Part shown: positions 1 through 54,717 of the stretch, piece after piece
Numbering within the stretch: the first letter of the stretch is position 1
Layout of the letters: every line of letters begins with the position of its first letter
Assembly (NCBI GenBank): GCA_013204105.1
Contig: JABMOM010000030.1
Span: forward strand, 1 to 54,717
Direction of reading: 5' to 3'
From: Flavobacteriales bacterium
GTDB taxonomy: Bacteria > Bacteroidota > Bacteroidia > Flavobacteriales_G > Salibacteraceae
Length of the DNA stretch: 54,717 nt
Translations under genes and position numbers: made by a program
The notes under the pieces: model-generated
Seen by the model: the letters and a program-made list of their open reading frames with translations, nothing else
What the model was told of the DNA's origin: nothing
The model's database searches: none

Positions 1-861
1 AATTGGAAGTGTCGTAACACCGCTTACAGAGTGCCCTTCGCGCCGACCACCAGCGTGTTTGACATCCAGGACGATGCTAGTGTGGATTATAGTTATGATA
101 TGCAGGCGAATGATTTGTTTTTTACTTCAAGTGGTTTTATGACTTCAAACCATGGATATCCTCATATAGCCAACGTATCCTATAAAACGCCATTTCATGC
201 TGTATATGCCTCACCGCTCAATACTTTTCATATTCAAAACCCTGAAATTGAAATGAGTGAATTCATCTCTGATGAAGTGTCAGGGAGTAATAAATATATT
301 CAGAATAGACATTTTGCAGGTCATCTTAATCAGCCATATTCTGCGGTATTTGAGACGATCGACAGTGTGTTGATTGGTAGTAATGTGACTGAGAGGAAGT
401 CCTTTGGGACAGTAGAAGTAGGACCTATGAGTGAGGTAGTGATAAGCTCTAGTCGAAGCATTATAAAATCTGGTTTTAAAACTGAATTGGGTGGGCGGTT
501 TATTGTTCATTCAGAAAACATAGACGAAATTTCATGCTTTGACTTTGAGGTTTTTAATACGATGGATAAGAAGTTGTCGAGTGATGTAAACAATGATTCT
601 TACACTAATAAGAATGGTTCATTCGACAATTTCGACGTATATCCAAATCCTACCCAAGAATTGATTCACGTAACACTGCCTCAAATCACTGGTGTCTATA
701 ACGTCAGATTAATGAATTTGGCTGGTGGTGAAATAATGCGTCTCAGCAATATCAACTCTGAATTGGATATCAATCTGAAAGGCTTGCCTCAAGGATTATA
801 TCTGCTCGAAGCAAAAGACGAAAATGAAGTTTCTTATAACTGCAAAATTGTGAAACAATGA
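1..861 (+). CDS. T9SS-sorted secreted protein, 5' partial
   Basis: The reading frame is open from the first base and ends at TAA 859-861, so the true start lies outside the window; a GTG at position 31 is only an internal in-frame codon candidate. The last ~75 residues form a type IX secretion C-terminal sorting domain: a VYPNPTQE motif, a beta-rich segment, then GLPQGLYLLEA close to the end. In this family the domain directs export across the outer membrane and is cleaved or anchored at the cell surface. The visible upstream part is Ser/Asn-rich with no catalytic motif I recognise. Its stop overlaps the start of the next gene by four bases (ATGA), so the two are probably co-transcribed. The role beyond being a surface or secreted protein is unknown. 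Confidence 0.85.
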   Translation, partial: NWKCRNTAYRVPFAPTTSVFDIQDDASVDYSYDMQANDLFFTSSGFMTSNHGYPHIANVSYKTPFHAVYASPLNTFHIQNPEIEMSEFISDEVSGSNKYIQNRHFAGHLNQPYSAVFETIDSVLIGSNVTERKSFGTVEVGPMSEVVISSSRSIIKSGFKTELGGRFIVHSENIDEISCFDFEVFNTMDKKLSSDVNNDSYTNKNGSFDNFDVYPNPTQELIHVTLPQITGVYNVRLMNLAGGEIMRLSNINSELDINLKGLPQGLYLLEAKDENEVSYNCKIVKQ

Positions 862-1537
862 AAGCTAATAAATGGATCGTAATTGCAAGTATCACAGGTG
901 TTTCGATAATTGGTTGTGCGAAGCAAGAGCAACTAAATGAGACCACATTTACGTGCAGTGTAAAGGATATCACTTCTGGAACGATGGACAGTCCTGCAAT
1001 TGTAAGTCTAGTTGAAATTGAAACTCCTTCAGCGCCTTTTCTCCTTTGATAATTACTAATCTTCAAGAGTTTACAGTTGACTACGAAGAAACTTTTGAAG
1101 GTAGTTTTAACGCAAAAAGAGGCAATAGATATGAGTACTTTTTAGAATTTGACTATGGAAATGAGTCCTACAATTCCCCAATTGTGTTTGAAGGTCAAGA
1201 TTATGTTATGCAGGATAAATGTCCATTATCCAAAAAGCAACCAAATGCCTGTCAATTGGAAATTGAGCCGACTTTGAAACTTTACCTGAGGGTGAATAAT
1301 AATCTCGAAGATGCAGATCCTAATGATAGCATTTGGGTGACTTTTACAGACGGCAACATTTCAGGAGAGATCAAATACAAAGGTTTGGGATCTTCTCCTA
1401 GCTATGATTTGGAAGTTCCACATGGTTCATACTCGTTGCTGTATGAGATTTGCAGGGGAGGTGAGCTAGATGAAACGGGAGAAGAGTCCTTCTACCTAAG
1501 TCACAATCAAGACACCGCGATTACGATTCAATTCTAA
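858..1537 (+). pseudogene. Lipoprotein, apparent frameshift near 1037-1040
   Basis: The first frame (858-1049) begins with a lipoprotein signal peptide (hydrophobic run, then IIGCAK with the lipobox Cys) followed by a beta-sandwich-like start (CSVKDITSG). It stops at TGA 1047-1049. The second frame (to 1537) continues at once with LIITNLQEFTVDYEETFEG and a further 160 residues without a signal peptide or an ATG. Adding one T to the T4 run at 1037-1040 joins both frames into one lipoprotein of about 225 residues. The joined product looks like a carboxypeptidase-regulatory-type beta domain, which is an inference from pattern only. It is either a real inactivating indel or a sequencing/assembly error. 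A TTG at 1046 overlapping the TGA could in principle restart translation, but no ribosome site is visible. Confidence 0.7.
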
Positions 1538-1548
1538 GCCACCACAAT

Positions 1549-1581
1549 CAATTCCTACTCTCATCACGGGGGTAGGAATTG
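1549..1581 (+). terminator. Hairpin after the lipoprotein gene
   Basis: A perfect 10-bp inverted repeat (CAATTCCTAC at 1549-1558 and GTAGGAATTG at 1572-1581) has a 13-nt loop and is followed by TATTGTTTG. It lies just after the stop at 1537 and before the convergent gene ending at 1640, so it may terminate transcription from either side. The T tract is weak. Confidence 0.5.
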
Positions 1582-1639
1582 TATTGTTTGAGTGCGTTTG
1601 GTGCAGCGAGACAAGTATGCTGTTCACTCCAAAGGATCG

Positions 1640-2041
1640 CTAATCGATCGAAGGGGCGTCTGGGCTGTGCTGATTTGCGTTATTCGGGTACTTCGTGCGC
1701 ATTCCCCAATAAAGAACATACAAGAGTCCCGGAATGGCGGGAATTAGTATCAAGACGCTGTAGAGCAAGTCTGGACGCAGTGTTAGAAGCCCGATCATTC
1801 CGAGCAAGGTAATCATGCCTCCGAGGCCTTCCCATTTGAGCCCAAGGCTCAATCCGATCACCGTGCTGATGGGGAAAAATAGGAATGTTGCTAGTTCTTG
1901 GGTATTTCTGAAGCCTTCTCCCGATTCCTCTTCCCCAAAGAGGTGGGCTATGAGGAAGAAAAGCAGAAAGATTAAAATGAGGGCGCTACAAATGCGAGCT
2001 GCCCAACGAATGATGGTAATGGCTTTGTTTAGATCAGTCAT
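1640..2041 (-). CDS. Small integral membrane protein, unknown function
   Basis: 133 residues. Four hydrophobic segments are visible: about residues 16-34 (ALILIFLLFFLIAHLF), 48-64, 73-87 and 92-110. The N-terminus is short and cytoplasmic-looking, and the C-terminal tail is polar (KYPNNANQHSPDAPSID). The region ICSALILIFLLFFLIAHLFGE resembles small Bacteroidota DUF-type membrane proteins that often sit alone. No catalytic motif is seen. It shares orientation with the downstream-numbered Crp-type regulator gene 2104-2712, which would be transcribed first, with only a 62-base gap, so co-transcription is possible. Confidence 0.65.
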   Translation of the reverse strand: MTDLNKAITIIRWAARICSALILIFLLFFLIAHLFGEEESGEGFRNTQELATFLFFPISTVIGLSLGLKWEGLGGMITLLGMIGLLTLRPDLLYSVLILIPAIPGLLYVLYWGMRTKYPNNANQHSPDAPSID

Positions 2042-2103
2042 AATGGGTGGTTTTAACTAGAACAAAGCTAGCGGGTCCATACTAATCCATTGATTAACAT
2101 GGG

Positions 2104-2712
2104 TTAAGAAATGCCCTTGGCAAATCTTCTCCTGATTCTACTCAGTGAGGGGGCCTTAACGCCAACATAAGAAGCTATTAAATATTGGGGTATCCTCTGA
2201 GCAATGTCTGAATAGTGTCGAACGAAATTTCGATACCGCTCTTCATGGCTTTGCATGTAAATCGCCAATAGCTGATTCACCATGATATCAAATCTGTGCT
2301 CAATGATAACACGACCGATGAGGTTACCATGCTTTGTGGTGTGGAAGATGTTCTGAAGGTCAGCGTGATCAATGATCAACAACTCGCAATCTTCAATGGC
2401 TTGAATGTTCTGCTTGGAAGGCGTCTTATGATTGAAGCTCTGGTAGTCAGCTATGAACTCTCCCTCCTTCGTGAATTCAAACGTTGACTCTTCCTCATCC
2501 TTATAGACGAAATACCTGACTAAGCCTTTTGCCAAATAAGCAACGTGCTCATTAACGTCTTCCGATTGTAGGAAGAACTCGCCCTTGGCAAGGATCTTTG
2601 ACGAAAAGCTCTTCGTAATCAAAGCGACTTCCTCGTGCTCCAATTCAACGATTTGACCTATTAGTTTTAGTAGGTCAGACATCATTCCGTTTGGATCATT
2701 GTTGAGCGCCAT
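2104..2712 (-). CDS. Crp/Fnr-family transcriptional regulator
   Basis: 202 residues, the usual length for Bacteroidota Crp-like regulators. Residues ~15-130 form the cyclic-nucleotide-binding-like beta-roll (KILAKGEFFLQSEDVNEHVAYL, then GEFIADYQSF, then ELLIIDHADL). Residues ~150-200 carry a winged helix-turn-helix of the type IAQRIPQYLIASYVGVKAPSLSRIRRR. No Fnr-type Cys cluster is present, so oxygen sensing through Fe-S is unlikely; the ligand cannot be told. An internal Met-Met at codons 10-11 is an alternative start. The gene probably reads into the small membrane protein gene downstream. The target genes are unknown. Confidence 0.88.
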   Translation of the reverse strand: MALNNDPNGMMSDLLKLIGQIVELEHEEVALITKSFSSKILAKGEFFLQSEDVNEHVAYLAKGLVRYFVYKDEEESTFEFTKEGEFIADYQSFNHKTPSKQNIQAIEDCELLIIDHADLQNIFHTTKHGNLIGRVIIEHRFDIMVNQLLAIYMQSHEERYRNFVRHYSDIAQRIPQYLIASYVGVKAPSLSRIRRRFAKGIS

Positions 2713-2999
2713 CGTTCATCAAGTCTTCTGGTACAGCTGGTCCGATACTCTTCACATCCCGTCGTTCTTGAAACCCTGTTAGGACGTTAGAAGAAGAAGG
2801 ATAACTGCTGTGTCGGCATCACTGTCCAATCAATAGTAACGAATTGCATTGATACGGGTCAAAACCGGAGAACGAGCAATTGAAGGTTACTTGCATTGTT
2901 TAATGCGAGTAAGGCAGATTCACCATACGAACACACAATCCTGCAATCGTCTCAGGCATCCAAGATGCACATCAAGGTTCAGGGCTTCAGTAAACGCGC
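2713..2999. other. Longest gene-free stretch; nothing recognised
   Basis: About 290 bp lie between the start of the Crp-like gene and the stop of the PNGase F-related gene, both on the minus strand. I see no RNA gene, no coding frame with plausible composition and no strong hairpin. It should hold the promoter of the Crp-like gene and the 3' end of the large upstream transcript. Confidence 0.5.
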
Positions 3000-5900
3000 C
3001 TATTGCCCAACCACAATCTTCTTAGCAACCACGCCTTTGTCATTCTTCACGCGAACGAAATAAACACCTGCAGAAAGGCTGAGGTCTAAATGGTCCAGAT
3101 AGGCATGATGCACGTTGAGTGATTTGGAGTAAACCATTTGTCCACTCATGTCCACAATCTCTAGCTCTTGCTCCCCTTCGAAGCCGATCAGCTCTAAATA
3201 GAACCTGCCGTCGTTCGGGTTCGGGTACACGTTGACCACGCTTTCCGTACCGAGCTCCTCGAGACCCGTGGGCTCGTATACATATCCTTCAACCGACATC
3301 GCGTCTACCGTAAAGGAGAAGTTGATGCTGTGGCCAAATTCGCTTTCGAATACTTTAAAGACTCCGCCTGCATCGTTCCAAAGGCGAACGAATCCAGTAC
3401 CCTGATTTGGCCATGCCCAATAGGAGAGTCCGTCATCCTTCGAGTCTGTGATTTCCATGCGGTAACATCCAGTGTCCAAATCCAGCGTATCCCAATAGGT
3501 CGTATTCGCGTCGAGGTTTATCCCTTTCTTAGAGAATACGAGGTTATCTGCGGCATCGTAAACGTAGATGTCGTTTTCGTTCTTGGACGTGTTGGTCTTG
3601 AATTGAAGAACCACCGCTCCTTCGGTAAAAGGAGGTAATTCAAAGGAAGAGCTGAAGGCATCGTTGTCAGCGTATTCGTCCTGCCCACCATTTGGATTGG
3701 AAACAGTTGCCGTGAAGCGATTCGTCCCATCTCCCAAGTAGAAGCTTCCGTTCTCAAAGGGCAATTCGATCTCTTCTGATTCAAGGAATTCAAGGTAGCC
3801 GTGCCATTCGAAGACGCGCTGATAGCCACCAGCAACCTGGTATGTGATGTCTACACTGGTCAATGGCGTGCTTCCATTGTTTCGGATGACAACGGTTGGA
3901 GCAAAGCAAACAGGATTGGTGCGACCGTAGTACTGTCGATCATTTGGACGAATAACGTCATATACTTCTGCGTCAAGTGCGAAGGATGGTTCTCCATACT
4001 GAAGCACATGCATGGCCACAACGTAGTTGCCATTGCCCATCCCTTGGTTGCTGGAGGGCACTGGCGTTATGCGGTAGTCGAGCTCATAGGTGCTGCCCGA
4101 AACGTCTTCGGTGATGTCAAACATGTTGTCTTTGACCACATCTCCAGGACACCAACCTTCACGGGCACCGGGCCATGTTCCTCCTTGAGGATAAACCGGA
4201 TTCAACGCGCAGTCATGGGTCTGCCAGATGTGCCACTCGGCGGATTTGGAACCATCAACGTAGAGGTAGTGTGTATTGTCCTTCCACTCGCAGCAATGCG
4301 GGTAGTTTCCCGTGTTGCTGTTGTGACCGTGGCCTGTCAATCGTGTCACAACCTTTTGACGCACAGCATCCGGATGGACGGTCACCTCAACCGGTTCCAT
4401 ACGGGAGTCATCGTCGAGGGCGCTGTATCGGACGGAGGCGGAAGCACCCCAAGGTCGATCAAAGGCCACCACCTCTGCGGGCGGTGTTCCAGAAATCATG
4501 ACAAATTTCAAGTCGAGCAGCTCTTGCTGGTTACCGCTGGAAAGGTCGACGGAATCGACGAGCAAGTGCGCGTAGTCGGTGACATCATACATCCAAGTAA
4601 ATCCTTGTGGACCTAGGGTCAAACCAATACCATACGGAGTAATGAATCTGCCGACCTCATAGCGATCCACGACTTCAAAGGGCTCGTAGAAGTAGGTCAA
4701 ATCATTGTTGATTTGAGACTGGGTCGAGCTGTAGTAAGTAGAATCAATGGCATTGCCGTTCACATCATACACATAAGAATGACCCACGCGCGATGGGTAG
4801 GTAGCAGATGTAGCTTGAATAGAGTTTCCAGTCACTGTATATTCTACGATGGAGTACGGAGCAACTTCTATTGTATCACTTACCGTATCTGTCACTGCAG
4901 AAGCAGCATAAGATCCTTGCATAAGCGAAACAGTCGGTACAGTAGTGGTAAGGGTTGGATTCAAGAACAGCGCTTGACCTTCGTGGGCTGAAACGGTTGG
5001 AGCGCCGTGCCAGAAGGCCTCAACACCGCTGGATACAGCATTCTGCAAAGTGTACCCATCATTAAAGTCTAAGTAGAGCAGTAGGTCTGCGTATTGTGGG
5101 TGGGTAGCATCCACTGATTTGTTCATCCAATCTTGGATCTCTTGCTCGGAAAGTTCCTTGGTCCACATCTGAAACTCATCGATCTTACCTGGGTACGGAT
5201 TGCCGTTGAGTCCGCGGCCGATGATCAGGTTTCTGATCTCTCCGAGGGTGCGATTCTTGTCGGTTCCACTCATCCATTGGGTTCCGTTTAGGAAGATCTT
5301 CATCGTACCTGTAGTAGCATTCTTGGTAAAAGCCCAGTGCGTCCATGACCCGCTGAATTGCGCTGCATTCGAAGCCTTGTTGATGCGGTCATATCCCGAT
5401 CCTTCTCCAGCATCCCAGTATACGCTTCCATTGCTCCAAGGAAGGTGCACGTTGAGTACACGTTGTCCAATGTGGTTTGCAGCTTCGAATACAGAGGTGT
5501 TGACCGGTAGAATGTTTTCGTCTCCGTAGCTCCAAAAGCTGATGGTGACCTCATCACCGAAGTCAACCGCACCTAGAGGCACTTCAATGCGACTGTTGTC
5601 TCCAAACGAAGCGTATCCATCGCCGCCATTTGCGTATACGCCGTTGCCCGTTTGGGTTCCGCTTTCTACGACGTTGTTCGTGCCAGCAGCATCATTGGTG
5701 AAGCTGAGTTCTACCAGAATAGAGGAGGTGCCATTCCATTCGAAAGGGGTCGTAAAATTGAGTACTTGCGAGCCGGTAGCCGTGAATAAAGTATTTCGCT
5801 CATAGACCGTCGTGAAGCTCGGATTGGCAAAGGCAGTCAATGAGGTAGATGAAGTGTGTGCTAAGCGAACCGTGAAATGCTGGAGCTCAGATCCCAATTG

Positions 5901-6491
5901 GTCGAGCATCAATTCCATGCGATCAATGGTATCGGCAGCCAATCCACTTGCGGTAAGGTCTGCTTGATCCAAGATGAACTGAAACCTAGATGCGGGTGCG
6001 CTGCTCGGTAAAACCAGGTTGGATGTGCTTGAACCCGAGGTGATAGAGAATGAGGTTTCAGAAAGCACACTGTCGATGACGAGTTGCTGTTGTGCTCGCT
6101 GGTAAACGTTGTGCATAGGGGCATTGTGGTAGTAAGCCGTATCAATGTCCAATCCACCCGCTAAGAAAAAGGGGTGGGTCACTTCCGTAGAGTCGAGTTC
6201 ACCTGTATGGTCGTAGACAAAAGTGTAGGTCAAGTAATCCCACTCGCCACAGGCAAAGTTGTCTTGCGTAGTGGCATTGTCACACTTCAATGTCTTGTAC
6301 ATCAAGATCTTTCGCCACTCTTGGTCTCCAGAAGGAAATTCAAACACATCGCGCCGTTTGGTGATGTCGCTGAATGTGAAGGTTTGAACGATGGTGGTGT
6401 CTTGTGCTTGAGCGGGCTGAATCAAAACAGCCACAAAAAGAAGAACCAGGAGTCGAGCGGTCAAATGCATAGGAGTAAAATTGGAATACAA
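3000..6491 (-). CDS. PNGase F-related secreted protein with LamG insertion and T9SS domain
   Basis: 1163 residues. A signal peptide (1-29, ending QPAQAQ) is followed by a PNGase F N-domain start with CGEWD at 81-85. A long insertion follows, containing a LamG/concanavalin-like domain (~290-460, FGDNSRIEV to GKIDEFQMWT). The N-domain then resumes at ~612 with EVGRFITPYGIG, and the C-domain follows (LTGHG, HCCEW with E735, then NPVYPQGGTW and WCPGD ~765-785). A T9SS sorting domain ends the protein (VYPNPNDGRF ~1087 to the end). In Elizabethkingia PNGase F the catalytic residues are D60 (CDEWD) and E206 (CAEW); both equivalents are present here (D85, E735). The E118 position looks replaced. The enzyme family removes N-glycans from glycoproteins; activity here is inferred. 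It is probably released or held on the cell surface. The LamG part may bind a glycan. Confidence 0.85.
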   Translation of the reverse strand: MYSNFTPMHLTARLLVLLFVAVLIQPAQAQDTTIVQTFTFSDITKRRDVFEFPSGDQEWRKILMYKTLKCDNATTQDNFACGEWDYLTYTFVYDHTGELDSTEVTHPFFLAGGLDIDTAYYHNAPMHNVYQRAQQQLVIDSVLSETSFSITSGSSTSNLVLPSSAPASRFQFILDQADLTASGLAADTIDRMELMLDQLGSELQHFTVRLAHTSSTSLTAFANPSFTTVYERNTLFTATGSQVLNFTTPFEWNGTSSILVELSFTNDAAGTNNVVESGTQTGNGVYANGGDGYASFGDNSRIEVPLGAVDFGDEVTISFWSYGDENILPVNTSVFEAANHIGQRVLNVHLPWSNGSVYWDAGEGSGYDRINKASNAAQFSGSWTHWAFTKNATTGTMKIFLNGTQWMSGTDKNRTLGEIRNLIIGRGLNGNPYPGKIDEFQMWTKELSEQEIQDWMNKSVDATHPQYADLLLYLDFNDGYTLQNAVSSGVEAFWHGAPTVSAHEGQALFLNPTLTTTVPTVSLMQGSYAASAVTDTVSDTIEVAPYSIVEYTVTGNSIQATSATYPSRVGHSYVYDVNGNAIDSTYYSSTQSQINNDLTYFYEPFEVVDRYEVGRFITPYGIGLTLGPQGFTWMYDVTDYAHLLVDSVDLSSGNQQELLDLKFVMISGTPPAEVVAFDRPWGASASVRYSALDDDSRMEPVEVTVHPDAVRQKVVTRLTGHGHNSNTGNYPHCCEWKDNTHYLYVDGSKSAEWHIWQTHDCALNPVYPQGGTWPGAREGWCPGDVVKDNMFDITEDVSGSTYELDYRITPVPSSNQGMGNGNYVVAMHVLQYGEPSFALDAEVYDVIRPNDRQYYGRTNPVCFAPTVVIRNNGSTPLTSVDITYQVAGGYQRVFEWHGYLEFLESEEIELPFENGSFYLGDGTNRFTATVSNPNGGQDEYADNDAFSSSFELPPFTEGAVVLQFKTNTSKNENDIYVYDAADNLVFSKKGINLDANTTYWDTLDLDTGCYRMEITDSKDDGLSYWAWPNQGTGFVRLWNDAGGVFKVFESEFGHSINFSFTVDAMSVEGYVYEPTGLEELGTESVVNVYPNPNDGRFYLELIGFEGEQELEIVDMSGQMVYSKSLNVHHAYLDHLDLSLSAGVYFVRVKNDKGVVAKKIVVGQ

Positions 6492-6537
6492 ATATAAAAC
6501 CAGCAGCGAGGGGAAGGCGTTGAGGTTTGAAAATGAA

Positions 6538-6559
6538 AAAGGCCAATTGAATGGCCTTT
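6538..6559 (-). terminator. Terminator-like hairpin in a divergent intergenic region
   Basis: AAAGGCCA (6538-6545) and TGGCCTTT (6552-6559) form a perfect 8-bp stem with a 6-nt loop. Read on the minus strand the stem runs into a short T run (complement of A 6536-6540). It lies 47 bp upstream of the PNGase-like start codon, between divergent genes, where no upstream minus-strand gene is visible. It may be a leader attenuator, the end of a small RNA, or chance. Confidence 0.4.
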
Positions 6560-6658
6560 AATTAGCCGGGGTTGGTGATAGAGGTGGTTATTAAGCAAAA
6601 AGCTATTCAAGCACCTTATCCCAAGCCAACGAATTAGGTTTCATTAGTTTTGACTTTG

Positions 6659-8992
6659 ATGACACGGATCGGATTCACTTTGATATTGTTTCTACACTGT
6701 ACCCTTCAATTTGCGCAAGATGTGGAATGGTTCAGAGAACGAGGGGTGGATACAAACCTTTCCTTAAATACATCTCAAGCCACGGGTCGGATTCTTCTTA
6801 ATGATGATGGTAGCTTGATTGCATTAGGCTCTGTATCCGCTCAGTCAAATTCTGTCATCGACCTAGACCCTGGTCCGGATGTTTTCAATTATACACATAC
6901 GGGTCACATAAGTGCAGTCGTACAAAGATTCAGTTCAGAAGCCAATTTGGATTGGACTGGAGTTTTCAGAAGTGGCATTTCAACCTTTATCTATTTCCAA
7001 GGAATAGAGGGTTGTATGAACTACATTGACGATGATGGTAGCATTTATCTTTTTGTCACGAGAAATTCTGGATCAACCACCACGTTGGAGTACTTGTGGA
7101 ATGGGCAACTACAAAGTATCGGTTCGTTTGGTTATTCAGATTCATACCTGATCAAATTGGCTGACGACGGGGAGCTCATTTGGAATGTTCGATTAAATGC
7201 TCAAAATCCGGCACCAAAAAGTTTGTATGTTAAGGATGATAAACTCTATCTGTACGGCGCGGTGACTGGGACCAAAGACTTTGATCCAAGGTCTGGAGTA
7301 TTTACTATATCAATCCCCTCAGGTGTAACCACGAATTACATAACCCAGCTCGATACGTCCGGGGTATTTCAAAATGCAAGGACTTTTTACAATTCTGGAC
7401 AACAATCAGCTACCGTTTTTTCATATGCTTTATCTGTAAACTCGCTACATGAACTGGTCATTGAACTAAGGCTCGTTGGAGGACCCATCGATCTTGATCT
7501 GGGTGCCGGCACCGAGTGGGTTCAATCCCCTGGGGCATACACCACTTATTTGTTGAAACTAGATTCAAATTGGAACTATAGTTGGCATCATGAATGGAAT
7601 TACCCATATTTCGGTCAGGACGGATTAGCCATAACTCAAGTGGCATTTGATCAGAACGACCAAATCATCACCACAGGGTTAATAAGTGGCGACATTTATT
7701 TTAACACTTGGAATTCATCGCACCTAAGTCAGAACCCTCTTCCTCATCAGAACTTATTCGTCGCAAAATTTAGCCCATTGGGAATTCCATCTTGGCACTA
7801 TAGGTCAGCTGCGCATTCTCAAAGCTTTAGTCAGTTGTATACTGAGAGCTTAGGGGTTTCGAAATCAGACGGCAGTATAATTGTGACCGGCCATTACAGA
7901 GGAGATAGTATTGGACTCAATCCATTTGACTCACTCGATCTCTTACCACCCGTCGCCTTTTTCGAAAACGATTTTGGACTCCAGTGTGTTTTACTTGATT
8001 CATCGGGGGAGTATCAACATGGCTTTGGTTTAGCAAATGACTCCGTAGTCAGAGGCACAATTTCTCTGATTCATGACCAAAACACATTTTATCTCCAGTT
8101 GTATGCAAAGCAGATCACAGACATTGATCCGGGTCAAGATGTCGCTTGGATAGGGACTTCAGGTGTTCAATCAGACCATATTTCCTGCACGGTAAAATAT
8201 AACCGTTGTTTATCCGACACTGGACTTATTCAGGATTTCAATTGTGGTAGCTATGTATTTCAAGACACCACTTTTTATGAATCTGGAGTGTTTGAATATG
8301 CTATTCAATTGGAGAATGGTTGTGATTCAATTGTCATAATAGACCTGCAAATTGGAGAAGAGTACTATACTTCTGTAGATACGGTGCTGTGCACTCCAAC
8401 ATTTTTAGGTGTTCAGTTGATAGAAGAAGCGGGTGAGTACACATACTTTGGTACTACGCAAGATGGCTGTGACAGCCACATAGTTTGGAATGTAACCTAC
8501 CCTGAAATTGATTCAGGCATTCAATTTTTCCCTGAACTGCAAAAGCTGAAATCAAAGGAAGATTCCGCTGACCATTATCAATGGTATGCCTGCGATTCTG
8601 CTGGATTGATTCTGCTACCTGGAGATACAAGTCAGGCAATCATCAAGTCAAATGGAGGGTCTTATGCGGTGGTAATAGAAATTGAAGGATGTTCTGATAC
8701 CAGTGCGTGTATAAATATTTTTCCATCGGGTGTTGGAGAAGAAAGCAGGTCAGTGGTCAATCTGTATCCAAATCCAGCAGAAGACATGCTTACGGTCACT
8801 TTGGGCGCCACTTCACATTCCGTTTCGCAGATCAGGATATACAATACCGCTGGGCAGTTGGTGTTAGAAGATTCATTTAGAGGCTCTACAACGGACGTTC
8901 GGGTAAGTGATGTAGCTGCGGGAGTCTACCATCTTGAAGTGCTCTCAGATGGGCTGAATGATGTCTGGCGGACGAAGCTGGTGGTGGAGTAG
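6659..8992 (+). CDS. Large T9SS-sorted secreted protein, beta-propeller-like
   Basis: 777 residues from ATG 6659 (a TTG at 6650 is also in frame, but the ATG gives a clean signal peptide: MTRIGFTLILFLHCTLQFAQ). The body has repeated units containing DLDPGPDVF, DFDPRSGVF, DLDLGAGTEW and DIDPGQDVAW. These resemble the SBBP/delta-60-type repeats of Bacteroidota secreted proteins. Two Cys-containing segments follow around residues 520-620 (FNCGSYVFQDTTFYESG), each with a C-G/C-D pattern. The last ~80 residues are a T9SS sorting domain (LYPNPAEDM, YNTAGQLV, GVYHLEV, WRTKLVV). It probably acts as a surface or secreted adhesin; no enzyme motif is seen. Its C-terminal domain is close to those of the next two genes. 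Confidence 0.85.
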   Translation: MTRIGFTLILFLHCTLQFAQDVEWFRERGVDTNLSLNTSQATGRILLNDDGSLIALGSVSAQSNSVIDLDPGPDVFNYTHTGHISAVVQRFSSEANLDWTGVFRSGISTFIYFQGIEGCMNYIDDDGSIYLFVTRNSGSTTTLEYLWNGQLQSIGSFGYSDSYLIKLADDGELIWNVRLNAQNPAPKSLYVKDDKLYLYGAVTGTKDFDPRSGVFTISIPSGVTTNYITQLDTSGVFQNARTFYNSGQQSATVFSYALSVNSLHELVIELRLVGGPIDLDLGAGTEWVQSPGAYTTYLLKLDSNWNYSWHHEWNYPYFGQDGLAITQVAFDQNDQIITTGLISGDIYFNTWNSSHLSQNPLPHQNLFVAKFSPLGIPSWHYRSAAHSQSFSQLYTESLGVSKSDGSIIVTGHYRGDSIGLNPFDSLDLLPPVAFFENDFGLQCVLLDSSGEYQHGFGLANDSVVRGTISLIHDQNTFYLQLYAKQITDIDPGQDVAWIGTSGVQSDHISCTVKYNRCLSDTGLIQDFNCGSYVFQDTTFYESGVFEYAIQLENGCDSIVIIDLQIGEEYYTSVDTVLCTPTFLGVQLIEEAGEYTYFGTTQDGCDSHIVWNVTYPEIDSGIQFFPELQKLKSKEDSADHYQWYACDSAGLILLPGDTSQAIIKSNGGSYAVVIEIEGCSDTSACINIFPSGVGEESRSVVNLYPNPAEDMLTVTLGATSHSVSQIRIYNTAGQLVLEDSFRGSTTDVRVSDVAAGVYHLEVLSDGLNDVWRTKLVVE

Positions 8993-9106
8993 GGCTTACT
9001 TCAGCTAAGCTTGTTGATAGAGGTAGCCCGTTCATCAGTAGTTCAAAACTGCGGGTCGACATTTGTTTTACGACATTTACATTAAAGCAGTTATCTCATA
9101 GCCTAA

Positions 9107-10663
9107 ATGTTAAGATTGTCAAACTTCATCAGTAAGAATCGTGCGTTGGCCTTTTGGCTCATACAAGCGCTTTTAGTTTCACTAACCATAGAGGCTCAAA
9201 CGCCGTATCTGCAGGAACGGCTATGTGGACCAGGGAATGGTAAGGAATATGTTTATTCAATTGATGAAGTTGGAAGTAATATCAGGATCACATCCGGTAC
9301 TCGCAGAATATCAGGGGGGGCATACGCATTATGCAGCATACTAATAAAGCCTGACGGCGAAATTCTCTCAAAAGATGAGATATTCTATGATTCAGTGGGT
9401 GTTACATGTGGATATAGAGACCCATCAATACATTTAGGAGATTCAATTGTGCTTGCCGGAGCTTTGAAATGGAATCAAGATAGTGTGCTTCCTGCAATCA
9501 TAGGAGTTGATCTCACTGGAAAGATTGCTACTCCAAGACTCATAAACGAAGGCTTCCAGTTTGGTGAGTTCTATGATGGCGTTGAAACAGGTGACGGAGG
9601 GATGATGCTCTTTGGAACGGTGACAACCGATACTGGATATGTTGATTTTCTAGCAGTTAGAGTTAATGCAGATGGAGAAGTTCAGTGGATGAAAACTTAT
9701 GGAACCACTACTTGGGATCAGGGGCTAGCCATATGCAAAGGCCCTGATGGTGGGTTTTTTCTTGGAGGAGAGACCAGAGGATATGGAAACGGAGCAGATT
9801 ATAACATCCTCATCATTCGAGTAGATTCGAACGGCAAAGAGATTTGGCGGGGAGATTGGGGGGGGTACTACAGCGATTGGTTCGGTAATTTGGAGTATAA
9901 CCCAAATGTAGGCTTGCTCTTTACTGGAACAAAAGCCAGAGAGCAAGGAGGAAGTCTCGGACCGGGTGCATACGTTATGCTCCTCGATGAGGACGGCGAG
10001 ATTATTTGGGATCAGTTTCTTACAGATTCGTATGGGGATACTTCATCCTTCAGTTCCTTTAGGGTCGGCCGATTCCTTGAAAATGGTACGATAATGGTTG
10101 CTGGTAGAGGCGAAAGATTCGATATTTTCTCTTCTGAAAGTAAGCCTGCGGCCATGATTCTTGACTATCAAGGGAACGTACTGATGAAGCGGATTTACAC
10201 ATCCTTTGTAAAGGAAGAGAGTATCGCATGGTTCGAAGATCTTGAGCAATTAAATGATGGTAGAATTATTGCTACAGGCGTTTACATTCCCGATAATTCG
10301 AACGCTCAAGACACAGGAAATCAAGATATATTGATTGTAGAGCTTGATGAAAATGGTTGTGAGTATCCGGGGTGCCAGCCACCTCTCGGTCAGGAGAATA
10401 TAAAAGCGACGCCGTCTATTTCAGATTGGAAGGTTTTTCCTAATCCAGCAATGGACGTGATCACATTATCCTGCGGTCTGGTCTCAAATGGCCTCACCGA
10501 GGTCAGAATGTACAATACTGCGGGTCAGCAGGTTCTTCAACAATCATTTTCGGGAACCAACGTTGACGTTCGAGTAGCCTACTTAGCAACGGGAGTATAC
10601 TTCCTTGAAATAAGCTCAGTGGAGCGCGATGAAGTCTGGAGGACTAAGCTGGTGGTCAGGTAA
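9107..10663 (+). CDS. T9SS-sorted secreted protein, tandem paralogue 1
   Basis: 518 residues. The N-terminus is basic with a hydrophobic run ending in SLTIEAQTPYLQ, fitting a signal peptide. The body has repeated units of the form GDGGMMLFGTVTTDTGYVD, GPDGGFFLGGET and LNDGRIIATGVYIPD, suggesting a beta-propeller-like fold with about six to seven blades. It ends in a T9SS sorting domain (VFPNPAMDV, MYNTAGQQV, GVYFLEI, WRTKLVVR). It is clearly paralogous to the following gene along its full length (shared WMKTYGT, GGYY.DW, DTGNQDILIVELDENGCEYP). No catalytic motif is visible. The substrate or adhesion target is unknown. Confidence 0.85.
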   Translation: MLRLSNFISKNRALAFWLIQALLVSLTIEAQTPYLQERLCGPGNGKEYVYSIDEVGSNIRITSGTRRISGGAYALCSILIKPDGEILSKDEIFYDSVGVTCGYRDPSIHLGDSIVLAGALKWNQDSVLPAIIGVDLTGKIATPRLINEGFQFGEFYDGVETGDGGMMLFGTVTTDTGYVDFLAVRVNADGEVQWMKTYGTTTWDQGLAICKGPDGGFFLGGETRGYGNGADYNILIIRVDSNGKEIWRGDWGGYYSDWFGNLEYNPNVGLLFTGTKAREQGGSLGPGAYVMLLDEDGEIIWDQFLTDSYGDTSSFSSFRVGRFLENGTIMVAGRGERFDIFSSESKPAAMILDYQGNVLMKRIYTSFVKEESIAWFEDLEQLNDGRIIATGVYIPDNSNAQDTGNQDILIVELDENGCEYPGCQPPLGQENIKATPSISDWKVFPNPAMDVITLSCGLVSNGLTEVRMYNTAGQQVLQQSFSGTNVDVRVAYLATGVYFLEISSVERDEVWRTKLVVR

Positions 10664-10690
10664 GTCAGACATTGATATGAGGAACACTAA

Positions 10691-12259
10691 ATGCATGCTA
10701 TGTTAAGTTTCTCAAGCTTTAATAGAAAAGGAGTTGCAATGCTCTTCTTGTGCAGTTGCATGTTGTCTTGCACGACGAAGGTAATAGCCCAGCAACCCTA
10801 TCTATTTAAACGTCTCAGTGATCCGGTTGATGGATTCGAGTATCCTTATTCCATTGATGAGGTCAATGGAAATATACTGGTGACTGCAGGATCCTATCCT
10901 CCTTCATCTAACTCTTACGCCGTTTGCAGTTTCGTTCTTAATCCGGTTGGCGATGTATTGTTCAAGGATTATTTAGCCTATGATTCGGTATCTGTATTCA
11001 GCGGTTATCGTGGTTCATCAATAGTGATCGATGATTCAATCTTTCTCACGGGTGGTCTACAATGGAACCAGGACAGTATATTACCCGGGGTCATTGGAGT
11101 GAGTCTTTCTGGTAATATCGGAATTCCCAGGCTTATTGACGGTGGTGTCGATTTTGGAGGGTTTAATGACGGAGTTGCAACGGATGATGGAGGAATGCTA
11201 CTCTTCGGAATAGCTAAAACTGATACTGGATATGTTGATTATCTTGCTGTAAGGGTCAACGCAGAGGGAGAGATTCAGTGGATGAAAACCTACGGCACTG
11301 ACTGGTGGGATAGAGGTTATTCAGTTTGTCATGGGCCAGACGGTGGATTCTTTTTAGGCGGTGTATCAAAAGGTGTTGGACACGTAGGCAGAAATCACAT
11401 CTTCATTATTCGAATTGACTCTACTGGAAAAGAGATTTGGAGAGGTGATTGGGGAGGGTATTATGATGATTGGTTGGCTAATATGGAGTATAATCCTGAA
11501 GTAGGCTTGTTAGTTGTTGGGTCGAGGTCTCCAGAACAAGGTGGGCCGGGGCTTCAAGAAGGAGCCTATGCAATGCTTTTGAATGACTATGGCGATTTGT
11601 TATGGGACGTTTTTTACAACGAAGTTGTTGGAGACACAGTCTCCATGGATGCGTTTTTTTCGGCGGAGTTTATCGGTGAAGACAGGGTTTTAATAGTGGG
11701 GCAAGGATACAAGGTAATAGACCTAATGCCATATAGTATTCCGCATGCAGTGATTTTAGATAAGTATGGTAATGAACTCATGAAGAGGCACTACACTTCT
11801 ATCCCAGCAACTTACAGTCATGCATGGTTCGAAGACGTTATCCAGCTAGACGATGGTAGAATTTTCGTAAGCGGCATTTATCTCCCCGACACCACAAACG
11901 CTCAAGACACGGGCAACCAAGACATCTTGATCGTAGAGCTTGATGAAAATGGTTGTGAATATCCGGGCTGTCAACCACCGCTGGGACGAGAGGAAGTGAA
12001 AGCGACACAAGCTGAAGCAGGCTGGAAGGTTTATCCAAATCCAGCTAAGGACGTGTTCACTTTATCCTGCGGTCATGTCTCACATGGCCTCACCAATGTC
12101 AGAATATACAATACGGCGGGTCAGCAGGTTCTTCAACAATCGTTTTCAGGAAGCAACGTTGACGTTCGAGTGACCGACTTAGCAACAGGAGTATATATCC
12201 TTGAACTACGCTCAGAGGGGCTGAATGATGTCTGGCGGACAAAGCTGGTGGTGCGATAG
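10691..12259 (+). CDS. T9SS-sorted secreted protein, tandem paralogue 2
   Basis: 522 residues, starting 27 bp after the previous stop. An ATG at 10700 (three codons in) is an alternative start. The hydrophobic N-terminus (VAMLFLCSCMLSCTTKVIAQQ) could be read as a type I signal cut after IAQ or as a lipoprotein signal at LSCT; the C-terminal T9SS domain favours the first. The body repeats mirror the preceding gene (DDGGMLLFGIAKTDTGYVDY, GPDGGFFLGGVSKG, DDGRIFVSGIYLPD). The sorting domain is VYPNPAKDV, IYNTAGQQV, GVYILEL, WRTKLVVR. The gene pair looks like a fairly old tandem duplication with a more conserved 3' end. Confidence 0.85.
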   Translation: MHAMLSFSSFNRKGVAMLFLCSCMLSCTTKVIAQQPYLFKRLSDPVDGFEYPYSIDEVNGNILVTAGSYPPSSNSYAVCSFVLNPVGDVLFKDYLAYDSVSVFSGYRGSSIVIDDSIFLTGGLQWNQDSILPGVIGVSLSGNIGIPRLIDGGVDFGGFNDGVATDDGGMLLFGIAKTDTGYVDYLAVRVNAEGEIQWMKTYGTDWWDRGYSVCHGPDGGFFLGGVSKGVGHVGRNHIFIIRIDSTGKEIWRGDWGGYYDDWLANMEYNPEVGLLVVGSRSPEQGGPGLQEGAYAMLLNDYGDLLWDVFYNEVVGDTVSMDAFFSAEFIGEDRVLIVGQGYKVIDLMPYSIPHAVILDKYGNELMKRHYTSIPATYSHAWFEDVIQLDDGRIFVSGIYLPDTTNAQDTGNQDILIVELDENGCEYPGCQPPLGREEVKATQAEAGWKVYPNPAKDVFTLSCGHVSHGLTNVRIYNTAGQQVLQQSFSGSNVDVRVTDLATGVYILELRSEGLNDVWRTKLVVR

Positions 12260-12268
12260 CGTTTCCGA

Positions 12269-12445
12269 ATGGCCTCAATTGAACGCATTAAGAACGTTTA
12301 TGAAATCCTAGCCATTGTTTTTGTTGGCAAGGTCAAAGAACAGTTCGACATCAAAAAAGAAGAAATTGTTGGCGTTCCAAGATTGATTGGGAACACGTAT
12401 TTATCACAGCAGGCACCTTGCGCTAAGGCTCCAAGAGGATCGTGA
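12269..12445 (+). CDS. Candidate small protein, 58 aa
   Basis: An ATG frame of 58 codons starts nine bases after the preceding stop and sits in the otherwise empty 245-bp gap before the convergent lipoprotein gene. The product begins MASIERIKNVYEILAIVFVG, with an amphipathic start, a short hydrophobic stretch and a basic/acidic middle (KVKEQFDIKKEE). Its composition is protein-like, but I recognise no family and see no ribosome site. It could equally be a remnant or chance frame. Confidence 0.3.
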   Translation: MASIERIKNVYEILAIVFVGKVKEQFDIKKEEIVGVPRLIGNTYLSQQAPCAKAPRGS

Positions 12446-12504
12446 AATGTAAGGACTACTCTGCAGAACTTAGCATGAACGTAACCTGAAACACCAGGGC
12501 GCGA

Positions 12505-12972
12505 TTAGTCCTTCAGCTTGCCTGTCTCCTTGCATTTTTGATTGAAGACACAGCACTTGGCTTCATCGCCCTCGCAATCTCCATCGTCGCAATAGATCTT
12601 GTAGGCCTTGCCATCGCAGTCCTTGTTGTCGTATTTCACTAGAACGACATCATCACCGCTCACATACTTGATCATTCCTGCGGTATAGCATCCACAATCT
12701 TCGTTCAACACAAGTGGCTCTACGATGGTCTTTTCCCAGGCTTCATCGGTTTCTTTTTGATCATCCCCAGACTTATCATCGGCATTATCCTTATTTCCTT
12801 CGTCGTTGTCGTCAACGTCATCATTGCCGTCTTGGTGATCGTCGTCATCCCAATCGTTGTCTTGGCAATAGTCACACGTTTGCTTCTCATGGCATTTATC
12901 GTTGTCCATCTTCTCGCAAGCGGTGAAGATCAATCCAAAAAGAAGAAAAAGGGAAAGCAGGTGCAATCGCAT
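12505..12972 (-). CDS. Asp-rich, Cys-rich lipoprotein, unknown function
   Basis: 155 residues from ATG 12972. Longer upstream frames exist, but this start places a lipoprotein signal right at the N-terminus (MRLHLLSLFLLFGLIFTAC, lipobox FTAC). After the lipid Cys come Cys-containing segments (CHEKQTCDYC), then a low-complexity Asp/Asn/Glu linker of ~45 residues. A C-terminal region with many Cys pairs follows (DCGCYTAG, DNKDCDGKAYKIYC, CEGDEAKCC). Part of the C-terminal half resembles short Cys-rich domains seen in other Bacteroidota lipoproteins. The acidic linker could bind divalent cations, which is only an inference. It is convergent with the T9SS paralogues. Confidence 0.72.
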   Translation of the reverse strand: MRLHLLSLFLLFGLIFTACEKMDNDKCHEKQTCDYCQDNDWDDDDHQDGNDDVDDNDEGNKDNADDKSGDDQKETDEAWEKTIVEPLVLNEDCGCYTAGMIKYVSGDDVVLVKYDNKDCDGKAYKIYCDDGDCEGDEAKCCVFNQKCKETGKLKD

Positions 12973-13013
12973 AATTGATTGGTTTTGAGGATGGAAAGGT
13001 AGACAAATGCCCG

Positions 13014-13388
13014 TCATAAGCGCTTCCTTAAGGCAACTCTTTGCCAAAGTGCGAGCAGGCCCACGATCAGGGCGATTGCACCGATTAGCATCTTGCCACC
13101 AACGCTAAAATCAATAGGAGGGAAGAGCAAAATCAAACTACTGCCCAACACCCAGAGCAGGTCTTGAAATACGATTGTCCAGGCTAGTTGAGGATTGGGC
13201 TTTGCTTGTCGGATCAGCAGCACCAAGCCTATGCAAAAGACCGCTAATCCTATTCCGATGAAACGGAGAATCCAGGCATTGGGAACACCCATCCAAATAG
13301 AAACCTCAGTTGCAAAGACCAGCGCGACCGTCGCGCTGGTTCCACTGAACAGCGCATTGGCCGTCAGGGCTCGTTTTAAGTTATTCAT
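13014..13388 (-). CDS. Four-helix membrane protein, unknown function
   Basis: 124 residues with four predicted membrane segments: ~8-33, 40-60 (FIGIGLAVFCIGLVLLI), 70-90 (VFQDLLWVLGSSLILLF) and 98-115 (MLIGAIALIVGLLAL). It has a short basic C-terminus (RVALRKRL). No conserved catalytic residue is evident. It starts 10 bases after the stop of the SRPBCC gene on the same strand, so the two form an operon expressed divergently from the AraC regulator gene. Small membrane proteins of this shape often accompany SRPBCC or DoxX-type genes. Confidence 0.7.
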   Translation of the reverse strand: MNNLKRALTANALFSGTSATVALVFATEVSIWMGVPNAWILRFIGIGLAVFCIGLVLLIRQAKPNPQLAWTIVFQDLLWVLGSSLILLFPPIDFSVGGKMLIGAIALIVGLLALWQRVALRKRL

Positions 13389-13398
13389 GCCGATGCAA

Positions 13399-13839
13399 TT
13401 AGCCGTTCATGGCTTCCGCTCGCTGCTTCAAGGCTTCATTCATCGCGTTGAATCCTGCGAGTGTATCCTTTCCAATCATTCCAAAAATGAGGGAAGAAAG
13501 CACTCCAGTGAATACCTCTCCATGCACGAAACGCACGCTTCCGTCGGCCTGGGGCTCGAGTTGGAAGGAATGCTCGCCATCGAAAAGTCCTTTGACAAAC
13601 AAGCTTCCTAACCATCGCAACTCGGCGTCTTTTTTCACGACGAGCAATTTGGGTTTAAATACAGATGGTTTGTCCTTTCCCAAGCTAACGTGAATCTCGA
13701 TGTTGTTTCCTTCTTTTAGCTCTCCGTTCAAAGTGACGACAAGTGGATTCCATTTTGGATAATCAGTGGTATTGGCTAAAATCTTCCATATCGTTTCAGC
13801 AGAAGCGTTGATGGTAATGGCTGTCTTTATTGTTTTCAT
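13399..13839 (-). CDS. SRPBCC-family (START-like) protein
   Basis: 146 residues from ATG 13839 (upstream Met codons at 13848 and 13863 are possible). The pattern TAITINASAETIWKILANTTDYPKWNPLV is the typical first helix and strand of the Bet v1/START-like (polyketide cyclase/SRPBCC) fold. FKPKLLVVKKDAELRWLG and GEHSFQLEPQADGSVRFVHGE follow in the family order. The fold makes a deep hydrophobic pocket for a lipid or other small ligand; the ligand is unknown. It is likely cytoplasmic. It is divergent from the AraC-type regulator with ~110 bp between starts, so that regulator may control it. Confidence 0.82.
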   Translation of the reverse strand: MKTIKTAITINASAETIWKILANTTDYPKWNPLVVTLNGELKEGNNIEIHVSLGKDKPSVFKPKLLVVKKDAELRWLGSLFVKGLFDGEHSFQLEPQADGSVRFVHGEVFTGVLSSLIFGMIGKDTLAGFNAMNEALKQRAEAMNG

Positions 13840-13952
13840 GGTTATCATTTTTTGATGGGACAAAACTCATCATTCGATGATCAGATGGCCCTTCAGTAAA
13901 TGCCATTGTATTGACATTTCGTGCCAAAAGATAGGCTGCTTATTTTTGAGGC

Positions 13953-14975
13953 ATGCATTTCAATGGAAGATTCGTGCTGAGTATGATCGATTTTGCCGGT
14001 CAGCTGGGCGCAGACACTGAGGCATTGATGGGGCTAACTGGTCTGTCAATGGAAGAGCTGAGTCAGGAAGACTGTCGGTTTGGACAAGACATTTACAATG
14101 CGGTGATTGAAAATGCCGTGGAAATGACAGGTGACCCCTTGTTTGGATTGCACGGTGGAGAGCATCTGAACTTGGCGGCCGCAGGACTCATCAATCAGAT
14201 CGCACAAACCAGTGCCACCGTTCGCCAGGCGCTCGAATATTGCTGTGAATTTGCCAATTTGGGTTGCAGCGCCTTACCCACCGAGCTACACCGCATGGGC
14301 AGCGATTACAAGCTGACCCTGCGTCCGGTCAAAGAATGGGTAGATCAATCCAAAGTGAGCGTAGAGCAAACCGTGTATGGTTACTTGGCATTTACGGTCC
14401 GTGAGTTTCAATCGATTACGCGGAATGCGCACGTTCCAAAAGAAGTTTGGTTGACTTGTGAGGCGCCACCAGAGCCCGCAGCTGTGGAGAGGGTGGTTGG
14501 TTGTGCGGTGCTTTTTGGCTGCGAAGAAAACGCCATCATTTTTGATAAAAAGCATGTCGACATGCCGGTCGTTACCAGTGATTTCGCTCTGTTGCGTATG
14601 CTGGTATCGCACGCCGAAGAAAAGGAGCGAAGCCTGAGAAATGAACTTGGATTCTACAGCCTAGTGAAGCGAGCAGTAGTGAATTTGGTGAAGCCAGAAT
14701 TCCCTTCCATAGAGCAGATTGCGGCTCACCTTAACATGAGTGTTCGCACCTTCCAACGAAAGTTGAAGGAGGATGGACATACCTACAAACAACTCATTGA
14801 CGAGCTCAGAAAGGAGTTTGCGATGAACTACTTGAAGAAGGATGAATTGTCTATTTCCGAGGTAGCTTACCTCCTCGATTATGCGGATGCGAGTGCATTC
14901 GTGCGTTCGTTTAAAAGGTGGACACACATGACGCCGGTGCAATTCAGAGCGCAAATAAATCAGCCGGGAGCGTAG
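13953..14975 (+). CDS. AraC-family regulator with N-terminal arabinose-binding-like domain
   Basis: 340 residues. The first ~200 form the domain seen in the OruR/ArgR/FadR-type AraC group (DPLFGLHGGEHLNLAAAGLINQIAQTSATVRQAL). The last ~95 hold two helix-turn-helix units (IEQIAAHLNMSVRTFQRKLKEDGHTYKQL and LSISEVAYLLDYADASAFVRSFKRW). Members bind a small molecule and activate a nearby gene. It is divergent from the SRPBCC/membrane operon (13014-13839), the likely target. Its 3' end overlaps the convergent VOC gene by 16 bp. The effector is unknown. Confidence 0.92.
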   Translation: MHFNGRFVLSMIDFAGQLGADTEALMGLTGLSMEELSQEDCRFGQDIYNAVIENAVEMTGDPLFGLHGGEHLNLAAAGLINQIAQTSATVRQALEYCCEFANLGCSALPTELHRMGSDYKLTLRPVKEWVDQSKVSVEQTVYGYLAFTVREFQSITRNAHVPKEVWLTCEAPPEPAAVERVVGCAVLFGCEENAIIFDKKHVDMPVVTSDFALLRMLVSHAEEKERSLRNELGFYSLVKRAVVNLVKPEFPSIEQIAAHLNMSVRTFQRKLKEDGHTYKQLIDELRKEFAMNYLKKDELSISEVAYLLDYADASAFVRSFKRWTHMTPVQFRAQINQPGA

Positions 14976-15364
14976 GCACTGATTTCAAACAGGTGTCCGT
15001 CGGGATCTCGGAAAAAGCAGCGCGTCTCCCCTCCATTTTTCACGGGTGGCGTGATGAAGGATGCGCCCCGACCTTTCAGCAGGACATAGCTCGCTTCGCA
15101 ATCCTCGACCCTTAGGGTAAAGGCATGGCTCATGTCATCCTCATTTTTAGGAGGGTTCATATAGGTAGCCGGCTTATCTGCCGTTGGCGCTCCACTCGTT
15201 ACCAAAAGCAGCCATTGACCAAGGAATTGAAGCACTACTGAATCTCCTCCATAAGCGCGGTAGAGCTCAGCGCCGAGTACCTCCGTGTACCATTGGGTGG
15301 ATTGTTTGATGTCGCTTACCACTAATATGGTTGTAATCGCAGAGGCATAGCTATCCTTTTTCAT
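14960..15364 (-). CDS. VOC-family (glyoxalase/bleomycin-resistance-like) protein
   Basis: 134 residues from ATG 15364 (a TTG two codons earlier is less likely). It shows the VOC pattern: ITTILVVSDIKQSTQWYTEVLG at the N-terminus, VVLQFLGQWLLLV in the middle, then HAFTLRVEDCEASYVLLKGRGA and CFFRDPDGHLFEIS at the C-terminus. The final Glu in HLFEI and the His in SHAFTL are typical metal ligands of the fold. Members act as dioxygenases, glyoxalases or antibiotic-binding proteins; which one applies here cannot be told. It follows the GyrI-like gene on the same strand by 37 bp, suggesting a small operon. Confidence 0.85.
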   Translation of the reverse strand: MKKDSYASAITTILVVSDIKQSTQWYTEVLGAELYRAYGGDSVVLQFLGQWLLLVTSGAPTADKPATYMNPPKNEDDMSHAFTLRVEDCEASYVLLKGRGASFITPPVKNGGETRCFFRDPDGHLFEISAYAPG

Positions 15365-15401
15365 GCCCAAAAGATGCGATCAAAAGGTGGATTCACCAAT
15401 G

Positions 15402-15893
15402 CTAACTTCCATTTTTAATGGGAATCCAAATCTCTTCCTCCGATGCAGGGTCTTCTCCATAGTAGCGCTCACCCATTACCGCTATGTGCGGGCGATCATC
15501 CAGTTCATACGCAGAATTGGGGATCCATTCTTGAAAAACCCATTCAAAAAACGGCCGAGATTCACTTGGCTTTCCCCTGTAGGTGAAAACGGCAAAGTTT
15601 CCAGGTGCTACTTCAAGGAGCTCGAAGCCATCGGGTATTTGGCTTGTGGGAGAAACCTTGACAGCAGCCCATTTTGTGAATTCGACCGTTGGATTGAATT
15701 CAGAATAAAAGCCCTCTGGATACAGGTCGATGGAATACAATTCGATTCCCAGCGCGGTTTTAATCGAGCTGCGCTTTGGCATAAACCGATTCCAAAGTTG
15801 GAACGTCTTGTTTTGTGCGAACGATGTCCGAGTGTTGTAGCCGATAAACGATTGAGCCTCCTTGAACACAACCTGTGGAGTTTGATGCAACAT
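15402..15893 (-). CDS. GyrI-like / effector-binding-domain protein
   Basis: 163 residues. The pattern TSFAQNKTFQLWNRFMPKR, then YSIDLYPEGFYSEFNPTVEFTKWAAVKV, VAPGNFAVFTYRG, FFEWVFQEWIPNSAYELDDRPHIAVMGERY and EEEIWIPI matches the AraC-type effector-binding (GyrI-like, SOUL-related) fold along its whole length. No DNA-binding part is present, so it is a stand-alone small-molecule-binding protein. It is divergent from the ECF sigma gene with 122 bp between starts, and precedes the VOC gene. Stand-alone members can bind or hydrolyse toxic electrophiles; this is family knowledge, not shown here. Confidence 0.82.
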   Translation of the reverse strand: MLHQTPQVVFKEAQSFIGYNTRTSFAQNKTFQLWNRFMPKRSSIKTALGIELYSIDLYPEGFYSEFNPTVEFTKWAAVKVSPTSQIPDGFELLEVAPGNFAVFTYRGKPSESRPFFEWVFQEWIPNSAYELDDRPHIAVMGERYYGEDPASEEEIWIPIKNGS

Positions 15894-16015
15894 ATGCCAA
15901 TGCTAGCCATTCTTTGAGTGAAAATGAAATCAATTACCGCGCATTGTATGTCTCCCAAAAAATAATCACTTCATATGCATCACTTCCATTTGAGGCTTGT
16001 CTTTAGGATGTAGTG

Positions 16016-16618
16016 ATGCAAGAGAACAGACTTCGGAATACTACCTTTCAGCCGGTGAGCGCGCAGGATCATAGCACGAATGTGGATCAGGTCAAGAGTA
16101 TCCATCAGGATGCCTTGGCCCGCTGTGTAAAAGGAGACCGTCATGCTCAAATGCAGATCTATCATCTGTATTACAAAGCCATGTTCAACACCGCCCATCG
16201 AATTGTATTGGATCGCCACGACGCAGAAGACGTGATGCAAGAGGCCTTTTTGACTGCGTTCGAACAGCTGCCGTCCCTTATAGATACATCGACGTTTCCA
16301 GCATGGCTGAAGCGAATTGTCGTGAATAAAAGCATCAATTCCTTGCGTGCGAAGAAGACCTATGACGGCCACAAGGAAGAGTGGCTCGGCCCTGAGGAGG
16401 CCGAACCTTCGTTTGATGCACCTTATTCTGTTCAACAGATCAAAGAGGCGATTGCACAACTGTCGGATGGTTATCGAAGCATTGTCAACTTGTACTTATT
16501 TGAAGGCTACGATCACGAGGAAATCGCGGAAATAATGGGCATCAGCAGTGCCACCTCACGCTCACAATTCAACCGCGGAAAGCAACGGGTCAGAGAATTT
16601 TTAATTCAGCAGGCATGA
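16016..16618 (+). CDS. ECF-type RNA polymerase sigma factor
   Basis: 200 residues from ATG 16016 (a GTG directly before it is also in frame). Region 2 is HAQMQIYHLYYKAMFNTAHRIV with DRHDAEDVMQEAFLTAF. Region 4 is QQIKEAIAQLSDGYRSIVNLYLFEGYDHEEIAEIMGISSATSRSQFNRGKQRVREFL. It belongs to the Bacteroidota group that ends in a short Arg-rich helix. Its stop overlaps the next start (ATGA, 16615-16618), giving translational coupling to a membrane protein that is likely its regulator. It probably directs transcription of envelope-linked genes. Confidence 0.93.
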   Translation: MQENRLRNTTFQPVSAQDHSTNVDQVKSIHQDALARCVKGDRHAQMQIYHLYYKAMFNTAHRIVLDRHDAEDVMQEAFLTAFEQLPSLIDTSTFPAWLKRIVVNKSINSLRAKKTYDGHKEEWLGPEEAEPSFDAPYSVQQIKEAIAQLSDGYRSIVNLYLFEGYDHEEIAEIMGISSATSRSQFNRGKQRVREFLIQQA

Positions 16619-17160
16619 AATCATTAGAAGAAATAATCAGCGCCGATCGGTCATCGTTCGATGACCAAGAGCCAAACCAAGGGCATGCGAAGCGCTTCGA
16701 ACAAAAGCTGCGCAAGGTTTCCGAGGAGCCTAAAAGCAACAATCCAATGCAGATGGTCTGGTGGGCCGCTGCGGTGATCGTGGGAATATTGTTTGTTACG
16801 CGAGCTGTTCCAAACGGGGAGGGGGAAATGGATCAACCAATCCAACAAGCCACGATTGGTTTGAGTGACATCTCGCCTGAAATGGCTGAAGTAGAAGGCT
16901 ACTTCTCAGACCAGATACGTACCAAGAAAAGAAGCATCGTCTCGACTGATTCAGAGGAAATGATCGGCCAACTTGTCGCGGGACAGTTGCATCAACTCGA
17001 AGAAGATTATGAGGCGTTGAGACAAGAATTAAACCATCACCAAGGCGATCAGCGGATCGTGCGGTACATGGTTGAGAATTATAGGTTGCGACTTATGTTG
17101 CTCGAGATGCACCTAGAGAAGATCGAAAAATATGAGCAGCAAAACCGTTTAGTGAATTAA
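16615..17160 (+). CDS. Single-span membrane protein, probable anti-sigma partner
   Basis: 181 residues. A polar N-terminal ~45 residues (acidic then basic, ERFEQKLRKVSEEPKSNN-like) precede one membrane segment at ~47-64 (VWWAAAVIVGILFVTRAV). An outside region follows with a long helical/coiled-coil-like tail (QLVAGQLHQLEEDYEALRQEL, then RLMLLEMHLEKIEKYEQQ). This layout, a cytoplasmic stub, one helix and a periplasmic coiled coil directly after an ECF sigma gene, fits an anti-sigma-type regulator. No zinc-binding HxxxCxxC motif is present, so it is not a ZAS-type anti-sigma factor. The DUF4097 gene starts two bases after its stop. Confidence 0.75.
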   Translation: MKSLEEIISADRSSFDDQEPNQGHAKRFEQKLRKVSEEPKSNNPMQMVWWAAAVIVGILFVTRAVPNGEGEMDQPIQQATIGLSDISPEMAEVEGYFSDQIRTKKRSIVSTDSEEMIGQLVAGQLHQLEEDYEALRQELNHHQGDQRIVRYMVENYRLRLMLLEMHLEKIEKYEQQNRLVN

Positions 17161-17162
17161 TC

Positions 17163-18200
17163 ATGAATACAATCAACAAAATCTCCCTCCTGCTATGCGC
17201 AGGCTTGGTTTTAAGTGCATCTGCACAGGCCAAGGATGAATACACCAAAGAGTGGAAGAAAGACTACACTGTGAATGCCGATGCGGCCTTCAAGCTGAAA
17301 AGCAAGTTCAGTGACGTCAACGTCACCACTTGGGACCAAAACACCATCTCTGTGCACTTCTTAGTGAAGGTGGACGAGAGCAATGAAGACAAGGCGCAAA
17401 AGGTCTTGGATGCAATATCTGTCAAGGAAGTCAGCGCCAGTTCAAGTGCAGTTTCTCTAGAAACAATACTTGAAGACAAGAATATGGATGATGTGACCAT
17501 CGTTTACACGATCAAGATGCCGTCCAGTATTCGAATTGACCTCGACAACGATTTCGGAAGCAGTTTTCTGGCTTCCATGTCTGCTCCGGTTACCGTGGAT
17601 ATTGATTACGGAAACTTACGGGCTGAAAAGCTGGAAGGAAAGGGCAATGTCTTGAACATGGATTTCAGCAGCGCTGAACTCGATGGACTTTCAGATGCCG
17701 AGGTTACTATGACCTATGGCAGCCTCGAAATAGACGATGCGGGAAAACTCGTTCTGAAAAGTTCTTTTTCAGCCATCGACATCGACCATGCTGTCTCTCT
17801 CGATGCAAAGTCGAGCTACGACGCCTTTGAGATCGATGATATCGGAAGCTTGTCCATGTCCAGTTCCTTTTCTTCCGCAGAGATCGATAAACTCTCTGGG
17901 GCGCTAAAAGCAGAGTTGGAATACGGAAGCTTAGAGGTAGACGAGATCGCAGCCGCGTTTACGACGGTCGATATTACAGGAGGCTTTTCGAGCATAGAAA
18001 TCGGTTTCGCCAATGGAGCTTCCTATGCCTTGAATGCGAAGGTGAAGGCTGGAGAAATAGAAGGTCCCGACAACATTGATGCGAAGGTCAAAGTCAGTCC
18101 AGACCATATGCAACGTATACTTGCTGGTACCGTTGGATCTTCGCCAGGTGCGCGAACTGTTACCATCGATATTTCCCAAGGGAGTGTAGAAATAGAATAA
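17163..18200 (+). CDS. Secreted DUF4097 beta-helix-like envelope protein
   Basis: 345 residues. The signal peptide is 1-23 (LLLCAGLVLSASAQA). The rest is a long run of short beta repeats rich in Ser, Asp and Ile (MTYGSLEIDDAGKLVLKSSF, then SYDAFEIDDIGSLSMSSSF). This is the pattern of DUF4097/DUF2807-type putative adhesins, which fold as right-handed beta-solenoids. It is the last gene of the sigma operon, which is closed by the terminator at 18224-18258. It is probably periplasmic or outer-surface; whether it is a sensor or an output of the sigma system cannot be told. It is a distant relative of the DUF2807 lipoprotein at 28434-29141. Confidence 0.88.
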   Translation: MNTINKISLLLCAGLVLSASAQAKDEYTKEWKKDYTVNADAAFKLKSKFSDVNVTTWDQNTISVHFLVKVDESNEDKAQKVLDAISVKEVSASSSAVSLETILEDKNMDDVTIVYTIKMPSSIRIDLDNDFGSSFLASMSAPVTVDIDYGNLRAEKLEGKGNVLNMDFSSAELDGLSDAEVTMTYGSLEIDDAGKLVLKSSFSAIDIDHAVSLDAKSSYDAFEIDDIGSLSMSSSFSSAEIDKLSGALKAELEYGSLEVDEIAAAFTTVDITGGFSSIEIGFANGASYALNAKVKAGEIEGPDNIDAKVKVSPDHMQRILAGTVGSSPGARTVTIDISQGSVEIE

Positions 18201-18223
18201 TTCCTCTTCGTTTAGTTAGGTTC

Positions 18224-18258
18224 AGAAAAGCCAGTCCTTCCATAGCGCTGGCTTTTCT
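18224..18258 (+). terminator. Strong rho-independent terminator
   Basis: Stem arms AGAAAAGCCAG (18224-18234) and CTGGCTTTTCT (18248-18258) form a perfect 11-bp stem with a 13-nt loop, followed by CTTTTAA. It ends the sigma/DUF4097 operon and may also serve the convergent thioesterase gene. Confidence 0.85.
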
Positions 18259-18281
18259 CTTTTAAACTTGTTTGAAGAAGT

Positions 18282-18719
18282 CTACTTCCTCAGTTTGTCT
18301 TTGGGCACTACAGCCATGGTGATTCGACTGATGCAAATCTTTTTTCCGTCTTCGTCTACGATCTCAATGCCCCAGACTTGCGATGATCTGCCAATATGGA
18401 TCGGTCGAGCAGTTCCAATTACGCGTCCTTTGGTAGCGGGACGCAGATGGTTGGCGTTGATTTCCATGCCTACGCAATAGTATTTATCTGGATCTACCGT
18501 AAGGTGTGCAGCCACACTCCCCAGACTCTCTGCCAAGGTTACAGACGCACCCCCATGGAGGATGCCATAAGGCTGCACGGTCCGATGATCTACTGGCATG
18601 GATCCTTTTATGTAGTCGTCTCCCAATTCGATCATGCGAATATCTAGTGCTTCCAACATCGTTCCCTTCCGCATCGTGTCTGCTTGTTCCACTGGAACTT
18701 CTTTAAACCATATCGCCAT
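18282..18719 (-). CDS. PaaI-type hotdog thioesterase
   Basis: 145 residues. The family signature QPYGILHGGASVTLAESLGSVAA (residues ~48-70) carries the HGG motif and the catalytic acidic residue in AES. It is followed by GMEINANHLRPATKGRVIGTARPIHIGRSSQVWGIEI. This is the hotdog fold that hydrolyses acyl-CoA thioesters; close families include the YdiI/MenI 1,4-dihydroxy-2-naphthoyl-CoA thioesterase of menaquinone synthesis and PaaI. The exact substrate is not settled by the sequence. It is cytoplasmic and monocistronic. It is divergent from ispE, with 200 bp between starts. Confidence 0.88.
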   Translation of the reverse strand: MAIWFKEVPVEQADTMRKGTMLEALDIRMIELGDDYIKGSMPVDHRTVQPYGILHGGASVTLAESLGSVAAHLTVDPDKYYCVGMEINANHLRPATKGRVIGTARPIHIGRSSQVWGIEIVDEDGKKICISRITMAVVPKDKLRK

Positions 18720-18919
18720 GTGCTTTGTGTTTCGCCCAAAGCTATTTATTGAGGAGGAAACGGAAAAATCATGGACGATTATTCATGCTTGATGGTTCTG
18801 GAACCCGAAGAGGAGATGATGTTAAGCGATCCGATTGCCGGAAAAAGTATCCATCCTTAGCTCGAATCGAGAAGATCCGACACCGAATTCCAATTCTCAT
18901 TCCTCATCTTCGCAATTCC

Positions 18920-19780
18920 ATGGTGGTATTCCCCAACATAAAGATCAACATCGGGCTCTACGTTACCGGAAAGAGACCGGATGGATATCACAACATTGAG
19001 TCTGTTTTTTATCCGGTTCAATGGAAGGAGAGCCTTGAGCTCACCGACCGAGATGAAGCAGCGTGGATCCATTCTGATATCGTCTCCAAGGCCGAATCTG
19101 GAAAAGTGCGCTTCATGAGTTATGGAATGGACATTCCTGGGAGTGCAGATCAGAACCTGTGCATCAAGGTCTACCAACGTTTAGAGGAATGGTTCAATCT
19201 TCCGCCGGTCGATATTCACTTGCTCAAAACGATTCCAATTGGAGCTGGATTGGGAGGTGGAAGCGCGGATGCGGCGTACACCTTAAAGGCGCTGAAGGAA
19301 TTCTTCTCGCTGACCCTTTCGGACAAAGAGGCCATGGACATCCTCGCAGAGATTGGAAGCGATTGCCCGTTCTTTTGGAAGAATGCACCGATGTACGTCT
19401 TCGGAAGGGGAGAGCGGATGCATTCGATCGACTTGGACCTGAGCGATTACTTTGCGTTGATCGTGAATCCTGGAATCCACATTTCGACCAAAGAGGCCTA
19501 TGCGGGCGTTCAACCTGGGCCGCCGCCGATTGACCTTACGCTTCTTTCTACATTGGACGTGGCGGATTGGAAAGGGGTTATCCAGAATGATTTTGAGAAG
19601 AGTGTGTTTCCAAACTACCCTATACTAGGGGATATCAAAGCAGAAATGTATTCCCTTGGTGCTGCCTATGCATCCATGACTGGCAGTGGTTCTAGCGTTT
19701 ATGGAATATTTAAAGAAGTCCCATCCCTTCCGGCGGAATGGGCGGGTTACGCGCATTGGAGTGGCCCGCTTACTCTTTGA
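18920..19780 (+). CDS. ispE: 4-diphosphocytidyl-2-C-methyl-D-erythritol kinase
   Basis: 286 residues from ATG 18920; the frame is open further upstream, but homology starts at MVVFPNIKINIGLYVTGKRPDGYHNI, the usual N-terminus. The GHMP-kinase ATP-binding loop is PIGAGLGGGSADAA. The C-terminal GHMP motif is SMTGSGSSVYGIF. IspE phosphorylates CDP-methylerythritol in the non-mevalonate isoprenoid pathway and is normally essential. Its 3' end overlaps the convergent CpeT-like gene by 11 bp. No other isoprenoid genes are nearby. Confidence 0.95.
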   Translation: MVVFPNIKINIGLYVTGKRPDGYHNIESVFYPVQWKESLELTDRDEAAWIHSDIVSKAESGKVRFMSYGMDIPGSADQNLCIKVYQRLEEWFNLPPVDIHLLKTIPIGAGLGGGSADAAYTLKALKEFFSLTLSDKEAMDILAEIGSDCPFFWKNAPMYVFGRGERMHSIDLDLSDYFALIVNPGIHISTKEAYAGVQPGPPPIDLTLLSTLDVADWKGVIQNDFEKSVFPNYPILGDIKAEMYSLGAAYASMTGSGSSVYGIFKEVPSLPAEWAGYAHWSGPLTL

Positions 19781-20378
19781 TAAAGACGTATCCACCTTGA
19801 GTTGGACCCCAGATTTGCTGGCCTTGATCGGTCCATCCGCGATTCCAGCTGACCATCATCCCTTCTGAAAGCGTAATCTCAGATGTAGCCAGCGTAGCTC
19901 CTTTCCAGTCGAAAGCACACCGGTCTTGGGTACTGCCAGCATAGGTTCCATTTGAATAGACAAAGCCGATGGTGCATCCATCTCGCAGTATTAAATTACT
20001 AGGAGACAGGCTTTTTACCAATTTCGGTTTGTCGGCGGCGCCAATCCATGCCTCTTCTTTCTCAGGGTCAAATACGGTTTGAATAAATTTATTCTTTCCG
20101 TTCATGACGAGCTGGTAGATCTCTCGGCGGTAGGTAACCTTCTCAGCATCAGAAGACTTTTGCTCCGCATAGATCCAAACGTCTTCTTCGTCTTTCCAAA
20201 TGCGGGTCAGCATTAAGGTGACTTCCAACGCATCCTCATCGATGGATTGTTCAGTAGCGGTATACGTCCCACACATGGTTTCTGTGAGCATGTTCAGGTC
20301 AGTTTCTTGCGGAAACTGTGCTAGGCATAGGATGGAAGGGAGGAAGCATGCTAAAACGAAGGCAAGTCTCAGTCTCAT
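19770..20378 (-). CDS. CpeT/CpcT-family protein, secreted
   Basis: 202 residues with a signal peptide (LAFVLACFLPSILCLAQ). The order TMCGTYTATEQSIDED, VTLMLTRIWKDEEDVWIYAEQ, VTYRREIYQLV, LRDGCTIGFVYSNGTYAGST, then the end WGPTQGGYVFIKE, is that of CpeT/CpcT phycobiliprotein lyases (DUF1001, a calycin-like barrel). In cyanobacteria these attach bilins to phycobiliproteins. Nothing here suggests phycobilisomes, so this exported version likely binds another ligand. It starts 17 bp after the stop of the unknown-family gene 20395-21822 on the same strand, suggesting one transcript. Confidence 0.8.
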   Translation of the reverse strand: MRLRLAFVLACFLPSILCLAQFPQETDLNMLTETMCGTYTATEQSIDEDALEVTLMLTRIWKDEEDVWIYAEQKSSDAEKVTYRREIYQLVMNGKNKFIQTVFDPEKEEAWIGAADKPKLVKSLSPSNLILRDGCTIGFVYSNGTYAGSTQDRCAFDWKGATLATSEITLSEGMMVSWNRGWTDQGQQIWGPTQGGYVFIKE

Positions 20379-20394
20379 ACCAGAAAGGTAGTGC

Positions 20395-21822
20395 TTATGC
20401 GGACTCTTTGTCCTCCACCATTTCGGGCTTCCAGCCGAAGAGATTTCCTTCCTTGATCATGTTTGCTACGATGCTTGGCACCATATATTCCCAGCCAGAT
20501 TCACAATCCTTGATCTTTTTGACCACGTGGTCTGAGAAGATGTTCAGAATGTCTTTGTTGGAGCAACGAATATTCTCCATCTTATCTTTTGCTCTTAAGT
20601 AGTCAATGAGATGGTAGATCGCCTTGTCTCCGAAATGGAGATTTTCGATGGTCTTGAGGCTCTCTCCATCTTTAGCAAGTGAAGGATAGACGTACAACTT
20701 CACATTCCTGCCAAATAGAATACCATAGGATTCCAGCAGTCTGCCTTTGAGCTGATCGTAATACTTATCATCAAAAATCAGGTCGAGGTTATCAACGCCT
20801 AGAATGACCCCAACTTTTCGGTTTCGAACCGAATCACTCAGGTAGGATACAAGCGTATAGTACTTCTGATAGTTGGAGATCAATACCGTGTAACCGAGGC
20901 TGCCGATGATATCTACTCTGTCGAGAAAGTCCTTTTCATCGATCCGACCATCCGCACTGAGGTCTTTGAGCGTCAGTTCAAACAATACTTGAATACGATC
21001 TACGTCAACGTCTTCCTCTTTTCGAAATTCCTTGAGGCCCATTTTTAACATGTCGAGATTGACATGGGTCAAAGGGCGGAAACGTCCGCGCAATACAAGG
21101 ATGTTTTTCTTGTAAAGAGCCTGAGAAGCTTGCAGAACGTCGCCATTCGGACCGAACAAGGCTGCGTCCGTCATTCCGTTTTTCACCAATAGTAAGCTCA
21201 GAATGCGATTGTCTACGTGATCGAAATCCGGCCCTGAGAGACGGAACATGTCGATCTCAACTCTTCCCTGACCCACTCCATCGAGCAGGCTGTTCAACAG
21301 CATTTCAGGATCATGCTTGTAGTGATATACCCCGTAGATCAAATTCACTCCCAGACGTCCAAGCGCCTTTTGTTGCATCAACCCATCGTTATCGTTCATG
21401 ATCACATGAAACACACATTCATTGGGTGGGCTATCTGGCTCTAATTGAAAGCGTAATCCTACCCAACCGTGTCCTTTGTTGGTCTTGTAATAGTTAAGGA
21501 TCTCCACGGTGTTTGCAAACGAGAAGAAGCGCGTATCGTGCTTTCGTTGTTCGAGCTTGGATGCAAGGTTGGAAAACTCTTTATCCAACATGGTGAGCAA
21601 TCGAGGCTCTGCCACGTACTTCTTGGAGGCTCCATAAGCAGAGTCCGATATCTTCATGTCGTAGGCCGAAGTAGCCAAGGCGATGGTGCCCGACGCACCT
21701 CCGGCGGCGAAGAAATTGGCAGAGACTTCTTGTCCTGCTCCGATTTCTGCGAAAGACCCATAAATGGATGGATCCAAATTGATGCTTAACGCTTTTTCAC
21801 TGCTTCCGATCTGTCGTGTCAT
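20395..21822 (-). CDS. Conserved cytoplasmic protein of unknown function
   Basis: 475 residues with no signal peptide or membrane segment. The N-terminus contains SFAEIGAGQEVSANFFAAGG, followed by GTIALATSAYDMKISDSAYG, and later VEILNYYKTNKGHGWVGLRFQ and RLGVNLIYGVYHY. I recognise this pattern as a widespread bacterial family that automated pipelines often label TonB-dependent receptor or a nucleotide-related enzyme; neither fits, since there is no barrel or signal. It is likely a soluble enzyme or scaffold. It starts the transcript that continues into the CpeT-like gene and lies downstream of the terminator 21961-21994 of the PKD gene. Confidence 0.72.
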   Translation of the reverse strand: MTRQIGSSEKALSINLDPSIYGSFAEIGAGQEVSANFFAAGGASGTIALATSAYDMKISDSAYGASKKYVAEPRLLTMLDKEFSNLASKLEQRKHDTRFFSFANTVEILNYYKTNKGHGWVGLRFQLEPDSPPNECVFHVIMNDNDGLMQQKALGRLGVNLIYGVYHYKHDPEMLLNSLLDGVGQGRVEIDMFRLSGPDFDHVDNRILSLLLVKNGMTDAALFGPNGDVLQASQALYKKNILVLRGRFRPLTHVNLDMLKMGLKEFRKEEDVDVDRIQVLFELTLKDLSADGRIDEKDFLDRVDIIGSLGYTVLISNYQKYYTLVSYLSDSVRNRKVGVILGVDNLDLIFDDKYYDQLKGRLLESYGILFGRNVKLYVYPSLAKDGESLKTIENLHFGDKAIYHLIDYLRAKDKMENIRCSNKDILNIFSDHVVKKIKDCESGWEYMVPSIVANMIKEGNLFGWKPEMVEDKESA

Positions 21823-21960
21823 TGCACCTGGGTTCTGGTTGGCGTTTTCAAAGCTAAGGGCTTGTTCCTACTAAAACGATTCAATTCGACAAAGGTTGCG
21901 GCTGATACGATAGGTGATAGGGATTGTTTGTTAAACCATCAACGCTCGCCGGTTACTATG

Positions 21961-21994
21961 AAAAAAGCCCTTCCGAAAAAGACGAAAGGGCTTT
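21961..21994 (-). terminator. Rho-independent terminator of the PKD protein gene
   Basis: On the minus strand AAAGCCCTT (21994-21986) pairs with AAGGGCTTT (21972-21964), a 9-bp stem with a 13-nt loop, followed by a run of six T (complement of 21961-21966). It sits just after the stop at 22015 and insulates the unknown-family gene. Confidence 0.85.
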
Positions 21995-22014
21995 GAGTAA
22001 GGTTGATACTATCC

Positions 22015-24300
22015 TTATTGAATCACAATCGGAAGACGCGTGATGGAATCGTCGTCTGAAGTCAATTCGAGAAAGTAGATTCCCTGCGCCAGTGATGACA
22101 CATTGAATTCAAGTCCATTCGTCAGACGCGTGGCTTTGAGATCATTGATGCTACCATCTACGCTTACGAAGCGGTAAGATTGAATGTGTTTCGATCCATC
22201 TGACGATTTGATCTGCACAAAGTCAACGGCTGGGTTTGGCGCCACCACAAAACCGTTGGCCGACACTTCGTGTACCCCAACGGTTAGGTCATTCAACTCA
22301 ACATCGGAGCAATAGGGATTACTGCTACCGACTGTGTTTGATGCAATAAGGCATACTTCGAATGTTCCTCCAGTCAAGGGGAAGTTATAGGTGGGTTCTG
22401 CCACGATCGATGTGTCACCATTGTTCTCAAAGTCCCAGTGATAATCAGTAGCTGTAGGGTTACCGATCGCGGTAAGGTTCTCGAAGGTTACGATGTTGTT
22501 TACCTGCACTTCGTATTGGAACAAAGGAATCGGCAAGTAATTGACAATGTTCACGTTCTGGCAGGCCGTATCACTTCCGTAAGCATTGCTGGCGATGAGG
22601 CAGATATCATAGCTGCCAGCACTCCCATAGGTGTGCTCCGGTTCTTGCAATGTGCTAGAGTTTCCATCTCCAAGATCCCAAGACCACGATGTCGGATTGT
22701 AGAGCGAGAACTCATCCAATTGAATGCTTGGATCATTTGATTGATCTACTAGGAAAAGGGCAAGAGGTGCGGCATTTACCACGGTAACGTTTTCACAGTA
22801 GGCTTGACTTGAGCCTACGAAGTTGGTCGCTGTAAGACACACATTGTACGTTCCTGGGTTCTCATATGTGTGGGTCGGATGCTGGGCACTGCTCGTGTCG
22901 CCATCGTCAAAATCCCAATACCAGCTGGTAGGGTTTCCATTGGAAAGGTCCGTAAATGCTACTTCCGGGTCGTTCGTGGTGTCCGCTGTGAAGTAGGCAT
23001 CTGGAGGGGTCAGCGGATCCGTGGTGATGGCCCTGAAATGATAGGTGTATGATGAGCTCGACCAAGTGGAGCCATTGTAGGTATAGCCACGACCGTTTGA
23101 ACCAGAAGTTTCACAAACCCAAGCCTGTCCGGATGGCACGGTAAATCCAATGAAGATGTTTCCTTGTAGGCTATCGAGCTGGCTTTCGTAATCGCGTAGA
23201 TCGATACGCGTCATGCGCTGCGGTTCTAGAAGGTTGGCTTCTGGGAATACGTTGAATGGCGTGATTAGGTCAGTACCTGGTGTGCCACTATTGTTTGACC
23301 AAACGTGGATTTGAATACTGTCGTTCGGGTTGTTCACATCCGTATAATTTCGGATAAGCGCAGTAGTCAAAGTGGTTTGTCCACTCAGTGTAATTCTGTT
23401 TGCAACGCCGGATGTAAATCCGCCAGCGCTGAAGCTCTGCACAAAACTGACGGTACCATTGTCGTGCTTGATGTAGTTTCCGGAGATGTATTGGTAGATC
23501 TGTGAATTTGCAGCGTTCTGCTGGGCAGAAGAATCCACTGCATCAATAAAGTAATCGACATAGGCACCCGCATCTTGAGGTGGAATCGCAAAGGTGTAAA
23601 CATCACCGTTGGTGTCGATTGGGGTGATTACATTTTGTGGACCATTGTCGACGGTATAGGTTAACTCAGCTTGAGCCACTCCCGAAATATCCGTTATGGT
23701 TACTTCACGATAGTTGGTATCAGGCTCTCCTTCAAAATGTGGGTCTGGATCGTGCACGATCAGTGGAGGCGCATTGTCAGTGGTATCGCTGATGATCCTT
23801 AAGCTATCCATGTAAATTCCATACGCGGTATACCCAGCATCGCTGTACCAGCGGAAACGCAGTTTGACCTGACTGTTGCCTACCAACCCTCCTGCACTGA
23901 CAGAGAAATTCGTCCAAGTATTCAAGTTGTTCTCACCATTGAAGGTGTACATAGTGGTCCATGATGAACCGTTATTAGATGACATTTCTAAGTAGCAATA
24001 ATCGAATCCATTTTCGATATCGAACTTTAGTCGCATATGCACAGAAGCATCCAGTGCGGAGCTCAGATCCATTACGCTATCTAGCGTCGCATAGCTCGTG
24101 GTTGCATTTTGATAAAGACCAGATGGACTATCGGCAAGCGAGTAGGTACCGTTGTAAGCATAGGCGGAAGCAGTTCCCCAGCTTCCCGTGGTTGTCCAAT
24201 TGGACAGTCCATTTTCAAAGTCGTCGGCGTATTCCGTAGTCTGAGCCGCCAAGAAAAATGGACAAAGCAAAATCAAGAGAAGGGCGTAATATTGTTTCAT
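22015..24300 (-). CDS. PKD-repeat T9SS-sorted secreted protein
   Basis: 761 residues. The signal peptide is 1-19 (LLLILLCPFFLAAQ). Residues ~25-170 form a jelly-roll/MAM-like domain (DDFENGLSNWTTTGSWGTAS to YGIYMDSLRI). A second beta-rich region at ~190-270 resembles a surface beta domain (PPLIVHDPDPHFEGEPDT). Three PKD domains follow at ~441, 510 and 588, each with a W.WDFDDGD, WSWDLGDGN or YHWDFENNG core. A T9SS sorting domain closes the protein from ~680 (VAPNPAVDFVQI to GIYFLELTSDD). Such proteins are typically surface adhesins or parts of extracellular degradation machinery; no protease or glycosidase motif is visible. Confidence 0.88.
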   Translation of the reverse strand: MKQYYALLLILLCPFFLAAQTTEYADDFENGLSNWTTTGSWGTASAYAYNGTYSLADSPSGLYQNATTSYATLDSVMDLSSALDASVHMRLKFDIENGFDYCYLEMSSNNGSSWTTMYTFNGENNLNTWTNFSVSAGGLVGNSQVKLRFRWYSDAGYTAYGIYMDSLRIISDTTDNAPPLIVHDPDPHFEGEPDTNYREVTITDISGVAQAELTYTVDNGPQNVITPIDTNGDVYTFAIPPQDAGAYVDYFIDAVDSSAQQNAANSQIYQYISGNYIKHDNGTVSFVQSFSAGGFTSGVANRITLSGQTTLTTALIRNYTDVNNPNDSIQIHVWSNNSGTPGTDLITPFNVFPEANLLEPQRMTRIDLRDYESQLDSLQGNIFIGFTVPSGQAWVCETSGSNGRGYTYNGSTWSSSSYTYHFRAITTDPLTPPDAYFTADTTNDPEVAFTDLSNGNPTSWYWDFDDGDTSSAQHPTHTYENPGTYNVCLTATNFVGSSQAYCENVTVVNAAPLALFLVDQSNDPSIQLDEFSLYNPTSWSWDLGDGNSSTLQEPEHTYGSAGSYDICLIASNAYGSDTACQNVNIVNYLPIPLFQYEVQVNNIVTFENLTAIGNPTATDYHWDFENNGDTSIVAEPTYNFPLTGGTFEVCLIASNTVGSSNPYCSDVELNDLTVGVHEVSANGFVVAPNPAVDFVQIKSSDGSKHIQSYRFVSVDGSINDLKATRLTNGLEFNVSSLAQGIYFLELTSDDDSITRLPIVIQ

Positions 24301-24351
24301 TGGATAGTAGGATTTGTTCGAATTTACAAATCAAATTTGGTATTGAAAGGA

Positions 24352-24693
24352 ATGAAAGCATCAGAAGCGCAATTTTCAAATTTTCAAGCGCTTGATATTC
24401 GCGTTGGAACAATAGTCAGGGTAGAAGCCTTCCCAAAGGCTAGGAATCCAGCGTTTAAGCTTTGGGTAGATTTCGGTGCAGATGTCGGAGTGCTTCAGTC
24501 GAGTGCTCAAATCACTGAATTGTATGACGAACAAGCGCTCATTGATCGCCAAGTATTGGGAATCGTGAATTTTTCGAGCAAGCAGGTAGCAGACTTCATG
24601 AGCGAATGCCTCGTGCTGGGCGTGTACTCAGAGCAAGGTGTAGTTTTGCTTTCTGTAGAACGCCCTTGTGAGAACGGGGATAAATTGGGATGA
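24352..24693 (+). CDS. csaA: CsaA-type tRNA-binding protein
   Basis: 113 residues from ATG 24352, preceded by GAAAGGA, a fair ribosome site; upstream in-frame codons are excluded because homology begins at FSNFQALDIRVGTIVRVEAFPKAR. The single EMAP/tRNA-binding OB fold, with FKLWVDFG, QSSAQIT and FLVLGV-type strands and VLLSVERP near the end, has the ~110-residue length of CsaA. CsaA is a dimeric tRNA-binding protein that has also been described as a secretion chaperone. The next gene starts one base after its stop, so it heads a three-gene operon. Confidence 0.9.
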   Translation: MKASEAQFSNFQALDIRVGTIVRVEAFPKARNPAFKLWVDFGADVGVLQSSAQITELYDEQALIDRQVLGIVNFSSKQVADFMSECLVLGVYSEQGVVLLSVERPCENGDKLG

Positions 24694-24694
24694 G

Positions 24695-25264
24695 ATGACG
24701 ATACGAGAGTGGTGGGGGAAATCCTGGGCGAAGAACTTGGTCTTTTTTGGGATCATGTCCTTGCTGTTCTTTACCGAAATTGGCACTTGGGTGCAAGTAG
24801 AATTTACGCGTTGGCGATTGGATGCGCCGCAATACATCGAGTCCAAGGCACCGTCTCAAACGTTATATCGCTATGATATCCGCATCGAGGACGTGAATGG
24901 TGAAGTACAATCGCTTTCTGAATTCAAGGGTAAACCCGTCTTCCTCAATATGTGGGCAAGTTGGTGCGTTCCGTGCATTGCAGAGTTGCCAAGTTTGGAG
25001 GATCTGCAGGCTTCATTGCCTGAATTGACCTTCGTCTTCCTAAATTTTGAATCAAAAGAGGTCTTCGATCGCTTTGTAGCTTCCTCAAAATTCGAAGTGC
25101 CTTATTATCGGGTTACCACCCCTTTGCCGGGTGAACTCACTCCAAAGGCTATTCCAGCCTCCTACATCTTAGACGCAGATGGACAGGTGATTTATCAGTT
25201 CACGGGTGCGGCGGATTGGGCCAATCCAAAGGTGGCAGAACAGATAAAAAAATTACTAGAGTAG
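24695..25264 (+). CDS. Membrane-anchored TlpA/ResA-like thioredoxin
   Basis: 189 residues from ATG 24695, directly after the csaA stop (an in-frame codon at 24668 inside csaA is less likely). One N-terminal membrane segment (NLVFFGIMSLLFFTEIGTWV) anchors a periplasmic thioredoxin fold. The redox motif WCVPC (Cys91 and Cys94) lies in WASWCVPCIAELPSLEDL. The cis-Pro region is KAIPASYILDADGQVIYQF. Such proteins reduce disulfides, for example in cytochrome c maturation or envelope folding; the partner is not shown. It is translationally close to csaA and the ATP-grasp-like gene. Confidence 0.88.
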   Translation: MTIREWWGKSWAKNLVFFGIMSLLFFTEIGTWVQVEFTRWRLDAPQYIESKAPSQTLYRYDIRIEDVNGEVQSLSEFKGKPVFLNMWASWCVPCIAELPSLEDLQASLPELTFVFLNFESKEVFDRFVASSKFEVPYYRVTTPLPGELTPKAIPASYILDADGQVIYQFTGAADWANPKVAEQIKKLLE

Positions 25265-26158
25265 GTGTATTTCTTGTCAAAATACCGACGCGGCATGTTC
25301 AATAGGTACCGAAAGGGTATGCCCGTCAGTGAAATGTTCTTGAAAGACAGCGCAATTGCTTTTCGGAAACTGCTGGATGCACTTCAATCGAAAAGACGAA
25401 AGACGCTGTTGGCCTTCCCTCACTTTCCAAGCAGAGGGAGCACGTTGTACCAGATTGCCAGGTCTTTGGGTTGGGAAATTACCAATAGAATTGATCGATC
25501 ATTCGAGCTCGCTTTGTATTGGGAATACGCGACCGTAAGGGAGGAATTCGGTCCATTAGAAAGAATCGAAAATGTGCGCGTTGTCAACTTGCAAAGCCGA
25601 GATATATCCAAGGACGTTGTCGATGAGCAAATGCAACATGCGTTTGGATATTCAACGAGAATTGATCCTTCCAGTTTCCAGGGAATTGCGGTTAAGAAGA
25701 GTCTTCAAAACGCGGTGCATGATGGACTAGCAGTGGAATGTCCATGTGTTGCAGAAGAAGGGGTCATCTACCAGCGGCTCATCGATAGCAGCGTCAATGA
25801 GCAAGAGGTCATGGACCTGCGTATCCCAGTCATCGGGGGAAGCATTCCACATATTTACTTGAACTACCGGAAGAATACAGAGCGCTTCAAGAACGTCCCC
25901 GATCGCTCAGCATATTGTAGCGATGTGGCATCGAAGCTTTCTGACGAGGAAGTAGCACAGATCATTGGGTTTTGCACCATTGCCGGACTGGAGTTCTGCG
26001 AATTGGACGTATTGCGGGATTGCACAGATCATCGCATCTACATCGTAGACGCGAACGATACGCCCCAAGGGCCACCGAAGCACCTACCAGAAAAGGATAG
26101 GTCTACGGCCATTGATTCGCTTTCCAAGGCATTTCAGACTGCCTTCATTCCGACTTAG
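25265..26158 (+). CDS. ATP-grasp-like protein, unknown substrate
   Basis: 297 residues from GTG 25265, immediately after the thioredoxin stop; ATG 25295 is the main alternative. The N-terminal half carries RKTLLAFPHFPSRGSTLYQIARSLGWEITNR, followed by HAFGYSTRIDP and a YQRLIDS strand. The end reads CELDVLRD..DHRIYIVDANDTPQGPP. The D-x-N-x-T-P close of a long acidic strand is the usual metal/ATP site of ATP-grasp ligases, which couple ATP to joining a carboxylate with an amine or thiol. I recognise similar proteins near sugar-polymer genes in other bacteria, from memory only. It overlaps DPP4 convergently by 14 bp. Confidence 0.6.
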   Translation: MYFLSKYRRGMFNRYRKGMPVSEMFLKDSAIAFRKLLDALQSKRRKTLLAFPHFPSRGSTLYQIARSLGWEITNRIDRSFELALYWEYATVREEFGPLERIENVRVVNLQSRDISKDVVDEQMQHAFGYSTRIDPSSFQGIAVKKSLQNAVHDGLAVECPCVAEEGVIYQRLIDSSVNEQEVMDLRIPVIGGSIPHIYLNYRKNTERFKNVPDRSAYCSDVASKLSDEEVAQIIGFCTIAGLEFCELDVLRDCTDHRIYIVDANDTPQGPPKHLPEKDRSTAIDSLSKAFQTAFIPT

Positions 26159-28355
26159 GATCTCCGATGCGATCGTCTATGTAGTTCAGCACCTTTTCCA
26201 TCAAATGGTAGCGGTCCTTCCCTCGTACATTATGCGGGTGGCCAGGGTAGAGGAAGTAGTCCAACTGCACTTCATTGTCCACACAAGCTTTAACAAACGA
26301 CTGGGAGTGCTGCCAGAGCACTACGTCATCAATGGTTCCATGAATCACCAGCAGATCGTCTTTTAGCTGATCAGCATGCTGCACTAAATTCGCTGCTGAA
26401 TATCCTTCTGGATTGGCTTCTGGCGTGTCCATGTAGCGCTCGGTATACATCACTTCGTACATGCTCCAATCACAGACGGGACCTCCTGCTACGCCAGCTT
26501 TAAAGTAACCAGGGTAAGCGAGCATCATATTGATCGTCATAAAGCCGCCGAAACTCCATCCATGGATCGCCATCCGTGAGGCGTCTACATACGGAAGAGT
26601 GACCAAGTAATCCAAGAACATTTTTTGATCAAACATTTCTTCTTTGCCCAGATTTCTGAAGGTGGATTGCTCAAAATCGATTCCTCGATTCGCAGATCCG
26701 CGGTTGTCAACGGTGGCCACGATATAGCCTTGCTCAGCCATCCAATACATCCACATCGGAGCACCTGCCAGATAGGTATCTGTAATCATTTGAGCATGCG
26801 GTCCGCCGTAGAGGTAAATCAGCAAAGGGTATTTCTTGTTGGCATCGAAGTCATGCGGTTTGATGAGTCGGGTGTACAGCCGCTCAGCATTCCCCCCTGA
26901 AATGTGCCCGATCTCTGGCTTCGCAAGCGCGTATCCATCCAGCGGATCTTTTGCCGTATGGATGGTCTCAATCCGACTGCCTTGGGAAGTGTATATGGCA
27001 GTTTCCCACGGGGTGTCAATGCTTGTGAAATGCTCAACGATGTATTTGCCATCGTCACTGAGTGAACCCATGTGGGTGCCTTTCCGGGAGTTGATGAAGT
27101 TAATGCCTCCGCGTTCTAAATCAATCACGTAGGTATAGCGTTGCAAGGCATTCCGTTCATCATCGTAAGTCCTTGAAGTGATCGATGGTTCTCCTGTTCC
27201 ACGCACGTAAATGAATTTCTGTGTCGCGTCTAATCCCAAGATTTCGTGTACTTCCCACAAACCACCAGAGAGTATTTTCAGTTGTGTGCCGTCGGTGTTG
27301 TAGAGATACATGTGCTGGAAATGATCTCGTTCGCTCATCCAAATGAACTTGGTAGGATCATTCGGCATAAACCACAACGGATGTTCGGGTTCTACATATG
27401 CAGGATCAGATTCTTCGAGCAGAGTCTTCTCGAACGCACCGGTAGCGGCGGAATAACGGTTCAATGCGAGGTGGTTCTGATCCCGATTCAACAAGGCAAT
27501 GTATATCGCGCTGGCGTCGGGCGACCAAGTCACTGAACACAAGTATTGATCCTCGGGTGAACCCGTATGCATGTATACTGTCTTTTTCGTGGAAAGGTCG
27601 AAACTTCCGAGGGTCACATGATGACTCGTTCTACCCGCCATTGGATACTTAATCTCCCGCACAGAGGCAGGTTGTGTGTTAATCTCAACGAGTGGATACG
27701 CTTCTACCATTTGCTCGTCCATGCGGTAAAAGGCCAATTTTTGGCCATCGTTGGACCAAAACAGGCCTTTGTTGATGCCAAATTCATTTCTATGGACCGC
27801 TTTTCCATAAACAATTCCAGGACCGCCGTCTTCCGTGACGCGAACTTCTCCGGCCCTCGTTAGTATATAAATGTTGTGCTCTTTCACGTATGCGCACATG
27901 CTGCGATCCGGATTAAAACTTAGTTCTTCCGCATCTTCTGGCAATGAAAAGACTTTTTTGGCGGTTTTCTTTTTCAGGTCTATGGAGTACACATCTTCCT
28001 GATGTTGAAATTGAAAGTTCGACGCGTTCATCCAGGAAATGCTAGGGAAGGAGCCCAAAGAAGTCTCCTCGCCGATCCATTCATTTAAGGTGGGAAGGCT
28101 CAGCGTTGCCTTGGCTTTGCCTTCCGCCGGTCTCAGCATAAGGGTTTGGACGTCTTTCTGCTCTTCTACATAGCTCAATGTAGAAGTTCCACTCACCCAT
28201 TGTAGTTGGTTCATTCGCTCAGGATAAAACGCTGAGAACCGCTTGAGCACTGCGTCTTTGAGAGTAAGCTCTTTGGTTTGCGCCAGCGCTTCATGCACAT
28301 TGAAGGTAGAGAGGGTCAGGAGCGAAAGCGCGTAGAGTAGGATGAGTCTTGCCAT
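26145..28355 (-). CDS. Dipeptidyl-peptidase IV (S9B)
   Basis: 736 residues with a signal peptide (LILLYALSLLTLSTFNVHEALAQ), so it is periplasmic. The N-terminal ~470 residues have the S9B eight-bladed propeller pattern with the EFGINKGLFWSNDGQKLAFYRMDE segment (the double-Glu-like recognition helix region). The C-terminal alpha/beta-hydrolase domain carries the triad Ser601 (HGWSFGGF), Asp677 (IDDVV) and His708 (HPHNVRG); assignments are by family analogy. DPP4 removes X-Pro or X-Ala dipeptides from peptide N-termini. With the predicted DPP11 at 50917-53076 it supports growth on peptides. Confidence 0.92.
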   Translation of the reverse strand: MARLILLYALSLLTLSTFNVHEALAQTKELTLKDAVLKRFSAFYPERMNQLQWVSGTSTLSYVEEQKDVQTLMLRPAEGKAKATLSLPTLNEWIGEETSLGSFPSISWMNASNFQFQHQEDVYSIDLKKKTAKKVFSLPEDAEELSFNPDRSMCAYVKEHNIYILTRAGEVRVTEDGGPGIVYGKAVHRNEFGINKGLFWSNDGQKLAFYRMDEQMVEAYPLVEINTQPASVREIKYPMAGRTSHHVTLGSFDLSTKKTVYMHTGSPEDQYLCSVTWSPDASAIYIALLNRDQNHLALNRYSAATGAFEKTLLEESDPAYVEPEHPLWFMPNDPTKFIWMSERDHFQHMYLYNTDGTQLKILSGGLWEVHEILGLDATQKFIYVRGTGEPSITSRTYDDERNALQRYTYVIDLERGGINFINSRKGTHMGSLSDDGKYIVEHFTSIDTPWETAIYTSQGSRIETIHTAKDPLDGYALAKPEIGHISGGNAERLYTRLIKPHDFDANKKYPLLIYLYGGPHAQMITDTYLAGAPMWMYWMAEQGYIVATVDNRGSANRGIDFEQSTFRNLGKEEMFDQKMFLDYLVTLPYVDASRMAIHGWSFGGFMTINMMLAYPGYFKAGVAGGPVCDWSMYEVMYTERYMDTPEANPEGYSAANLVQHADQLKDDLLVIHGTIDDVVLWQHSQSFVKACVDNEVQLDYFLYPGHPHNVRGKDRYHLMEKVLNYIDDRIGDPKSE

Positions 28356-28433
28356 TTGCTAGGTGTTAAATCCGTCGATCATTGTTCGATGAAAGTAGGA
28401 AGATGTAGCAATTCAAGCAACAGTATCTGGCAT

Positions 28434-29141
28434 TTAAAGATTGGCGTTTACCAATGTCCCCTCTCCAAATACTACAATCGAATCTGGCTCGCCTCGGTAT
28501 TGCACCGTTGTTGGGTTCCAGAAGTGGACTTCAAGGTAATGATCGGCGTATACTTGGATGATGCTGCTTCCAATGCTGTGAATGATTGCGGTGTCGGCGA
28601 TCAAATTGAATGCGCTGATCTCTCCAGAACCTGAAGCGAGGCTCACTGATCTATTTGTGGTTCCCGCCAAGATGATGCTTCCTGAGGAGGTGATATGGGA
28701 AAACACCTGCTCGCTTTTCAAGGTGAGGTCGATATCGCCCAAGCCAGTGTTTTTAATGCGAATGGAATCTTGAAGGATTAAGTTGCCGGAGGTGATTTGT
28801 CCTGCCGATTCAAAGATGATGCTGTCGATGCGTTTGAAAGTAGCGTTGATCAACACCGCTTCTTGGTCCTTGAAACAGGCATCCATTTCAACGACGCATT
28901 GCAAATTGTCTACATCCGTTTTGAGGATGTGGTAGACTTCCGGTTGCGCGAATATCTCCAAATTGCTATGAGCAAAGGTGTCGACGTAAAGCGTGACCTC
29001 GGCTGGCGTGCGCAATGCCAAGGAATGAACGGGCAATAGGAGTTGCTCATAGCGTTCTCGAGGACCGTCTAAGCGTTTGCACCTGTCCTTGCATCCCGTC
29101 AAGCAAGTCAATAAAATCAGTATACCCAGCGTAAAGCGCAT
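28434..29141 (-). CDS. DUF2807 (head GIN domain) lipoprotein
   Basis: 235 residues. The lipoprotein signal is LGILILLTCLTGC with the lipobox Cys at position 17. From ~40 on it has the DUF2807/head-GIN beta-solenoid pattern (LPVHSLALRTPAEVTLYVDT, then VDNLQCVVEMDACFKD, then SIIFESAGQITSGNLILQDSIRI, GSGEISAFNLIADT). These form a right-handed beta-helix of unknown role in the Bacteroidota envelope. It starts 73 bp from the miaE gene, which is divergent. It is distantly similar to the DUF4097 protein in the sigma operon. Confidence 0.85.
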   Translation of the reverse strand: MRFTLGILILLTCLTGCKDRCKRLDGPRERYEQLLLPVHSLALRTPAEVTLYVDTFAHSNLEIFAQPEVYHILKTDVDNLQCVVEMDACFKDQEAVLINATFKRIDSIIFESAGQITSGNLILQDSIRIKNTGLGDIDLTLKSEQVFSHITSSGSIILAGTTNRSVSLASGSGEISAFNLIADTAIIHSIGSSIIQVYADHYLEVHFWNPTTVQYRGEPDSIVVFGEGTLVNANL

Positions 29142-29214
29142 GCGTGCAAATATCGCGGTTGTAAAGCACTCATCTAACGCTCGATGGTACCTTTGCGTAT
29201 CAATTTAGGATCAA

Positions 29215-29805
29215 ATGCTTAGGCTCAAACTTCCAACGGACCCACGATGGGTGAATATCGCGGAAAAGAACATCCAAGAAATATTAACGGATCATGCCTT
29301 CTGTGAGCAGAAAGCGGCAAGCGCTGCGATCTCCTTCATCGTGCAATTTCCTGAATTTCCTGAGTTAGTAGATGCCATGACGGAATTGGCCAAGGAGGAA
29401 TTGGAACATTTTCAGCGCGTTCACGACCACCTGAAAAAAAGAGGACTCTCGCTGGGCTGGGAGCGAAAGGACCCCTACGTGCATGATCTTAGAGAATTCT
29501 TCAAAGCAAAAGGCGGGGCGAGCCGCATGACACACCTCATTAATTCTCTGATGACGGCGGCGATGATCGAAGCTAGGAGTTGCGAGCGCTTCAAGGTGCT
29601 TTCCGAGGGGATCAAGGATCCAGAGCTTTCGGAGTTCTATGCCGACCTCATGCGAAGTGAGGCCATGCATTACACGATGTTCTTAAAGTTTGCTCGATCC
29701 CTCGGTGAAGGAGTGATGGACGTTGATGCGGTCTGGGAAGAATTCCTAGAGTATGAGGCGGAAGTCATGAAGCGCTACGGCACCAAGGAATTCATCCACG
29801 GTTAA
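29215..29805 (+). CDS. miaE: tRNA-(ms2io6A37) hydroxylase
   Basis: 196 residues, all helical, with the carboxylate-bridged diiron pattern: CEQKAAS, then AKEELEHFQRVHDHL, then MIEARSCERF and SEAMHYTMF (two EXXH motifs). The order and length fit MiaE, which hydroxylates 2-methylthio-N6-isopentenyl-adenosine at tRNA position 37 using O2. It implies MiaA and MiaB elsewhere in the genome. It ends three bases before the convergent C45-type hydrolase stop. It is cytoplasmic. Confidence 0.93.
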   Translation: MLRLKLPTDPRWVNIAEKNIQEILTDHAFCEQKAASAAISFIVQFPEFPELVDAMTELAKEELEHFQRVHDHLKKRGLSLGWERKDPYVHDLREFFKAKGGASRMTHLINSLMTAAMIEARSCERFKVLSEGIKDPELSEFYADLMRSEAMHYTMFLKFARSLGEGVMDVDAVWEEFLEYEAEVMKRYGTKEFIHG

Positions 29806-29808
29806 GCT

Positions 29809-30804
29809 TTACAAAACGATTTTACGATGCGCGTTGGTGCGTAAGGTGACACCCATTTTACCGGGTTTAAAATCTTCGAACGATTGCGTGAGCTCTTTGC
29901 TCGGCCAGTAGTAATGCACGGTGTTACTTGTCGGCAGATAAGCCGCTGTGTACAGCGTCCCGAACGCCTTTTCGTAGGCGGTGTTGTACAAGGGTGGAGT
30001 CAGAAATTTATGCACCATGGTATCGTAGTGCTCGTGCGGGTTCATGACCGCAAATTCCAAAATGTTACGTCGTTCGACCGTTCGGGTCATGGCCGCATAG
30101 TCAGGCCACGTGATCTCTTCTTGATGGTTGGTGCCTACCGGCACATAGTGTACTTGATTGGCTTGACCTGGAACAAAGTAAATCGTGGCATAGTTGAGAT
30201 CCTTGTCCATGAGGGTGACATTGTACGCCATGTGCACGGGAATCTTAACCAATTGTTTTACGGCCTCTTCGGTTGTTGCGCAGGTCTCCAGGCAATACCT
30301 TAATACCAAGGGTATCCCAAAGCCTTTTCCAGTAATGCGTCTACCACCGAAAGTTAGCGAGGCTGAAAGCCCATCGGCATTCATGCCATCCAGCAATCCC
30401 CAGGTACAATCGCTCATTCCGATTACGGGTTTCAACCAGTTCGTGCGCATCACTACGCCTTCAAAGAAAAGTGGACTGTAATCGTAATTTCGAATCAAAG
30501 CGGGCTGATCCTTGGTCCAAGCAACCTGGCTGCATCCGCTCATGTAGGGGGGAGGGCAGTACATGCTCAAGAATCGAGCGGCAAGATCTGACCCGCCGGC
30601 CATTTCGCACAAGTGTGTATAGAGGTGCACGAGCTCAGGGAAGGTCGCTTCAAAAGCCATAAGTGAACTCAAGTAACCCGGCCGCGCTTTTAAGCCTTCT
30701 TTGCTGAACCAGCGTTCATAAGCTGGCCAAGTCTTATCGAATAGCTTTTGCCAAGCGGTATCATCCTCACTGAGGTCAAGGCTATGTATGTTTACGAACA
30801 GCAT
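29809..30804 (-). CDS. C45-type Ntn hydrolase / acyltransferase-like protein
   Basis: 331 residues. The nucleophile candidate is Cys91 in SGCSQVAW, followed by the Ntn-type strand PALIRNYDYSPLFFEG with the conserved Arg. Other family features are LLDGMNADGLSASLTFGGR and MAYNVTLMDKDLNYATIYFVP. This is the acyl-CoA:6-aminopenicillanic acid acyltransferase/C45 family, whose members cut themselves to expose the Cys and then hydrolyse linear amides such as bile-salt or acyl-amino-acid conjugates. No signal peptide is evident, so it is probably cytoplasmic. The substrate is unknown. It is divergent from the DUF349 gene across the repeat at 30824-30991. Confidence 0.82.
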   Translation of the reverse strand: MLFVNIHSLDLSEDDTAWQKLFDKTWPAYERWFSKEGLKARPGYLSSLMAFEATFPELVHLYTHLCEMAGGSDLAARFLSMYCPPPYMSGCSQVAWTKDQPALIRNYDYSPLFFEGVVMRTNWLKPVIGMSDCTWGLLDGMNADGLSASLTFGGRRITGKGFGIPLVLRYCLETCATTEEAVKQLVKIPVHMAYNVTLMDKDLNYATIYFVPGQANQVHYVPVGTNHQEEITWPDYAAMTRTVERRNILEFAVMNPHEHYDTMVHKFLTPPLYNTAYEKAFGTLYTAAYLPTSNTVHYYWPSKELTQSFEDFKPGKMGVTLRTNAHRKIVL

Positions 30805-30823
30805 GCGAAGCCGGCAAAGGTAT

Positions 30824-30991
30824 GATTAGGGATTGGGGATTAGGGATTAGGGAATAGGGAGCAGTTGAATAGGGAGTAGGTGGAAGCTTGTGGTGCAGAA
30901 AGATGGAAGCTGCAGTTGCAGTTGCAATTGCGCTTAACCCAACCCCAACCCCCACTCCCTACTCCCCATTCCCCATTTATTGCCATTCCCC
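30824..30991. repeat. G-rich/C-rich imperfect inverted repeat (REP-like, G4-prone)
   Basis: The left arm has six G tracts of 3-4 bases (30829-30831, 30835-30838, 30843-30845, 30850-30852, 30857-30859, 30872-30874) with mostly 3-4-base loops of ATT/ATTA. The right arm has matching C tracts (30938-30991, including CCCC at 30943-30946, 30964-30967 and 30971-30974). The arms are imperfect complements (AATAGGGAGTAGGTGG against AATGGGGAGTAGGGAGTGGGGG read from the other strand). A short GCAGTTGCAGTTGCAATTGC repeat lies between them. It sits in the divergent space between the C45-type gene and the DUF349 gene. No coding use is seen. Confidence 0.8.
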
Positions 30992-31041
30992 GTGGATTTC
31001 AGCTGACGTCTGTTACTTTTGGTAGCCATAATAAGCTAACG

Positions 31042-32832
31042 ATGTCAAAAGAAGAAATCGTCAACGAACTCCAAACTTGGCTGACGGGAGAAGATTTTGT
31101 TCCAAATAAGGAGCGAATCGAGAACCTGACCAAGGAGTTCAACGCGCTGCGTGATGCTACTGAGCACGCACAGCAAGAGGCCTTCACTGCAGAACACGGT
31201 GAAGAGAAGGAAGTAGAGTTTGATTACCATCCAGATCCGGAGGATGCGCGATGCAAGGAACTCCTTGGTATTTACCATGAGCGACGGAAGGTCGTTGATA
31301 AGGAACGCGCAGAGGCGGCGAAGCAAAACCTGACGGAAAAGAAGGAATTGCTCGTTCAAATCAATGATGTGATCAAAGATGAGGAGAACATTGCCAAGGC
31401 CTACAAGCGTTTTAATGCCATCAAGCAGAAGTGGAATGAGATCGGACACGTTCCCAATGCTGAGCGGCGTGAATTGCAAGGGGAGTACAGCCGACTGATC
31501 GAACTCTTTTATTACAACATCAACATATATCGAGAACTTCAAATCAATGACCTGAAGAAAAATCAGGAGTTGAAGATGAATGTGATCGGAGAGATCAAGC
31601 TGTTAGAAAATGAGAAGTCGATCAACCAAGTCGATTTCCTCATCCATCAATATTTGCATGAGTGGGACGAGATAGGGCCCACTTTCCGTGAGGAATGGGA
31701 AAAGATTCGTGAGGAATTCAAGACCGAAGTTGGAAAGGTCTTTGAACGTATTCGTGAGCACCGACAAGAGGTTAAACAAGAGCACAACGTTCATTTCGAA
31801 CACAAGCAAAACCTTGTCGATAAGGTGGAGGAGATCGCTGGCAAGGAATACACGGATGTGCGCGATTTGCAAGCCGCAACCCGCGAGGTGATCAACACGC
31901 AAAAGGAATGGAAAAAGGTAGGCTACGCGGGTCGAGGAAAGAACGATAAGATATGGAAAGCCTTTCGAACGGCTTGTGACGGTTACTTTTCTAAGCGGGA
32001 TGCTTTCATGAAATCTCAGAGCGCAGATTTTGAGAATACCAAATCAGAAAAGCAAGCTCTGGTGGACCGCGCGAAGGAGATCCATGAAGGAGAAGACGTG
32101 ATAGCAGTTGCCAACGAATTGAAGGGACTGCAGCGCAAGTGGAAGGACGTTGGTAAACTACTCCCTCATGAGGAGTACAAGATGTTCAAAGAATTTCGTC
32201 GCTATTGTGATGCCTTTTTCAACCGCAAGAAGAGAGAGGGGGAACAAGCGTTAAAGGCTTCCAAAGAAGCTCTGCAGGCTAAGGAAAACTTCTTAATGGA
32301 AGTGAGTAGGCAAATCGAGAAGAGCATTGAGAAGGAAGGAGAGAAGATCATCGACACATGGCGCGACGAGTGGAACGCCATGGGTGAAGTGCCTTTCAAG
32401 ATGAAGCAGAAGGTAGACCACGCATTCGAGAATGCGATCATCAGGGCGTACAAATCTCTCGGCATCAGTCAGAGTGAATTAGAGGAAAAGCGTTTCAAGT
32501 CCAAGATCGAAAAGCTCTCGACGAGCAATGAAGGCGATGATGAATTAAAACATGAACGCGCACAGATTAACCAGCACATCCGCGACAAGCAAACGGCGCT
32601 TGCGCAAGAGGAGAGTAAACTCGATTTTTTCAAGTATTCAGATGATAGCAATCCGCTGAAGAAAGACTTACTGCAAAGGATAGAAGCCGCGCAAGCGGAG
32701 ATCGACGCCTTGAGAGAAAAGAAGAAGAAAGTCGACCTTACGATCAAGGGAATGCATAAGCAAGCAGCTGAACAGGAGCGTGCAGATTCTGAATCGATGG
32801 AAGAAGAGGCTGACCAACAAGGCGAGGCTTAG
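31042..32832 (+). CDS. DUF349-repeat coiled-coil protein
   Basis: 596 residues from ATG 31042; the upstream frame through the repeat element is not protein-like. The whole protein is charged and helical, with at least five repeats of the DUF349 type (RYNAIKQKWNEIGHVP-, KEWKKVGYAGR-, LQRKWKDVGKLL- and WRDEWNAMGEVP-like segments). It ends in a coiled coil (ALREKKKKVDLT). DUF349 proteins are common in Bacteroidota and have no settled function. There is no signal peptide, so it is cytoplasmic. The promoter is likely within or next to the G-rich repeat. Confidence 0.9.
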   Translation: MSKEEIVNELQTWLTGEDFVPNKERIENLTKEFNALRDATEHAQQEAFTAEHGEEKEVEFDYHPDPEDARCKELLGIYHERRKVVDKERAEAAKQNLTEKKELLVQINDVIKDEENIAKAYKRFNAIKQKWNEIGHVPNAERRELQGEYSRLIELFYYNINIYRELQINDLKKNQELKMNVIGEIKLLENEKSINQVDFLIHQYLHEWDEIGPTFREEWEKIREEFKTEVGKVFERIREHRQEVKQEHNVHFEHKQNLVDKVEEIAGKEYTDVRDLQAATREVINTQKEWKKVGYAGRGKNDKIWKAFRTACDGYFSKRDAFMKSQSADFENTKSEKQALVDRAKEIHEGEDVIAVANELKGLQRKWKDVGKLLPHEEYKMFKEFRRYCDAFFNRKKREGEQALKASKEALQAKENFLMEVSRQIEKSIEKEGEKIIDTWRDEWNAMGEVPFKMKQKVDHAFENAIIRAYKSLGISQSELEEKRFKSKIEKLSTSNEGDDELKHERAQINQHIRDKQTALAQEESKLDFFKYSDDSNPLKKDLLQRIEAAQAEIDALREKKKKVDLTIKGMHKQAAEQERADSESMEEEADQQGEA

Positions 32833-32882
32833 TTAGAAACCAAAGGGCAAACACCTCTGGAATCCCAGTGACAAATGGGCGA

Positions 32883-33083
32883 TCATTTGCAGATCCACGG
32901 GCCTACGCCGATGGTGTCTGATTCCAGCTCACGGACCAAATTTTGGATATTGCTTTTCCTACCACAGACGTCTCTCGAGACTTCACCATATTCGGTGGTG
33001 GCGATGCATTCATAGCATTTCCAACACCCGGTCAACGAAACGAGTGTGGTAAAAACAGCCAAGATGAGGAGTCCTTTCCGCAT
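32883..33083 (-). CDS. Small Cys-rich lipoprotein
   Basis: 66 residues. The signal peptide is LLILAVFTTLVSLTGC with a lipobox. The mature part is ~47 residues with WKCYECIATTEYGEVSRDVC and a final WICK, giving four Cys after the lipid Cys, possibly two disulfides or a metal site. No family is recognised beyond similar small lipoproteins in Flavobacteriales. It is convergent with the DUF349 gene and divergent from the GT2 gene. Confidence 0.65.
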   Translation of the reverse strand: MRKGLLILAVFTTLVSLTGCWKCYECIATTEYGEVSRDVCGRKSNIQNLVRELESDTIGVGPWICK

Positions 33084-33142
33084 AGCACAAATGTAAGTTT
33101 AGCAGCGTTAACGCAGCCCTTAGCATTATATTCGCCCGTCCA

Positions 33143-33853
33143 ATGAAATTGTCGATCGTCATACCCGCCTACAACGAAGAAAAGACCATCCATCTTATTC
33201 TGGAAAAGGTGATTGCGGTTACCCTGATCAGGGGAATTGAGAAGGAGATCGTAATCGTGGACGATCGTTCTTCGGACGACACCAGAGCAGCAATACAGCG
33301 TTTTATCGACACGCATAGCGACGTGGTAATCCGGTATTTCGAACAAGGGAAGAACATGGGTAAAGGTGCAGCGATTCGACGCGGATTCAAAGAAGCGACG
33401 GGTGATGTGATCGTAATCCAAGACGCCGATCTTGAATACGATCCGGAGGAATACAACATCCTGATTAAGCCCATTGCCGATGATTTTGCGGATGTCGTGT
33501 ATGGTTCGCGTTTCATCGGCGGAAATCCCCATCGCATCCTTTTCTTTTGGCACAGCATCGGAAACAAGTTTCTGACCTTCTTATCGAACATGTTCACTGA
33601 CTTGAACCTCACAGACATGGAGACATGCTACAAGATGTTTCGCAGCTCCCTGCTAAATGAATTCACACTGGAGGAAAACAGATTTGGTATCGAACCCGAG
33701 ATTACGGCCAAGTTCGCCCGCATCCAAAAAGTGCGGATCTATGAGGTCGGCATCAGTTACTACGGAAGGACTTTTGCCGAGGGGAAAAAGATCAATTGGA
33801 AGGATGGATTTCGAGCGATCTATTGTATTCTGAAGTACAATCTATTCCGCTAG
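33143..33853 (+). CDS. Family 2 glycosyltransferase
   Basis: 236 residues. The GT2 start is [18 protein letters not shown]. The nucleotide site is [10 protein letters not shown], and the metal-binding acidic motif is [33 protein letters not shown] and [10 protein letters not shown] follow, the pattern of DPM1-type polyprenyl-phosphate mannosyl/glucosyltransferases. No C-terminal membrane helices are present, which fits the short DPM1-like group. It may make a polyprenyl-phosphate sugar for glycan synthesis. Its last 62 bp overlap the convergent hydrolase gene. Confidence 0.92.
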
Positions 33854-34727
33854 TCGTCGCCATTTCAGCGGTCCAATCCATTTCTTCTAACCAGTGCTTC
33901 AGCAAAGCATTGAATGCATCCGGGTCGTCGTAGTTACAGGCGTGGCCGGAGCCAGCGATTCGTTCAAATCGCGCACGATAGGGATGGTTTCGAACGATGT
34001 GACGTGCGTGATGATGGATCACGGGACTGTCGAATTGCCCATTGACCAATAAGATAGGATAATCGCCAGAAGCCAGATTTTGTTTTCTGAACGTATGCAC
34101 TGCTGCGAAGATCCGTTTGATCTCTTCGCGCTTCATTTGGCTGATCATATCCCGTATCTTTTGACGGGTATCCTTGTTGCCCAGCCATTTGTTGCCACGC
34201 ATGAACCAGGTCAGCATGAACGAGAGTTTTATAAATTGCTTGGTGGATAGACTTCCAAATAACCGAAGGGCCAACCACTTAGGGAAAAGGACTGCCGTAA
34301 CGGTTCGCTCTACTAGGGTCAATCGCATCGACGCTACGTTACCCAATAACACGATACCTCGCGTTCTTTCGGGAAACCGCGCCGCAAAGTTTTGAGCAAT
34401 CATGGAGCCGAGGGACAACCCGATGAAGACACATGCCGATATGCGCAAATGGTCGAGGAGCTGAACGACCTCATTCGTGAAATCATCCACTCGGTATTCT
34501 GCAATGTCCATCGGAAGGGCGTCGCCATGAGAAGGTAGGAGCACATTGATAACGCGATACCTGTGCTCTGCGAAGTAGGGTACTTGTCGTTCCCATACTT
34601 CATCGCTGATGTAGGCCCCATGGATAAATAGGAGCGGTTGTCCTTGTCCCGTTATTTTATACTTAATGTTCAATGGAGGGAGGTTATGCAATGTACGGGT
34701 TTGAAAGATTTCATCTTGAATTCTCAT
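33792..34727 (-). CDS. Alpha/beta hydrolase
   Basis: 311 residues from ATG 34727 (TTG 34763 is an alternative). The oxyanion segment is [14 protein letters not shown]. The nucleophile elbow is [12 protein letters not shown]. The acid region is [11 protein letters not shown], and the His is in [17 protein letters not shown], close to the C-terminus. Substrate cannot be read from the sequence; related enzymes are esterases, lactonases and C-C hydrolases. It is divergent from the small gene 34763-35092, with 35 bp between starts. The C-terminal ~20 codons are read opposite the GT2 gene. Confidence 0.88.
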
Positions 34728-34762
34728 TTCACATCTGAAAAAGTCTGTCCTTTGTGTTAACA

Positions 34763-35092
34763 ATGAGAAGGGTAACGTTTATTCAAAGTGATCGTCAGGG
34801 TGTTTTCGACATCATCCGTCAAGTTGTGGAAGAGCACGGTTTTGATGTGCTTTATGCCGATCGCTACCACCTCGAAGTGGAGGCCATGAAAGTCGGAAGG
34901 CTAGGGAGGAAAAAACACATGAGCGTCCGGATCATCGAATTCAAGAACAATGAATTAGAGGTGAACATCGAAGTACGTAATATGGGACTGGAGATCAAAC
35001 GTAACAAGCGCAATGACTTGCTCGAAGCAAAAATTGAAAGGGCGTTAAATCTACTGATCCTAAAAGATCGAAAGAATTTTTCAGCGGCCTAG
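34763..35092 (+). CDS. Small conserved-looking protein, unknown function
   Basis: 109 residues from ATG 34763 (GTG 34754 is also possible). It is mixed alpha/beta: VTFIQSDRQGVFDIIRQVVEEHGFDVLY, then HLEVEAMKVGRLGRKKHMSVRIIEF, then NELEVNIEVRN and a basic C-terminal helix (KRNDLLEAKIERALNLLI). There is no signal peptide, membrane segment or Cys. The strand-helix-strand pattern and basic patch could suit nucleic-acid or protein binding; I do not recognise the family. Its stop overlaps the convergent ilvE stop by four bases. Confidence 0.7.
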   Translation: MRRVTFIQSDRQGVFDIIRQVVEEHGFDVLYADRYHLEVEAMKVGRLGRKKHMSVRIIEFKNNELEVNIEVRNMGLEIKRNKRNDLLEAKIERALNLLILKDRKNFSAA

Positions 35093-36153
35093 AAACGTGT
35101 GTTCCACCCGTGTAAATCCTCTTCTTGCCCCTTCTTAATCCGTAGTAATTTCTCTCCAATGCTGTTAGAAATCACTCTTCCTTCGATGGGAGGTAGTTCG
35201 TAGGTGTTTCCTTCGAATGTCAATTTTGCTACCTGAGCAGTCGTCGCGGCGGTACCAACTCCGAAGAGCTCCTTCAACTCACCTTGCTCGATGGCCTCAA
35301 TCATTTCAGCCGTGCTAATCCGGCGTTCTTCTACTTTGAATCCTTCATCTTTGGCCAAGGTAAGAAAGCTATCGCGCGTCACACCAGGAAGGATGGTAGA
35401 CGTAAGCGGCGGAGTAATCAACGTATCTCCGATTACGCACATCATATTCATGGTGCCTGCTTCTTCTAAGAACTTATGCTCCTTTGCGTCGGTCCAGATC
35501 AACTGGTCAATGCCTTGTTGTTGCGCCATTTTTGCCGGATACATTGCAGCGCCATAGTTGCCAGCAGCTTTCGCTGAACCGACACCTCCCATTGCTGCAC
35601 GCGTGTATTCGGTTTCAATTTTCAGGTGCAAGGGATTGTTGTAGTACGGCCCGACGGGTGAAGTGATGATCATGAATATGTACTCCTCCGATGGACGAAC
35701 GCCGAGCGCTGCATCCGTTGCGAAGAGAAAAGGTCGTATGTACAAAGCTGAATCTGGGTTCGAAGGCACCCAGCCACGGTCTAATCCGACCAATTGGCGC
35801 ATGCCTTCAACGAACATTTCCTTTGGAACCTGTGGCATGCACATTCTTTCGGCAGACTGATTCATGCGCTCCCAGTTGGCCCAAGGACGAAAGATGAGTG
35901 TCTCACCACCATCCGTACGAAAAGCCTTTAAGCCTTCAAAAATGGATTGACCATAATGAATCATGGAGGAGGCAGGAGAGAGGGGGATATTACCGTAAGG
36001 AAGAATGGATGTTTTGGACCATTTACCGCCACTGTAATGTGCAACCAACATGTGGTCAGAAAATACTCGTCCAAAAGGAATGTTGGCGAAATCTATCTGC
36101 GGTAGTCGTGACTCTTTCGTCTGTGTGATCTCAATGTCCAAGGTTTCAATCAT
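35089..36153 (-). CDS. ilvE: Branched-chain amino-acid aminotransferase
   Basis: 354 residues, the length of the longer (type II) class. Key segments are HYGQSIFEGLKAFR, the PLP-Lys region GGVGSAKAAGNYGAAM, and FLEEAGTMNMMCVI. PILTP-like pieces are replaced by TSTILPGVTRDSFL. It makes or degrades Leu, Ile and Val by exchange with 2-oxoglutarate. It is cytoplasmic. It lies 109 bp after the end of the bat operon on the same strand, probably as its own unit. Confidence 0.95.
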   Translation of the reverse strand: MIETLDIEITQTKESRLPQIDFANIPFGRVFSDHMLVAHYSGGKWSKTSILPYGNIPLSPASSMIHYGQSIFEGLKAFRTDGGETLIFRPWANWERMNQSAERMCMPQVPKEMFVEGMRQLVGLDRGWVPSNPDSALYIRPFLFATDAALGVRPSEEYIFMIITSPVGPYYNNPLHLKIETEYTRAAMGGVGSAKAAGNYGAAMYPAKMAQQQGIDQLIWTDAKEHKFLEEAGTMNMMCVIGDTLITPPLTSTILPGVTRDSFLTLAKDEGFKVEERRISTAEMIEAIEQGELKELFGVGTAATTAQVAKLTFEGNTYELPPIEGRVISNSIGEKLLRIKKGQEEDLHGWNTRF

Positions 36154-36262
36154 AAGCTCCTTTCATTTATGCGTCCTGCTCCATCCACTCTCTGGCGCGA
36201 AAATAGTCCATATCGGTCTAAATTCGATTAAACAGCCATGAATAGCAGGTATTCTTCGTCCG

Positions 36263-37030
36263 TTATATCTCTTCCATCGACTGACTTTGTAGCCAGCCTG
36301 AATTTCCGTCGGCTAATCGGATACGTGACCAATCTCCATCTGTGTCCATCACCTCCACTTTTATACCGCTGTGGATGACGAATTGATCCACGCCGTTTAA
36401 GCCAGGTTCACTCTTTACATTGACACTGGGTGAAAACACAATGGCTTCATGCTTGCGTGTTTCTGTTCCATTTGTTCTGCCCAGCAAGAGCACCACAATG
36501 GCTGAAGCCATAACAATACCGCCTCCCAAAAGTCCAAGCTGTTTGATTTTTGGATTCTTCGCGAGGAAAAAGAAGGTCAAAAGGGTGGCTGAAAGCGCCA
36601 GAAGCGCTAAGAACATAATCGCCCAAAATGTGCACGATAGGGAAACAGCTAGGTTGTGCCACCACTCAATAAAGAACACGCGCTCTACGGGCTCGATTTT
36701 ATCAGTGATCAGTGAATTGGTGATTTTTAGATTGTACTGAATGTCTTCGTCCATTGGATCCAGACGCAAGGCACGTTCATAGAAGAGGATCGAAGCCGGA
36801 ACATTGCCCAACTTGAAATGCGCATTGCCAAGGTTGTAAAACAACTCTTTGGAGACCATGCCATTGGTTGCAATCTCTGAATAGATCGTTTTTGCTGAAT
36901 CATATGCGCCGGCCTTGTACACTTCATTGGCTTCATGAAACAGCGCTTCGTAATGTCCTTGCCCTTTCATGCCCAGAGAAAGGCAAATCAGGATCAATAG
37001 GGGCGGTATGTACTTAAACTTAAAGCTCAT
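36263..37030 (-). CDS. batE: BatE: TPR and SH3-type aerotolerance protein
   Basis: 255 residues from ATG 37030, which overlaps the batD stop by 11 bp; an upstream codon inside batD is rejected. The signal peptide is LLILICLSLGMKGQ. TPR repeats lie at ~25-95 (LFYNLGNAHFKLGNVPASILFYERALRLDP). Two membrane helices follow at ~120-165, and a bacterial SH3-like end comes last (VNVKSEPGLNGVDQFVIHSGIKVEVMDTDGDWSRIRLADGNSGWL). It is the last gene of the Bat operon; BatE is thought to help an envelope complex that withstands oxidative stress. Confidence 0.88.
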   Translation of the reverse strand: MSFKFKYIPPLLILICLSLGMKGQGHYEALFHEANEVYKAGAYDSAKTIYSEIATNGMVSKELFYNLGNAHFKLGNVPASILFYERALRLDPMDEDIQYNLKITNSLITDKIEPVERVFFIEWWHNLAVSLSCTFWAIMFLALLALSATLLTFFFLAKNPKIKQLGLLGGGIVMASAIVVLLLGRTNGTETRKHEAIVFSPSVNVKSEPGLNGVDQFVIHSGIKVEVMDTDGDWSRIRLADGNSGWLQSQSMEEI

Positions 37031-38837
37031 CTTCCAATGCCTCAATGATGTTGGCGCTCGCATTGAGCATTTCTTGTTTACCCCGCACTATGCCGGGCGC
37101 GAACCGAACCATTTCACACTCGTCAAGCGCTTTCTTTAGATCTGATTGAACTACATCTGCAACTGCCCGTGCTCTTAGTTCTTCTTCGATGCGTTCTCGA
37201 TTCAATGCACTTCGCGGAATCGCTAATTTGTCAGAGATGTATCCGAATAACGCGGATGATATTGCTTCGTAGAAGGCGGCGTCTTCTCCCGTAACAAGTT
37301 TGCGCGCTTGTGCAAGATGTTTCTTCGCTAAACCCTTCGCACGTCTGCTTTTCAATGATGTAGTATCGTTTTGTTGAGCCCGGTAGAAGCTCACTCCGAA
37401 GAGCGCTGCTCCCATGCCGGCAAAAGGCAGCACCATGAGGATGTAAAAGAGAGTAGAGCTGCAGAAACGTTCTTCACTGCGTTTAAGGATTGGGTCATCG
37501 GTATGGATGTAGCGAATGTCTTTGCCAATGATCTGAACGTCTTCTTTTTTGGGTGCAACGTATGCGATTCCAGACTCGTTTTCTCCTTCGGTTTGCGCAA
37601 TACGTAATTTGAGGGGGTCGGCGGTCAAACGCTTGTACGCGTTTGCCGCTGGATCGAAGTATGAAAAGGTGATCGGCTTCAAAGTATATTCCCCTGCGAA
37701 ACGGGGGATGATGACGTATTCATACGACTTACTGCCGCGAGAGCCGGCTGCCGAAGGGGTCACATTGTTCTTCACCTTGGGGTCGTAACTTTCAAAATCG
37801 GAGGGAAACTCAACCGTAGGCGGAGAGATCAACTCTAAATTGCCATTACCCGCTACTTCTATCGTTACATTGATGGCTTCGTTGATGCTGACTTCATTGT
37901 GGTCGGCATTCACCTTAAGTGTGAAATTCCCTACCGCCCCTGTAAAATCTCCAGGTTGATCAGCGCGTGGCAGGGCTTTAACGTTCACCTTTTCGGGATT
38001 GCTGCTAATGTTGATCTTGGCATTTTTATAATTGCCAAACACTTGATCAAATAAGCTGCGTGCCCTGCGTTCCTGACGAACGCGGATCACCATTTCGCTT
38101 TCCAAGGAAGGGATTTCCAGGCTCCCTGATTTTTGGGGTGTCAGTAGGGTTTGCTTCAGCGTGTGCACCTGAAACTGCTTACCATTTATCACCTCAGTAG
38201 TCACATTTGCATTTCCGTCGAGTTTAAGATCTTCAGCGTAAAAGCCATTGAATACCAGATTGTTAAAGCCGTAATCGAGGACATTTACGTTGAGGTACAG
38301 CTTATAAGAAGCTAAGAGTTGCTCACCCACAAAGACATCCTTTTTATTCACGAAGAGCTTCATGAATATGTTTGCGCTTATCTCATCGCTGAGTTGTTCT
38401 TCATTGCCACCCTGAACATCGGGCCTAGAAGGATTACGGGGGTTCTGCGAGGGGTTTGCAGGCGCTGTTCTGGCTTGTGCCCTTCCTACAGTGATGGGGA
38501 TGGGATCCGTTTTTAATTCTTTGCCATCCACTTGAATAGAGGCGGCGCCAATTTCAAAAGCACCTATTCCGACCGCTCGAAGCATGTATGAATAGGATAC
38601 ACTGCTTGAGAAACTGCCATTAACCCATTGCATGTTGGACGCTTTATTCGGTCCTGAAAGCAACATGAAATCAGCCAAGGGCGGGGGACTAAATTTTGAA
38701 CCATCTCCCTGGAGTTCAAACACTAATTGAAAATTCTCACCGAGTGAAAGCTCCGTTTTATTGACGCGAGCGACAAATGTCTGCGCCAGCAGTGACGCGG
38801 ATAAGAGGACCAACGATATGGTGTGGAGCAATCTCAC
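37020..38837 (-). CDS. batD: BatD oxygen-tolerance protein
   Basis: 605 residues. The signal peptide is LLHTISLVLLSASLLAQ. A long periplasmic part of repeated beta sandwiches carries the BatD pattern (SLGENFQLVFELQGDG, then LDYGFNNLVFNGFY, then TLKVNADHNEVSINEAINVTIE). It is followed by a membrane helix at ~466-488 (FYILMVLPFAGMGAALFGV) and a helical cytoplasmic tail. It belongs to the Bat complex of Bacteroidota. Its start overlaps the batC stop by four bases (ATGA), giving translational coupling. Confidence 0.9.
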   Translation of the reverse strand: MRLLHTISLVLLSASLLAQTFVARVNKTELSLGENFQLVFELQGDGSKFSPPPLADFMLLSGPNKASNMQWVNGSFSSSVSYSYMLRAVGIGAFEIGAASIQVDGKELKTDPIPITVGRAQARTAPANPSQNPRNPSRPDVQGGNEEQLSDEISANIFMKLFVNKKDVFVGEQLLASYKLYLNVNVLDYGFNNLVFNGFYAEDLKLDGNANVTTEVINGKQFQVHTLKQTLLTPQKSGSLEIPSLESEMVIRVRQERRARSLFDQVFGNYKNAKINISSNPEKVNVKALPRADQPGDFTGAVGNFTLKVNADHNEVSINEAINVTIEVAGNGNLELISPPTVEFPSDFESYDPKVKNNVTPSAAGSRGSKSYEYVIIPRFAGEYTLKPITFSYFDPAANAYKRLTADPLKLRIAQTEGENESGIAYVAPKKEDVQIIGKDIRYIHTDDPILKRSEERFCSSTLFYILMVLPFAGMGAALFGVSFYRAQQNDTTSLKSRRAKGLAKKHLAQARKLVTGEDAAFYEAISSALFGYISDKLAIPRSALNRERIEEELRARAVADVVQSDLKKALDECEMVRFAPGIVRGKQEMLNASANIIEALEDEL

Positions 38838-39595
38838 CAGTCCTTTTCAATCTTCTTATCGGATCCCTTTTGCTTGCGCATTTGCATCAGGGTTTTTTCG
38901 TCTTCATTGCGAGCAGCCTCTAGCAACTGCTCCGCTTCACGTGGCGAAATCTCGATGGGTCGTTTGGGTTCTCCTTCTTGCCCTTCTTTTTTCTCTTCAT
39001 CAGAAGCGTCTTTTTCTTTTGGCTCCTCTCCCTTGTCTTCTTTCTCTTGCTCGTCCTGACCGTCTTTCTTTTCTTCGTCTTTTTGCTGATCTTTCTTATC
39101 CTGCTGCTCTTGCTGCTCCTGGTTGTCTTGATTTTGATCCTGTCCCTGCTCCTGCTCCTGCTCCTGCTTTTCTTGCTGCTGCTTCATGCGCTGGGCAAAG
39201 GCCAGGTTGTAGCGGGTTTCATCATCTACAGGGTTGGTGCGTAAGGCACTTTTATATGCGTCGATGGCCTCGTCGATCTTTTGGCTTTGCAAGTAGGTAT
39301 TGCCCAAATTATGTAAGGCTTTCGCCTTTTTGACCGGATCGATTTCCGTCTCTGCAGCTTGCTGGTATTGAGCAATGGCATTTTCCACGTCTTGCTTGCG
39401 ATAATAAGTGTTGCCCAAGTTGAACGTGCCTTCAAATTGATTGGGAGCGTCGCTTAAGGAGCGCTGATACAACTGTTGCGCTTGGTCCATGTCGCCGTCC
39501 ATGTAGGCTTTGTTTCCGTCATACAAGTCAAGCTTTCCCTGGGCCATGGTAGTGCCGGTGATAAGTATGAGCGCTATGGAGAGTAAGCTTTTCAT
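38834..39595 (-). CDS. batC: BatC: TPR protein with charged low-complexity tail
   Basis: 253 residues from ATG 39595, with a signal peptide (SLLSIALILITGTTMAQ). ATG 39604, overlapping the batB TAA as TAATG, is an equal alternative. Three to four TPR repeats lie at ~20-130 (FEGTFNLGNTYYRKQDVENAIAQYQ). A 100-residue Gln/Glu/Lys/Asp-rich tail follows. The tail is low-complexity, so large antisense frames over it are shadows. TPR parts likely hold the Bat complex together. Confidence 0.88.
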   Translation of the reverse strand: MKSLLSIALILITGTTMAQGKLDLYDGNKAYMDGDMDQAQQLYQRSLSDAPNQFEGTFNLGNTYYRKQDVENAIAQYQQAAETEIDPVKKAKALHNLGNTYLQSQKIDEAIDAYKSALRTNPVDDETRYNLAFAQRMKQQQEKQEQEQEQGQDQNQDNQEQQEQQDKKDQQKDEEKKDGQDEQEKEDKGEEPKEKDASDEEKKEGQEGEPKRPIEISPREAEQLLEAARNEDEKTLMQMRKQKGSDKKIEKDW

Positions 39596-39603
39596 GTCGT
39601 GCA

Positions 39604-40629
39604 TTACGAAGCAAACAGTTTTTCCCACCAGGGTGTGCGGGTGTTTGGAATAATTAACTCGATAATCAGTAACAACAGCGCTGGCAAAAGCAGGTATTGG
39701 AATCGGTCCTCGTAGTCTGTGTATACCCGTGTTCCAATCTCCACCTTTTCCATTCGTTCTACTTCGTCAAAAATGAATCGCATACCACTCTCGCCGTTTG
39801 ATGCGCGTACAAAGACACCGTCGCTGGCATTGGCGATCTCTGCTAACATCTGTTCATCCAACTTGGTGACAACCGTGTTTCCTTCTTTGCTTTTCTTGAA
39901 GCCCACCCGTTTTCCTCCTTGATAGATGGGGATGGGTGCACCCTCAGCGGATCCCATACCGATGGAGTGGATCACAACGCCTTGAGCCGCAGCTTCTTCA
40001 GCAGCTTTTAATGAAGATTCTTCGTGGTTTTCTCCATCTGAAATAACAACGATTGCCTTTGATGTAGGGCTGTCGAAATCAAAGGATCGCATGCACAGAT
40101 CGATGGCGTTGCCGATGTCCGTTCCTTGGGTGGTGATCAATTCTGTCTCGATGTTGCGGAGGAATAGTTTGGCAGCTGAATAATCCGTGGTTATCGGGAG
40201 CTGCACAAATGCCTCTCCTGCAAATACTACAATGCCAATGCGATCGCTTTTGAGGTATCCGAGCAATTCTTCCATGCTACGTTTTGAGCGCTTTAAACGA
40301 TTTGGGCTCAGGTCCTCCGCGAGCATGCTGTTGGAGATGTCAAGTGCGATCATGAGGTCGATGCCTTTTCGCTTTACTTCCTCTGTCTTTGAACCAAATT
40401 GTGGATTAGCAATACCAAGGATCAGGGTTGCAAAAGCCAAGGTGTAAACCGATAACTTCAGCCAGGCCTTAGCCGAGCTTGCCATCGGAATGAGACGAGA
40501 TCTGAGGTCTTTATCAATGATGGTGGCAAGTTTTTTCTTTCGCACTTGCGTGATCCAGAACTGAAGGATCCAAAGGAATGGGATCAGCAGCAGCAGGTAC
40601 AACAGGTATGGGTGCTCAAACCTAAACAT
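39604..40629 (-). CDS. batB: BatB: membrane-bound VWA-domain protein
   Basis: 341 residues. An N-terminal membrane helix (LLYLLLLIPFLWILQFWI) precedes a second helix at ~57-76. The VWA domain (~90-280) has an intact metal site, the D-x-S-x-S of ALDISNSMLAEDL, followed by the TTDYS region and the VISDGENHEE Asp. A C-terminal helix (LLLPALLLLIIELII) ends the protein. The MIDAS suggests divalent-metal-dependent protein binding. Its start overlaps batA by eight bases. Confidence 0.92.
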   Translation of the reverse strand: MFRFEHPYLLYLLLLIPFLWILQFWITQVRKKKLATIIDKDLRSRLIPMASSAKAWLKLSVYTLAFATLILGIANPQFGSKTEEVKRKGIDLMIALDISNSMLAEDLSPNRLKRSKRSMEELLGYLKSDRIGIVVFAGEAFVQLPITTDYSAAKLFLRNIETELITTQGTDIGNAIDLCMRSFDFDSPTSKAIVVISDGENHEESSLKAAEEAAAQGVVIHSIGMGSAEGAPIPIYQGGKRVGFKKSKEGNTVVTKLDEQMLAEIANASDGVFVRASNGESGMRFIFDEVERMEKVEIGTRVYTDYEDRFQYLLLPALLLLIIELIIPNTRTPWWEKLFAS

Positions 40630-41623
40630 CTACGAGGGCACTCTTTAACAAGGTTCTACGGAGTATGAGTTCTAGGAGCAGGAGTCCCAACGCAAGCAAT
40701 GCCAGCGGGAAGTACTCCTCGTATTTTTTTTCGTATTGCGTTTCCTCGATGACGGTCTTTTCCATCAGGTCGATCTCCGCATAGATGCTCGCGAGCGATT
40801 CGTTGTCGGTGGCCCGGAAGTACTTTCCACCGGTGATCTCCGCGATCTCTTCTAAGGTTTCTTCATCGATGTCTACGTCCATCATTTGATATCGTCGGCG
40901 TCCGAACATGTCTGAAACGGGCATCGGCGCTTGTCCTTTCGTACCGACGCCAATCGTGTAGACCTTTACGCCAAATGTGGCCGCAATTTCTGCTGCCGTG
41001 AGCGGAGGGATAGACCCCACATTGTTTTCGCCATCGGTGAGTAAGATGATTACTTTACTCTTCGCGTCACTTTCCTTTAATCGATTCACCGCATTCGCCA
41101 ATCCCATTCCAATTGCAGTCCCATCCTTGATCATGCCATTTTCTAGTTCTTCAAATAGGTTGATCAGCTTCTCATGATCCGTAGTCAGCGGACATTGCGT
41201 AAAACTTTCCCCACTGTACACCACCAAACCAATGCGGTCGTTGGGTCTGCTTTGGATGAATTCGGATGCGACTTCTTTGGATGCCTCAAGCCGGTCTGGC
41301 TCAAAGTCACGTGCCAACATACTGCCTGAGATGTCCATGGCAATGACGATGTCGATGCCTTCCGTTTTCACGTCTTGCCAGCTCGAACTGCTTTGCGGTC
41401 GAGCCAAAGCGACGATCAATGCTGATAGCGCAAGTACGCGTAGCGCAAACAAGAGATGGACTAAGTGGGGTTTGAAACCGGTATTGTTTCCAACGAATTG
41501 GGCCGTAGAGTAGCCCATTACAGGCTGTCGTTTCCAATACCGAAAGACATACCAGAGGATCAGAGCGGGTACAAGCGCAAAGAGCCAGAAGAACTCAATA
41601 TGTGCGAACTCCCAATCAGCCAT
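40622..41623 (-). CDS. batA: BatA: membrane-bound VWA-domain protein
   Basis: 333 residues, a close paralogue of BatB. Two N-terminal helices (~10-28 and ~58-76) come first. The VWA metal site is MDISGSMLARDFEPDR, with TTDHEKL and LTDGENNVGS. The C-terminal helix is LALLALGLLLLELIL. It overlaps the preceding gene (41616-42575) by eight bases and batB by eight, so the whole set is read as one mRNA. BatA and BatB probably form a heteromeric inner-membrane platform. Confidence 0.92.
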   Translation of the reverse strand: MADWEFAHIEFFWLFALVPALILWYVFRYWKRQPVMGYSTAQFVGNNTGFKPHLVHLLFALRVLALSALIVALARPQSSSSWQDVKTEGIDIVIAMDISGSMLARDFEPDRLEASKEVASEFIQSRPNDRIGLVVYSGESFTQCPLTTDHEKLINLFEELENGMIKDGTAIGMGLANAVNRLKESDAKSKVIILLTDGENNVGSIPPLTAAEIAATFGVKVYTIGVGTKGQAPMPVSDMFGRRRYQMMDVDIDEETLEEIAEITGGKYFRATDNESLASIYAEIDLMEKTVIEETQYEKKYEEYFPLALLALGLLLLELILRRTLLKSALVDV

Positions 41624-42575
41624 TGCCTTCGTCTGTGTTTTCCAATGGAGTATCCTTCTCTTGAGGAATGAACGCTTTTACAAAACGGTTAACGGTTATA
41701 AAATGGCCTTCATTCTCCTGGCCAACTGGTTTTTCCTTTGCAAACTTGACCAGGTCAGCAAGGAAGAGCAATCGTTGGATGGTTGTACGTTCTTCATCAC
41801 TGAAATCTGGAAAACGTTTCATGGCCGTGACGATTTCATCCGTGGTCTGCTCCAAAGCTGGGATGGCGAAGCGCAGCTCGATAAACTCCCTGAGGATGTC
41901 TGTAAGTTCTGAATAGTATTCTTTGATTTTTCCTTGCTGCCAAAGTTCTTCCTTCCGCATGTGCTCCAATCGTTCTAAAGCAATCTCATGGGCAGGTCGC
42001 GTAGGAACGACAATCTTCTTTTCAACTACCTCTTTCTCCTTGGAGAGCAATAGCGCAAGCCATGTGATCAATGCAGCCACAAGAATGCCGATGGCAAACC
42101 AATGCCAATTTTTCTCAAACCATTCCTTCCAAGCAAACGGAACTTGCTCGATATCCTTGATGTCAATCATGCCCTGAGCAGTATCGATCTTGACGGTTTG
42201 TACGCTTACGAGGAATGGCTCGGACGCAATAGGGGATCCATTCACTTGTCCAATCAGAGGCTCAACGGGAAAGTAGCCAGAATCAAAGCTGGTGATGACA
42301 AAGGACTGCCGAAGGATCTTTTGATCGAGCTGTGGGCCTTCGTACGTCGTGTCCACTTTGGAGCGGGACAACACTTCAACCTCTCTACGCAAAGTGTCTC
42401 CTATGGCTGGAAGAAGCGCGGTGTCTGAACTCGCTGAGCGCAACTCGAGGGTCATTTGAATCTGTTCGCCGATCAAGATCTCTTCGCGATCTGTGCTTAC
42501 CCTCAAGGAGCGTTCTTGCGCCCAACCCGTGCAAGCAACGAGGGCCAAAAGGATGGATGTCAGTAGGTTTCTCAT
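41616..42575 (-). CDS. Bat-operon BatD-like membrane protein
   Basis: 319 residues. A signal peptide (LLTSILLALVACTGWAQ) is followed by one beta-sandwich domain similar in layout to BatD's first domain (DREEILIGEQIQMTLELRS, then FVITSFDSGYFPVEPL). A membrane helix at ~155-175 (FAIGILVAALITWLALLL) precedes a helical tail (PAHEIALERLEHMRKEELWQQGKIKEYYSELTDIL). It sits between DUF58 and batA, the position where many Bacteroidota have this extra gene. Its start overlaps the DUF58 stop by four bases. It is likely a shortened BatD relative in the same complex. Confidence 0.82.
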   Translation of the reverse strand: MRNLLTSILLALVACTGWAQERSLRVSTDREEILIGEQIQMTLELRSASSDTALLPAIGDTLRREVEVLSRSKVDTTYEGPQLDQKILRQSFVITSFDSGYFPVEPLIGQVNGSPIASEPFLVSVQTVKIDTAQGMIDIKDIEQVPFAWKEWFEKNWHWFAIGILVAALITWLALLLSKEKEVVEKKIVVPTRPAHEIALERLEHMRKEELWQQGKIKEYYSELTDILREFIELRFAIPALEQTTDEIVTAMKRFPDFSDEERTTIQRLLFLADLVKFAKEKPVGQENEGHFITVNRFVKAFIPQEKDTPLENTDEGNG

Positions 42576-43447
42576 TTCCGAGACCCCCGCATTTTAAAGA
42601 GCTTCATCAACGGCTGCACATAATTCTGATTCGTGTACAGTTCCACGAAATCAATACCACTCTTACGCAACAGTTCTGTTGTTTCACTCAGTTTTTGTTG
42701 CCTGTTCTTTCTATAATTCGCGCGCACTTCACGGCTTGAAGTGTCGAGCCAAAATGTCTTTCCAGTCTCAAAATCTTGCATGGGGACCAATCCGAGGTCG
42801 GGAAGGTCATCTTCTGCCACATCCTTCGTCAATAGGGCGACAAGGTCGTGGCGTTGCTTGGCAATGCGGAGTGGTTTCTCGTATGCTTCGTCCAGCATGT
42901 CTGAGATGAGGAATGCAATGCTGCGTTTTTTCGTCACGTTGTTGAAAAAGCGAAGGGCTTCTTGAAGATTGGTTCCTTTTCCAATGGGTTCAAAATCGAT
43001 CAACTCTCGAATGATGCGCAGGATGTGCGTCTTTCCTTTCTTGGGGGGGATGAATTTTTCGACGTGGTCGCTGAAGAGGATGACACCGATTTTATCGTTG
43101 TTCTGTACGGCTGAAAATGCCAGAACGGCCGAGACCTCCGTGATCAGTTCTCGTTTGAGCATCTTCTTGGATCCAAAATTCTCTGAGGCACTGACATCTA
43201 TGATCAACATCATGGTGATCTCCCGTTCTTCTTCAAATACCTTCACATATGGGTGATTGAGCCGTGCGGTGACGTTCCAGTCGATGCTTCGTATGGGGTC
43301 ACCGGGCATGTATTCGCGCACTTCGCTGAATGCCATGCCACGTCCTTTGAAGGCAGAGTGATACTCACCGGAGAATATCTGATTGCTCAGACCCCGGGTC
43401 TTGATCTCAATTTTTCTAACCTTTTTTAGTAGTTCTGACGTTTCCAT
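42572..43447 (-). CDS. DUF58 (VWA-like) protein of the Bat operon
   Basis: 291 residues without a signal peptide or membrane helix. It shows the DUF58 signature: IKTRGLSNQIFSGEYHSAFKGRGMAFSEVREY, then PGDPIRSIDWNVTARLNHPYVKVFEEERE. A VWA-like core has DVSASENFGS, keeping the D-x-S-x-S metal site. It is cytoplasmic and is the usual partner of the MoxR ATPase, encoded 47 bp upstream. Confidence 0.93.
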   Translation of the reverse strand: METSELLKKVRKIEIKTRGLSNQIFSGEYHSAFKGRGMAFSEVREYMPGDPIRSIDWNVTARLNHPYVKVFEEEREITMMLIIDVSASENFGSKKMLKRELITEVSAVLAFSAVQNNDKIGVILFSDHVEKFIPPKKGKTHILRIIRELIDFEPIGKGTNLQEALRFFNNVTKKRSIAFLISDMLDEAYEKPLRIAKQRHDLVALLTKDVAEDDLPDLGLVPMQDFETGKTFWLDTSSREVRANYRKNRQQKLSETTELLRKSGIDFVELYTNQNYVQPLMKLFKMRGSRK

Positions 43448-43494
43448 TCGATCGCTTGAGTGTGATAGGGTTACACAAGTTTGGCAGGCCTAGC

Positions 43495-44493
43495 CTAAGG
43501 CACTTCCACGCGATTCAAGATTTCGTCGATGATGTTCTCGGTTGTTATGTTCTCTGCTTCCGCTTCGTAGGTCAGTCCAATGCGGTGACGAAGGACATCC
43601 TTGCTCACGGCGCGCACATCTTCGGGAATGACATATCCTCGGCGCTTGATGAAGGCAAATGCCTTCGCGGCTAAGGCTAGGTTGATGCTGGCCCGTGGAG
43701 AGCCTCCGAAACTGATGAGGTCCTTGAAATGCGCCATGCCGTATTCTTCAGGTGTTCTCGTGGCGAAGACAATGTCAAGGATGTACTGCTCGATCTTTTC
43801 GTCCATATACACTTCGCGCACAACTTTTCGTGCCCGAAGGATATCCTCTGTCTTGAGGATGGGTTTTGTCGTTGGGAAATCGGCTTGACCTACGTTCTGA
43901 CGAATGATAAGACGTTCTTCTTCTTTCTTCGGATAGTCCAGTACTACCTTGAGCATGAATCGGTCTACTTGGGCTTCAGGAAGGGGATATGTACCTTCTT
44001 GCTCGACGGGGTTTTGCGTCGCTAATACTAAAAAGGGAATGGGCAATGGAAAGGTTTGATCACCGATCGTCACTTGCTTTTCCTGCATTGCTTCCAACAA
44101 GGCACTTTGCACCTTGGCCGGAGCTCGGTTGATCTCATCAGCCAATACAAAGTTGGCGAAGATCGGCCCCTTTCTCACTGTGAATTCGTCCTTCTTAACC
44201 TGATAAATCTGAGTTCCGATAAGGTCGGCAGGTAGCAGGTCAGGGGTGAATTGGATACGGCTGAAGTCTGCGTGAATCGTCGAGGAGAGGGATTTGATGG
44301 CGAGGGTTTTTGCCAAACCGGGAACACCTTCTAACAATAAGTGTCCATTGGAGAGAAGGCAGATCATCATGCGATCGATCATGTAGCGTTGACCGATGAT
44401 CACATTTTCCATCTCTCGGTTGATCAATTCGATGAATGAACTTTCTTTTTCAATCTTCTCGTTTAATTCCCTGATATCTGAGGCTGTTTCCAT
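43495..44493 (-). CDS. MoxR-family AAA+ ATPase
   Basis: 332 residues. Walker A is LLEGVPGLAKTLAIKSL, Walker B is FVLADEINRAPAKVQSALLEAMQE, sensor 1 is VLATQNPVEQEGTYPLPEAQVDRF, and a C-terminal winged/lid region contains GASPRA-like GGSPRASINLALAAKAFA. MoxR proteins act as chaperones that activate metal- or VWA-containing complexes; here the target is likely the DUF58/BatA/BatB set. It is the first gene of the operon and has a 183-bp upstream region shared divergently with the MazG-like gene. Confidence 0.95.
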   Translation of the reverse strand: METASDIRELNEKIEKESSFIELINREMENVIIGQRYMIDRMMICLLSNGHLLLEGVPGLAKTLAIKSLSSTIHADFSRIQFTPDLLPADLIGTQIYQVKKDEFTVRKGPIFANFVLADEINRAPAKVQSALLEAMQEKQVTIGDQTFPLPIPFLVLATQNPVEQEGTYPLPEAQVDRFMLKVVLDYPKKEEERLIIRQNVGQADFPTTKPILKTEDILRARKVVREVYMDEKIEQYILDIVFATRTPEEYGMAHFKDLISFGGSPRASINLALAAKAFAFIKRRGYVIPEDVRAVSKDVLRHRIGLTYEAEAENITTENIIDEILNRVEVP

Positions 44494-44676
44494 TCGGCGT
44501 TAATTTTCAACAATGATTTTCCTTCTGAGCCACGCGAAAATCCTAATAAAGGCCCCCGTTCTCAGGGCATGCGCTGTTAAACAATGTTAAGAACTATTTC
44601 ATGCTGTAAGCCTTATAAAACCTAGGGTTCTGTTACTTTTCAGATTCAATTGATTTATGAAATTTAACACTTGAAT

Positions 44677-45093
44677 ATGTTCGTGAAGCAAGCCCCTAAC
44701 ATCTCCTTTTCAGAAGTCATCGATCACGTCAGAACCTTCCACGATGCATTTGCCATCGAGAACAATGAGCGTCCGACCGCAGAAGTAGATGACAAGACCA
44801 TTTTATTGCGCTATAAATTGATGCGCGAAGAGAATGAAGAATACCTAGAGGCTGCCGAGAAAGGGGATCTCGTGGAGATCGCAGATGCCTTGGGTGATAT
44901 GCTATACATACTGTGTGGCACCATACTTAGCCATGGCATGCAATACAAGATAGGAGAGGTGTTTGAAGAAATCCAACGAAGCAACATGAGTAAGTTGGAC
45001 AGCGATGGCAACCCGATTTACAGAGAGGATGGAAAGGTGCTGAAGAGTGATCAGTACTTCAAACCGAACATCAAGAAGATCTTAGAAAGTTAA
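44677..45093 (+). CDS. MazG-like NTP pyrophosphohydrolase
   Basis: 138 residues from ATG 44677 (a TTG two codons earlier is possible). The all-alpha NTP-PPase metal motif is LMREENEEYLEAAEKGDLVEIADALGDMLYIL, which supplies EExxE and ExxD. The C-terminal part DGNPIYREDGKVLKSDQYFKPN is typical of the small-dimer group that cleaves dNTPs or modified nucleotides to NMP and PPi. It probably acts in house-cleaning of nucleotides. Its stop abuts the convergent ribH stop. Confidence 0.88.
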   Translation: MFVKQAPNISFSEVIDHVRTFHDAFAIENNERPTAEVDDKTILLRYKLMREENEEYLEAAEKGDLVEIADALGDMLYILCGTILSHGMQYKIGEVFEEIQRSNMSKLDSDGNPIYREDGKVLKSDQYFKPNIKKILES

Positions 45094-45594
45094 TCAGCGG
45101 GATCGCTTCTCGAGCGAATCGCGCAGGTGGAGCATTTTGAGCGCAGTTACTGCGGCTTCAACTCCCTTGTTGCCATGTTTCCCGCCGCTGCGCGCGCGGG
45201 CTTGGTCCATGTTATCATCTGTAAGCACGCCGAAGATCACCGGCACACCCGTTTCGATGGCTACATCTTTGATTCCAAGTGATACCGATTGGCAGACATA
45301 GTCAAAATGCGCTGTTTCACCGCGCACTACAGATCCCAGACAAATCACGGCATCCACATCCAGCTTTTCGATCGCCCATTGGGCACCAAGGGGAAGCTCG
45401 AAACTCCCAGGAACGGTCATCGTCTCGATGTTATTACCAACAATGTGGGCATTTATGAGCAGGTCCATTGCACCATCGTACAGACCATCCGTGATCTCCG
45501 CATTCCACTCTGCTTTCACAATAGCAATGCGCCAGGTAGGGTCGACCTTGGGAAGCTCCTCGAATTCAGATAGATTTTTATTCTCGGTGGCCAT
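45094..45594 (-). CDS. ribH: 6,7-dimethyl-8-ribityllumazine synthase
   Basis: 166 residues. Key motifs are IAIVKAEWNAEITDGL, TVPGSFELPLGAQWA, CLGSVVRGETAHFDYV (with the catalytic His next to Glu-Thr-Ala) and GGKHGNKGVEAAVTAL. It joins a pyrimidine and 3,4-dihydroxy-2-butanone 4-phosphate in riboflavin synthesis, and family members form large shells. It is translationally joined to the TPR gene (stop/start share one base at 45594). No FMN riboswitch is seen upstream of that operon. Confidence 0.96.
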   Translation of the reverse strand: MATENKNLSEFEELPKVDPTWRIAIVKAEWNAEITDGLYDGAMDLLINAHIVGNNIETMTVPGSFELPLGAQWAIEKLDVDAVICLGSVVRGETAHFDYVCQSVSLGIKDVAIETGVPVIFGVLTDDNMDQARARSGGKHGNKGVEAAVTALKMLHLRDSLEKRSR

Positions 45595-46274
45595 TACTCT
45601 CCAGCGAGACCTTCCGCTCGGGCGATGAACTTCTCGATGAGCTGTCCTTCGTTGCTGTTAGGGTAGCCTTCCTTGATGCGATTGTAAAGTGCAAGCGCAT
45701 CGCTGTAGTCGCCTACCTCTTCATGGGCACGAGCGGCTTTCATAAGGTAAACGGGAGCAGTAAGGTCATTATCAGTGTGGTCCACAGCGCTGATGTAATA
45801 AGAAATGGCCTTGTCTACTTCTCCTAATTCCATGTAGGCATCACCCGTAGCTCCATATGCAACGGCGCAAACCATGATGTCTTTACAATCGTAATCCTCA
45901 AGGTATTCGATGGCATCTTCGTACTGGCCGAGTCTCAAGTAACTTATGCCTGTGTAGTAGTGTGCCAAGTTCGCCGCTTCGGTGATGCCGTATTCTTCGA
46001 TAATATCCAAGAAACCGTATGCTACGTCGCTGCCATACAAGGCTTGGTCCAAGCTGTCGATTCCGAACGCCTGCTGGGCTTGCCACATTTGCTCGCTCGC
46101 CTCAACCTCTTGGGGTTTGAGGACAAAGTTCTTATAAGCAAAGAAGGAAAGGAGCATTAGAACGATGGCACCAACGATGATGCTAAGGCTCTTCTGATTC
46201 TCTACTACCCAATGCTCTGTTCTACTGTAAACCTGTTCAACGTCTACAATAATCTCTTCCTGATCTTTCGCCAT
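45594..46274 (-). CDS. Membrane-anchored TPR protein (YfgM/Ecf-like)
   Basis: 226 residues. One membrane helix at ~31-50 (LSIIVGAIVLMLLSFFAYKNFVL) precedes TPR repeats at ~60-225 (AANLAHYYTGISYLRLGQYEDAIEYLEDY, then AYGATGDAYMELGEVDKAISYYISA). The single anchor followed by TPRs resembles the YfgM-type envelope chaperone. It is the first gene of a two-gene unit with ribH and is divergent from recF. The role in flavin supply, if any, is not shown. Confidence 0.85.
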   Translation of the reverse strand: MAKDQEEIIVDVEQVYSRTEHWVVENQKSLSIIVGAIVLMLLSFFAYKNFVLKPQEVEASEQMWQAQQAFGIDSLDQALYGSDVAYGFLDIIEEYGITEAANLAHYYTGISYLRLGQYEDAIEYLEDYDCKDIMVCAVAYGATGDAYMELGEVDKAISYYISAVDHTDNDLTAPVYLMKAARAHEEVGDYSDALALYNRIKEGYPNSNEGQLIEKFIARAEGLAGE

Positions 46275-46442
46275 GCCTTAAAAATGAGGCTGCAAATATA
46301 TTTTTAAAATGAATCATAGCAATGAGACAATTCATGGGGCAGTTTTAGGATTTCTAGAACCTCGCTTCTAGCTGTTGGCTTTGCTTTGAATTACATACCC
46401 GCTGTGGAGGAAAGTATTCTACCCAGTGCATAGATTTGTGGC

Positions 46443-47546
46443 ATGCATCTTTCAGAGCTCAATGTCGTCAACTTTAAGAACATCGAAGACGCCTCCGTTT
46501 CGTTAGCTGAAAAGGTCAATTGCTTCTTAGGAAACAATGGAGCCGGGAAGACTACCATGTTAGATGCGATCTATTATTTAGCCTTTTGCAAGAGTTTTTT
46601 CAATCCGATCGATTCACAGAATATCCGGCATGACCACGAATTCTTCGTGATCGATGGAAAATTTGTCTTGGACGGAGAGGAGGAACGCATTTTCTGTGGC
46701 CTTAAACGCAACGAGAAGAAACGCTTCAAGCGCAACCAAAAAGAATACAGCAGACTTGCGGATCACATAGGGGTGATACCGTTGGTGATGATCGCACCGA
46801 GCGACGGTGAGCTGATCCGAGAGGGAAGTGATGTGCGCCGCAAGTTCATGGATGGCATCATCTCTCAATACAATAAGGGCTACTTAGATACCCTCTTGCA
46901 ATACAACCGTGTGCTCGCTCAACGAAACGCATTACTCAAGCACCAATGGATTGAGGGGAAGTTCGACTCCACCAGTCTCGATGTGTTTGATGAACAGCTC
47001 AGCGGTCTAGGAAACGATATTCACGCCGAAAGGGTAAAATTCCTTGAAGGCTATCTTCCCATCTTCTCTAATTTCTATCAATTGATCTCTGGAGGTGCCG
47101 AGCAAGTGAGCATTCAATATGGAAGCCAACTGAGTGAAAAGCCGTTGCTCGCCTTGTTAAAGGAGGCCAGGAAAGGAGATTATAGAGCGCAGTATTCCAC
47201 GCAGGGAATACACAAGGACGATTTGGAGTTTACCATCGGGAATTACCCCATGAAGAAATTTGGCAGCCAGGGTCAGAAGAAGAGTTTTGTTACCGCGCTT
47301 CGTTTGGCGCAATTTGATTACCTCAAGGAATTGAAACAACGCAAGCCGATATTGTTGTTGGACGACATCTTTGACAAGTTGGACGACAGCAGGGTAGCGG
47401 CGTTGATGAAGCTTGTGAGCGAGGATCATTTTGGTCAGATTTTCATCACAGATGCAAACCTGCATCGGGTCCCAGACCTTTTCAAGGATGAGAACGTGCC
47501 GCTGAAAAAATTCCGTGTCGACCAAGGACTAATTGAGGAACTTTGA
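46443..47546 (+). CDS. recF: DNA replication/repair protein RecF
   Basis: 367 residues. It opens with LSELNVVNFKNIEDASVSL, Walker A is CFLGNNGAGKTTMLDAIYYLAF, the signature region is KFGSQGQKKSFVTALRLAQF, and Walker B is PILLLDDIFDKLDDSR. RecF loads RecA at gaps together with RecO and RecR. It is followed after three bases by a DciA-like gene, a common pairing in Bacteroidota. It is cytoplasmic. Confidence 0.96.
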   Translation: MHLSELNVVNFKNIEDASVSLAEKVNCFLGNNGAGKTTMLDAIYYLAFCKSFFNPIDSQNIRHDHEFFVIDGKFVLDGEEERIFCGLKRNEKKRFKRNQKEYSRLADHIGVIPLVMIAPSDGELIREGSDVRRKFMDGIISQYNKGYLDTLLQYNRVLAQRNALLKHQWIEGKFDSTSLDVFDEQLSGLGNDIHAERVKFLEGYLPIFSNFYQLISGGAEQVSIQYGSQLSEKPLLALLKEARKGDYRAQYSTQGIHKDDLEFTIGNYPMKKFGSQGQKKSFVTALRLAQFDYLKELKQRKPILLLDDIFDKLDDSRVAALMKLVSEDHFGQIFITDANLHRVPDLFKDENVPLKKFRVDQGLIEEL

Positions 47547-47549
47547 TGC

Positions 47550-47855
47550 ATGTCCAGATCCTACAAGCGAAAGAATAATCAGGAAAGTCTAGGTGAAGCC
47601 ATCAACAGGATGCTAAGGGTCTATCGACTGAAGAGCGGCCTTACCGAGACTATTCTTAAAAGCGATTGGGAAAAGATCGTGGGCTCTCTTATCGCAGCCC
47701 ATACCACGGACATCTTGATCCGCGGTAAAAAGCTCATCATCAAGGTCAATTCAGCTGCACTCAAGCATGAACTGCATTACCAGCGCGAAGACATTGCGAG
47801 GAATGTCAATGATCACCTGAAAGAAGAGCTGGTAGAGGAAGTTCTGGTGCAATAA
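47550..47855 (+). CDS. DciA-like (DUF721) protein
   Basis: 101 residues. It shows the pattern LGEAINRMLRVYRLKSGL, then LKSDWEKIVGSLIAAHTTDI, then RGKKLIIKVNSAALKHELHYQREDI and a short acidic end. DUF721 contains the DciA helicase loader, which helps place DnaB at origins in bacteria that lack DnaC. Its place right after recF fits a DNA-replication role. The KH-like fold of DciA is compatible with the order of strands and helices. Confidence 0.88.
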   Translation: MSRSYKRKNNQESLGEAINRMLRVYRLKSGLTETILKSDWEKIVGSLIAAHTTDILIRGKKLIIKVNSAALKHELHYQREDIARNVNDHLKEELVEEVLVQ

Positions 47856-47982
47856 GTAGAGCTTAACGTCGCTTTGGTGACCGAATCATGTACCCCTATG
47901 TCTTACTGAACCAAGAGTGCTTTGTTCATACTTTCATGAGCAGCGCTTCCATCCGCGAGACAGTTTCCTTCAATTTTGATCC

Positions 47983-49215
47983 ATGGCCTTGAACTACGTT
48001 TGGGTTTCCTTTTTTCTGATCGCCTTTGTGGTGGCCGTTATCCGATTTGTAATCTTAGGAGATACCGAGATCTTCTCCCTGATGGTGCAAAGCACCTTCG
48101 ACATGGCCAAGACGAGTGTGGAGATAGCGATCTATTTGATCGGCGTTATCTCCCTATGGCAAGGCATTATGAAGGTTGGTGAAAGCGGAGGAGCCATTCG
48201 CATCCTTACGAGGATAGTTTCACCCTTTTTTAGCAAGCTTTTCCCTGAAGTCCCGAAAGACCACCCTGCGGTCGGGGCAATGATGATGAATTTTTCTGCT
48301 AATATGCTCGGGTTGGACAACGCAGCGACGCCTCTAGGCTTGAAGGCGATGAATGAATTGCAGGAAATCAACCCGAAGAAAGAAGAAGCTTCGAATGCGA
48401 TGATTATGTTCATCGTGCTCAACACCTCCGGACTGACGGTGGTGCCCGTTAGTGTAATGGCAATTAGAGCTGCCCAGGGGGCCGTGAATCCGGCAGACAT
48501 ATTTTTACCCATTTTACTCGCGACATATTTTGCCAGTTTGGGTGGATTGATAGCGGTTTCGATCAAACAACGCATCAACCTGTTTCAGCCGGTGATATTG
48601 GCTTGGTTGGGGGGAATTACCGCTATGATCTCTCTCGCCTTGTACTACCTATCAGGATTAGATCAAGAATCTACTGCGATCGTTGGGAGTGTCGTAGGAA
48701 ATAGCATCATTTTGACCATCATTGTCGGCTTCTTCGGGCTGGCCGTTTGGCGCAAGATAAATGTCTATGAAACTTTTATCGAAGGGGCAAAGGAAGGGTT
48801 CAACGTATCGGTGAAAATCATACCGTACTTAGTCGCTATGCTCGTTGGCATCGGCCTGCTGCGCGTGAGTGGAACGCTCGACTTCATCGTAGAAATGATC
48901 GGTGCATTCTTCTCCTTGTTTCTCGAGGACACACGCTTTGTGGATGCCTTGCCTACCGCTTTGATGAAGCCGTTGAGTGGCAGTGGAGCAAGAGGGATGA
49001 TGATTGAGCAGATCGACAACTTTGGTGTCGACAGCTTTGTGGGTCGATTGGCCAGTGTCTTCCAAGGTTCTACCGAGACTACCTTTTATACCCTTGCTGT
49101 CTACTTCGGTTCTATATCCGTGAGCCGGACCCGTTATGCCTTAGGAGCAGGATTGTTTGCAGATCTCTGCGGCATTGTTGCCGCGATAGTGATCGCGTAC
49201 GTTTTCTTTGGTTGA
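47983..49215 (+). CDS. SpmA-SpmB fusion (nucleoside-recognition domain) transporter
   Basis: 410 residues with about ten membrane segments. It has two Gate/nucleoside-recognition-type halves: the first around PKDHPAVGAMMMNFSANMLGLDNAATPLGLKAMNEL and the second around LPTALMKPLSGSGARGMMIEQI and DSFVGRLASVFQGSTETTFYTLAVYFGS. In Bacillus, SpmA and SpmB are separate spore-maturation proteins; the fused form is frequent in non-spore-forming Bacteroidota and its substrate is not known. It starts 127 bp after the DciA-like gene. Confidence 0.9.
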   Translation: MALNYVWVSFFLIAFVVAVIRFVILGDTEIFSLMVQSTFDMAKTSVEIAIYLIGVISLWQGIMKVGESGGAIRILTRIVSPFFSKLFPEVPKDHPAVGAMMMNFSANMLGLDNAATPLGLKAMNELQEINPKKEEASNAMIMFIVLNTSGLTVVPVSVMAIRAAQGAVNPADIFLPILLATYFASLGGLIAVSIKQRINLFQPVILAWLGGITAMISLALYYLSGLDQESTAIVGSVVGNSIILTIIVGFFGLAVWRKINVYETFIEGAKEGFNVSVKIIPYLVAMLVGIGLLRVSGTLDFIVEMIGAFFSLFLEDTRFVDALPTALMKPLSGSGARGMMIEQIDNFGVDSFVGRLASVFQGSTETTFYTLAVYFGSISVSRTRYALGAGLFADLCGIVAAIVIAYVFFG

Positions 49216-49239
49216 AGCGTTAGCGAATAAATTTTAGTT

Positions 49240-49584
49240 ATGCGTTTATCACTTAAAGTAATTCCAGTGGTCCTCCTCTGCGGTGTGCTACTGTGTTCAT
49301 CCAGTTGCAATAAGGATGAAGACCTTCCTGCCTGCATTAAAAAGGAAATCGATTCCAGTGAACCGATCGGTGAGATCGAATTGGTTCGGGTGGAGCGATA
49401 TGACTTCCAAGATGAAAAGGTGTTCGTGTTCAATTACGAGGGCGGAGCGGATTTTCAAACCCCCGTATTTGATGAAAATTGTAACACGGTTTGCGCGCTC
49501 GGCGGATTCGCCGGAATCACAGAATGCCGTGAAGAGGACTTCTATGGTAACGCTACCCTCGAAGAAGTGGTCTGGGAGAAATAG
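49240..49584 (+). CDS. Small lipoprotein, unknown function
   Basis: 114 residues. The lipoprotein signal is LKVIPVVLLCGVLLCSSSC. The mature part is acidic with paired Cys residues (ACIKKEIDSSEPIGEIELVRVERYDF, then FDENCNTVCALGGFAGITEC). The pattern DFQDEKVFVFNYEGGADFQTPVFDENCNTVCALGGFAGITEC resembles Bacteroidota proteins sometimes labelled DUF6970-like, which I cannot confirm. It follows the Spm fusion by 24 bp and may be co-transcribed. Confidence 0.75.
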   Translation: MRLSLKVIPVVLLCGVLLCSSSCNKDEDLPACIKKEIDSSEPIGEIELVRVERYDFQDEKVFVFNYEGGADFQTPVFDENCNTVCALGGFAGITECREEDFYGNATLEEVVWEK

Positions 49585-49625
49585 CCATCCCCGATGGCCA
49601 TTGTCCTACCGCCAACAATCGTTCT

Positions 49626-50831
49626 CTAGTACCACGTCAAGTGCACGCGGAACTCAAATCCTGAATTCGAGAATACATAACTATCCGGATAAGGATCTCC
49701 GTTCGTTGGAACCAGGTTCTGCGGAATGAACGGAAATTCGATCATCAAATCGTTGGGCTGGCAACTCTGATCGTCCTGATCAAACAGGGAGATGAAGTAC
49801 TGATTGCTCAGCGGAGTCAGCGTAAAAGGAAACCCAGTAGAATTTTGGTACCAAACAGGAAAGGCATCGATGTCAGAGAAAAATCCTGAATTGAAGAGTA
49901 CTTGGGTATTGTTTGCAATCGAAAAGAAGACGTCAGCAGGTGAATTGTCGCAGTCTGCGTCCCAACCTGTCCCATTCGGGTCGACGGGTGGAAAATCCAA
50001 CAACTCAATTTCATCGATGCGCAAAGCACTTGGCGCATTCGGAATGCTCACGTACTGGGTGTAGGAGTCTTCACCGTAAGGATTGGTAACAGTTAGTTCA
50101 ACGGTATACGAACCGGATCCATAAAAGACGTGGTAAGGGTCCACCTCACTCGAATAAAAACCATCCCCGAAACTCCAATCAAATGCAGTTGCATTGGCCG
50201 AAAGATTCTCGAATTGGATCCCCATGGGCATGAAGTTTCCTACGTTTTGGGCGACAAATGTGGCGGTGGGTGGGTAGGGGTCTATCACACTGATCTGCAC
50301 AGTGGTTTGGGAGCTGTAGTAAGTGTTGGAAGCGGTAAGGGTTACGGTGTAGAGCTCCGCGTCTGTGTAGGTGTGTGAAGGGTTCTCTTCTGTCGAACTT
50401 CTGCCATCTCCAAAATCCCACAGGAATTCGTCGGCAAAGGAACTAGTATTGGTGAATTGCACCGCGCATGGATTCGCGCAAGCGAGAGAATCTACATTGA
50501 ATTCAGCCACTGGAAGATTCACTATTTCGATATTAATAGAGGAACAACTGGTCTTATCCTCTTTGCGTGAGAACGCACACATGTTGATATTGTACGTCCC
50601 GACTTGGGTATACGCATGCACCACCGTTGCGGTATTGCTATAAGATAATTGTGTTCCGTCTCCTAGGTCCCACTCGTAGTAGCGCCCTTTTTCACTGCAA
50701 TTCTCGAATGAAACGGAAGAATTAACAGGAAACACCAAAGATTCGGTGTTAATGCAAGCCGTAGGTTGTCGATTACACGACGAAAGGAATAATCCAAATG
50801 CGGCGGCCAGAAGGAAAAACAAATTCTTCAT
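49626..50831 (-). CDS. PKD-domain lipoprotein
   Basis: 401 residues. The lipoprotein signal is LLAAAFGLFLSSC. Three PKD repeats follow at ~30-105, 110-185 and 188-265, with cores YYEWDLGDGT, EFLWDFGDGR and AFDWSFGDGF. The last ~130 residues are a separate beta-rich domain (LRIDEIELLDFPP, then YFISLFDQDDQSCQPNDLMIEFPF) that has a C2-like look. There is no T9SS sorting domain, so it is a lipid-anchored surface or periplasmic protein. PKD domains usually mediate protein or polysaccharide contacts. Confidence 0.85.
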   Translation of the reverse strand: MKNLFFLLAAAFGLFLSSCNRQPTACINTESLVFPVNSSVSFENCSEKGRYYEWDLGDGTQLSYSNTATVVHAYTQVGTYNINMCAFSRKEDKTSCSSINIEIVNLPVAEFNVDSLACANPCAVQFTNTSSFADEFLWDFGDGRSSTEENPSHTYTDAELYTVTLTASNTYYSSQTTVQISVIDPYPPTATFVAQNVGNFMPMGIQFENLSANATAFDWSFGDGFYSSEVDPYHVFYGSGSYTVELTVTNPYGEDSYTQYVSIPNAPSALRIDEIELLDFPPVDPNGTGWDADCDNSPADVFFSIANNTQVLFNSGFFSDIDAFPVWYQNSTGFPFTLTPLSNQYFISLFDQDDQSCQPNDLMIEFPFIPQNLVPTNGDPYPDSYVFSNSGFEFRVHLTWY

Positions 50832-50916
50832 GATGCGAAATTAAGATATCTCTAAACAGGTAGATGCTTAGCAGATAACATGCCAGTAAGAAAAAGGCAG
50901 GATTGAATTGCAGTAA

Positions 50917-53076
50917 TTAACCTTCAACGCCGCTCACAAGGGTCATTTCATCTACCAAGTGTTTCGCACCAGCGAACTTGTCCATGATGAAAAGCACGTA
51001 CCGAATATCAACCGTAATGTTTCGGCAAATGCTTGGGTTGAACATGATGTCGCTCATCGTGCTTTCCCAAGTTCGATCAAAGTTGAGTCCGATCAGGTTG
51101 CCATTCGCATCGATGACCGGCGATCCGCTGTTGCCACCTGAAGTGTGGTTGCTCGCAACAAAGCAGACACGCATTTCGCCTGTCGAGTGGGCATAGCGCC
51201 CGTAATCTTTGCTTTCGAAGAGTTCTTTAAGCTTTACAGGAACTTCGAATTCCTCGCTGCTGGGGTCTTCTTTTTCCATTACACCTGCCAGGGTCGTATA
51301 GTATGCATATTCGGCACCATCGAAGGGCGCATAGCCCTCCACTTTACCAAAAGTGATACGCAAGCTTCCATTTGCATCTGGTGAGTACGTGCGCTCAGGA
51401 AGAACCTCCATCTGCGCGGCCATCCAAACGCGCATAAGGCTGTCGCCTTGGGTAACATATTCCAGCAATGCGGGTCGTGTGCTTTCATAATAATGCGCAG
51501 CGATCCGCTTTGAAAATGCGTAGGCAGGATCAGAAGTAATTTTCTTGAGTTTCTTCCGCTTGAAGTTGTTGAGCAAATCAGTTACGCGGTCTTCGCTCAC
51601 AAACATGCTCTCAGCGTAGAGGTGGTCTACAAACTCCATGAGGGATTGTTTTTCGGACTTGATCCCTGAAAGGAAATCTGCATCGGCTTGGTCTTCTATG
51701 AAGAATCCTATTTGTGCTCTCATGATCTCCTTATCCACTTGGGCGTCGTAGTTTTTGAAATAGCCCAATTTGTCTTTGGCATCCTCTATCCATTCGGCGA
51801 TCTGTACATCTGTGACGTTGGCGTCTTCACTCATTGAAACCAATTCACGAAAGCGCTCGACAAAGCGAAAGATCTCTGGGCCCATGTAGTAAAACTCGAT
51901 GAAGTAGTTTCGATTGACCATGTAGGGGAGTTCTTCTGCCTCTATTGCCGCTATCTCTTCGAGAAGGGTGCTGTATTTCTGATTCCAAGCCTCTTTCTCA
52001 GCAATACGTTGCATGAATAAGGCCTCAAGCGAGTCTTTCTTTTCGAGGGCACGGTGCCTTGTCAAACCTTTGGATTGACCGATCCATTTCTTGTATGCGT
52101 TGCTTATACGGCTTTGCTTGGCGGCATATTGAATCGAAGTAAGTTCGTCCTTGCGCATGGCTTCGTCGATTACCGAGAGGGAAGCTTCGCGCATTTTAAG
52201 ACGCAAGGGATTGATGACTTCCAAGACATTTTCGACCTCGGCTTCTGTGATGTAGTTTTCAGTCGTGCCTGGAAATCCATAAACAATGGTGAAATCATTC
52301 TCTTCCACACCTTGGATGTTCACTGGGAGGAAATGCCTTGGGCGATAGGGTATGTTCTCTTCACTAAACTCTGCAGGCTTGTTATCCTTGTTGGCGTAAA
52401 TCCGGAATACAGAAAAATCACCGGTATGCCTAGGCCAAACCCAATTGTCTGTGTCGAAACCATACTTTCCAATGGACGACGGTGGTGCGCCGACGAGGCG
52501 GATGTCTTTGAAGATTTCAACGATAAACAGGAGGTATTGATTACCGTGATAAAAAGGTTTGATATAGGCATCGAATCCAGTCTCTTCCTTGATCTTCTCA
52601 ATCAATTCCTCAGAGCGTTGCTCAATGTGTTCTGAACGTGTTGATTCGGATGCGTCAACCGAAACATCGCCGAGCAGTTCATCCGTTACATCACGGATTT
52701 CTTGAATGATACTGGCGTCCATTCCAGGGTTGGCCAATTCTTCACTGAGGTCCATGGCCCAAAAACCATCTTTCAAATAGTTGTTCTCTAGGGAGCTGTG
52801 CGCCTGAATCCGACTGTAACCACAATGATGGTTCGTCAGTAAAAGCGATTGGTCGCTTACGAGCACGGAAGTGCATCCACCATTGAAATGCACCACGGCG
52901 TCTTTGATGGAGGATTGATTGATGGCGTAAAGGTCGCTTGGGTCGATCTTCATGCCCATGGCCGCCATATCATCCCCCACAAGTTGCTTGATCATACTGG
53001 GTACCCACATGCCCTCCGTGGCATGAGAAGATTGAAGTAAAAGAACGCTGAGTATTAAAATGATTGACCGCTTCAT
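50917..53076 (-). CDS. S46 dipeptidyl-peptidase, predicted DPP11 type
   Basis: 719 residues with a signal peptide (IILILSVLLLQSSHA). The serine-protease triad is His84 (LTNHHCGYS), Asp220 (HTGDFSVF) and Ser650 (GGNSGSPV). The specificity residue 18 positions after the Ser is Arg668 (NFDRTWEST). In the S46 family, Porphyromonas gingivalis DPP11 has Arg at this place (Asp/Glu at P1) and DPP7 has Gly (hydrophobic P1), so acidic-residue specificity is predicted. It is periplasmic and releases dipeptides for uptake. The assignment of the residue is by alignment from memory. Confidence 0.9.
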   Translation of the reverse strand: MKRSIILILSVLLLQSSHATEGMWVPSMIKQLVGDDMAAMGMKIDPSDLYAINQSSIKDAVVHFNGGCTSVLVSDQSLLLTNHHCGYSRIQAHSSLENNYLKDGFWAMDLSEELANPGMDASIIQEIRDVTDELLGDVSVDASESTRSEHIEQRSEELIEKIKEETGFDAYIKPFYHGNQYLLFIVEIFKDIRLVGAPPSSIGKYGFDTDNWVWPRHTGDFSVFRIYANKDNKPAEFSEENIPYRPRHFLPVNIQGVEENDFTIVYGFPGTTENYITEAEVENVLEVINPLRLKMREASLSVIDEAMRKDELTSIQYAAKQSRISNAYKKWIGQSKGLTRHRALEKKDSLEALFMQRIAEKEAWNQKYSTLLEEIAAIEAEELPYMVNRNYFIEFYYMGPEIFRFVERFRELVSMSEDANVTDVQIAEWIEDAKDKLGYFKNYDAQVDKEIMRAQIGFFIEDQADADFLSGIKSEKQSLMEFVDHLYAESMFVSEDRVTDLLNNFKRKKLKKITSDPAYAFSKRIAAHYYESTRPALLEYVTQGDSLMRVWMAAQMEVLPERTYSPDANGSLRITFGKVEGYAPFDGAEYAYYTTLAGVMEKEDPSSEEFEVPVKLKELFESKDYGRYAHSTGEMRVCFVASNHTSGGNSGSPVIDANGNLIGLNFDRTWESTMSDIMFNPSICRNITVDIRYVLFIMDKFAGAKHLVDEMTLVSGVEG

Positions 53077-53176
53077 CGTCTAGGTTTTCTTTGATTCAAT
53101 TCTAGAAAGAGGTACAAATGAAGCATATTTGCCGCAGGATTTAAACTCCGAATTGAACCTAATTGAACCATTCATC

Positions 53177-54717
53177 ATGCGCTTTTCATTGTTTTTTGTA
53201 GCTATTATTCTTTGTATTTCGACCGCGAGCTATGGTCAATTCACCATGCCAGAACACGATGGTGATATTGTGGGCACCGCTGTTCAATCAGAAGTGAAAA
53301 CTGCCGCTTTAAAAGGCGTAGTTGAGCCTACGAAAAGACCCGATCGACCATGGATGAAGTCCATCAATAAGTTGGTTTCGTATGAACATGGAGCGCCATC
53401 AGACCTCAAGAAGCACAAAGAAATGATGAATGCTTTGAAGGCGGAGGCGGCCATTGAAGAGGCTACTCCTTCAGCGTCTAGGGCAGCTGATCCAGTCCTT
53501 GGCACAAACTTTTTGGGAAATAACCTTTCTCAGTCTACGCCAACTGACAATTGCTTGGCGATCAGTGATGGTGGTAAAATTGTCAGCTCGGACAATAGCA
53601 CCATTGCATTTTACAACGACAATGGATCACCGATCATGCTTAACGAGACCCATGACGACTGGTTTGCTGATATCGCCTCTTCGTTGTATCTGCCCAGTGG
53701 AATTTTTGATCCTCGCGTGATTTATGACCCGGTGAATGATCGTTTCATCTTCGTGATTTTGCACGGGTCCAGTTCCTCTACTAGTAAAGTGCTCGTATGT
53801 TTCTCTACAACCAATAATCCATCAGATGCGTGGAACGTATATGAATTGCCAGGAAATCCATTGAATGATTATAGCTGGTTTGATTATCCAAACATTGGCA
53901 TCTCAGAGAAGGACTTGTTCATTTCGGGTAACCTGTTCTATTCTGGAGGCGGCTTTAATCAAACGGTTGTTTTTCAAGTGGACAAGCAAGCCGGATACAA
54001 TGGAAATAGCATTGATTACGTGACGTACAACAATTTGCCGGCTGGAAATGCTTCTTCCTTCACAGTGGTTCCAGCAAGTTATGGGCAGGATGGAGAGTAC
54101 GGTCCTGGGATTTACTTGGTGAGTAGTCATTGGTGGAACAGTTCTTTTCTCAACCTTTATGAGATTACGGATAGCCTTGGAGGGAACCCATCTCTCAATT
54201 TGAATGCTTCTGTTTCCGTCCCTAATTATCAGGCAGCGGGTGATGCGGTGCAGTCGGGAAGCACGGAATTATTGAATACGAATGACACGAGGATGCAACA
54301 TGCTTTCTACCTGAACGGAATCGTGCATGCTGTGCATCACGTCAACTACAGTGCTGGTTATGCGGGAGTCGCATATTACCGAATTCCAGTTGATAATGTG
54401 ACTGCAACCCAGAGTGAGCGCTTTGGTCAAAGCGGAATTGACTATGCTTTTCCATCGCTGGCGTCCTTTGGTGAAGAAGAAGTTGATCGCGGCGTCATCA
54501 TTTCATTTTTAAGCTCTTCTAGCTCGACTTTTCCGGGAATGAAGGCAGTGAATTGCGATAATTTAATGGAATGGTCAGACGCCATTACCGTCAGAGATGG
54601 CGACAGTTATATCGACCATTATTATGTGAACACGGTTGAGCGTTGGGGAGATTATTCTGACCTGCAACGACGACATAACGCGGACTCAGTAGAGGTCTGG
54701 TTTGGGGGGTGCTTTGG
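53177..54717 (+). CDS. Large secreted protein, 3' partial
   Basis: The frame starts at ATG 53177 and is open to the window end (513 codons), so the C-terminus is missing. The signal peptide is LFFVAIILCISTASYGQ. A Lys/Ala-rich pro-like segment (~30-105) is followed by a repeated beta region (DNCLAISDGGKIVSSDNSTI, FDPRVIYDPVNDRFIFVIL, WFDYPNIGISEKDLFISGN). The later part holds NTNDTRMQHAFYLNGIVHAVHH and GDYSDLQRRHN. The YDPVNDRF and YPNIGIS segments suggest a beta-propeller like those of bacterial sialidase-shaped secreted proteins; catalytic residues cannot be assigned. A T9SS domain would be expected beyond the window. Confidence 0.85.
   Translation, partial: MRFSLFFVAIILCISTASYGQFTMPEHDGDIVGTAVQSEVKTAALKGVVEPTKRPDRPWMKSINKLVSYEHGAPSDLKKHKEMMNALKAEAAIEEATPSASRAADPVLGTNFLGNNLSQSTPTDNCLAISDGGKIVSSDNSTIAFYNDNGSPIMLNETHDDWFADIASSLYLPSGIFDPRVIYDPVNDRFIFVILHGSSSSTSKVLVCFSTTNNPSDAWNVYELPGNPLNDYSWFDYPNIGISEKDLFISGNLFYSGGGFNQTVVFQVDKQAGYNGNSIDYVTYNNLPAGNASSFTVVPASYGQDGEYGPGIYLVSSHWWNSSFLNLYEITDSLGGNPSLNLNASVSVPNYQAAGDAVQSGSTELLNTNDTRMQHAFYLNGIVHAVHHVNYSAGYAGVAYYRIPVDNVTATQSERFGQSGIDYAFPSLASFGEEEVDRGVIISFLSSSSSTFPGMKAVNCDNLMEWSDAITVRDGDSYIDHYYVNTVERWGDYSDLQRRHNADSVEVWFGGCF

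Follow-up and report, generated by a model that had tools for sequence, protein, structure and literature searches.

PNGase F is a glycobiology reagent in wide use. The window analysed here, that is, the whole stretch of 54,717 nucleotides, encodes a related protein in which two motifs that lie close together in PNGase F are far apart. The questions raised by this locus are whether such a split protein still forms the PNGase fold, whether it is an enzyme or a binding protein, and what the inserted part contributes.

Gene and domain organization

The ATG codon at position 6470 is more likely to be the start than the TTG codon, as a signal-peptide-like stretch begins there. Residues are therefore counted from the ATG (Table 1), and numbers based on the TTG start are higher by 7. 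In TTG numbering the motif CGEWD occupies residues 81-85, EVGRFITP begins with residue 612 and CCEW has its Glu at 735; all three are present, and the putative catalytic residues become D78 and E728. The protein has the features of type IX secretion system (T9SS) cargo, namely a signal peptide (recognized by inspection) and a C-terminal sorting domain found by profiles (1088-1161 in TTG numbering, 2e-17 in Pfam). The PNGase fold starts directly after the signal peptide, with no N-terminal bowl-like domain.

Table 1. Features of the long-form gene and protein (residues counted from the ATG)
Feature	Residues	Position	Strand	Basis or remark
PNGase F-like long-form gene, ATG start at 6470	1156 aa	3000..6470	(-)	
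Signal peptide	1-23	6402..6470	(-)	by inspection of sequence
PNGase N-terminal jelly roll, first part	24-89	6204..6401	(-)	collinear alignment with PNGase F
W77-D78-Y79; D78 is the predicted catalytic Asp (PNGase F D60, zebrafish Ngly2 D421)	77-79	6234..6242	(-)	
~110-residue host module, first part	90-141 (approximate boundary)	6048..6203	(-)	profile of uninterrupted module
Nested jelly-roll module	142-278 (approximate boundary)	5637..6047	(-)	model; also in other frames of related genomes
Nested LamG/pentraxin-like domain	279-503	4962..5636	(-)	Pfam PF13385 and structure matches
Host module, second part	504-597 (approximate boundary)	4680..4961	(-)	
Remainder of PNGase fold, PF09113 within	598-833	3972..4679	(-)	
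G646-N-Q-Q-E650: Gly aligned with E118, then a nearly invariant Glu at +4	646-650	4521..4535	(-)	
H714 (GHG motif), in the place taken by W191 in PNGase F	714	4329..4331	(-)	80/80 relatives
E728, predicted catalytic Glu (PNGase F E206, Ngly2 E555)	728	4287..4289	(-)	80/80 relatives
C-terminal beta region, probably two domains	834-1075	3246..3971	(-)	DSSP of AlphaFold2 model
Type IX secretion sorting tail	1081-1154	3009..3230	(-)	PF18962 2e-17, TIGR04183 2.2e-18

PNGase fold and nested insertion

The N-glycanase_C profile (PF09113) matches residues 689-823 in TTG numbering (5.7e-12, 46.1 bits against a cut-off of 25). PNGase F was matched at 3e-15 by phmmer against the PDB, and at 3.3e-34 with a profile of 76 relatives, chosen from 90 frames with partial and near-duplicate frames dropped. 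CGEWD is collinear with CDEWD of the same PNGase F chain, in a separate stretch that is weak on its own (12 bits, i-Evalue 0.25). The N-glycanase_N profile (PF09112) gave no match to the protein or to its own genome, and was silent in all control genomes too; by the modeled structure and the collinear alignment, the N-glycanase_N domain is nevertheless present.

The preliminary description had read the protein as a PNGase-type fold split by an insertion of ~530 residues with a LamG module, and had proposed a superposition of the predicted structure on PNGase F. Both motifs, the 531 residues between the two halves of the fold and the LamG_3 match bear out that reading. In the AlphaFold2 model (pLDDT 90.9), residues 1-804 superpose on residues 5-304 of PNGase F with Z 26.3 and an rmsd of 3.0 (282/314 aligned, 24% identity), so that nearly the whole fold is matched across the split. 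This match speaks, indirectly, against the refuting case named in that description, in which the catalytic Asp and Glu would not face each other in one cleft.

The insertion begins in the hairpin after the WDY motif, which is short in PNGase F. It consists of a jelly roll and a LamG domain placed within a turn of a ~110-residue host module, forming a domain inside a domain; in other relatives the host module is uninterrupted and sits in the same hairpin, and one of these superposes on the PNGase F fold at Z 29.8. LamG_3 (Pfam PF13385) was found at 297-453 in TTG numbering (3.6e-16), and the structure of the domain matches PAPP-A, pentraxin and BACOVA_03559 (Z 20-23). The nested jelly-roll module is also found in other frames of related genomes. 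The picture of the insertion is accordingly refined: it is nested and recurs as the trait of a clade, and in the model the PNGase fold stays complete while LamG forms a domain of its own.

Relatives, distribution and phylogeny

Both motifs were located, by regular expression, in 126 of the 132 gathered relatives, which fall into 82 long, 24 short, 16 middle and 4 small forms; L002, L003, L016, L019, L021 and L059 were set aside (L019, L021 and L059 are cut frames). The long class was defined by 500-560 residues between the motifs. Its 82 members, fetched with a long-form query and so not a measure of frequency, span 519-546 residues, and no protein has a spacing between 132 and 519. Conservation was also followed in 80 named loci, the best 80 of 492, found by peptide patterns including the RxxWCPG region or a jelly-roll motif; 69 of them are in the length classes (the others are L059, L063, L094, L095, L100, L109, L110, L111, L112, L115 and L130).

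A full-length copy with 96% identity is present in another metagenome-assembled genome (MAG), and full-length relatives occur in many further genomes. The long form is spread over Bacteroidota and was also found in MAGs labelled Chlorobiota and Ignavibacteriae. Some MAG titles among the relatives (Polynucleobacter, Chryseobacterium gleum) look doubtful as labels. Among 395 sampled Bacteroidia genomes at least 101, about a quarter, have the long form, counting full-length matches and contig-edge fragments that hold part of the LamG region (the frame of G173 is broken by a stop, and the ambiguous frame of G132 was excluded). The same build in so many environmental Bacteroidota suggests that this is probably a working type of candidate enzyme and not a freak.

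In the tree, which took in 30 of the 82 long forms, two host-module-only forms and two forms of ~50 residues lie inside a 34-row clade (99.9 SH-aLRT), while the AU test is compatible with a strict long-form clade (p 0.379). In view of these mixed forms and the AU result, our claims do not extend to the direction of each single step. The nested unit has likely been lost within the clade. Gain from a host-module form is the simpler first step, because the hairpin of PNGase F is short, though the history may also be one of losses only. The split architecture is a stable trait of a clade.

Active site

All 82 long forms keep D78 and W773, a figure that is partly circular in this motif-selected set, since the regular expression accepts only frames with the Asp of CxxWD, and the frame filter only those with residues of the W-x-P/A-G type. 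For this reason the 80 named loci were rechecked with no motif filter: D78 is kept in all 79 relatives that reach it (L059 is cut), and H714 and E728 in 80/80 each. The preliminary description's view that the catalytic Asp and Glu are kept stands on these counts. Changing the equivalent Asp or Glu of Ngly2 to alanine abolished activity completely (PMC12753239), and a contact by the His equivalent to H714 is reported in a passage of PMC12381499. Columns conserved at 95% or more number 32/230 in the C-terminal part of the PNGase fold, 12/115 and 11/105 in the C-terminal beta region, 3/225 in LamG and 0/137 in the nested jelly roll. The ligand of LamG may vary, as this domain is less conserved than the catalytic part.

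The loss of E118 that had been suspected is confirmed by the alignment. The own protein has Gly646 at this position, and the 82 long forms have Gly (59), His (21), Tyr (1) or Ala (1), never Glu. Judged by the aligned residue, the protein carries the Gly of type II PNGases and lacks the Glu or Asp of type I. According to the accessible part of PMC9522356, Glu to Gly at 118 is the change by which type II enzymes make room for alpha1,3-fucose, and a compensating Glu lies elsewhere in type II enzymes. E650 is kept in 79/80 named relatives, with Asp in L130, whose frame has a stop close by. The specificity of the protein is therefore probably changed with respect to PNGase F, as had been surmised from the replaced E118.

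Comparison with known PNGases

PNGase F of Elizabethkingia (type I; 1PNF) shares with the long form the double jelly roll, the catalytic Asp and Glu and the GWCPG region, but has E118 and W191 where the long form has Gly646 and H714, and lacks the LamG, nested jelly-roll and C-terminal domains and the T9SS tail. The type II enzymes PNGF-II and the PNGase of Phocaeicola (Bacteroides) massiliensis (4R4X, 7ZGN) share the fold (Z 22.7-23.1) and, in the sections of PMC9522356 at hand, the Gly at the E118 position. Their accessory domain is N-terminal and bowl-like, whereas that of the long form is inserted, and their compensating Glu is placed elsewhere, whereas E650 follows Gly646 by four residues; one type II-like sequence described in the same excerpts is likewise without the bowl-like domain.

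Zebrafish Ngly2 (9LWG), an acid PNGase of experimentally proven activity, superposes on the model at Z 25.1 and shares the catalytic pair and the His of GHG. It also has an accessory domain over the active site (excerpts of PMC12753239), but its accessory domains (PA and thioredoxin-like) are N-terminal, the enzyme is lysosomal, and it has WDH in place of WDY. PNGaseL and PNGaseDo resemble the long form in their T9SS tails, accessory beta modules and open space below the chitobiose, and are set apart by description, their modules being N- or C-terminal; the accessible portion of PMC12381499 describes no insertion within the catalytic fold for either. The B. fragilis PNGase (3KS7; Z 22.1) shows that the family tolerates insertions, although its insert, as described in part of PMC8812541, has ~60 residues, follows strand F' and is a hairpin rather than a domain.

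Genome context

The own genome (96% complete) has one GH92 with a lipoprotein-like start, a family that includes N-glycan mannosidases (passages of PMC9522356). GH20, GH29, GH18 and GH130, four of the five N-glycan-related families sought, gave no match in it, so a full N-glycan pathway is not evident. GH92 is present in 77 of the 101 long-form genomes listed (24 are without it), against 138/294 others. Counted by hand over genera, with kinship treated at genus level only, the figures are 35/50 against 69/146 (P 0.008). In genomes with other PNGase forms only, the difference is not significant (45/84 against 93/210, P 0.16). No conserved neighbourhood was seen within ~5 kb, the largest cluster comprising 9/78 loci.

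Proposed function

We consider it likely that the long form acts as a peptide:N-glycosidase, exported by type IX secretion and competent in catalysis, whose specificity is relaxed towards core fucose and which uses LamG as an arm. The predicted activity draws on the kept Asp and Glu and on the whole-fold match to PNGase F and to the active Ngly2, the predicted specificity on Gly646. The GH92 of the own genome, and the more frequent occurrence of this family in long-form genomes, also speak for this reading; the missing matches to GH20, GH29, GH18 and GH130 and the variable neighbourhood of the gene speak against it. The halves of the N-terminal jelly roll would reassemble around the insertion, and in the predicted geometry this would bring D78 and E728 together as the catalytic pair for cleavage of the GlcNAc-Asn amide. 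With no side chain of E118, the pocket would be open by C3 of the core GlcNAc, and core alpha1,3-fucosylated glycans (plant, algal, invertebrate) are thus predicted to be accepted along with high-mannose ones; the polar role of E118 may pass to E650, which is nearly invariant. The jelly roll and LamG, carried on the extended hairpin of the host module, probably serve to keep a glycoprotein, or else a surface, close to the active site; both this role of LamG and its position relative to that site are putative.

An amidase of the same fold, active on a bacterial, archaeal or algal glycoprotein linkage and possibly on the organism's own surface proteins, would fit the broad distribution among environmental Bacteroidota, with further cases in MAGs that bear the labels Chlorobiota and Ignavibacteriae, the lack of matches to four of the five glycosidase families and the altered E118/E650 region. 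We regard it as unlikely, since W77, D78, H714 and E728, whose counterparts in relatives touch the chitobiose, are kept and GH92 tends to co-occur with the long form. About as unlikely is a secreted N-glycan-binding lectin or adhesin that kept the sugar site and lost hydrolysis, with LamG and the jelly roll as adhesive parts. The replaced E118, the adhesin-type modules (the jelly roll recurring in other frames of related genomes) and the gene's lack of a conserved neighbourhood speak for it; yet every named relative long enough to include the catalytic Asp and Glu has them, the region in which they lie is richer in near-invariant columns than any other part of the protein, and active type II enzymes have Gly for E118 as well (according to part of PMC9522356). 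The 'binding protein' of the preliminary description is accordingly disfavoured by D78 (79/79), H714 and E728 (80/80) and E650 (79/80). A chimera or mis-assembly confined to this genome, for which only the unusual length speaks, has a negligible chance; it is refuted by the 96% identical copy and the full-length relatives elsewhere.

A bolder form of the peptide:N-glycosidase reading is possible but doubtful. The long form would then stand as a third type within the PNGase F superfamily, widely distributed and defined by a GN-x-QE active-site hairpin (open 118 and nearly invariant E650) and a two-step domain-in-domain insertion. Next to the active site, the insertion would place a pentraxin-like LamG as an arm that captures substrates or acts as a gate, and the substrates would be glycoproteins with core alpha1,3-fucose that are intact, in their native fold or bound to a surface.

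Significance

The PNGase F-like superfamily is already known; searches of open-licence PMC literature showed, among the papers listed, no description of a split PNGase with nested LamG architecture. In the portions of the PNGase literature at hand, accessory domains flank the catalytic fold or are small hairpins, while here a lectin-like domain lies inside the fold. As living relatives have the host module uninterrupted, the stepwise insertion of nested domains can be put to the test here. The long forms are also a large pool of secreted candidate deglycosylases, which may act on native substrates and tolerate core alpha1,3-fucose, and are of relevance to the turnover of algal and plant glycoproteins and to reagent discovery.

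Gene, predicted fold and active site

The minus-strand PNGase F-like ORF (see table; residues are numbered from the ATG, which puts them 7 below those of the preliminary description) contains LamG_3, N-glycanase_C and T9SS tail matches in Pfam. CGEWDY occupies residues 74-79 and EVGRFITP residues 605-612, giving a gap of 531 residues, in agreement with the more than 500, including a LamG module, of the preliminary description; the LamG_3 domain is placed by Pfam. A profile of 76 relatives matched PNGase F at 3.3e-34 and zebrafish Ngly2 at 1.8e-12, and the CDEWD end of PNGase F forms a collinear stretch in the same chain, weak when taken alone (12 bits, i-Evalue 0.25). The sequence is PNGase F-like at both ends of the gap.

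Positions of the features (contig JABMOM010000030.1 unless another contig is named)
Feature	Position	Strand	Remarks
PNGase F-like ORF, TTG start	3000-6491	-	1163 open codons
Alternative start, ATG	6470	-	opens apparent signal peptide; 1156 aa product
T9SS-tailed protein	31-861	+	
T9SS-tailed protein	6650-8992	+	
T9SS-tailed protein, tandem pair	9107-10663	+	
T9SS-tailed protein, tandem pair	10691-12259	+	
GH92 gene (L153), the only one in the genome	G000 contig 7, 8401-11202	-	lipobox-like (lipoprotein-like) start; M3 peptidase gene nearby

The AlphaFold2 model of the long-form protein was built with the 76 relatives (pLDDT 90.9, pTM 0.68). Its residues 1-804 superpose on residues 5-304 of PNGase F (Z 26.3, rmsd 3.0, 282 aligned, 24% identity), and it also superposes on Ngly2 (Z 25.1), PNGF-II (Z 22.7-23.1) and the Phocaeicola massiliensis enzyme (Z 22.8). 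For residues 260-481, the structural matches are PAPP-A, pentraxins and BACOVA_03559 (Z 20-23). Since the model superposes on PNGase F and the LamG region matches pentraxin-type domains, the catalytic fold is predicted to be whole, with LamG as an independent domain; the PNGase domain would be split, as first described, in sequence and not in structure.

In the 82 long forms (defined below), W77, D78, Y79, E650, H714, E728, W766, R770 and W773 are invariant, the invariance of D78 and W773 being partly preselected by the motif filter. Among 80 named loci taken without this filter, the catalytic Asp and Glu proposed earlier are indeed kept (D78 in 79/79 reaching it, E728 in 80/80), as are H714 (80/80) and E650 (79/80). 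The sole exception for E650, which is nearly invariant rather than invariant, is an Asp in L130, a locus whose frame is interrupted by a stop. Alignment pairs D78 and E728 with D60 and E206 of PNGase F, the equivalents of which are essential in Ngly2 according to a passage of PMC12753239. At the place of W191, the superfamily's usual residue is His (a passage of PMC12381499). The suspected replacement at the E118 place was found throughout the long forms (Gly 59, His 21, Tyr 1, Ala 1). For type II PNGases, part of PMC9522356 describes that Gly at this place leaves room for core alpha1,3-fucose and that a different Glu substitutes; by analogy, E650 is a candidate for the Glu standing in for E118. 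Near-invariant columns make up a larger share in the PNGase parts (11/66 and 32/230) than anywhere else in the protein.

The nested insertion and its history

The spacing of the two motifs in the 126 relatives that have both falls into four discrete groups: 19-30 (short, n=24), 44-52 (small, n=4), 130-132 (middle, n=16) and 519-546 residues (long, n=82). A host-module profile of the ~131-residue form, with the PNGase flanks removed (E < 0.01 per piece), matched the long forms in two pieces at the two ends of the insert (35), in one piece (21) or not at threshold (26), and gave zero matches in the 24 short forms, the 4 small forms and 82 shuffled sequences. The protein of the window shows two pieces (3.3e-4 and 1.5e-5). 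The break lies at about profile position 42-45 of 112, with 367-444 residues intervening. With the flanks kept, two pieces are found in 82/82 long forms, a test aided by the PNGase strands. In the model of the middle form L027 (pLDDT 88.7; Z 29.8 on PNGase F), neighbouring strands 113-118 and 123-128 are joined by a four-residue turn; the strands corresponding by alignment in the long model are longer (97-119 and 491-512, model numbering), with a jelly-roll and LamG between them. The Pfam search assigned no name to the nested jelly-roll module. A jelly-roll of this type (~120 residues) also occurs in large frames outside PNGase loci in same-genus genomes (G384 contig 2 near 40124, G286 contig 15 near 107371).

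A PNGase-core tree with the insert omitted (75 rows, outgroup PNGase F, quick method) contains a clade (99.9 SH-aLRT) of 30 long, 2 middle and 2 small forms; its sister group (support 83) comprises 14 middle, 17 short and 2 small forms. A short GN-x-QE-type hairpin tracks the 34-row clade, middle and small forms included, its first residues being variable in some long forms. The simplest reading has a short hairpin in PNGase F, a host module in both clades and a nested unit confined to one of them, within which losses occurred; this order is inferred. In the core tree, a very long branch (4.7) carries L013, L014, L015 and L020, a divergent ~450-aa PF09113 group with CDNYDR replacing CxxWDY.

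Distribution and genomic setting

PF09113 matches occur in 203/395 Bacteroidia genomes, and the long form in at least 101 of the 395 (long-form profile, manual count); the architecture first noticed in one gene is real and more general than was then known. A scan of named genomes gave at least 492 relatives. The majority of the best 80 of these loci are full-length over the query, with titles including Flavobacteriales, Crocinitomicaceae, Saprospiraceae, Chitinophagales, Kapaibacterium, Chlorobiota and Ignavibacteriae, among others; almost all are from MAGs, and the labels are possibly wrong. The closest among the relatives listed has 96% identity. Long and short forms coexist in one genome (G051). 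Two long-form genes (L130 and G173 contig 19) are broken by an in-frame stop and may be decaying copies or the result of assembly errors.

Within about 5 kb, any one neighbour family is shared by at most 9/78 loci; the PNGase gene stands alone. The T9SS-tailed genes around it are a cluster of T9SS cargo genes; the tandem pair (59% identity over 519 aligned residues) is a gene duplication. The GH92 enzyme is a possible partner for released glycans; GH20, GH29, GH18 and GH130 gave no match in the same genome. GH92 is present in 77/101 long-form genomes vs 138/294 others (P 2.6e-7, kinship uncorrected), and by genus in 35/50 vs 69/146 (P 0.008), whereas in genomes with other PNGase forms only the association is not significant (45/84 vs 93/210, P 0.16). 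This co-occurrence weakly favours mannose-rich N-glycans as food.

Overall, the long-form protein is probably an active, exported PNGase of new architecture, which is the best reading; the function of LamG, the tolerance of fucose and the part played by E650 are all predicted. The long-form PNGase remains inside the known enzyme superfamily.
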